Translations under genes and position numbers: made by a program | Source: Candidatus Staskawiczbacteria bacterium | GTDB lineage: Bacteria; Patescibacteriota; Minisyncoccia; Minisyncoccales; Staskawiczbacteraceae | DNA: 34,340 nucleotides | Assembly: GCA_903831095.1 (NCBI GenBank) | Contig: CAIKWD010000009.1 | Coordinates: 1-34,340, forward strand | Direction of reading: 5' to 3' | Shown: piece by piece, positions 1 through 34,340 of the stretch | Position numbering within the stretch: the first letter of the stretch is position 1 | Layout of the letters: every line of letters starts with the position of its first letter | Notes under the pieces: generated by a model | The model's database searches: none | Told to the model about the DNA's origin: nothing | Seen by the model: only the letters and a program-made list of their open reading frames with translations

Positions 1-57
1 ATGGTAGAACACGACCTTCCCAAGGTTGAGACGCGGGTTCGATTCCCGTCCCTCGCT
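1..57 (+). tRNA. tRNA-Gly (CCC), 5' truncated by window edge
   Basis: Anticodon stem CGACC/GGTTG (12-16/24-28) with loop TTCCCAA (anticodon CCC at 19-21); T-arm GCGGGTTCGATTCCCGT; discriminator T as usual for tRNA-Gly; CCA not encoded. Confidence 0.88.
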
Positions 58-67
58 CATATATAAT

Positions 68-138
68 GCCGCTTTAGCTTAGTGGTAAAGCAGCTGTTTC
101 GTAAACAGCAGACGCAAGTCCGATTCTTGCATGCGGCT
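68..138 (+). tRNA. tRNA-Thr (CGT)
   Basis: Acceptor GCCGCTT/ATGCGGC, anticodon arm GCTGT-TTCGTAA-ACAGC, T-stem GCAAG/CTTGC with loop TCCGATT. Confidence 0.88.
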
Positions 139-155
139 CAAAGATCGTTTATCTC

Positions 156-184
156 TTGACATTGCTTTATATATATGATAAAGT
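156..184 (+). promoter_or_regulatory. sigma70-type promoter for the downstream structured RNA
   Basis: TTGACA (156-161), 17-nt spacer, TAAAGT (179-184). Confidence 0.65.
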
Positions 185-189
185 AGCTT

Positions 190-878
190 TGCAGTAAATT
201 TAAAGGGCAACTGCCTAGAAAATTGGTAATCACAGTTAGATGAGTCAAATTTGACTCTCTGGGAAGAAAAGAACGTAAGTTGGTTATCAGTTTTCTGGGT
301 GGTTGTGAAAACATTTTAGATAAAAAGTTGATTTATTATAATGTCATTAATAATTCAGTGGACATTATGGTATTCAAAGTTTTTTTTCGAGAAGTTTCAT
401 AACTGCCCTCTATAATTTGAAAATTCAAGAGAGAAAGAATTGGTGGTGTGCCAACTTTATAGGGAATTTAGCTGGCTACTCCCCCCCAAGCAGTGAAAAT
501 TCTTTGACGCTGGTTCTTTCTCTTTTTTAAAAATTGAGCAAACATTGAGGCGTTTTTTGCAGAAAAACAGCAGTGCCACCCCCTAAAAAGGTAATATCGA
601 TTCGATCTGCATCCTTATCGGTGTTACCTTTGCTGCCTTACTTAATGTTTGCTCACCTTAAAGGTGATGGCGTTGACGACAGCCTCCATAGCTGCCGCTA
701 ATACGCCAGTCGTTGGCGCCATCACCCCTTTGTTCTTTTCATAATTTTATGTCTCTCCCTTGTCCAACTGGTCCTGTTTATGTTTCGACTTGAACTTATT
801 CGCCAGTAACGTGGACAAGGGAGGGACTCTATGTTAGAGCCAATCAAATAATAAAAAAAGATTGAGCTCTTTTTTTTT
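190..878 (+). ncRNA. candidate large structured non-coding RNA (about 690 nt), class unknown
   Basis: Own promoter, terminator at 837-878, no substantial plus-strand ORF, and long helices read directly: 217-232/281-296 (16 bp), 242-257 palindrome, 338-345/361-368, 430-439/514-523, 536-546/644-654, 568-572/631-635, 588-594/624-630, 663-672/717-726 with 675-680/709-714, 751-766/812-827 with 767-771/803-807. Confidence 0.65.
837..878 (+). terminator. Rho-independent terminator
   Basis: GAGCCAATC ... GATTGAGCTC (one bulge) followed by TTTTTTTTT. Confidence 0.65.
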
Positions 879-925
879 GTTTGAAAATTTAGTAAGATGA
901 TAATATATAAAAATAATTCCATTGT

Positions 926-2015
926 ATGGCAGAATCAATATTGGAAAATCTTGAGGAAAGAGTCCGTCATTTGATGGACCGTCTTTGATATAGAAGGAAA
1001 AGAAAAGAAGTTAAAGGAATTGGAAAAGGAAACTCTAAAACCAAATTTTTGGGATGATGCAGAAAGCGCCGGACAAGTTCAGCAAGAAATTTCAGAAACA
1101 AAGGAAGAAGTGGAAGGAATAAGAATAATTGAAAACGATTTGCAAGAGTTGAAAATTTTAGAGAAAGATGAAAGTTTGAAATTGGAAATAAATGAGAAAT
1201 TGGAAACTTTAAAGGCACTTGTAGAAAAGCAGGAATTCAAAACTTTTTTATCTGGCAGGTACGACAAGAATAATGCAATCTTGGAAATATATTCTGGAGC
1301 AGGTGGGTTAGATTCGCAGGATTGGGCAACAATGCTTTTGAGAATGTATGAAAAATATTGTGCTTCCAAAGGGTTTAAGGCTATAGTTTTGCATCAAGCA
1401 TATGGACAAGCTGGCGGACCGGAAGGGCGAATAGGAACAAAATCTGTTACAATGGAAATAACTGGTAGTCATGCTTATGGTTTTTTAAGAAAAGAATCGG
1501 GAGTGCATAGATTAGTAAGAATTTCGCCATTTAATGCACAGAAATTACGGCAGACTTCCTTTGCTTTGGTAAATATTTTGCCGGAAATAAAAGGCAAAGA
1601 TGTAGAAATAGAAATAAAGCCGGAAGATTTGAAAATTGATACATTTCGCGCTTCAGGACCTGGTGGGCAGTATGTAAACAAAACAGAATCTGCAATAAGA
1701 ATAACGCACATTCCAACTGGAATTGTAGTTGCTTCACAAACAGAAAGGCTTCAGGGTAAAAACAAGGACAGCGCCATGAAAATTTTGTACGCTAAACTTT
1801 ACCAATTGCAGGAAGAAATGCATAAAAAGAAAATGAAGGAAATAAAGGGTGATTTGGTTTCAGCTAGTTGGGGAAATCAAATAAGGTCTTATGTTTTGCA
1901 CCCGTATAAAATGGTAAAAGATTTGAGAACACAGTATGAAACATCAGACACAGAAGGAGTTTTAAATGGAGATTTAGAAAAATTTATAGAGGCCGAGTTA
2001 AAAATGGCAGGTTAA
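926..2015 (+). CDS. prfB: peptide chain release factor 2 (programmed +1 frameshift at 983-989)
   Basis: Short upstream frame ATG(926)...CTT TGA T encodes MAESILENLEERVRHLMDRL; +1 slip gives DIEGKEKKLKELEKETLKPNFWDD, continuing into the ORF listed at 1020. GGQ motif in RASGPGGQYVNKTESAIRITHIPTG. Confidence 0.93.
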
Positions 2016-2021
2016 TTAAAA

Positions 2022-2702
2022 ATGATAAAATTTAACAACGTTACAAAAATTTATCCGCCAAATACTGTTGTCTTACAAAATGTTTCTTTTGAAATAAAGG
2101 AGGGAGAATTTGTTTGCATTGTTGGAAAATCTGGAGCTGGAAAAACAACTTTGGCACATTTAATTTTAGGATTGGAAGCTCCAACTTCTGGAGAAATTTA
2201 TTTTGATGGAATGAATTTAAGTGATATTAATCCATTAAAAATGCAGGAAATAAGGAGAAGGGTTGGGTGCGTTTATCAAGACTATAAATTACTGCCCAAA
2301 AAAACAGTTTATGAAAATGTAGCCTATATTATGCAGGTTGAGGGAAAGGAAAATAGCTTAATAGAAAAAGAAGTTCCAAAAGCTCTAGAGGCTATTGGTT
2401 TACAGGATAAGGTAGATAATTTCCCAGATCAGCTTTCCGGAGGGGAACAGCAAAGACTGGCTATTGCTAGGGCGCTTGTTAACCACCCCGATATTATTAT
2501 TGCCGACGAGCCAACAGGAAATTTGGATCCTTACAATACTTACGAAGTTATTTCTCTATTGCAGAAAATTAACCAGGCTGGGAAAACTGTTATCTTGTCT
2601 ACTCACGACAGGGAAGTCATAAACAAGCTTGGGAAAAGGGTTATTACTTTAGAAAAAGGAAAAATAGTTAGAGATGAAATAGAAGGAAGATATATCATAT
2701 AA
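2022..2702 (+). CDS. ftsE: cell division ATP-binding protein FtsE
   Basis: ABC ATPase with Walker A GKSGAGKT, signature LSGGEQQR, DEPTGNLDP; immediately upstream of ftsX. Confidence 0.93.
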   Translation: MIKFNNVTKIYPPNTVVLQNVSFEIKEGEFVCIVGKSGAGKTTLAHLILGLEAPTSGEIYFDGMNLSDINPLKMQEIRRRVGCVYQDYKLLPKKTVYENVAYIMQVEGKENSLIEKEVPKALEAIGLQDKVDNFPDQLSGGEQQRLAIARALVNHPDIIIADEPTGNLDPYNTYEVISLLQKINQAGKTVILSTHDREVINKLGKRVITLEKGKIVRDEIEGRYII

Positions 2703-2712
2703 ATAAAAAAAT

Positions 2713-3627
2713 ATGCTGACAAATTTTAAGAGAGTTTTCAATTTCGCGGTCAATGATTTTTCCAGAGAACAGGGCATATCAATTGCCGCAATTTTTGTGC
2801 TGGCCATAACAACCTTGCTTTTGACTGGTTTGATTTTTTTTCAGGGGGTAGCTAATCATCTCGCTACGCAAATTCAAAATAAAATTGACATTACTGCTTA
2901 TTTTGTAGATGGAACTCAAGAACAGGACATATTGAATGTGAAAGACGAAATTTTAAGTATGTCTTCCAATATTAAAAAAATAGAATATGTTTCTAAAGAC
3001 CAGGCGCTAGCTTTATTTAATGAAAAACACAAGGACAATCCAGTTTTGGCAAATGCCTTGCAGGAGGTTGGGGACAATCCATTTCTACCTTCCTTGAACA
3101 TCACAACTAATGGAGATCCAGCACAATATGCTTCAGTCGCAAATATTTTGCAAACTGCAGATTTCAGTAAATTGATCGAAAAGGTGGACTTTTCCCAGAA
3201 AAAGGATATAATCGAAAAAGTTTACTCTGTTACTTCAAAAATAAATATTATAGGCATAATATTGGGTATTATATTAGTTTTTGTTGCCATATTGGTTGTT
3301 TTCAACACTATAAAACTTGCCATCGAAAATTCCAAAGAGGAAATAAGTACTATGCGCATTGTTGGAGCATCTGATTGGTTTATAAAAGGGCCTTTTGTAA
3401 TCCAAGGAATAATTTACGGAGTAATTTCATTTTTTATTTGCATTGTGCTGACAGGATTAGCTGCTTATTTTGTAGCTTCCCAATTATATTCAATTTTGCC
3501 TGGATTCAATGTATTTGATTATTTCTTGTCTAACCTGTGGATTTTTGTATCAGTACAACTTGGTTTTGGAATAGGTGTAGGAGCAATTTCAGCCTTGGTA
3601 GTGGTGAAAAAATATTTAAGTATTTAG
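2713..3627 (+). CDS. ftsX: cell division permease FtsX
   Basis: N-terminal TM, large extracellular domain, C-terminal TMs with NTIKLAIENSKEEISTMRIVGAS typical of FtsX; adjacent to ftsE. Confidence 0.92.
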   Translation: MLTNFKRVFNFAVNDFSREQGISIAAIFVLAITTLLLTGLIFFQGVANHLATQIQNKIDITAYFVDGTQEQDILNVKDEILSMSSNIKKIEYVSKDQALALFNEKHKDNPVLANALQEVGDNPFLPSLNITTNGDPAQYASVANILQTADFSKLIEKVDFSQKKDIIEKVYSVTSKINIIGIILGIILVFVAILVVFNTIKLAIENSKEEISTMRIVGASDWFIKGPFVIQGIIYGVISFFICIVLTGLAAYFVASQLYSILPGFNVFDYFLSNLWIFVSVQLGFGIGVGAISALVVVKKYLSI

Positions 3628-3635
3628 GAAAATAT

Positions 3636-3698
3636 TGCGAGGTCATCCCTCGGCCGTAGCCAGTAGGCTCCAGCCTACGGGCGAGGCTAATGGTAGGA
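3636..3698 (+). pseudogene. tRNA-Gln 5' fragment interrupted by a 40-nt palindrome
   Basis: TGCGAGGTCAT (3636-3646) and CTAATGGTAGGA (3687-3698) together equal the first 23 nt of the intact tRNA-Gln at 3951; 3647-3686 is a CCTCGGCCGTAG...CTACGGGCGAGG palindrome. Confidence 0.75.
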
Positions 3699-3699
3699 C

Positions 3700-3945
3700 A
3701 TGCATTATATTTATGTTTTAAAAAGTGAAAAGGATGGAAAACTATATATTGGATGCACGTCTAATATTGAGAATAGATTGTATTACCATAATAGTGGAAA
3801 AGTTTTGTCAACAAAAAGCAGGAGACCATTTATACTGATTTTTACCGAATTATACCCAGATAGATATCAGGCTTTCGAGAAAGAACGTTATTATAAAACT
3901 GCGAAAGGTAAAAGAGAGTTAAAAAGTAAATTTGAAAATCAATAA
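3700..3945 (+). CDS. GIY-YIG nuclease superfamily protein
   Basis: MHYIYVLKSEKDGKLYIGCTSNIENRLYYHNSGKV... is the canonical small GIY-YIG pattern. Confidence 0.92.
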   Translation: MHYIYVLKSEKDGKLYIGCTSNIENRLYYHNSGKVLSTKSRRPFILIFTELYPDRYQAFEKERYYKTAKGKRELKSKFENQ

Positions 3946-3950
3946 TTTAT

Positions 3951-4021
3951 TGCGAGGTCATCTAATGGTAGGATTGCGCCCTCTGAAGGCGCTCATCTTG
4001 GTTCGAGTCCAAGCCTCGCAG
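3951..4021 (+). tRNA. tRNA-Gln (CTG)
   Basis: Acceptor TGCGAGG/CCTCGCA, anticodon arm GCGCC-CTCTGAA-GGCGC, T-arm CTTGG-TTCGAGT-CCAAG, discriminator G. Confidence 0.93.
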
Positions 4022-4082
4022 CTAGTATAAAATAGAATATTGTGTTATAATCTACAAACAATATAAATTAATATAAAAAAAT

Positions 4083-4166
4083 ATGCCAAGTTGGCCAGAT
4101 AGAAAAAGATTAGCAAGAAGACTTAAAAAAAGAAAAAGAACCAAGCTTAATCCAAGAAAGAAGTAG
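4083..4166 (+). CDS. 27-aa highly basic small protein
   Basis: MPSWPDRKRLARRLKKRKRTKLNPRKK; TATAAT at 4046-4051 upstream and hairpin terminator at 4201-4238 downstream; below the ORF-track length cutoff. Confidence 0.65.
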   Translation: MPSWPDRKRLARRLKKRKRTKLNPRKK

Positions 4167-4200
4167 TTTTTTAGGTTTGTAATTTATTAGTTATTTAAAG

Positions 4201-4238
4201 AAAATCGCCTTGTGCGCTTTCGTGTATGGCGATTTTTT
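4201..4238 (+). terminator. Rho-independent terminator
   Basis: AAAATCGCC ... GGCGATTTTTT. Confidence 0.75.
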
Positions 4239-4277
4239 GTTAAAATGAATTAAGAAGTAATAAATTTTAAATATATT

Positions 4278-4742
4278 ATGATTCTAAAAATAAAAAGTCT
4301 AAAAAAAGAGGATATTAAAGAAGTACTAAATATAGCTTTAAAAACTGGGGCAAGCTGCAATAGAAAAGAAGCACAGAAAATAATGAGTTTTTCCTTGGCT
4401 CCAGGTATAAAGCCTTTTAATCCAAATTATTATGTTTTGACCCTAAGTGGGAAAATAATTGGTATTTCAGGGTTGTATTATGATTATGAAGATCCAGATG
4501 ATGTTATGTGGATGGATTATTTTGCTGTAGAACCAGAGTTTCAAAGACAGGGTTATGGAACAAAACTTCTTGAGAATTTGGTTGAAATTTGCAAAAGGAA
4601 AAAAGTCAGAATGCTTTGCGTTTTTACCGATAATCCGGGAGCTTTGAAGTTTTATAGGATAAATGGATTCAAGGTTTGCGGTAAAATAAATAATTATTAC
4701 GGTAATAAACCAAGAATTTGGATGAATAAGACCATAAAATAA
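4278..4742 (+). CDS. GNAT family N-acetyltransferase
   Basis: AVEPEFQRQGYGTKLLENLVEICKRKKVRMLCVFTDNPGALKFYRINGFKVCG acetyl-CoA binding motif. Confidence 0.88.
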   Translation: MILKIKSLKKEDIKEVLNIALKTGASCNRKEAQKIMSFSLAPGIKPFNPNYYVLTLSGKIIGISGLYYDYEDPDDVMWMDYFAVEPEFQRQGYGTKLLENLVEICKRKKVRMLCVFTDNPGALKFYRINGFKVCGKINNYYGNKPRIWMNKTIK

Positions 4743-4748
4743 TTTCAA

Positions 4749-5240
4749 ATGAAATATATTCTTAACAGAAAAACAATTGATAAGATTTTCGAAGTTGGAG
4801 TTGTAATAAAATCCTTCTTTGGTTTTTTTGAAATACTTACAGGAATTGTTTTTGCCATTTCAGGAAAAGCAATTGTAAGCAACTTGCTTTTATGGTTGAC
4901 TCAACAGGAGGTTTCAGAAGATCCTCATGATTCAATAGCAAATTATATAATAAGCGTGGCAAATAATTATTCTGAAGGCAGTTATATTTTCTCCATATTA
5001 TATCTTATTTTTCACGGATTTGTTAACATATTTCTTGCCATTGCACTTTTGAAAAACAAAATTTGGGCTTATCCTTGGGCGCTCTCAGGGTTTAGTATTT
5101 TTACAATTTACCAGATTTATAGGTATTTCCATACTTATTCGCCAGTTCTTTTATTGCTGACTTTCTTTGATATATTTATTATCACAATAGTGTGGTTGGA
5201 ATACAGGAAATATTATAATAAGAAAAAAATACTTGGATAG
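4749..5240 (+). CDS. DUF2127-like membrane protein
   Basis: Multi-TM protein; FEVGVVIKSFFGFFEILTGI and FHGFVNIFLAIALLKNKIWAYPWAL resemble DUF2127. Confidence 0.7.
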   Translation: MKYILNRKTIDKIFEVGVVIKSFFGFFEILTGIVFAISGKAIVSNLLLWLTQQEVSEDPHDSIANYIISVANNYSEGSYIFSILYLIFHGFVNIFLAIALLKNKIWAYPWALSGFSIFTIYQIYRYFHTYSPVLLLLTFFDIFIITIVWLEYRKYYNKKKILG

Positions 5241-5241
5241 T

Positions 5242-5712
5242 ATGAAATTATTTGTTGAAATATTATTGCTGACAATTATTATAGTAATTTTAATTTACTT
5301 GTCTTTTTATTATGCCAAAATTTTGTTGGCGCCAAATTCTGGACCAAGTTCTTCTAGCTTGGTTTGTTTTGGAAACAATTGTTTTCAAGCAGAATTAGCA
5401 GTAACAGAAACTCAAAGAGAAAAAGGATTAATGAATAGGGATAAATTGGAATCTGACAAGGGAATGCTTTTTATTTTTGAAAAAGAGGGAATATATTCAT
5501 TTTGGATGAAAAACACTTTAATACCTTTAGACATGATATGGCTAAATAGCAATAAAGAAATTGTTTTTATTGCGACAGATGTCCAACCCTGCAAAACTTT
5601 AATTTGTCCTTCAACTGTTCCGCAAGCTAAAGCAAAATATGTTTTGGAAATTAATGCCGGTATAGTGCAAAAAATTGGATTGAAAGTTGGTGACATAATG
5701 GAAATAAAATAA
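5242..5712 (+). CDS. DUF192 family protein, membrane-anchored
   Basis: ELAVTETQREKGLMNRDKLESDKGMLFIFEKEGIYSFWMKNTLIPLDMIW matches DUF192. ATG at 5242 is preferred to the TTG at 5233 used in the track. Confidence 0.85.
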   Translation: MKLFVEILLLTIIIVILIYLSFYYAKILLAPNSGPSSSSLVCFGNNCFQAELAVTETQREKGLMNRDKLESDKGMLFIFEKEGIYSFWMKNTLIPLDMIWLNSNKEIVFIATDVQPCKTLICPSTVPQAKAKYVLEINAGIVQKIGLKVGDIMEIK

Positions 5713-5729
5713 GGTTAGTTTGTAAATAA

Positions 5730-5758
5730 AAAATGAGCGTTTATGTCGCTCATTTTTA
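5730..5758. terminator. bidirectional terminator between convergent genes
   Basis: AAAATGAGCG tttatgt CGCTCATTTTTA. Confidence 0.75.
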
Positions 5759-5772
5759 GTTGTTTTAATAAA

Positions 5773-7101
5773 TTATGATAAATAGCCCCAAGTTTGTAGT
5801 CTATCGCTGTCATTGGTCCATTTTTGGCCAATATCAGTGCGGTAAAACATGTTTTGGACCATTATGTTTTTAATTCTGGAATAAACTTGGTTTTGTGCTT
5901 CCGTAACAGTTGTCCCAGATCCAGTAATAACCAACAAGCATCCTGATTCTCCGGCTATTCGCCAAACTCCTTCTTCTTTTTTTACGTCTTCAATATGAAC
6001 TCCATCCAAGCTGTCTGGCTTTTTAAAGAAAATTGGCAGGTCTCTATATTGTTCAACCAGTTCTTTGTCGTTCCTTGTAAGATGCGTTGGCGCCATTATT
6101 CTAACTCCTATTTGAAATCCTCTTTTTGTTTTTATTTCAAAATTTTCTCCGGCGGCCAACTTATACAACCAGTCTCCAGCTAACATTGAAATTCCTTCGC
6201 TTTGAATTTGGATAGTAGGGTAGCCAAATCTGCAGGTAAATTCCAAAGGATAAATTCCTCGGCCGTTGGCAATGCAATTTATGTCTACATATCCTACATA
6301 TCCTGATTCTGCCAAGGCTGGTTTCATTTTTTCCAAAGTCATTTTGAATAAGGTATTTGGTTTTGACCAAAACATCAAAGTTCCCATTTCTCCGGTAAAA
6401 GGTCCAATATCTCCTGGAAAAATTCTTTTGTGTTCAAAGTTTATGTTTACTGGCATTATAAAATCCTTACCATTGAAATATGCGCCAGCTGCCACTTCCA
6501 CTCCAGAAACATATTTTTGCAATTGAAATGTTGGAGCTTTTTTTTGCCAAACGTGCTTATTTTGCTCAAGTAAAACCAAAATGTCTTTGCCATCATCTTC
6601 TTCTCCTAGAAAAGACAAGCCTTTCCCTCCAGAGGGAACATTTCCGCTTGGCTTGAAAACATATCTATCTGGATTGTTTTTAATAAATTCTATTGCCTGG
6701 TCATAATCTGAAAACTGCCATTGTGGCAAAACATTTATGTCATATTTTTTCATTTCCATTTGTCCAAATTCTCTGTCTATTTCCAGCTTGTCTGTATAAA
6801 CACTTCCACCTATTACCAATTTTCCGCTTTTTCGCAATTTGTCGGCAACTTCGCCAAATTCAACGTCATCAAAAATAATAACATCTGCCCAGTCTTTGTA
6901 AGATTCCCAGTTGTCTACTTTTTCTATAAAGCCATTGTAAACATCTGCATCGCTTTTAGCTTTTATATAAGCTTTTACCAAATGTCCTTCCTTGGTCAAT
7001 TGCCAAGCTAAATCTCCACTTAAGCTTTCCAAGGAAACTATTAAGAATTTTTTTGGTGTAAAAATAGGGGCGTTTAAATTTTTATCTGTACCATTTGCCA
7101 T
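5773..7101 (-). CDS. PurD-like ATP-grasp protein (phosphoribosylamine-glycine ligase homologue)
   Basis: YVFKPSGNVPSGGKGLSFL, LQKYVSGVEVAAGAYFNG and EFTCRFGYPTIQ resemble GARS ATP-grasp motifs; substrate not assigned. Confidence 0.75.
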   Translation of the reverse strand: MANGTDKNLNAPIFTPKKFLIVSLESLSGDLAWQLTKEGHLVKAYIKAKSDADVYNGFIEKVDNWESYKDWADVIIFDDVEFGEVADKLRKSGKLVIGGSVYTDKLEIDREFGQMEMKKYDINVLPQWQFSDYDQAIEFIKNNPDRYVFKPSGNVPSGGKGLSFLGEEDDGKDILVLLEQNKHVWQKKAPTFQLQKYVSGVEVAAGAYFNGKDFIMPVNINFEHKRIFPGDIGPFTGEMGTLMFWSKPNTLFKMTLEKMKPALAESGYVGYVDINCIANGRGIYPLEFTCRFGYPTIQIQSEGISMLAGDWLYKLAAGENFEIKTKRGFQIGVRIMAPTHLTRNDKELVEQYRDLPIFFKKPDSLDGVHIEDVKKEEGVWRIAGESGCLLVITGSGTTVTEAQNQVYSRIKNIMVQNMFYRTDIGQKWTNDSDRLQTWGYLS

Positions 7102-7177
7102 AATATTTTTTTAAATAATTTTTTCTAATAATTTAGTATAACATCAAAAAAAATTTATTCAAAAAAATATACAAAAA

Positions 7178-7203
7178 AACAGCCCCGAGTGGGGACTGTT
7201 TTG
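7178..7203 (-). terminator. terminator downstream of the CxxC protein
   Basis: Minus strand AACAGTCCCCACTCGGGGCTGTTTTTTT. Confidence 0.7.
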
Positions 7204-7210
7204 TCAGCTT

Positions 7211-7390
7211 CTATCTGCTGAAGCGTGGAGGTCTCTTTTTTGACCAGCACTCTCTGCAGTAGATTGGTCTGTCTGGAGCTGGTTCAAAAGGAAGCTCTGT
7301 GATCTCTACTGAGCACTCAGAGCACTTCCAATTTCCTTTGACCATTTCTCTTGGGGCAAAACCTTTGCTATTGTTGTTTCTGTCGAACAT
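7211..7390 (-). CDS. 59-aa CxxC...CxxC zinc-ribbon protein
   Basis: MFDRNNNSKGFAPREMVKGNWKCSECSVEITELPFEPAPDRPIYCRECWSKKRPPRFSR; resembles the CxxC-x17-CxxC small proteins (18-residue spacer here). Below the track cutoff. Confidence 0.8.
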   Translation of the reverse strand: MFDRNNNSKGFAPREMVKGNWKCSECSVEITELPFEPAPDRPIYCRECWSKKRPPRFSR

Positions 7391-7551
7391 TTTTGTATAT
7401 TTTTTGTTTACGAATAAAACGACCTTTCTAATAGGTCGTTAGCGACTTATTAGCTTATATACATTATACTCTGTTTATCTACTCATGTCAAGGGCTTTAC
7501 ATTCCTGCTTTAGAATATATGATAAAGATAAATACATTTAAAAATAAAATT

Positions 7552-7641
7552 ATGAAAAAAGAATTTTGGCTGGTAATAATTTTAGGAGTAGTTATTACTA
7601 TTTTACTAATTCTTTTATTATTGCCAGTGAAAATAAAATAA
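7552..7641 (+). CDS. 29-aa hydrophobic (single-TM) peptide, abuts tgt
   Basis: MKKEFWLVIILGVVITILLILLLLPVKIK; its stop directly precedes the tgt ATG. Confidence 0.4.
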   Translation: MKKEFWLVIILGVVITILLILLLLPVKIK

Positions 7642-8790
7642 ATGAGCATAAATTTTAAAATATTAAAAAAATCAAATAAGAGTAGGGCGAGACTTGGCCT
7701 TTTGGAAACAGAACATGGTGTTGTAGAAACTCCATGTTTTGTTGCTGTAGCCACCCAGGCAGTTGTTAAAACCCTAGAAAGTAAGGAAGTTGAAGAGACT
7801 AAGTCGCAAATACTAATTTCTAATACCTATCATTTGCATTTAAAACCTGGAGAAAAAATAGTTGAGAAAGCTGGAAAAATTCATAAGTTTATGAATTGGA
7901 ATAGGCCGTTAATGACAGATTCTGGTGGATATCAGGTTTTTTCCTTGGGATTTGGAATGGATTATGGACTGGGAAGCAAAATTTTAAAGGAAAATTCTGC
8001 AAAAGGCGAAGCTATAAGAGAAAATACTCAGCCCCAGCAGCTAAAAATAAATGATGACGGCGTGACCTTTAGGTCGCCATTGAATGGGGACGAATTATTT
8101 ATTGGGCCAAAAGAATCAATAAGAATACAGGAAAGAATTGGAGCTGATATTATTTTTGCTTTTGACGAATGCACACCTCCTTTGGCAGATTATGATTATG
8201 TAAAAAAATCTTTGGAAAAAACTCACAGATGGGCAAAAATTTGTTTAAAAACAAAAAAGTCAGATCAAGCTTTATATGGAATTGTCCAAGGATCTAAATT
8301 CAAAGATTTAAGAATTGAAAGCGCCAAGTTTATTGGAGGGTTAGATTTTGACGGTTTTGGAATTGGTGGAGAGTTTGGAGATGACAAAAAAGAAATGGGT
8401 AAGATGATAGAATGGGTTGTTGACGAACTTCCGGAAAAGAAACCAAGACATTTACTTGGCGTAGGTTATTTAGAAGACATGGAGCTGGTAATAAAATCCG
8501 GAGTAGACACTTTTGATTGCACAGTTCCAACACATTATGCCAGGCGCGGAATTGCTTTTACTTCTGAAGGAGAATTGAATTTAAAACAGACTAAATTTTT
8601 GAATAAAAATGAGCCTTTAGACAAGGGTTGCGTTTGCAATGTGTGTTTGAATTACAAAAAAGATTATATTTGCCATTTACTCAAAGCAGGGGAGATAACC
8701 GGTATGAAGCTTCTAACCTTTCACAATCTTCATTATTTCAATACATTTGTAGAGGAAATAAGAAATAAAATTAAGAGAGGAGAAATATAA
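7642..8790 (+). CDS. tgt: queuine tRNA-ribosyltransferase
   Basis: MTDSGGYQVFSLG, GIVQGSKFKDLR, GGEFGDDKKEM, HLLGVGYLEDM, DTFDCTVPTHYARRG, and zinc ligands CVCNVCLNY...H. Confidence 0.95.
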   Translation: MSINFKILKKSNKSRARLGLLETEHGVVETPCFVAVATQAVVKTLESKEVEETKSQILISNTYHLHLKPGEKIVEKAGKIHKFMNWNRPLMTDSGGYQVFSLGFGMDYGLGSKILKENSAKGEAIRENTQPQQLKINDDGVTFRSPLNGDELFIGPKESIRIQERIGADIIFAFDECTPPLADYDYVKKSLEKTHRWAKICLKTKKSDQALYGIVQGSKFKDLRIESAKFIGGLDFDGFGIGGEFGDDKKEMGKMIEWVVDELPEKKPRHLLGVGYLEDMELVIKSGVDTFDCTVPTHYARRGIAFTSEGELNLKQTKFLNKNEPLDKGCVCNVCLNYKKDYICHLLKAGEITGMKLLTFHNLHYFNTFVEEIRNKIKRGEI

Positions 8791-8808
8791 TACTACATCT
8801 GTGCATAA

Positions 8809-8831
8809 GTGGGTACTTGACCTACTTTTTT
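8809..8831 (+). terminator. probable terminator of tgt
   Basis: GTGGGT acttg ACCTAC followed by TTTTTT. Confidence 0.55.
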
Positions 8832-8842
8832 ATTAGTAATAA
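8830..8842. promoter_or_regulatory. candidate Fur/PerR-type operator
   Basis: Perfect 6-1-6 inverted repeat TTATTA-G-TAATAA upstream of a Fur-family gene. Confidence 0.35.
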
Positions 8843-8935
8843 AATGTAATAAGGAATGATTATTAATAAGATAAACGACGAGACTTGCTGGAAATGTATT
8901 CGGGACAATATGTTTTCTGGTAAGTCTCAATATTT

Positions 8936-9325
8936 ATGACAATTGCCCAAAAAAAAGAAAGAATGACGGCGCAGAAGAGTTTTATTTTTGGTTATTTGAA
9001 AAGTGTTAAAACTCATCCGTCTGCCGAAGCAGTATTTAATGAGGTAAAGAAAAAGCTTCCTAATATAAGCCAGGGTACAGTGTACAGGATTTTGAATAAT
9101 TTCAAAGAAAAAGGCGAAGTTTTAGCAATAGATACCAAAGATAATGTTCATTTTGACGCTGACATTTCAGACCATGCCCACTTTATTTGCGAGAAGTGTG
9201 GAAATGTATATGATGTGATGGCTGAATGCTCTAAATGCGGGATTTTAAAAAATAAAAAAACAAAAGTCGGTTCAATAAATAAATACTTAATCAATTTTTA
9301 CGGGGTCTGTAAAAATTGCAAGTAA
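8936..9325 (+). CDS. Fur family (PerR/Fur-like) transcriptional regulator
   Basis: HPSAEAVFNEVKKKLPNISQGTVYRILNNFKEKGEVLAID...HFICEKCGNVYDV; C-terminal CxxC. Confidence 0.9.
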   Translation: MTIAQKKERMTAQKSFIFGYLKSVKTHPSAEAVFNEVKKKLPNISQGTVYRILNNFKEKGEVLAIDTKDNVHFDADISDHAHFICEKCGNVYDVMAECSKCGILKNKKTKVGSINKYLINFYGVCKNCK

Positions 9326-9348
9326 TAATATTAATTAAATAAAAAAAT

Positions 9349-9642
9349 ATGGAAATCAAAGAAGAAAAAGTTTGTAGAGATTGTAAAGCAGAAATAATAA
9401 TTAACGAAGACGTCATAGAAAATGGAGTATATTTGAGCTATGACAATGCTGGGGAAAAGATAAACATTTTTAAGTGTAATGATTGCTATGCCAAAAATCC
9501 TTCGCTTACTAATTATCAGCCGTGCGAGGTTTATTCCAGAGTTGTAGGATATATAAGGCCAATTCAGCAGTGGCATAAAGGGAAAAAGCAAGAATATGGC
9601 GAAAGAAAAGAATTTAATATGCCAGGAAGTTGTGATTGCTAA
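9349..9642 (+). CDS. short protein resembling the C-terminal zinc/glycyl-radical end of anaerobic NrdD
   Basis: CRDC...CNDC followed by CEVYSRVVGYIRPIQQWHKGKKQEYGERKEF, similar to NrdD C-termini (SRVxGYxRPVxxWNxGKxxEFxxRKxY). Confidence 0.72.
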   Translation: MEIKEEKVCRDCKAEIIINEDVIENGVYLSYDNAGEKINIFKCNDCYAKNPSLTNYQPCEVYSRVVGYIRPIQQWHKGKKQEYGERKEFNMPGSCDC

Positions 9643-9657
9643 AATAGCTCGATAATA

Positions 9658-9738
9658 AATATCGCTCGGTAACAAACTTTTTTCCGGCTATCGGGCACTT
9701 TGTGTCCCGAGGCCTGCAAAAAGTTCATTGCCTCGCTA
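9658..9738. repeat. nested palindromic element, copy 1
   Basis: TCGCTCGGTAACAAACTTTTTT ... CACTTTGTGT ... AAAAAGTTCATTGCCTCGCT; ends 8 nt before the sod ATG. Confidence 0.8.
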
Positions 9739-9746
9739 AACTATTA

Positions 9747-10334
9747 ATGGAAAAATATAAATTATTAGATTTGCCGTATGGCTATAAAGATCTAGAACCA
9801 TATATATCAGAGGAGGTTTTAACTTTGCATCACGACAAACATCATGCTGCTTATGTGAATGCGGCAAATGTCTTGTTGGATAAAATTGCCGATGCCAGAA
9901 AAAATAATACAGAACTTGATTATAAAGCAGTAGCAAAAGCATTGTCTTTTAATGTTGGCGGTCATATTTTGCATGAGAAGTTTTGGGAAAATATGGCTTC
10001 CCACTCCGCTGAAGCTTCGCGGGGCAAGCCTGCTGGTAAGTTGGCCGAGGCAATAGAAAAAGAGTTTGGCAGTTTTGAAAGATTTAAAACAGTGTTTTCT
10101 GAAACGGCCAAATCAGTTGAGGGGTCGGGTTGGGCGGTTTTAACAAAAGATTTATTAATTATGCAGATTGAAAAACATAATGTTAATTTACTTCCCGAGC
10201 AGAAAATCTTATTGTGCTTAGACGTGTGGGAACATGCATATTATTTAGACTATAAAAATGATCGGGCAAAATTTATTGAAAACTGGTGGAATATTGTAGA
10301 TTGGAATGAAGTAGAAAAAAGATATATTAGTTAA
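9747..10334 (+). CDS. superoxide dismutase (Fe/Mn)
   Basis: [33 protein letters not shown]..., [28 protein letters not shown]. The true start is probably ATG 9747; the track start at 9702 lies in the repeat. Confidence 0.94.
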
Positions 10335-10342
10335 AAACAATC

Positions 10343-10366
10343 AAAACCGCTTCAGGCGGTTTTTTG
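10343..10366 (+). terminator. Rho-independent terminator
   Basis: AAAACCGC ttcag GCGGTTTTTT. Confidence 0.8.
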
Positions 10367-10432
10367 TTGACTAAAATGGAAAAAATGGTAATTTAAACCT
10401 ACCGGATGTTCCGGGAAATTGTACATTAACAA

Positions 10433-10459
10433 AGCTGACAACGGATTCGTCCGACAGCT
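10433..10459 (+). promoter_or_regulatory. 5' leader hairpin upstream of the 10480 ORF
   Basis: AGCTG-acaa-CGGA-TTCG-TCCG-a-CAGCT. Confidence 0.5.
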
Positions 10460-10479
10460 AAAAAACAGGAGATCTGAAA

Positions 10480-11232
10480 ATGGTTACGACCAACAGACCA
10501 GACGGCGAAGAAAAAGGCGGAGATGGAAAAGTTGAAATGGTTTTAACTGAAAAGGTGGCAATTGTAGCTGGTGTAAAAAAATACAGCTGTGATGAATTCA
10601 CTTCAGAAGAATGGGTCCAGTTGATTAAAGTTTTTTTGGTTTCTGCCAAACCAAGACTTAAACACTTTAATCTTTTCCGGAAAGCCAAAGATGGTGAACT
10701 TAACTCATTTCGGCTTGAATCTAACATTTCTTGTGTTGGAGAAGGGCCGATTAAATGCTATTGGGCGACGGAATGTTTTCAATTCAGAATGGGTTTTTGC
10801 AGCAAGGAATTTATGATGTTTGAGGCAAGTAAAATCATTGAAATTTGTGAAGTTTCCCTTCCTGGAAAACTAGGACAAAGCTCTAAATTTCTGATGAGCA
10901 ACAACGGCATTTTTTTTAAGGTCAATTGCTCGAGAATTGCAGCGGATAACCCAATGATTTATGAAATAACCTTGGTTGATGACGATTTTCGTTTGAAATG
11001 TATGATTGATTCATACCCGCAAATTGGTCCGTTGACTCTTTACGCATTGAAAACTATGATCAGAGATACTCGTAGAGACAGGCTGAAAATTGACAAGGAA
11101 CTTGCGGATATTGAAGAAGTGTACGAAAATGCTTGTTCAAAAATAAAAATGTTTGATGGGCATTATGTCCAGAAATATCCATATGGATTTAGCGGTGGAA
11201 GTTGTAATCAGGTGGATTTCATCAGACAGTAG
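10480..11232 (+). CDS. hypothetical protein (250 aa)
   Basis: Long ORF with Shine-Dalgarno-like AGGAG upstream and a terminator downstream; no family recognised. Confidence 0.75.
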   Translation: MVTTNRPDGEEKGGDGKVEMVLTEKVAIVAGVKKYSCDEFTSEEWVQLIKVFLVSAKPRLKHFNLFRKAKDGELNSFRLESNISCVGEGPIKCYWATECFQFRMGFCSKEFMMFEASKIIEICEVSLPGKLGQSSKFLMSNNGIFFKVNCSRIAADNPMIYEITLVDDDFRLKCMIDSYPQIGPLTLYALKTMIRDTRRDRLKIDKELADIEEVYENACSKIKMFDGHYVQKYPYGFSGGSCNQVDFIRQ

Positions 11233-11250
11233 TTTAATAAAGCCAAATAT

Positions 11251-11279
11251 GGCGGAGTTGTGATTAACTCCGCTTTTTT
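11251..11279 (+). terminator. Rho-independent terminator
   Basis: GCGGAGTT gtgatt AACTCCGCTTTTTT. Confidence 0.8.
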
Positions 11280-11336
11280 ATTGCTTTATGGGGGAGAAAG
11301 TAATAAAATGGAGTAATTAAAAAAATAAACAAAAAA

Positions 11337-11999
11337 ATGACAACATTAAACGACGTTAAAAATGATCCTCAGGTTTTGGACTTTATTAACCAGACAGAAC
11401 AATCACTTTTGGCTCTGTCTTATACAGATCACGGCTCAAGACATACAAACTTGGTTGCTGAAAGATGTTTGGAAATTGCCAAGGCAATTGGTCTTGATGC
11501 AAGAGAAGCAGAATTGGGGGCCATAGCTGGGTTTTGCCACGACATGGGAAACTTTTTAACAAGAACTTTTCACCATTATTACGGCGCTTTACTTTTCCAT
11601 CAAATTTTTCAAGGAAAATTTTTACCAGAGGAAATGTCTACAATTATGCAGGCGATTTCTAATCATGACAAGGACGAGATGAATTTTACCCATAAAATTT
11701 CCGCAATATTAGTTTTAGCTGATAAATCTGATGTTGATAGGTCTAGAGTTTTAGACAAAAGCCCAGAGAATATAAAAAAAGACATTCACGACAGGGTAAA
11801 CTACGCGACAAGGGAAAGCAAAGTGAAAGTTGACAAGACAAAGAAGGAAATTACTCTCAGCCTTACAATTGATACAAATTTTTGCCCAATAATGGAATAC
11901 TTCGAAATATTTACAGACCGCATGGTTTTCTGCAGAAAAGCTGCAGAATTTTTGGGATACAATTTTGGAATTGTAATAAATAAAACCAGACTTTTGTAA
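11337..11999 (+). CDS. HD domain phosphohydrolase-like protein
   Basis: DHGSRHTNLVAERCLEIAKAIG...AGFCHDMGNFL: H...HD metal-binding pattern. Confidence 0.82.
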   Translation: MTTLNDVKNDPQVLDFINQTEQSLLALSYTDHGSRHTNLVAERCLEIAKAIGLDAREAELGAIAGFCHDMGNFLTRTFHHYYGALLFHQIFQGKFLPEEMSTIMQAISNHDKDEMNFTHKISAILVLADKSDVDRSRVLDKSPENIKKDIHDRVNYATRESKVKVDKTKKEITLSLTIDTNFCPIMEYFEIFTDRMVFCRKAAEFLGYNFGIVINKTRLL

Positions 12000-12451
12000 T
12001 GAAAGATTTTTACGTAATTTGCGACAATATAAGAAGTTTAGAAAACATTGGATCAATTTTTAGGACGTCGGATGCATTGGGAGTTAGTAAAGTATTTCTT
12101 TGTGGTATATCCGGAAAACCGCCGCATCATAAAATATCTAAAACTGCTTTGGGAGCAGAGGAAACAATTCCATTTGAATATTATAGGCAAATTGGTAGAT
12201 TAGTAGACAAATTAAAAAAAGAGAAAGTGCAGGTTGTAGCTTTAGAGCAGGATAAAAAAGCTATTTTATATACCAAACTAAAGCCAAAGTTTCCATTAGC
12301 CTTGATAGTTGGAAACGAAGTAAAGGGAGTTTCAAAAAAAATATTAAAAAAGTGTGACAAAATAATCTTTTTGCCAATGCATGGCAAAAAAGAATCGTTG
12401 AATGTTTCTGTTTCATTCGGCATTACCGGATATAATATAATTAAAAAATAA
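11999..12451 (+). CDS. TrmH/SpoU family RNA methyltransferase
   Basis: DNIRSLENIGSIFRTSDALGVSKVFLCG, ALIVGNEVKGVS, IFLPMHGKKESLNVSVSFGI: SPOUT motifs. Confidence 0.92.
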   Translation: MKDFYVICDNIRSLENIGSIFRTSDALGVSKVFLCGISGKPPHHKISKTALGAEETIPFEYYRQIGRLVDKLKKEKVQVVALEQDKKAILYTKLKPKFPLALIVGNEVKGVSKKILKKCDKIIFLPMHGKKESLNVSVSFGITGYNIIKK

Positions 12452-12455
12452 AATT

Positions 12456-12695
12456 ATGACAGAAAAAGAATTACAACTTATACAATTGGCGCATTATTTG
12501 AATACTCAACCATGGTTACCTGTTGTAATTGTAGCTGTGGTAATTTGGACCTTGATATGGAAAGGAACTGCGCTTTGGAAGGCTGCACAAAACAATCAAA
12601 TTGCTTGGTTTATTATTTTATTGGTAGCAAATACAATGGGAATACTGGAAATAATTTATATTTTCTTTTTCAGCAAGAAAAAAGAATTCAAATAA
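12456..12695 (+). CDS. DUF5652-like small membrane protein
   Basis: Two TM segments; VIVAVVIWTLIWKGTALWKAAQNNQIAWFIILLVANTMGILEIIYIFFF. Confidence 0.75.
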   Translation: MTEKELQLIQLAHYLNTQPWLPVVIVAVVIWTLIWKGTALWKAAQNNQIAWFIILLVANTMGILEIIYIFFFSKKKEFK

Positions 12696-12696
12696 A

Positions 12697-13161
12697 ATGA
12701 AACAGGCAACACTTTGCCTTTTAATAAAAAATGACAAGGTTCTCTTGGCAATGAAAAAGAGGGGGTTTGGAGTTGGCAGGTGGAATGGTACCGGAGGAAA
12801 AGTAAAAAAGGGTGAGAAAATTGTTGAAGCTGCAATAAGGGAAACAAAGGAAGAAATTGGAGTAGATATAAAAAATCTGGAAAAAGTAGGGTTGTTTCAT
12901 TTTACTTTTTTAAATAAATCAGAATGGAATCAGGATGTAACTTTATTTTTAGTAAAAGATTGGATTGGAGAGCCAGCAGAATCTGAGGAAATGGCGCCGA
13001 AATGGTTTTCTTTTGATGAAATACCATATGACAAAATGTGGTCAGATGATATACACTGGATGTCTCTAGTCTTGCAGGGTAAGAAATTGGAAGCAGATTT
13101 TGTATTTGGAGAGGGAGACAAATTATTAAATCACAATATTAAAATAGTAGAAGAAACATAA
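12697..13161 (+). CDS. NUDIX hydrolase (MutT-like)
   Basis: Nudix box GKVKKGEKIVEAAIRETKEEIGVD. Confidence 0.92.
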   Translation: MKQATLCLLIKNDKVLLAMKKRGFGVGRWNGTGGKVKKGEKIVEAAIRETKEEIGVDIKNLEKVGLFHFTFLNKSEWNQDVTLFLVKDWIGEPAESEEMAPKWFSFDEIPYDKMWSDDIHWMSLVLQGKKLEADFVFGEGDKLLNHNIKIVEET

Positions 13162-13176
13162 AAGTATAAAAAGTTT

Positions 13177-14109
13177 ATGCCAATATTAGAAATTTTAGTC
13201 GTAGTCCTAGGATTGTGCCTTTTTGAGATTATTTCCAGCGTGGACAACGCCATAATAAATGCTCATGTTTTGAAAACTCTTCCTGAAAAGTTTAGGAAGT
13301 TTTTCTTATTTTGGGGCCTTTTAATTGCAGTATTTGTGGTAAGAGGAATTTTACCATTTTTAATTGTTTGGTTGGCAAATCCAGCTTTTTCCTTTTCTGA
13401 GGTAATTTCATTTGTTTTTCATCCTACAGTAGAGATTGAAGCATATGTGGAAAAGTCTCGAGTATTGTTATTGCTGGCTGGAGGAGTATATTTGTTTTTT
13501 GTATTTTTGGGATGGATTTTTCTTGAGGAGAAAAAATATGCATTTTTAGCAGAAAAATTTGTGCATAGGCAGTCTGTTTGGTTTTATGCTATATCATCTT
13601 TGTTTATTACTGCAGTTGTTTATTTTTCGATAAAGGTGAATCCAATTTTGGCTTTGTCAGCTGTTATTGGGTCAACTGCATTTTTTATAACAGATGGCTT
13701 TAAGAAAAACGCAGAAGAAAAAGAAAAACAGCTACTTACAGGAAACATGTCTTCATGGAGTAAAATATTGTATTTAGAAGTTTTGGATGCAACTTTTTCA
13801 ATAGATGGAGTAATTGGAGCTTTTGCTTTTACAATATCTATTCCCTTAATTCTTTTGGGGAATGGTTTGGGCGCTTATGTTGTGAGGGAATTTACAATAA
13901 AGGGAATTGATTTGATATCGAAATTTGCATATTTGAAAAATGGAGCAATGTATTCTATTGGAGTATTGGGAATTATAATGGTTTTAGAATCTTTTGGGCA
14001 TGATTTTCCATTTTGGTTAGCTCCAATCAGTACTCTGACATTGCTTGTTACATTTCTAGCCTTATCTGTAAGGGAGAGGAAACTGGCTGAGAAAAAAGTA
14101 AAAGTGTAA
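13177..14109 (+). CDS. DUF475/TerC-like integral membrane protein
   Basis: FEIISSVDNAIINAHVLKTL and LEVLDATFSIDGVIGAFAFT repeated acidic TM motifs. Confidence 0.82.
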   Translation: MPILEILVVVLGLCLFEIISSVDNAIINAHVLKTLPEKFRKFFLFWGLLIAVFVVRGILPFLIVWLANPAFSFSEVISFVFHPTVEIEAYVEKSRVLLLLAGGVYLFFVFLGWIFLEEKKYAFLAEKFVHRQSVWFYAISSLFITAVVYFSIKVNPILALSAVIGSTAFFITDGFKKNAEEKEKQLLTGNMSSWSKILYLEVLDATFSIDGVIGAFAFTISIPLILLGNGLGAYVVREFTIKGIDLISKFAYLKNGAMYSIGVLGIIMVLESFGHDFPFWLAPISTLTLLVTFLALSVRERKLAEKKVKV

Positions 14110-14176
14110 TTGACAATATTTGATAAAATAGTAATATTTTATTTAAGTCCTTTAAAAATTTAGCAAGGAGGAGGTT

Positions 14177-14563
14177 ATGGTTATTGGAGTAAAAATTTAT
14201 CCGTTGGAGCAGATGAATCCAAATGACGCCAGAGGAGAAACGTGGCTGTGGGTTCAGCATCAAGCAAGGCAACTTATGATTTGCAGGAGAAAGGCTGGAT
14301 CAACTTCCTGTCATTATCATAAAGGAGAAGATCCTTCAAAAAAGCCCGAGCAATTGTTTATTGCTCAAGGGATAGTGAAATTCACATTTTATAATCCTAC
14401 AACAAGTGAAAGGGAAGAGTTGGTTGTAACGGCTGGAACGTCAATATATATTGACCCTTGGGTAGTCCACAAAACAGAAGTTATTGACGACGCAATAATC
14501 CTTGAATCTCGTGAAGTTTTATTCAGGCCTGATAAACCAGACACTTATAAGGTTGAAATTTGA
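14177..14563 (+). CDS. cupin-fold protein
   Basis: SCHYHKGEDPSKKPEQLFIAQGIVKFTFYNP...WVVHKTEVIDDAIILESREV; strong AGGAGG upstream; ends with TGA. Confidence 0.75.
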   Translation: MVIGVKIYPLEQMNPNDARGETWLWVQHQARQLMICRRKAGSTSCHYHKGEDPSKKPEQLFIAQGIVKFTFYNPTTSEREELVVTAGTSIYIDPWVVHKTEVIDDAIILESREVLFRPDKPDTYKVEI

Positions 14564-14570
14564 AAATTAG

Positions 14571-14594
14571 TCCAACAATGTTGGGCTTTTTTAT
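14571..14594 (+). terminator. Rho-independent terminator
   Basis: CCAACA atg TTGGGCTTTTTT. Confidence 0.75.
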
Positions 14595-14618
14595 TACCTG
14601 CCTGCGGTTAATAAACTC

Positions 14619-14675
14619 TTGACATTAATTGTTTGTTTTGCTAAACTATGAATACAGACTAAATTAGTCTGTATT
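14619..14675 (+). promoter_or_regulatory. promoter with IscR-like operator
   Basis: TTGACA (14619-14624), 17 nt, TAAACT (14642-14647), then a perfect 12-1-12 inverted repeat AATACAGACTAA-A-TTAGTCTGTATT (14651-14675). Confidence 0.72.
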
Positions 14676-14710
14676 TGCTTATTTAATAGGAAAGGAATTT
14701 TTTAAGAAAC

Positions 14711-15112
14711 ATGAAAATATCTAAAAAAGCGGAGTATGGATTAATGGCTATGATTTTCTTGGCTAAGAACCCGGTCCATAAAAGTGGAAAAGGCATTTTT
14801 TCGTTGCGTGAGATTTCTGCTGAAACAAAAACGTCCTTTGTTTTTTTAGAAAAAATATTTTCTAAGTTGGAAAAAAGCGGTTTGGTCAAGGGAATAAAAG
14901 GCGTGCGCGGAGGTTATGTTTTAACAAGAAGTCCCAAAAAAATTACTGCCAATGATATAGTTTCTGTTTTAGATGGAAGTCCGGAAGAAATTGTTGATTG
15001 CGCGTACTGCAGTAAAAAGGCAAATTGCACCACAAAAATGGTGTGGGCAAAGGTGGAATTGGCTTTACGCAAAACATTAAGTTCTATAACATTGGCAAAT
15101 TTAATAAATTAG
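14711..15112 (+). CDS. Rrf2 family regulator, IscR-like
   Basis: MKISKKAEYGLMAMIFLAKN...FLEKIFSKLEKSGLVKGIKGVRGGYVL; Cys cluster DCAYCSKKANC; upstream of iscS/iscU-like genes. Confidence 0.9.
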   Translation: MKISKKAEYGLMAMIFLAKNPVHKSGKGIFSLREISAETKTSFVFLEKIFSKLEKSGLVKGIKGVRGGYVLTRSPKKITANDIVSVLDGSPEEIVDCAYCSKKANCTTKMVWAKVELALRKTLSSITLANLIN

Positions 15113-15113
15113 C

Positions 15114-16289
15114 ATGAAAAAAGTATATTTAGATTACGCAGCAACAACTCCGGTAGACAAGAGAGTGGTAAAAGCCTCAGAGCCTTTTTATACTGAGAAT
15201 TTTGGCAACACAATGTCTTTACACAGTTTTGGTCAGGAAGCTAAATTTTATTTAGATCAGTCACGCCAAACCTTAGCTGATTTGATAAATGCAGAGCCTA
15301 ATGAATTGGTTTTTACCGGGTCTGCCACAGAAAGCAATAACACAGCCCTCAAAGGCTGTGCCCTGAGAGAGCGAAGCGAGTCGAAGGGTAAGAAAAATCA
15401 CATAATAATTTCTTCAATAGAACATCCATGCGTTGTAGAGTCAGCTAAATGGTTAAAGCGCCAAGGGTTTGAAATTACAAAGCTTCCAGTTGATGAATTT
15501 GGCTTAGTAAATCCGGAAGATGTTAAAAAAGCTATTACCGAAAAAACAATTTTAGTTTCTGTAATGCACGCCTCAAATGAAATAGGCACAATAGAGCCAA
15601 TTGCAGAAATTGGAAAAATTTGCAGACAAGCGGGAGTTTATTTTCATACAGATGCTGTGCAGTCTTTTGGAAAAATTCCAATTGATGTGAAAAGAGATAA
15701 TATCGATTTGCTTACTGCCAGTTCACATAAAATGTATGGGCCAAAGGGAATTGCGTTGCTATATATAAGAGATGGAGTGAAAATTGAGCCAATTTTGCAT
15801 GGAGGAGGGCAGGAAAATGGTTTGAGAAGTTCTACTGTAAACGTGGCTGCAATAGTTGGTTTTGCCAAAGCAGCTGATATTTGCAAAAAAGAAATGTCAA
15901 AGGAAGCTAAAAGACTTTCAAAACTTAGAGACAAAGCAATAAAAAATATTTTGAAGATTAAAGGCGCAAAATTAAATGGCCACCCAAAAAAGAGGTTGCC
16001 AAATAATATTAACGTTTCTTTTCCTTATATAGAAGGGGAGTCACTTATTATACAGTTAGATATGCATGGAATTGCTTGTTCTACGGGATCTGCTTGTTCA
16101 TCTATAAAGTTAGAGCCAAGTTATGTGCTTTTGGCTATTGGATTGAAACCTGAAGAAGCTCATGGTTCTTTGAGAATTTCCTTGGGCAGATTTACAACAG
16201 AAAAAGAAATAAATTATTTATTAAAGGTTTTACCGAAAATAACCAAACAACTAATGGCTATGTCGCCATTTAAAAACAATGAAAACTAA
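15114..16289 (+). CDS. iscS: cysteine desulfurase (IscS/NifS family)
   Basis: MKKVYLDYAATTPVD, HTDAVQSFGKIPID, SSHKMYGPKGIALLYIR, CSTGSACSS. Confidence 0.93.
   Translation: MKKVYLDYAATTPVDKRVVKASEPFYTENFGNTMSLHSFGQEAKFYLDQSRQTLADLINAEPNELVFTGSATESNNTALKGCALRERSESKGKKNHIIISSIEHPCVVESAKWLKRQGFEITKLPVDEFGLVNPEDVKKAITEKTILVSVMHASNEIGTIEPIAEIGKICRQAGVYFHTDAVQSFGKIPIDVKRDNIDLLTASSHKMYGPKGIALLYIRDGVKIEPILHGGGQENGLRSSTVNVAAIVGFAKAADICKKEMSKEAKRLSKLRDKAIKNILKIKGAKLNGHPKKRLPNNINVSFPYIEGESLIIQLDMHGIACSTGSACSSIKLEPSYVLLAIGLKPEEAHGSLRISLGRFTTEKEINYLLKVLPKITKQLMAMSPFKNNEN
15361..15388. repeat. REP-like palindrome inside iscS
   Basis: CCCTGAGAGAGCGAAGCGAGTCGAAGGG, in frame (CALRERSESKG); preceded by hairpin CACAGCC-ctcaaa-GGCTGTG (15341-15360). 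Confidence 0.6.
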
Positions 16290-16689
16290 CAATAAAGTTT
16301 GTGGGGGATTATACACTCCAAAAGTAATGGAGACTTTCAAAAATCCGCACAATTATGGAAAAATTAAGAATGCCAGTGGTATAGGAAAAGTGGGCAACAT
16401 AGTCTGCGGAGACGTAATGTGGCTTTATATTAAAGTTGCGCAAAATAAAAAGAAAGAAGATTTTATTAAAGATATAAAGTTTGAGACCTTTGGATGCGTG
16501 GCTGCAATTTCCACAAGTTCTATAATTACAGACTTAGTCAAAGGTAAAAAAATTACAGAAGCTTTAAAAATTACTAAAGATGACATTGTCAAAACTTTAG
16601 GAGGATTACCTAAAATTAAATATCATTGCTCAATTTTAGCAATTGATGCATTAAAGGAAGCAATTAAAGACTATAATGAAAAAAAATAA
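16279..16689 (+). CDS. Fe-S cluster assembly scaffold (IscU/NifU-N-like)
   Basis: YTPKVMETFKNPHNYGKIKNASGIGKVGNIVCGDVMWLYIKV, FETFGCVAAISTSSIITDLVKGK, HCS: three conserved Cys; overlaps the iscS end. Confidence 0.9.
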   Translation: MKTNNKVCGGLYTPKVMETFKNPHNYGKIKNASGIGKVGNIVCGDVMWLYIKVAQNKKKEDFIKDIKFETFGCVAAISTSSIITDLVKGKKITEALKITKDDIVKTLGGLPKIKYHCSILAIDALKEAIKDYNEKK

Positions 16690-16698
16690 GCCAAAATT

Positions 16699-16962
16699 AT
16701 GGCGATAATAAAAAAGAAAATTTGGCCGAAATATTTTGAGCTTGTATCTTCTGGTAAGAAAAAGTTTGAATTGAGATTGGCTGATTTTGAGGTAAAAGAA
16801 GGAGACACTTTATTATTGGAGGAATGGGATTCAAAAAACAATAAGTATACAGGAAGAAGTATAAGTAAAAAAGTGAGTTTTGTACTTAAATTTAAATTAG
16901 ATGACTTTGGTCAAGAGAAAGTTATTAAGGATAAAGGTTTGTTTGTGATTCAAATAGATTAA
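16699..16962 (+). CDS. ASCH/DUF3850-like domain protein
   Basis: KKIWPKYFELVSSGKKKFELRLADFEVKEGDTLLLEEW. Confidence 0.82.
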   Translation: MAIIKKKIWPKYFELVSSGKKKFELRLADFEVKEGDTLLLEEWDSKNNKYTGRSISKKVSFVLKFKLDDFGQEKVIKDKGLFVIQID

Positions 16963-16972
16963 GTGAAATAAA

Positions 16973-17413
16973 ATGAAAATACGTTTTATTAAAAAAAGTG
17001 AAATTGCTGCCGCCTCTAAAATTGTGGGATTGAATTGGGACAAAAAAGATATTCCTTTAGCCAAAAGAGAAATGATGGCAATGTTTAATTCCAAGGTACT
17101 TGCTCCAAAATATTTAGTTGCAGAAGAAAAAGGAAATATTGCTGGAATAGCAGGATACAGCCAGTCATGGATGGATTACCACGTATATAATATATTTTGG
17201 GTAAATGTTCACCCTAACTACCAAAACAGGGGAGTTGGTTCCGATTTGATTTTAAAAATTTTGAAGGAAATTAAATCGCATAAAGGCGAGAACAAAGCCT
17301 TGTTGATTTTGCTTTCAACTGACAAGCCAGATTTCTACACCAAGTTTGGCTTTAAAAGTATTAAAAATTTTGAAAAAGGAAAATCCAACTTGATGGCCTT
17401 AGAATTGTTATAA
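16973..17413 (+). CDS. GNAT family N-acetyltransferase
   Basis: WVNVHPNYQNRGVGSDLILKILKEIKSHKG...DFYTKFGFKSI. Confidence 0.85.
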   Translation: MKIRFIKKSEIAAASKIVGLNWDKKDIPLAKREMMAMFNSKVLAPKYLVAEEKGNIAGIAGYSQSWMDYHVYNIFWVNVHPNYQNRGVGSDLILKILKEIKSHKGENKALLILLSTDKPDFYTKFGFKSIKNFEKGKSNLMALELL

Positions 17414-17490
17414 TTTTTTATTGACAAAATATTGTTAATTGGTAAAGTATAACCATGAACTTTTAAATTTAAATATGGAGGAAGTGCAAA

Positions 17491-17982
17491 ATGAAAAAGA
17501 AGGAACAGAGAAGGATTCTTTTATTGAATGGGCCCAATCTCAATTTATTGGGCAAACGCAATCCTGATGTTTATGGCAAGGAAACCTTGTCCGACATCAC
17601 AAAAAAAGTGTCTTTGAAGGCCAAGGAATCAGACTATTTTATAGAGGGCTGGCACACAAATTATGAAGGAAAACTCATCGATTTGATCCAAACTGCCCCA
17701 GCAAAAGGAGTAAAAGGAATAATCCTCAACGCCGGCGGACTTACTCACACAAGCGTGTGCTTGAGGGATGCAGTTGATTTTGCCCGTGAACAAGGTGTTC
17801 CAACAATCGAAGTCCACATTTCTAACATCCATATAAGAGAAACATTTCGACATGTTTCTCTCCTTACGGGTGTCTGTATCAGACAAGTGTCTGGCATGGG
17901 TACAAAAGGATATTTGGAGGCTCTCAGGGAACTGATTGTTCACCTGGAGCTGGAAAGCCTAAATGTCAACAACAAACTTTAA
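17491..17982 (+). CDS. aroQ: 3-dehydroquinate dehydratase, type II
   Basis: ILLLNGPNLNLLGKRNPDVYGKETL, NAGGLTHTSVCLRDAV, PTIEVHISNIHIRETFRHVSL. Confidence 0.93.
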   Translation: MKKKEQRRILLLNGPNLNLLGKRNPDVYGKETLSDITKKVSLKAKESDYFIEGWHTNYEGKLIDLIQTAPAKGVKGIILNAGGLTHTSVCLRDAVDFAREQGVPTIEVHISNIHIRETFRHVSLLTGVCIRQVSGMGTKGYLEALRELIVHLELESLNVNNKL

Positions 17983-18005
17983 CCTAAATATGGAAGGAGT
18001 ATAAG

Positions 18006-18416
18006 ATGAAAAAGAGAGAGCAGAAAGTGGTAAGGATTAAAATTGCTTTGGACCCAAACTCAATAGCAGCCATACAATGTGTGGACGTTATGGGTCTTGG
18101 CGCAAAAATGGTAAAAGTGTTGGCTGAATTCTTTGGAATCAAGGAATCTGAGATAGCAGTTGCCATATCCATGGAATTTGAAAATGGCTTTACCGAAGAT
18201 TACCGGTTTGAAATTGACTACAAAATTAGTCCATTTTCAACAACAACGCAATCTCAGCATAAGAAACTTATGGAATGCGTCAAAAAAACATACTATGAGT
18301 TTGTCAAAAAAGGAGGACCAAATATTTTTATAACTTCATTCATTTGCCGACCCTGCTTTCCTTGGGCATTCGAGTCACAAAAACTCAAACACGAAATGGG
18401 CACTAGAGTGTCTTAA
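18006..18416 (+). CDS. hypothetical protein (136 aa)
   Basis: ORF with GGAGT SD-like site; no recognised family. Confidence 0.7.
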   Translation: MKKREQKVVRIKIALDPNSIAAIQCVDVMGLGAKMVKVLAEFFGIKESEIAVAISMEFENGFTEDYRFEIDYKISPFSTTTQSQHKKLMECVKKTYYEFVKKGGPNIFITSFICRPCFPWAFESQKLKHEMGTRVS

Positions 18417-18428
18417 AAGGAGGTTTTT

Positions 18429-18665
18429 ATGCATATTGAGAAAACAAGTGGCATTTGTATGGTTTGTAATGGTGAAATCATTGAAAGGATTAAGCGTATA
18501 TTTGATCCAAGCCTTGGACCGCAGGTAATTGGCGTTGATGGCCCATCTAACCATCAATTTAAAAACGTGAGTGAAGGATACTATTGCAAGAAATGCGGAA
18601 TCAAATATGAATTTATTCCACAAATACGGCTTGTCCGGAAAAAATGGCTTGGCTTGTTCGGATAA
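18429..18665 (+). CDS. hypothetical CxxC...CxxC protein (78 aa)
   Basis: CMVCNGEI...YYCKKCGIKYEF, AAAAGGAGG upstream. Confidence 0.7.
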   Translation: MHIEKTSGICMVCNGEIIERIKRIFDPSLGPQVIGVDGPSNHQFKNVSEGYYCKKCGIKYEFIPQIRLVRKKWLGLFG

Positions 18666-18689
18666 ATTTTGTTTAGTATTTTATATAAG

Positions 18690-18752
18690 CGTGTTGTTGT
18701 AACGCGCTTTTTTATTGCAATAAAAAAGCCCATTTGTTTGGGCTATATTTTG
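18690..18752. terminator. convergent terminator pair
   Basis: AAGCGTG ... CGCGCTTTTTT followed by AGCCC atttgttt GGGCT between convergent genes. Confidence 0.6.
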
Positions 18753-18788
18753 GGATCTATGTGCGGAGGCTTAGAAAAGGTATTTGAA

Positions 18789-19226
18789 TTATGGTAATAC
18801 TCCTTTGTTAATTTTCCATCCATCTGTGGTTTTGTAATCTTGGCGGACATGGACATTGGCAATGACATTTTTATCAATATCAGTGTCGTAGGTAAGAAAC
18901 ATTTCTCCAGGTTTTGCATCTTCAAAGAATTTTGCTGAATCTACCTTTAGATAGTTGTTCTGGTCCCGAAAGGTTCCGGGAGCCCATACAGAAACAATTT
19001 CTTTGTTTGAGGCAACGAGCTGTATTTCATACTGAAAACATCCCATTTGCTTGACTGACATGATTTGCGTTTTGGCCGGAAAGTGCTTTCTCATTTTGCT
19101 TATGTTTTGATCTCTGCTTCTTTCATTAAACCGTTGCAATTCATAAACAATGGCCACAATGCACGCACAGACAAACACAGCAGTCAACATCAGCTTTGCG
19201 AAGTCTAACATTTTACGCTTTTCCAT
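18789..19226 (-). CDS. hypothetical single-TM protein (145 aa)
   Basis: N-terminal TM LMLTAVFVCACIVAIVYEL; GGAGGAG SD and TTGACA-N17-TAATAT promoter on the minus strand. Confidence 0.7.
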   Translation of the reverse strand: MEKRKMLDFAKLMLTAVFVCACIVAIVYELQRFNERSRDQNISKMRKHFPAKTQIMSVKQMGCFQYEIQLVASNKEIVSVWAPGTFRDQNNYLKVDSAKFFEDAKPGEMFLTYDTDIDKNVIANVHVRQDYKTTDGWKINKGVLP

Positions 19227-19356
19227 ATTCTCCTCCTTTTTTATTTAAATGAACATTTTTGAAACACTTTGATATTAATTCCATATAAATGAATTGTCAA
19301 ACAAATAAAGGTGTGCTTTTATTGAAAAATGGTTATATTGTGGTAAAGTTTAGAAT

Positions 19357-20532
19357 ATGCAAAGTAAAAATAAAAAAATAAAAATTATAGTGGCAATGTC
19401 TGGGGGAGTGGATTCTAGCGTGGCGGCTGCTTTGGTAAAGCAGGCTGGCCTCGCCCGTGGCCGGTCTACGGCCGAGGGTTTTGACGCAGTTGGAATTTTT
19501 ATGAAGTTTTGGAAAGATGGCAAAAGTTCTGACAATAGATGTTGTTCTGTAGAATCGGAAAAATTAGCCAGATTGGTTGCTAAGAAAGTTGGCATTCCTT
19601 TCTATGTAATAAACGTTGAAAAAGAATTTAAGCAGAAAGTTGTTGATTATTTTTTGAAGGAATACAAAAAGGGAAACACTCCAAACCCATGTGTGGTTTG
19701 CAACAAGGAAATAAAGTTTGGATTTTTAGTGAAAAAAGCTTTGTCGCTTGGCGCTGATTTTGTGGCAACAGGACATTACGTGCGTACTTCGCTCGCCAAT
19801 CATTCTCGCTCGGCAATAAACTTTTTTCCGTCTGCTGGTGGCCCCCTTTGCCTCTTCGGGCAAGTGGACCAGGGGACTGCAAAAAGTTCATTGCCTCGCT
19901 TGTTTATGGGCAAGGATGAAATTAAAGACCAGTCGTATTTTTTGTGGCAGTTAAGTAAAGAGCAGATAAAACATGTTTTGTTTCCGGTGGGTGGGTATAA
20001 CAAGCCTGAAGTGAGAAAATTGGCCAAGAAATTTGATTTACCAACAGCAGAAACGCCGGAGTCTCAGGAAGTTTGTTTTGTGCAGAACACTACCAACGAA
20101 TTTTTAAACAAGTATTTAAAAGCAAAGCCCGGTAAAATTGTAAATACAAAAGGAGAAAAAGTGGGGCAGCACAATGGACTGTGGTTTTATACAATTGGGC
20201 AAAGAAGGGGATTGGAAATACCTCAGGGCCCATATTATGTTGTTGGTAAAGATTTTAAGAATAATATTCTAATAGTTTCTAAAGATCAAAAAGATTTACT
20301 TAAGAAAGAATTGATAGCTTATAACGTTAATTGGACTGTTCCTCAAAAACTTCCAATAAATGTAGAGGTAAAAATAAGGTATAAAAGCGACTTTGCCAAA
20401 GCCAAGATTTTTGCAGATGGCAAAAACAAAGTAAAGATTATTTTCCAGAAGAATCAAAGAGCTATAACTCCAGGCCAATCAGCAGTTTTCTACAAGGGAA
20501 AAGAGCTTTTGGGAGGCGGAGTTATAGAATAA
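19357..20532 (+). CDS. mnmA: tRNA-specific 2-thiouridylase MnmA, carrying two in-frame palindromic insertions
   Basis: VAMSGGVDSSVAA, NTPNPCVVCNKEIKFG, ADFVATGHYVR, KDQSYFLWQLSKEQI, ETPESQEVCFV, GEKVGQHNGLWFYTIGQRRGL. Confidence 0.94.
   Translation: MQSKNKKIKIIVAMSGGVDSSVAAALVKQAGLARGRSTAEGFDAVGIFMKFWKDGKSSDNRCCSVESEKLARLVAKKVGIPFYVINVEKEFKQKVVDYFLKEYKKGNTPNPCVVCNKEIKFGFLVKKALSLGADFVATGHYVRTSLANHSRSAINFFPSAGGPLCLFGQVDQGTAKSSLPRLFMGKDEIKDQSYFLWQLSKEQIKHVLFPVGGYNKPEVRKLAKKFDLPTAETPESQEVCFVQNTTNEFLNKYLKAKPGKIVNTKGEKVGQHNGLWFYTIGQRRGLEIPQGPYYVVGKDFKNNILIVSKDQKDLLKKELIAYNVNWTVPQKLPINVEVKIRYKSDFAKAKIFADGKNKVKIIFQKNQRAITPGQSAVFYKGKELLGGGVIE
19449..19477. repeat. GC-rich palindrome inside mnmA, same family as 3648-3686
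   Basis: CCTCGCCCGTGGCCGGTCTACGGCCGAGG; encodes the extra LARGRSTAEG segment. Confidence 0.72.
19788..19900. repeat. nested palindromic element, copy 2, in frame inside mnmA
   Basis: TTCGCTCGCCAAT...TCGCTCGGCAATAAACTTTTTTCCGTCTGCTGGTGGCCCCCTTTG...CAAGTGGACCAGGGGACTGCAAAAAGTTCATTGCCTCGCT. Confidence 0.85.
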
Positions 20533-20533
20533 A

Positions 20534-20564
20534 AACCCTGGCAACTATTGACAGGGTTTTTTAT
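20534..20564 (+). terminator. terminator of mnmA
   Basis: AACCCTG gcaactattga CAGGGTTTTTT. Confidence 0.65.
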
Positions 20565-20580
20565 TATGATAAGATAGACC

Positions 20581-20600
20581 TATACCCCAGGTATGGGTAC
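20581..20600. promoter_or_regulatory. candidate CsoR operator
   Basis: TATACCCCAGGTATGGGTAC: TACCC-N7-GGGTA inverted repeat directly upstream of the CsoR-family gene. Confidence 0.5.
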
Positions 20601-20901
20601 AGAGAAAATTATTAATAATAATTTTATGGTTATAAATAACAAAGAAAAGTCACTTATTAATTTTAAGAAAGCGCAAGGTTCTATTTCCAAGGTCATAGAA
20701 ATGACTGAAAACGGGGAATACTGCATAAATATAATGCAGCAGAATTTAGCTGTTATTGGGCTTTTAAGATCTGCTCACGAAATGCTTATGGAAAACCACT
20801 TAAATTCCTGCTTTAAGAGCGCCATGGCTTCTAAAAATGAGAAGAAAAAGAAAGAGATGACTGACGAAATACTCAAAGTTACTAAATTATTTAATAAGTA
20901 A
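20593..20901 (+). CDS. CsoR/FrmR (DUF156) family metal-sensing repressor; start may be an internal ATG (20626)
   Basis: INFKKAQGSISKVIEMTENGEYCINIMQQNLAVIGLLRSAHEMLMENHLNSCF: Cys-His-Cys pattern. Confidence 0.88.
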   Translation: MGTEKIINNNFMVINNKEKSLINFKKAQGSISKVIEMTENGEYCINIMQQNLAVIGLLRSAHEMLMENHLNSCFKSAMASKNEKKKKEMTDEILKVTKLFNK

Positions 20902-20904
20902 TAC

Positions 20905-22284
20905 ATGAATAAATATACATACAAAGTTAAGGGGATGCATTGCGCTTCGTGCGAAATTTTAATTGAGAAGATGCTTTTGGAATTACCTAATATAAAGTCT
21001 GCAAAAGCCTCAACCGGAAAGGGAGAAGTTGTTGTAGAATTTGAAGGAAGCAGGCCTAATCTCGAAAGGCTTAATAAGGTTTTTGAACAGGAAAAGTATC
21101 ATTTTTCTGACCTCGCCACGCCGGAGCTTTCTGTGGAGGCGGGATTTGACAAGCAGAAAGCCAATCCCACTCTTGTGGCTTTTAATATTGCAATATTTAT
21201 AATTATTGCATTTTTGATTTTAGACAAAATGGGCGTGGCCAACTTTTTAAGTTTGAGTTCAACTTCATCGTTGTTTACATTTTTTGGATTTGGAGTTTTA
21301 GCTGGACTTTCTTCATGTGCAGCTTTGGTTGGAGGAATTATTTTGTCCATGTCAAAGCAGTGGAATAGTTTGTACTCTAATGAACAAAGCACATCTAAAA
21401 AGCTTCAGCCTCATATAATGTTTAATACAGGCAGAGTTGTTTCATATATAATTTTGGGTGGAGTACTTGGATTAATTGGAAGCAGATTACAAATATCTTT
21501 GAAATTTACAGCTTTTTTAATTATTGTAATTTCTATCTTAATGATACTTTTGGGATTACAGATGTTAGGGGTTAAAGCACTTAGGAAATTTCAGCTTGCT
21601 TTGCCAAAAAGTGCAACAAGGAAAATTGCCAATGAAAATAATTTTCAAGGAAAGTACATGCCATTTATAATGGGAGCTTTAACATTTTTCTTGCCTTGTG
21701 GGTTTACAATAACAACTCAGGGTTTGGCTTTGCTTTCCGGAAGTATTTTTAGCGGAGCCTTGATAATGGGAGCTTTTGCCTTGGGAACAGTTCCATCTTT
21801 GTTGTTTATTGGGCTTTCAAGTGTAAAGTTTTCTTCCAAGCCTCATTTAGCAGAAAGATTTTCTAAAGTAGCTGGATTTTTAGTAATATTTTTTGCACTA
21901 TTTAATATGTCAAACCAAGCTGCAGTTTTAGGATTTACTGGATCAAATAGCGATCAAATTCAAACACAAAATAACAATACAGATCAAAGCGATTTGCCTC
22001 CAATTGTAAATGGAAAACAGGTCATAAAAATGACAGCTTCAGGGTCAAAAGATACTCCAAATTATTTCAAAGTAAAAGTTAGAATTCCAGTAAGGTGGGA
22101 AATTACTGCTTCTAATTCTTTGGGATGCAATGGAGCAATAATTTCTAGTAAACTATTTGATGGCGCAGTTGATTTGACTCCAGGACAAGTTTCAGTAAAG
22201 GAATTTACTCCGCAAAACGCGGGAACATTTGGATTTTCGTGCACTATGGGAATGATTAGAGGTACAATGGAAGTTGTTAATTAA
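20905..22284 (+). CDS. HMA - SafE/DsbD-like transmembrane - cupredoxin fusion
   Basis: N-term YKVKGMHCASCEILIEK (HMA); central multi-TM GFGVLAGLSSCAALVGGIILSM / FLPCGFTITTQGLALLSG; C-term cupredoxin-like with NSLGCNGAI...FSCTMGMIRGTMEV. Confidence 0.83.
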   Translation: MNKYTYKVKGMHCASCEILIEKMLLELPNIKSAKASTGKGEVVVEFEGSRPNLERLNKVFEQEKYHFSDLATPELSVEAGFDKQKANPTLVAFNIAIFIIIAFLILDKMGVANFLSLSSTSSLFTFFGFGVLAGLSSCAALVGGIILSMSKQWNSLYSNEQSTSKKLQPHIMFNTGRVVSYIILGGVLGLIGSRLQISLKFTAFLIIVISILMILLGLQMLGVKALRKFQLALPKSATRKIANENNFQGKYMPFIMGALTFFLPCGFTITTQGLALLSGSIFSGALIMGAFALGTVPSLLFIGLSSVKFSSKPHLAERFSKVAGFLVIFFALFNMSNQAAVLGFTGSNSDQIQTQNNNTDQSDLPPIVNGKQVIKMTASGSKDTPNYFKVKVRIPVRWEITASNSLGCNGAIISSKLFDGAVDLTPGQVSVKEFTPQNAGTFGFSCTMGMIRGTMEVVN

Positions 22285-22286
22285 CA

Positions 22287-22420
22287 TCGCTCGGTAACAA
22301 ACTTTTTACGCTTGGCAATAAACTTTTTTTCGTCTGCTGGTGCCCCCTTTGTCCTGCTGGACAAGTGGACCAGGGGACTTCAAAAAGTTCATTGCCTCGC
22401 TAGAATATGTTATCTCGCTT
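22287..22420. repeat. nested palindromic element, copy 3
   Basis: Starts 2 nt after the stop at 22284 and ends 9 nt before ATG 22430; core TCTGCTGGTGCCCCCTTTGTCC-TGCT-GGACAAGTGGACCAGGGGACT is homologous to the mnmA copy. Confidence 0.85.
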
Positions 22421-22429
22421 AAAATAAAT

Positions 22430-22684
22430 ATGAAAATAACAGCAAAAATCCCGACGACAAAGTCGTCAAGGATCCACGGCATTGGTAAAATCAATGCCGG
22501 GACAACATTGGCAAAAATAGTAGAGAAAAAAGGAGCTGCTGAAGTTTTAAATGAAAACGGAGTTCCGTGTTTGTCTTGCCCAATGTCACAGTTTGAAATA
22601 GATAAATTGGAAATTGGAAAGGTTTGCAAAATGTACGGATTGAATCTAAAGAAAATTCTAGACGGAGTAAACAAATTAAAATAA
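22430..22684 (+). CDS. DUF1858-like protein
   Basis: AEVLNENGVPCLSCPMSQFEIDKLEIGKVCKMYGLNLKKILDGVN. The track start at 22340 lies in the repeat. Confidence 0.8.
   Translation: MKITAKIPTTKSSRIHGIGKINAGTTLAKIVEKKGAAEVLNENGVPCLSCPMSQFEIDKLEIGKVCKMYGLNLKKILDGVNKLK
22448..22499. repeat. two tandem palindromes within the DUF1858 gene
   Basis: ATCC-c-GACGAC-aaa-GTCGTC-aa-GGAT (22448-22473) and CGGCATTG-gtaaaat-CAATGCCG (22477-22499). Confidence 0.55.
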
Positions 22685-22687
22685 ATT

Positions 22688-24829
22688 ATGGAAAAAAAGG
22701 TTTTCAAAATTGGTGGTATGACCTGCGCTTCCTGCGCCTCGGTTATTGAATACAGTTTGAAAAAAGAAAAAGGCATTAATTCTGCCAGTGTAAATTTAGT
22801 TTCTGAAAAAGCACATATTGATTTTGATCAAAAAGTTGTTTCGGAAAATGATATTAAAAAAATTATAAAAAGCTTAGGTTATAAAGTAACAGAAGGAAAA
22901 GATAACCATGAAGAAGCAAAAATGTTAAGAAACAGGTTTGTTTTGGCTTTGATTTTTGGTTTGCCTATAATTTTTGCCATGATTTTTGGATCTATGGATT
23001 TAATTCCAAAATATATTCAGGCTATTTTGTCGGCAATTGTAATTTTAATCTGCTTTGACATTTGGAGATCTGGATTTAAAAAGCTTGTAAAACTGGTTCC
23101 CAATATGGACTCGTTGATTTTTGTTGGAACAGCAGTTGCGTTTTTTTATAGCTTGTTAGAAATATTCTTAGGCGGAGAAGTTTATTTTGAAAGCGCAATT
23201 TTTATTTTAATTTTTATTTCTTTGGGAAAATATTTAGAGGCTGTGACAAAAGGTAAAACCTCTTTGGCTATTAAAAGTTTAATGGGTTTGGCGCCAAAAA
23301 CAGCTGTTGTTATTAAGGATGGGATAGAAGTTGAAACTCAGATTGTTGACGTAAAAGTTGGAGACATAATTTTGGTAAAGCCGGGGCAGAAAATTCCAGT
23401 TGACGGAGTGGTTGTTGGAGGATATTCTGGTGTTGATGAAAAAGCTATTACTGGAGAATCAATTCCAGTTGAGAAAAAAGTTGGGGACCAAGTTATTGGA
23501 GCTACTATAAACAAAACCGGTGTGTTGCAATTCAAAGCTACCAGGGTTGGAAAAGACACAATGCTTTCGCAAATAATCAAAATTGTTGAGGATGCAATGG
23601 GTTCTAAAGCCCCAATACAATTGCTGGCAGACAAAGTTTCTTTTTATTTTGTACCCATTGTAATTGGGATAGCTTTGCTTTCCGGAGTAATTTGGTTTTT
23701 GGCTTTACATCAGTTTTCTACGGCTCTTATGGTTTTTGTTTCGGTTTTGATAATTGCATGCCCATGTGCTTTGGGACTAGCAACTCCAACAGCAGTAATT
23801 ATGGGAACTGGTTTGGCAGCTAAAAAAGGAATTTTAATAAAGTCTTCAAAAGCTTTGGAAATTGCAAAAAATGTTAATATGGTTGTTTTTGACAAAACCG
23901 GAACGCTTACAAAAGGCGAACCAGTTGTTACAGAAATTGTATCTATAAATGATAAAACAAATCAACAAGAAATTTTAAGTATTTCTGCTTCAATAGAAAA
24001 AAATTCAGAACATCCTTTAGCACAGGCAATTATTAACAAAGCAAAACAAGAAAATCTTGTCCTGAGCAAAGTCGAAGAATTTCAAGCTATACCAGGCAAG
24101 GGAGTTGAGGCTAAATTGGGCAGTAAAAACATTTTGTTTGGTACAAGGAAATTAATGGCAGATAATAATATTTCCACTGATTTTATTGAAAGTAAAATGG
24201 TTACATTGGAAGATCAGGGAAAAACTGCAATGATTTTGGTTGTTGGAAGCGATATTTTTGGAATAGTTGCAGTTGCAGATGTTTTAAAGGAAAATTCTAA
24301 AGAGGCTGTGGAAACTCTTCATAAAATGGGAAAAGAAGTTGCAATTATTACCGGAGATAACAAAAGAGTTGGCCAAGCGATTGCCAAACAGCTTGGCATA
24401 GACAGAGTTTTGGCAGAAGTTTTGCCTCAGGGAAAATCAGATGAAATAAAAAAATTGCAGTCGGAAGGAAAAATTGTGGCAATGGTTGGTGATGGCATAA
24501 ATGATGCTCCAGCTTTGGCGCAAGCAGACTTGGGAATTGCCTTAGGTTCTGGAAGTGACGTTGCCATGGAAACCGGAGAAATTGTCTTGATAAAAGACGA
24601 CTTGAGAGATGTTGTAAAAGCAATTGGCCTTAGTAAATATACCTTGAATAAAATTAAACAGAATTTGTTTTGGGCATTTTTTTACAATGTAATTGGAATC
24701 CCAATTGCAGCTGGAGCTTTATTTCCATTTACAGGGTGGCTATTAAGCCCGGCAATTGCAGCTGGAGCCATGGCATTTTCGTCTGTAAGCGTGGTTTTGA
24801 ATTCCTTAAGCATGAAAAGTTATAAGTAG
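22688..24829 (+). CDS. copA: copper-translocating P-type ATPase (P1B)
   Basis: [59 protein letters not shown]. Confidence 0.94.
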
Positions 24830-24872
24830 TTGATTTTGCAATTCTTTTGTGTTTAAATAAATAGTATTAATT

Positions 24873-25271
24873 ATGGAAAAAGGTTTATTTATACTAATAG
24901 GAATAATAATAGCTATCTTAGCTGTAATTTTAGGAGCTGTTTATTTAACTGGAGGATTCTCCGGAGATACAACTCCCACAACTGACCTTAATACTAAGGG
25001 TATAATTTTGTTTTATGGTAGAGAATGTCCACATTGTGTAGAGGTAGAAGATTATATAAAGGCAAACAACATAGCAAGCGTTGTGCAATTTACACAGTCT
25101 GAAGTTTGGCATAATAAGTCAAATGCACAGCTACTTTCGCAAAAAGTTCAAATTTGTAAGATAACCAGTACTACTGTTGGCGTACCATTTTTGTTTGATG
25201 GCGTAGATAAATGTTATATTGGAGGTCCAGATGTAATTAATTTTTTTAAAAATGCAGCAAATATCAAATAA
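24873..25271 (+). CDS. membrane-anchored thioredoxin-fold protein (CPHC)
   Basis: N-terminal TM then IILFYGRECPHCVEVEDYIK...TTVGVPFLFDG. Confidence 0.83.
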   Translation: MEKGLFILIGIIIAILAVILGAVYLTGGFSGDTTPTTDLNTKGIILFYGRECPHCVEVEDYIKANNIASVVQFTQSEVWHNKSNAQLLSQKVQICKITSTTVGVPFLFDGVDKCYIGGPDVINFFKNAANIK

Positions 25272-25782
25272 GCTTATTGTTTTAGGTTCGTCATTATTTG
25301 GTCTGTTTGGCGCAGGAATAGCTAATGCTCAGGTGTGTCCGGTTTGTGTTGTGGCAATTGGAGCTGGATTGGGACTTTCAAGATGGTTTGGAATTGACGA
25401 CATTTTAACTTCAATTTGGATTGGAGCATTTTTGATTGTTATAAATTTAGGGACTTTGGTTTTAATGAAAAGGAAAAATTGGATTTTCCCAGATTACGAA
25501 GTTGTCATTACTTTGGCCTATATTTTGCTTACTTATATTCCACTTTATTATGCAGGAATAATTGGCCATCCGCTCAATATGGCTTGGGGATTAGACAAGA
25601 TAATTTTGGGTTCAACTGTTGGCGTAACAGCTTTCTTTATTGGACACTGGATAAACCTTTATTTAAAGAAAATCAATAACGGCAAGGCATTTTTCCCATA
25701 TCAAAAAGTTGTTGTGCCATTTGGATTTTTAGTATTGACTACAATAATATTTCAGATATTAATAAACTATAGATTAATATAA
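25252..25782 (+). CDS. multi-TM protein with N-terminal CPVC motif
   Basis: AQVCPVCVVAIGAGLGLSRWFGIDD then TM segments; overlaps the thioredoxin-like gene by 20 nt. Confidence 0.75.
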   Translation: MQQISNKLIVLGSSLFGLFGAGIANAQVCPVCVVAIGAGLGLSRWFGIDDILTSIWIGAFLIVINLGTLVLMKRKNWIFPDYEVVITLAYILLTYIPLYYAGIIGHPLNMAWGLDKIILGSTVGVTAFFIGHWINLYLKKINNGKAFFPYQKVVVPFGFLVLTTIIFQILINYRLI

Positions 25783-25784
25783 AT

Positions 25785-26309
25785 ATGGAAAACAATTTAA
25801 AAATAGATGAGTTTATAAAAAAAGTTCAAAGCAACAAGCAAAATGAGCTTGATTTGTCTTCTGACGAAGATTTGTCAATTGCCATAATGAATTTAATTTC
25901 AATTGAAGAGCATTTCTTTTTTACAGCTGGTAAAACCGGAAAACCAGGATATTTTGACTTGTTAAAGCAAGCACGTGAAATGAGAAAAGAATTAATGTTA
26001 AAAATTGTAAAAGATTCAGAAGGGGAAGTTTGGTGTATTTCAAAACATTTGTTGTCTACATCAATGAGACTTATGGAAGTTGGTACAAAAGCTTTGGGTC
26101 AAGATAAAAAAGAAGAAGCTCAAGATTTATTTAAAAAAGCATACGACCTATATTCACTATTCTGGGGTATAAATTTGAAATTGGTGGATTTGGGAGACGT
26201 TAAAAAAATTGATGACAATCAAATAGATATAAAAGACAAGGATAAAGGTGGGATTATGGGGAAGTTAGGAAAAGTTGTCCAATACGTAATCAACTGCTGC
26301 AAAGAATAA
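25785..26309 (+). CDS. conserved hypothetical protein (174 aa)
   Basis: ORF directly downstream in the same orientation; alpha-helical SIEEHFFFTAGKTGKPGYFDLLKQAREMRKELMLKIVKDSEGE. Confidence 0.75.
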   Translation: MENNLKIDEFIKKVQSNKQNELDLSSDEDLSIAIMNLISIEEHFFFTAGKTGKPGYFDLLKQAREMRKELMLKIVKDSEGEVWCISKHLLSTSMRLMEVGTKALGQDKKEEAQDLFKKAYDLYSLFWGINLKLVDLGDVKKIDDNQIDIKDKDKGGIMGKLGKVVQYVINCCKE

Positions 26310-26318
26310 ATTTTATAA

Positions 26319-26349
26319 AAACCGTCCTTTATTATTGGGCGGTTTTTTA
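26319..26349 (+). terminator. Rho-independent terminator
   Basis: AAACCGTCC tttattatt GGGCGGTTTTTT. Confidence 0.75.
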
Positions 26350-26364
26350 GTACAATAAAACATT

Positions 26365-26964
26365 ATGATTGAATATTTAGTTTTACTCACAATTCCATTA
26401 GCTGTTTATGGCGGTGGGATATATTTTATAGAAACAATAGCCGGAAGAGCCAAACCAAATAAAGTTACCTGGCTTTTTTGGGCTGTAGCTCCACTTATTG
26501 CATCTTTTGCCGCAATGTCAAAAGGTGTAACTTGGGCGGCTTTGCCAATTTTTCTAACTGGCTTTGTCCCACTTTGTATTTTTATAGTTTCTTTGTTTGT
26601 AAAAAAAGCATATTGGAAATTAAGTGCTTTTGATTATTTTTGCGGAATTTTTGCTCTTTTAGCTTTGGTATTATGGTGGCTTACAAAAGATGCGAATATT
26701 GCAATAATCTTTTCTATTATTAGTGATTTATTTGCTTGTATACCAACATTTAAAAAATCTTGGACCAATCCAGAAACTGAACCAGTTATTCCATATATTG
26801 TAGGATTAGTTAGTGTACTGACAAGTTTTGCTGCAATAAAATATTGGATATTTTCAGAATATGCTTTTGCTGTATATATTGTTATAGTTGACGCTTGTTT
26901 GATTTTCGTAATTATAAGGACTAAAATTTTTGCAAAAATAATTTTGTTTACAAACAAAAAATAA
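26365..26964 (+). CDS. multi-TM membrane protein (199 aa)
   Basis: Six or more hydrophobic segments; PNKVTWLFWAVAPLIASFAA, PYIVGLVSVLTSFAAIKYW. Confidence 0.75.
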   Translation: MIEYLVLLTIPLAVYGGGIYFIETIAGRAKPNKVTWLFWAVAPLIASFAAMSKGVTWAALPIFLTGFVPLCIFIVSLFVKKAYWKLSAFDYFCGIFALLALVLWWLTKDANIAIIFSIISDLFACIPTFKKSWTNPETEPVIPYIVGLVSVLTSFAAIKYWIFSEYAFAVYIVIVDACLIFVIIRTKIFAKIILFTNKK

Positions 26965-27002
26965 GGTATAATGTAAATATATAATTAATTTAAAATTTAT
27001 TT

Positions 27003-27794
27003 ATGTTTGGATTTAATAAAACAATGCCAAAGTTTTGCGACTTAAAAGGAAAAGTTGCCATAGTTACTGGAGCTGCAAAAGGCATGGGTAAAGCTGATTC
27101 AATAAAATTAGCAGAAGCTGGAGCCAAGGTTGTGGTCTCAGATATTGATATTGCAGGATGCCAACTGGTTGTTGAAGAAATTAAAAAATTAAGGGGAGAA
27201 GCAATTGCCATGAGATGTGACGCCAGCAAAAAATCAGATGTTGAAGTTGTAGTCGCAGAAACTGTTAAAAAATTTGGCAAGATTGATATTTTGGTAAATA
27301 ATGCCGGAATTTTTCCTTTTGAACCTTTTTTAACAATGCCCGAAGCAAATTTTGAAAAAGTAATTGATATAAACTTAAAAGGGTATTTTTTAATGGCTCA
27401 AGCTTGTGCTAAAGAAATGGTAAAACAGAAATCTGGATCAATTGTAAACATAAGTTCTATTGCCATGGGGCAAGTTGGAGTTGGGTTTGCTGGTTTGACA
27501 CACTACTGCGCGTCAAAAGGAGGTATTACAGCAATGTCTGAGGCCATGGCCTTGGAATTGGCGCCTTTTAACATTAGAGTCAACTGTATCGCTCCTGGCG
27601 CTATTGCAACACCCGGCGCAACAAATACAAGTATGACAAAAGAGCAAAATGATGCAATGTTAGCTCCAATACCGATGAAGAGACAAGGCAAGTCAGAAGA
27701 AATTGCCAACGCAGTATTATTTTTGGCATCTGACGAGTCTTCTTATATGACAGGATCTGTTATGGTAGTTGACGGCGGTTGGATCGCAGGGTAA
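27003..27794 (+). CDS. SDR family oxidoreductase (FabG-like)
   Basis: GKVAIVTGAAKGMGKADS, NNAG, YCASKGG, VNCIAPGAIATPG. Confidence 0.92.
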   Translation: MFGFNKTMPKFCDLKGKVAIVTGAAKGMGKADSIKLAEAGAKVVVSDIDIAGCQLVVEEIKKLRGEAIAMRCDASKKSDVEVVVAETVKKFGKIDILVNNAGIFPFEPFLTMPEANFEKVIDINLKGYFLMAQACAKEMVKQKSGSIVNISSIAMGQVGVGFAGLTHYCASKGGITAMSEAMALELAPFNIRVNCIAPGAIATPGATNTSMTKEQNDAMLAPIPMKRQGKSEEIANAVLFLASDESSYMTGSVMVVDGGWIAG

Positions 27795-27817
27795 TATGAA
27801 CAAAAAATAAATAACTA

Positions 27818-27979
27818 TCGCTCAGCAACAAGTTTTTCGCTCGGCAATCAAACTTTTTTAACGCTCAATAATAAACTTTTTCTGCGAGGAGAGCCTCTCT
27901 ACGGGGCACCCTCTTCTCGAAAAAGTTCATTACTTCGCTATAAGTTTGTTGTCTCGCTCTAAATTAATTGCTTCGCTTA
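27818..27979. repeat. nested palindromic element, copy 4 (three-tier)
   Basis: TCGCTCAGCAACAAGTTTTTCGCTCGGCAATCAAACTTTTTTAACGCTCAATAATAAACTTTTT ... AAAAAGTTCATTACTTCGCTATAAGTTTGTTGTCTCGCTCTAAATTAATTGCTTCGCTT; ends 8 nt before ATG 27988. Confidence 0.83.
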
Positions 27980-27987
27980 TAAAAAAT

Positions 27988-28152
27988 ATGGTAGTAGAAG
28001 CTTATTGCGTAAAATGTAAAGCAAAAGGAGAAATGAAAGATCCTAAAGAAGTTGAAATGAATGGAAAAGGAGGTAACAAAAGGTCAGCTATGACCGGAAC
28101 CTGTGTAAAATGCGGAACAAAGATGTTCAAGATAATGGGAATGAAAAAGTAA
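27988..28152 (+). CDS. DUF5679-like zinc-ribbon protein
   Basis: MVVEAYCVKCKAKGEMKDPKEVEMNGKGGNKRSAMTGTCVKCGTKMFKIMG. The track start at 27946 lies in the repeat. Confidence 0.87.
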   Translation: MVVEAYCVKCKAKGEMKDPKEVEMNGKGGNKRSAMTGTCVKCGTKMFKIMGMKK

Positions 28153-28167
28153 ATATTATAGTTTTAA

Positions 28168-28199
28168 AAAAGTCTGGCATTTATCGCCGGGCTTTTTTT
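28168..28199 (+). terminator. Rho-independent terminator
   Basis: AGTCTGGC atttatc GCCGGGCTTTTTTT. Confidence 0.75.
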
Positions 28200-28265
28200 G
28201 TTGTTCTCTTGCAAAAAAATTGCAAGTGTATTATGTTTAAGTCAGCAAATTTTAAATCAGTTTAA

Positions 28266-28684
28266 AAGGAAAAGAGGCGGTGACTTTGAGCGCGACAACA
28301 TCCTGATTCGCGCGGGTTGGCAATTGCCAGGAAATCGCTTGGTAATTTCAGACCAGAGATAATCGCTTGAAATTATTTGAGGCTTATCCTCCTCCATATG
28401 ACCGGAATGAGTTTTGCTAGCAGTGTACAGGCAGCAAAGTAAAGAGTAGGTTGTATAAACGAGAGGGCAGCTGGGTTTTGCCAGAAAATGATTGCCAGGT
28501 TTGAAGGCCAGAGACCCGTAAAAAGGTTTTATGTAACTGCTGGCACAAACGTGCATGTTATCCACCAAAGCCGAAAGGTCTAGCTGGGAACTGCACGGTC
28601 TCATCGGGGGATGGGTAAAACCCCAAGCTCCGCTTCTTTTCTTTCTATATTTTCAAAGGCTGTTCGTATAGACAGTCTTTTTTA
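28266..28684 (+). ncRNA. candidate structured ncRNA (about 375 nt plus terminator), class unknown
   Basis: Closing helix 28266-28280/28630-28644 (about 15 bp); internal helices GCGCGA/TCGCGC (28290-28295/28308-28313), TGGCAATTGCCA, GGTAATTTCA/TGAAATTATT, GGGG/CCCC near 28607/28621; GC-richer than flanks; terminator at 28655-28684. Confidence 0.62.
28655..28684 (+). terminator. Rho-independent terminator
   Basis: AAAGGCTGT tcgtatag ACAGTCTTT TTTT. Confidence 0.7.
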
Positions 28685-28721
28685 TTTGCTAAATTTTTAA
28701 TATTCCAATGACTTATAAAAT

Positions 28722-28747
28722 CTCAAACGTTTGGTGATTTGTAAGAT
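28722..28747. promoter_or_regulatory. shared operator-like motif, copy 1
   Basis: CTCAAACGTTTGG-N6-GTAAGAT, containing palindrome CAAACGTTTG, upstream of the PaaX/Cas2-like gene. Confidence 0.6.
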
Positions 28748-28796
28748 ATAGTGATTTTGGTTTATAATGGAATATAAAAATGTAAGATAGATAAAT

Positions 28797-29324
28797 ATGA
28801 AAATATCCATTACTGATAAATTTCTTTGGGATGTTTATTATTTCCTTGAAAAAACGAATAATATCACAAGCTCTATGTTGAAGGCGCCAACTATGAGGAA
28901 TTGGTTACCCGAAGAGAAAAATCCGATTTTTGAAAAATATAAGAAGGAAAATGGCAGGAAAGAATTTAGCAATCTTATTTATTATTTGAAAAGGAAAGGG
29001 TATATTAAGTCGAAAAATTTGGAGAATAAAAAGGGAATGATAATTACAAAAATTGGAATGGACAAGGCACTGGCAGCCAGCTTTAAATTGGGAAAAGGGA
29101 AAAAGAGAGAAGATGGAAAATGGATAATGTTAATTTTTGATATACCCCGGGCCCATAGAAGATCAAGAGATTTATTGAGAAGTATATTACTTAATTTAGG
29201 ATACAAGCTGTTTCAGCAAAGCGTTTGGATAACCCCGTATGATGTTTCCGAAAGAACTGAAAAATTACTTCAGGAGTATTCACTTGATCAATATGTTAAA
29301 ATATTCGTGATTGAAGAGTTATAA
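28797..29324 (+). CDS. PaaX-like / Cas2-like domain protein (putative regulator)
   Basis: FSNLIYYLKRKGYIKSKN (winged-helix-like) followed by KWIMLIFDIPRAHRRSRDLLRSILLNLGYKLFQQSVWITPYDVSERTEKLLQEYSLDQYVKIFVIEEL (Cas2/PaaX ferredoxin-like fold). Confidence 0.72.
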   Translation: MKISITDKFLWDVYYFLEKTNNITSSMLKAPTMRNWLPEEKNPIFEKYKKENGRKEFSNLIYYLKRKGYIKSKNLENKKGMIITKIGMDKALAASFKLGKGKKREDGKWIMLIFDIPRAHRRSRDLLRSILLNLGYKLFQQSVWITPYDVSERTEKLLQEYSLDQYVKIFVIEEL

Positions 29325-29354
29325 AATATCTATGTAACTGCAATCTTATATTTG

Positions 29355-29380
29355 CTCAAACGTTTGGAGAAAAGTAAGAT
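29355..29380. promoter_or_regulatory. shared operator-like motif, copy 2
   Basis: CTCAAACGTTTGG-N6-GTAAGAT, same spacing as copy 1, upstream of the MBL gene. Confidence 0.6.
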
Positions 29381-29420
29381 TATTAATAAGTAGATAAAAG
29401 TAGATAAAGTAAATATTTTA

Positions 29421-30290
29421 ATGCAGAAAAAGATAATAATATTTATTGCGGTATTTTTATTCTTTCTGAATATTATTTGTTGGAGGGAAGTTTTTGTTTT
29501 GTCGGAAAATAAATTGTTAAAAGTTGATTTTTTGGATGTGGGGCAAGGTGATTCGGTTTTTATACAGACTCCGGAAAACCATCAAATTTTAATTGATGGA
29601 GGACCGGATTCATCTTTGTTGAGAAAATTGTCCGTGGTAATGCCGTTTTGGGATAGGACATTTGACTTAGTTGTCCTATCGCACCCAGAGTCCGATCACA
29701 TGCAGGGGCTTTTAGAAGCATTACAAAGTTATAAAGCAGATTATATTTTGTGGTCGGGCGTTAAAAAGGTAAATTCTCCGGAATATGACAAATGGATTAG
29801 TATTTTAGACAAACAACAAAAAATGGGAGCTAAAATTTTAATTGCACAAGCAGGTCAGGAAATAAAAGCCGGAAACGTTTTGATTGAAACTTTGTATCCA
29901 TTTGAAAGTTTGGAAGGAAAAGAAATGAAAAAAACTTCAAATGATAGTTGCGTTGTTGCAAAATTAATTTATGGAAAAGACTCTTTTCTTTTTGTTGGAG
30001 ATATAAGCTCTGTGGCAGAAAAAGAATTGGCTGATTCCAAGGAAAATATAAAATCTGAAGTTTTGAAAGTGGCGCACCATGGGTCTAAATATTCTACTTC
30101 TGACTTGTTTTTGGAAAATGTAAGGCCGGAAGTAGCTGTAATTTCTGTGGGAGCTAAAAATACTTATGGCCATCCTACACTTGAGGTTTTGCAAAGATTA
30201 GAAAAATCTGGTATAAAGATGTTTAGAACCGACAAAGACGGCGATATAATGTTTGTCTCTGACGGAAATAAAATAATTAAATTTCAGTAA
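29421..30290 (+). CDS. ComEC/Rec2-type metallo-beta-lactamase domain protein
   Basis: KVDFLDVGQGDSVFIQTPENHQILIDGGPDSS, VLSHPESDHMQGL, VLKVAHHGSKYSTS, YGHPTLEVLQRL. Confidence 0.9.
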   Translation: MQKKIIIFIAVFLFFLNIICWREVFVLSENKLLKVDFLDVGQGDSVFIQTPENHQILIDGGPDSSLLRKLSVVMPFWDRTFDLVVLSHPESDHMQGLLEALQSYKADYILWSGVKKVNSPEYDKWISILDKQQKMGAKILIAQAGQEIKAGNVLIETLYPFESLEGKEMKKTSNDSCVVAKLIYGKDSFLFVGDISSVAEKELADSKENIKSEVLKVAHHGSKYSTSDLFLENVRPEVAVISVGAKNTYGHPTLEVLQRLEKSGIKMFRTDKDGDIMFVSDGNKIIKFQ

Positions 30291-30295
30291 TAACA

Positions 30296-30460
30296 TCGCT
30301 TGGTAAAGAACTTTTTTCGCTCGCCAATCAAACTTTTTTACGTTCGGTAATAAACTTTTCTGCGCTATTTCGCCACTTCGTGTGCGAAGGGCTTTCGAAA
30401 AGTTCATTACCTCACTTACGTTTAGTTTATTGGCTCGCTACAAAGTTTATTAACTCGCTT
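30296..30460. repeat. nested palindromic element, copy 5 (three-tier)
   Basis: Three nested arm pairs (GGTAAAGAAC/GTTTATTAAC, GCCAATCAAACT/AGTTTATTGGC, GGTAATAAACTTTTC/GAAAAGTTCATTACC) around a CACTTCGTG apical loop; ends 10 nt before ATG 30471. Confidence 0.87.
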
Positions 30461-30470
30461 AAAACATTTT

Positions 30471-31559
30471 ATGAAAGATTTAGATTTTCCGCTTTTTAAA
30501 ACAAAGAGCGACATATACAAAAAGTTTGATTTGACGGATATGAAAAGCCGCCAAGAGTATTTTGAGTACAAAGCAGGACCTGAAATAAAAAAGCTTCGTG
30601 AATATTTTAAAAGCAACACATTTATTGCTTATTTAATGGGAAAAAAGTCTTCTGGAAAAGGAACTTATGCTAAAATGTTGGCTGAGGTTATAGACAAGGA
30701 CAAAATTGCCCATTTTTCAATTGGAGACATGATAAGATCTTTTGACGAAACAATCAGAGATGAAGGTAAAAAAGCCGAGCTTGTAGAATTTTTAAAAAGC
30801 AATTATAGGGGATTTTTGCCACTTGAGAAAATTATGGAAGCCTTGGAAACAAGGTCAACAAAAGTATTGCTTCCAACAGAATTGATTTTGGCTTTGGCAA
30901 AAAGAGAAATTTCCAAGCTTGGTAAAAAGACCATATTTATAGATGGATTTCCAAGAGATTTGGACCAGGTTTCTTATTCTTTATTCTTCAGGGATCTTAT
31001 TGGATACAGAGACGACCAAGACTTGTTTATTTTGATTGATGTCCCAACAACTGTTATTGATGAAAGGGTAAAATACAGGGTTATTTGTCCTATCTGCCAA
31101 ACATCTAGGAATTTGAAACTTTTGGCCACAAAATATGTTGAATATGACAAAGCTGCTGACAAGTTCCATCTATTGTGCGACAATTCAGCATGTTCTTCAG
31201 TATTGGAAGGAAAGCCAGCTAGAATGGTTACAAAAGAGGGCGACGAACAGGGAATTGCGCCAATCAAAGCAAGGTTGGACAAAGATGAAATGTTGGTAAA
31301 AGAAGCTTATAAATTGCAGGGAATTCCAAAAATTTTGTTAAGGAACACAATTCCAGTTGGAAAAACCAATGAAATTGCCGACGACTATGAAGTAACTCCA
31401 GGATATGTTTATTCATGGGATGAAAATGCACAAAAAGCCATAACTTCGGAAAAAGCCTGGGAAGTTGAAGATGACGAGGGGAATCTTTCCAACAGTTTGA
31501 TGCCACCTCCAGTAGTTGTTTCAATGATCAAACAGCTTGTCCAAGTATTGGGACTTTAA
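30471..31559 (+). CDS. adenylate kinase-family nucleoside monophosphate kinase, extended (362 aa)
   Basis: FIAYLMGKKSSGKGTYAKMLAEVI P-loop, FSIGDMIRS, FIDGFPRDLDQ, zinc-like CPIC...CDNSAC, APIKARLDKDE. Confidence 0.85.
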   Translation: MKDLDFPLFKTKSDIYKKFDLTDMKSRQEYFEYKAGPEIKKLREYFKSNTFIAYLMGKKSSGKGTYAKMLAEVIDKDKIAHFSIGDMIRSFDETIRDEGKKAELVEFLKSNYRGFLPLEKIMEALETRSTKVLLPTELILALAKREISKLGKKTIFIDGFPRDLDQVSYSLFFRDLIGYRDDQDLFILIDVPTTVIDERVKYRVICPICQTSRNLKLLATKYVEYDKAADKFHLLCDNSACSSVLEGKPARMVTKEGDEQGIAPIKARLDKDEMLVKEAYKLQGIPKILLRNTIPVGKTNEIADDYEVTPGYVYSWDENAQKAITSEKAWEVEDDEGNLSNSLMPPPVVVSMIKQLVQVLGL

Positions 31560-31560
31560 T

Positions 31561-31588
31561 TTGACTTTAATGTTGGTTGGAATATAAT
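31561..31588 (+). promoter_or_regulatory. sigma70-type promoter of the small ncRNA
   Basis: TTGACT (31561-31566), 16 nt, TATAAT (31583-31588). Confidence 0.75.
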
Positions 31589-31594
31589 TAAGAC

Positions 31595-31743
31595 AGCCCT
31601 AAGATTTCTAGTACAAACTTATATATTAGGGAGTCTAATATTTATCCCGACCGTGGTCTGGATGTGAGGACACCCACTTAAATTAGTCATAGAAAATCTC
31701 TAGGGCAATTAAAAAAGCGAAGATTTATTTCATCGCTTTTTTG
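31595..31743 (+). ncRNA. candidate small structured RNA with its own terminator, class unknown
   Basis: Starts about 7 nt after the -10; closing helix GCCCTAAGATTTCTA (31596-31610) / TAGAAAATCTCTAGGGC (31690-31706); internal hairpins ATATTAG/CTAATAT, GACC-gt-GGTC, GGaTGT-gagg-ACAcCC; terminator AAAAAAGCGA...TCGCTTTTTT. Confidence 0.72.
31710..31743 (+). terminator. Rho-independent terminator
   Basis: AAAAAAGCGA agatttattt ca TCGCTTTTTT. Confidence 0.75.
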
Positions 31744-31808
31744 ATTGCAAAATATATTTTATGAGTATATAATTAAAACATAATTTTTAAAAATTAAATT
31801 ATTTATAT

Positions 31809-33998
31809 ATGGTCAAAGAATCATCAATCACTTTGCGAGTTTGTGATTTTATTACAAAATATAGCATTTATGCTTTAATTTTTTTAGTTCCGATTTTTTT
31901 TCTTCCATGGACTTCGGAAATTTTGGACTTTAACAAGCAGATTTTACTTGTTTTGTTAGTTTTTATTTCTCTTTTTGCAGTCATGCTCAAAATTTTGGTG
32001 TCTGGAAGATTTGAGGTTAAAAAAAGCTGGATGAATTTGGTTATTGGAGTTTCATTGGTAATTTTTTCTCTTTCTACTGTTTTTTCTGTATTTAGATATG
32101 GAAGCTTTTGGGGACAACCTCAGCAGATGTCAGAAAGTTTGGTAGCTGTTTTAGCTTTTTCCCTGTTTTATTTTTTGGTAAGCAATATTTTTTCTAAAAA
32201 GGAAATTTTTACATCGGTTACTATACTTTTTATTTCAGCTTTAATTGCCGAAATTATTGGAATTTTGCAATTATTTAAAATTTACCTTCCTTTTTCTTTT
32301 GCAAAATCAGTTTTTTTCAACACAGTAGGCTCGGTTGGAGCTCTGGGATTTTTTGCAGCCATATTGCTTCCCTTGTCTATTGCAATGCTGATTGCTTCTA
32401 AAAAATGGTGGAAGGGTTTGTTCATTGCAGAGATAGTGCTTTCTACATTATTGTTGATTCTAATTAATTATTCAATAATTTGGTGGGCTGTTATAATAGG
32501 ATCGGCATTGATGCTTATTTTGGGAGTTTTAAGGAGTGATCTTTTTGACGGCAGATGGATGTCCTTGCCAACATTTTTTCTGGCTGTATCCTTATTTTTT
32601 GTGCTTTTAAATCCGCCCATGCCATGGCCTTCGCAAAAAATAAGTGAAACTGTTTTATCTCAAAATACAAGTTTGAGCATTAGTATTGGTGCATTAAAAG
32701 AACATCCAATTTTTGGTTCAGGAATAGGGACTTTTGCCTATGATTTTTCAAAGTTTAAAAATCCGGATTTCAACAAGACTTCCCTGTGGAATATACCTTT
32801 CAACAAAGCTTATTCAAAAGTTTTAAATACCTTGGCAACAACTGGAATTATCGGATTGCTGGCAATATTAGCTTTGATAGTTTTTCCAATATATTACGGT
32901 ATTAGGTTTTTTGTTTTTAAGAAGAAAATTGGAGAAATACAAGCTTCTGAAAAATCAGATGTGCAGGTTAATTCAATCTTGGTATTGGGACTTTCTGTTT
33001 CAATAATAATACAGGGTATTTCCTATTTTTTGTATAATTCAAATATTGTTTTAGATCTTGTGTTTTTCTTTTTAATTGCCGCGCTAATAGGAATAATCGT
33101 AGACAAAAAAAAGGAATATTTGTTAAAACCCTCTTCAATTATAACTTTGGTTACAACTCTTATTTTTACCTTAGTTTTCATTTTTGGAATGGGACTTTTG
33201 ATTTTAGATGGTGATAAATATGCCGCAGAAGTAAAATATATGCAAGGAGTGTCTGATTATCAGGCTGGAAAAAATATTGAAGGTTTGGAAAATATTAAAT
33301 CAGCTGCCAGACTAAATAACTCTTCTGATTTGTATTTCAGACAATTATCTCAGGCTTATCTTCTATCATTGCAAGACGAATTAAAAAAAATACAAGCCAA
33401 TCAAAAAATGCCAATTACTGATCAGCAAAAATCGGTAATTAATGTTCTTGTTTCAAACTCTAATAATGCTGCCTTGATAGCAACAACAATCAACCCAAAT
33501 GATGCCAATAATTGGTCTTTTAGGGGTTATATATATCAAAATTTGAATGGATTTTTAGATGGTGCTTTGGATTGGGCAATAAAATCTTATGACACAGCTA
33601 TAAAATTAGATCCCAACAACCCTTATTTGTATAATCAAGAGGGCAACGTATATTTGGCTTTTGCCTCAAAACTTACATCAGATCAGGCTGATTTAAAAAA
33701 CAAATATTATTCTCAGGCTCAAGCTAAATTAGAAAAAGCAGTTTTACTGAATCCAAATTATTCTGATGCCTTATATTCTTTGGGAATAACTTATGATTAT
33801 TTGGGGCAAAGAAGCAAAGAAATTGATGTGTTTACAAAATTGCAAATTTTAAATCCTAAAAATACAGATATCAAGATTGTTTTAAATAATTTGCAGGCAG
33901 GCAGATCTGCCCTACAAATGGCTGCACCAGTTGCAGCAAATCCTCCAAGCGGTACAGAAAGTATTAAACCAGCTAAAACAACTACAAAAACAAAGTAA
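31809..33998 (+). CDS. O-antigen ligase-like multi-TM protein with C-terminal TPR repeats
   Basis: Multiple TM helices, LKEHPIFGSGIGTFAYDFSKFK (Wzy/WaaL-like), TPR-like AIKSYDTAIKLDPNNPYLYNQEGNVYLA and KAVLLNPNYSDALYSLGITYDYLG. Confidence 0.85.
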   Translation: MVKESSITLRVCDFITKYSIYALIFLVPIFFLPWTSEILDFNKQILLVLLVFISLFAVMLKILVSGRFEVKKSWMNLVIGVSLVIFSLSTVFSVFRYGSFWGQPQQMSESLVAVLAFSLFYFLVSNIFSKKEIFTSVTILFISALIAEIIGILQLFKIYLPFSFAKSVFFNTVGSVGALGFFAAILLPLSIAMLIASKKWWKGLFIAEIVLSTLLLILINYSIIWWAVIIGSALMLILGVLRSDLFDGRWMSLPTFFLAVSLFFVLLNPPMPWPSQKISETVLSQNTSLSISIGALKEHPIFGSGIGTFAYDFSKFKNPDFNKTSLWNIPFNKAYSKVLNTLATTGIIGLLAILALIVFPIYYGIRFFVFKKKIGEIQASEKSDVQVNSILVLGLSVSIIIQGISYFLYNSNIVLDLVFFFLIAALIGIIVDKKKEYLLKPSSIITLVTTLIFTLVFIFGMGLLILDGDKYAAEVKYMQGVSDYQAGKNIEGLENIKSAARLNNSSDLYFRQLSQAYLLSLQDELKKIQANQKMPITDQQKSVINVLVSNSNNAALIATTINPNDANNWSFRGYIYQNLNGFLDGALDWAIKSYDTAIKLDPNNPYLYNQEGNVYLAFASKLTSDQADLKNKYYSQAQAKLEKAVLLNPNYSDALYSLGITYDYLGQRSKEIDVFTKLQILNPKNTDIKIVLNNLQAGRSALQMAAPVAANPPSGTESIKPAKTTTKTK

Positions 33999-34009
33999 TT
34001 ATTACTTAA

Positions 34010-34038
34010 AAACAGTCCCTTAATTGGGGCTGTTTTTT
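34010..34038 (+). terminator. Rho-independent terminator
   Basis: AACAGTCCC ttaatt GGGGCTGTTTTTT. Confidence 0.75.
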
Positions 34039-34115
34039 AGTAAAAGTTATCCACTGTTTTGTCATTTGATTTCTATTTGTTTTTTGTGATAAAATAAACA
34101 AATAAAATATACAGA

Positions 34116-34340
34116 ATGATACTTGGAAACAATAAAATTTTTCCGAAGGCATTGATGCTATTTTTTGCTGTAGTAAATTTAGGTTTTTTTGTTGCAACGC
34201 CGGCAAAAGTTTTTGCTACAAACTATGTTACTACTCCAAATGTTTGGGTAGTAAATTATGGTACTAATAATGTAAGTAGGTTAAATTTGTCAGGTACTGT
34301 TTTGGGTACATATTCTGTTGGAAGTCATCCTGCTGGGGGC
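34116..34340 (+). CDS. secreted beta-propeller (YncE/NHL-like) protein, 3' truncated by window end
   Basis: MILGNNKIFPKALMLFFAVVNLGFFVATPAKVFATNYVTTPNVWVVNYGTNNVSRLNLSGTVLGTYSVGSHPAGG: signal peptide then a propeller-blade-like repeat. Confidence 0.65.
   Translation, partial: MILGNNKIFPKALMLFFAVVNLGFFVATPAKVFATNYVTTPNVWVVNYGTNNVSRLNLSGTVLGTYSVGSHPAGG

Follow-up and report, generated by a model that had tools for sequence, protein, structure and literature searches.

Introduction

Several kinds of short palindromic repeat are dispersed through bacterial genomes. REP and REPIN sequences, with REP-associated tyrosine transposases (RAYT), are short intergenic palindromes with conserved ends and a variable centre, which form species-specific populations with several subfamilies per genome; movement as single-stranded DNA has been proposed for them (PMC3116915, PMC6006769). 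The palindromic elements of Rickettsia (RPEs) and Wolbachia are palindromes of ~100-150 nt in small genomes, and their mobiliser is unidentified (PMC2229807, PMC10969869). They lie in spacers and also in-frame in conserved protein genes. IS200/IS605 elements are documented to move as single-stranded DNA through the lagging-strand template, without target duplication, and they and their derived MITEs have an orientation tied to that template, no target-site duplication and hairpin ends (PMC6006769). Other bacterial MITEs (Correia/NEMIS, ERIC and RUP) are short, non-autonomous palindromes that can be transcribed as stem-loops and whose frames fuse to genes (PMC2229807). How elements of the REP and RPE type move is a long-standing open question.

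Here we describe a palindrome family from a Staskawiczbacteria-like Patescibacterium in which the direction of insertion relative to the fork, nesting and the absence of the usual transposase can be read from the sequence. In literature on the Candidate Phyla Radiation, Staskawiczbacteria and Parcubacteria we found no such element, in a search that covered subscription papers thinly and leaves the absence unproven. The reviews of Rickettsia and Wolbachia elements (PMC2229807, PMC10969869) contained no statement that we could find on nesting or replication polarity of RPEs.

Results

A three-tier palindrome between two conserved genes

The window, which is the whole stretch of DNA that was analysed (34,340 nt), is contig C9 of a genome of 806 kb that is 97% complete (G000). 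The MnmA encoded in it has homologues in Candidatus Staskawiczbacteria MAGs. Positions 30296-30459 hold a nested palindrome with three tiers, flanked on one side by a comEC-type MBL gene and on the other by an adenylate-kinase-like gene. The stop codon of the MBL-fold gene is just before the element. The features are:

29421..30290, + strand: upstream neighbour, an MBL-fold gene matching the ComEC C-terminal domain (Pfam PF00753; TIGR00361 positions 438-663)
30296..30317, + strand: outer-tier 5' arm, TCGCTTGGTAAAGAACTTTTTT, read directly; pairs with 30440-30459
30318..30339, + strand: middle-tier 5' arm, CGCTCGCCAATCAAACTTTTTT, of the GCCAA/TTGGC subfamily; solitary relatives in L139, L143 and L159
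30340..30416, + strand: inner complete unit with apical hairpin TTCGCC-ACTTCGTG-TGCGAA (covariance-model match, 84.6 bits)
30418..30439, + strand: middle-tier 3' arm, ACGTTTAGTTTATTGGCTCGCT
30440..30459, + strand: outer-tier 3' arm, ACAAAGTTTATTAACTCGCT
30471..31559, + strand: downstream neighbour, an adenylate-kinase-like gene (Pfam PF00406), used in the comparison of occupied and empty sites

An earlier note on this DNA had read three nested arm pairs here, and the outer arms, the middle arms and the inner unit could all be located. As it had also claimed, the tiers pair despite their differing sequences, both in the middle (GCCAAT/ATTGGC) and in the inner tier (GGTAAT/ATTACC); the outer tier has decayed in part. 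Folded as single-stranded DNA, the element as a whole forms nested helices (z = -2.8 for DNA folding energy), and 1 of 200 dinucleotide shuffles folds as well. The TCGCT that had been noticed at tier boundaries is indeed there, and it is a direct, not an inverted, repeat at both ends of each unit.

Two observations concern the surroundings. ComEC appears to be split in G000: its MBL C-terminal domain is the separate gene at 29421-30290, and its N-terminal competence part is on contig C26 (L112, C26:24265), where it carries an in-frame copy of the element. A gene with a PaaX_M (Cas2-like) domain lies at 28797-29324, near two tiered copies; its similarity to PaaX is weak only.

A dispersed family with fixed ends and a variable centre

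All five copies that had been picked out in the window (9662, 19806, 22308, 27861 and 30340) are real. The remaining four, with the gene that hosts one of them, are:

9662..9737, + strand: single-tier copy, apical class 1 (GGCTATCGGGCACTTTGTGTCCCGAGGCC), 93.8 bits
19357..20532, + strand: mnmA (tRNA 2-thiouridylase; Pfam PF03054, PF20259, PF20258), host gene of an in-frame copy
19788..19900, + strand: in-frame copy inside mnmA, a unit at 19806-19900 plus a decayed outer 5' arm from ~19788
22287..22419, + strand: two-tier copy, inner unit 22308-22401, class 2 apical hairpin
27818..27977, + strand: three-tier copy, inner unit 27861-27939, class 4 apical hairpin

One unit is ~70-105 nt long, with ends (T/A)CGCTCGGCAA...TTGCCTCGCT, complementary T-run and A-run arms and a fast-changing central hairpin. 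The ends are fixed as (T/A)CGCTCGGCAAYMAAnTTTTTT ... AAAAAnTTYATTRCCTCGCT around a variable, covarying apical hairpin; in the unit alignment they read (T/A)CGCTCGGYAAYMAACTTTTTT and AAAAAGTTYATTRCCTCGCT, and the central hairpin falls into at least five classes. The foot is (T/A)CGCTC / TCGCT in nearly all of 77-78 units. Apical stems covary, as had been claimed, between the 9662 type (CGGGC-ACTTTGTG-TCCCG) and the 30340 type. In the named structure, the 22 units from the genome itself have double-sided changes at 12 of 27 pairs. Their covariation score was 0.261, compared to 0.121 in shuffles, with 0 of 500 shuffles as high and slid controls at or below 0.07.

The genome holds further copies beyond those of the window, so the outcome that the earlier note had named as refuting, a lack of such copies, does not apply. 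The family has ~25 dispersed copies in G000 (22 full units, read from contigs and from stretches around copies, and at least three more, one in L112 and two in C29), and one-, two- and three-tier forms coexist. A covariance model was built from the G000 units. Since the element is a palindrome, the model also gives some signal on the mirror strand, and mirror-strand rows were ignored. In 9 of the 12 same-genus genomes the model gave strong matches, from two rows to about two dozen per genome; the seven genomes from other families gave a single weak match. Further out, relatives are sparse: they occur in a genus of the same family (G081), and G015, G051 and G060 have longer forms that share the 3' end. 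An Rfam scan of the window returned tRNAs and two sub-threshold sRNA matches only, none at the element. In IMG/VR, the 3' end of the element had no match and the three matches to its 5' end, all in coding sequence, were due to chance; a viral vector was rejected on this result.

Occupied and empty sites

When occupied and empty sites were compared, the site of the window element was empty in eight sister species: the flanking genes are almost adjacent in these 8 genomes, and G000 has an insert of ~163 nt. G002 has a different tiered palindrome at this site between the comEC-type MBL and adk-like genes. Upstream of rplL, which was matched in 12 of 12 genomes with a query based on the L7/L12 consensus and not on the window, members of the family were found in five genomes and unrelated palindromes in five others.

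For 43 of 78 units, the nearest relative was a copy within its own genome (expected 12.4, maximum 25 in 1000 shuffles), and copies at the same site in different species were mostly less alike than copies within a genome. These two results point to bursts of amplification within single species, with copies landing in a limited number of places that tolerate them. Concerted evolution at the sites themselves may also contribute to the likeness of copies in the same genome. Vertical inheritance at shared spacers was rejected, as within-genome copies were mostly more similar than same-site copies, with mnmA in G000 and G001 as the exception.

The other palindromes upstream of rplL and of the adk-like gene (G011, G005, G008 and G001; L247, L173, L248, L242 and L244) fold with z of -3.5 to -8.3, and in several of them the arms are repeated (CTAATT type, GTATAGGG type). 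Families that are unrelated in sequence but alike in build may take one another's place at the same spacers from one Patescibacteria species to the next.

Nesting of units

The single, two- and three-tier forms (on C26, on C29 and in the window) have a common inner unit. The inner unit of the window element differs from the solitary copy G000:C26:144002 at 3 positions in 77 nt, two of which (unit columns 4 and 75) are one compensated pair, C-G to T-A. It has 1 difference from the inner unit of the two-tier copy G000:C29:34498. This two-tier copy is 94% identical to the window element over 127 nt, and the composite has therefore spread as one piece. The GCCAA/TTGGC tier belongs to a subfamily that has solitary copies in G001, G009 and G004. 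Across the family, 9 of 78 units had co-oriented outer arms on both sides, compared to ~0.03 expected by chance, and none had them in the opposite orientation. In mnmA there is one tier in G009, and a second unit inside an older, decayed one in G001 and G000. At C29:9249 and at the adk site of G002, a small (A)CGCTCG...CTCGCT unit lies beside an intact resident apical hairpin, and these two cases show insertion most clearly. The order in which units inserted can be read from nested copies.

Tandem duplication without compensatory change, the other outcome that the earlier note had named as refuting, fails as an explanation, because the stem of each tier pairs through a sequence of its own. The covariation between tiers that the earlier note had described stands as far as pairing goes; it is mostly explained by tiers that come from different subfamilies, not by co-evolution in place. 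In most nested cases there is no remnant of a resident apical module between the tiers, and one has to suppose that the module was replaced or that the resident had no hairpin. The idea that residents are commonly of a 43-nt form without a hairpin was not adopted as a rule, as only one intact solitary copy of such a unit was found in 12 genomes.

Could the tiers instead arise where they stand, their arms lengthened by foldback or template switching as replication slips in the hairpins, with dispersal through rare copying by polymerase error and without a transposase? The junctions between tiers are clean, at T-runs and free of module remnants, and the unrelated families in sister species likewise have repeated, tier-like arms. 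No Y1 or reverse transcriptase gene was found, and template switching on the lagging strand also predicts the replication polarity described below. Such growth does not account well for tiers of different subfamilies that are known as solitary copies, for inner units that have 96-99% identity with copies at other sites, whether solitary or composite, or for the two cases in which a whole TCGCT-bounded unit lies next to an intact resident apical hairpin. We consider it unlikely.

In-frame copies inside genes

The unit at 19806-19900 leaves the mnmA frame unbroken and adds ~35 amino acids where solved MnmA has a 7-residue loop. Family members occupy this loop in three more species (G001, G009 and G002), so that mnmA copies are found in four species. 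In two further species (L077 and L079) the loop holds two other palindrome families, and in L080 and L081 there is little if any insert. The MnmA loop is a tolerated hot spot for palindromes. In-frame units were also found in miaB, truB and tgt (G007) and in comEC (G000 and G004), with open frames throughout.

Counted across species, the MnmA loop (19771-19941 in the window; L077 and L079) holds palindromes of at least three unrelated families, all in-frame; the other two are of the GGATTCCCGC...GCGGGAATGAC type and the CATTGCGAGG...CCTCGCAATG type. The MiaB of L042 (1194-2507) has a DPSTSSGQ-like peptide besides its in-frame element, and this peptide may be a further palindrome-derived in-frame insertion.

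Orientation follows replication

To separate replication from transcription, orientation was compared with the GC skew at third codon positions, taken as the mean for genes on both strands within ~20 kb around each copy. With this coding-corrected skew, 64 of 68 copies were oriented on the GC-skew leading strand; agreement with the gene strand was 51 of 64. Where gene strand and skew strand were discordant, 11 of 13 copies followed the skew (p = 0.022). This decisive set is small (n=13), and polarity as a whole is judged from GC skew, a proxy, in contigs of draft MAGs. In regions where genes of both strands gave the same skew sign, 32 of 34 copies agreed. Among the four exceptions, one is at near-zero skew (C6) and one has conflicting skew estimates (C74 of G001).

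Contig C26 has minus copies at 6.5 and 24 kb and plus copies at 144, 154 and 170 kb. Its skew changes sign near 100-120 kb, and dnaA is at 105 kb (L251, G000:C26:105384-105866). With dnaA at the GC-skew switch, the replication origin is placed there, and C26 therefore crosses the origin. The orientation of the element follows replication rather than the gene strand, and from the skew polarity the top strand of the element is the lagging-strand template. This replication polarity is what is new about this palindrome family; the earlier note had described neither it nor the in-frame copies in coding sequence.

The orientation data also bear on the idea that the element is a selected structured RNA or a regulatory hairpin, acting in intercistronic mRNA stability or termination and oriented by transcription. 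Copies lie between the stop codon and the start region of co-directional genes, where 47 of 54 are sense and 7 antisense; the stems covary strongly; and spacers of ribosomal-protein and translation genes are occupied repeatedly. However, it is replication that 11 of 13 copies follow when the two strands disagree, and some copies are antisense to their operon or lie in opposite-strand genes (miaB). The same sites are empty or hold unrelated palindromes in sister species, and copies inside coding frames exist. Moreover, the covariation needs no RNA function, because subfamily amplification keeps palindromy. A selected RNA or regulatory role is therefore quite improbable.

Search for a mobiliser and for target sites

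No match to the Y1 transposase (PF01797) was found in G000. PF01797 matches were present in 8 of 19 relatives with no link to the presence of the element: G005 and G011 have Y1 without elements, and G007 and G009 have elements without Y1. There were no element ends beside the Y1 genes examined. Reverse transcriptase was not found in G000, and its presence in the genus does not track the element. Both enzymes were rejected as the mobiliser, as neither tracks the element.

Over 77 copies, with statistics in place of a base-exact empty site, there was no clear excess of matching at any offset that would indicate a target-site duplication. No GT[AG]G tetranucleotide was seen at the foot of the hairpin, which has TCGCT instead. 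Separate subterminal hairpins with guide tetranucleotides at the left and right ends are not present; one hairpin spans each unit. Although the element is short, dispersed and non-coding with inverted repeats at its ends, an ordinary DDE-transposase MITE with terminal inverted repeats is highly improbable given the lack of a duplication signal at any tested offset, ends that are direct TCGCT repeats outside the paired stem, and a strong replication polarity that is unexpected for double-strand cut-and-paste.

The proposal in the earlier note of a MITE/REP-like element that grows by nested insertion is supported. Dispersal, species-specific amplification, empty sites, the different tier forms and units in the apices of residents that keep their own apical hairpin all agree with it. 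Its classical MITE part does not hold, with neither a target-site duplication nor a parent transposase found.

Discussion

The data above are probably best explained by a non-autonomous palindromic element of the REP/RPE kind that spreads via the single-stranded lagging-strand template, including into the apices of resident copies. The polarity of the family suggests that it spreads at the fork, by way of single-stranded DNA. The strand that reads TCGCTCGG...CCTCGCT would be exposed as single-stranded lagging-strand template during replication and would then fold. Excision or copying could release the folded top strand in single-stranded form, to be joined into a further stretch that is also single-stranded; such joining, following the logic of IS200/IS605 and REPs, would need no target duplication. 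A folded resident copy would be a favoured target at its apex, giving nested, co-oriented tiers such as those at 30296-30459; the tiers would always be co-oriented because the fork direction is common to the resident and the inserted unit. Loss of the enzyme, its supply from another cell or element, or an enzyme of another family could explain why neither a Y1 transposase nor a reverse transcriptase gene was found. Spread by replication template switching could take the place of an enzyme, and template switching in lagging-strand synthesis is a live alternative.

By behaviour, REP/REPIN sequences and the Rickettsia palindromic elements are the closest known systems. With REPs and REPINs the element shares its dispersal between genes, its conserved ends and its variable spacer. 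Unlike them, it has a TCGCT foot without GT[AG]G (or a CGTC-type motif), its arms are not hairpins on their own, there is no RAYT/Y1 gene in G000, and it nests co-oriented to three tiers and inserts in-frame in conserved genes. RPEs are from another lineage and are likened to it here by description, not by sequence; they share with it the use of spacers and of conserved protein genes (mnmA, miaB, truB, tgt and comEC in this family), whereas nested tiers and replication polarity are seen here. The element shares with IS200/IS605 its strand polarity relative to the fork and the lack of target-site duplication. In contrast to IS200/IS605, it is without tnpA and tnpB, has one unit-spanning hairpin and has no defined tetranucleotide target shown. 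Correia/NEMIS, ERIC and RUP have target-site duplications, mostly TA ends and a DDE-type parent, known or presumed, none of which was seen for the element. As two REP tests (foot and RAYT) and the DDE-MITE test failed, the element was not filed as either.

Ultra-small Patescibacteria genomes are regarded as streamlined, yet in this lineage a family of active-looking selfish palindromes enters core tRNA-modification genes in-frame. Unrelated palindromes recur in the same spacers and in the MnmA loop, and therefore mark where a compact genome tolerates DNA. It is possible, but on balance doubtful, that the family represents a mobile palindrome that uses the lagging-strand template without a known HUH/Y1 transposase (through another enzyme or template switching) and lands in resident apices, with unrelated families perhaps swapping at spacers.

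Two further observations concern relatives and variants. L167, L255 and L256 (G015, G060 and G051), from other families of the order, are longer palindromes with the 3' end TTTATTGCCTCGCTT or near it, and are possible ancestral or larger relatives of the family. In two class-2 units (L020 1415-1519 and L032 685-789) the apical loop contains TTCGA.TACGCTCA as an additional segment, which resembles a REP-like hairpin widespread in other bacteria.
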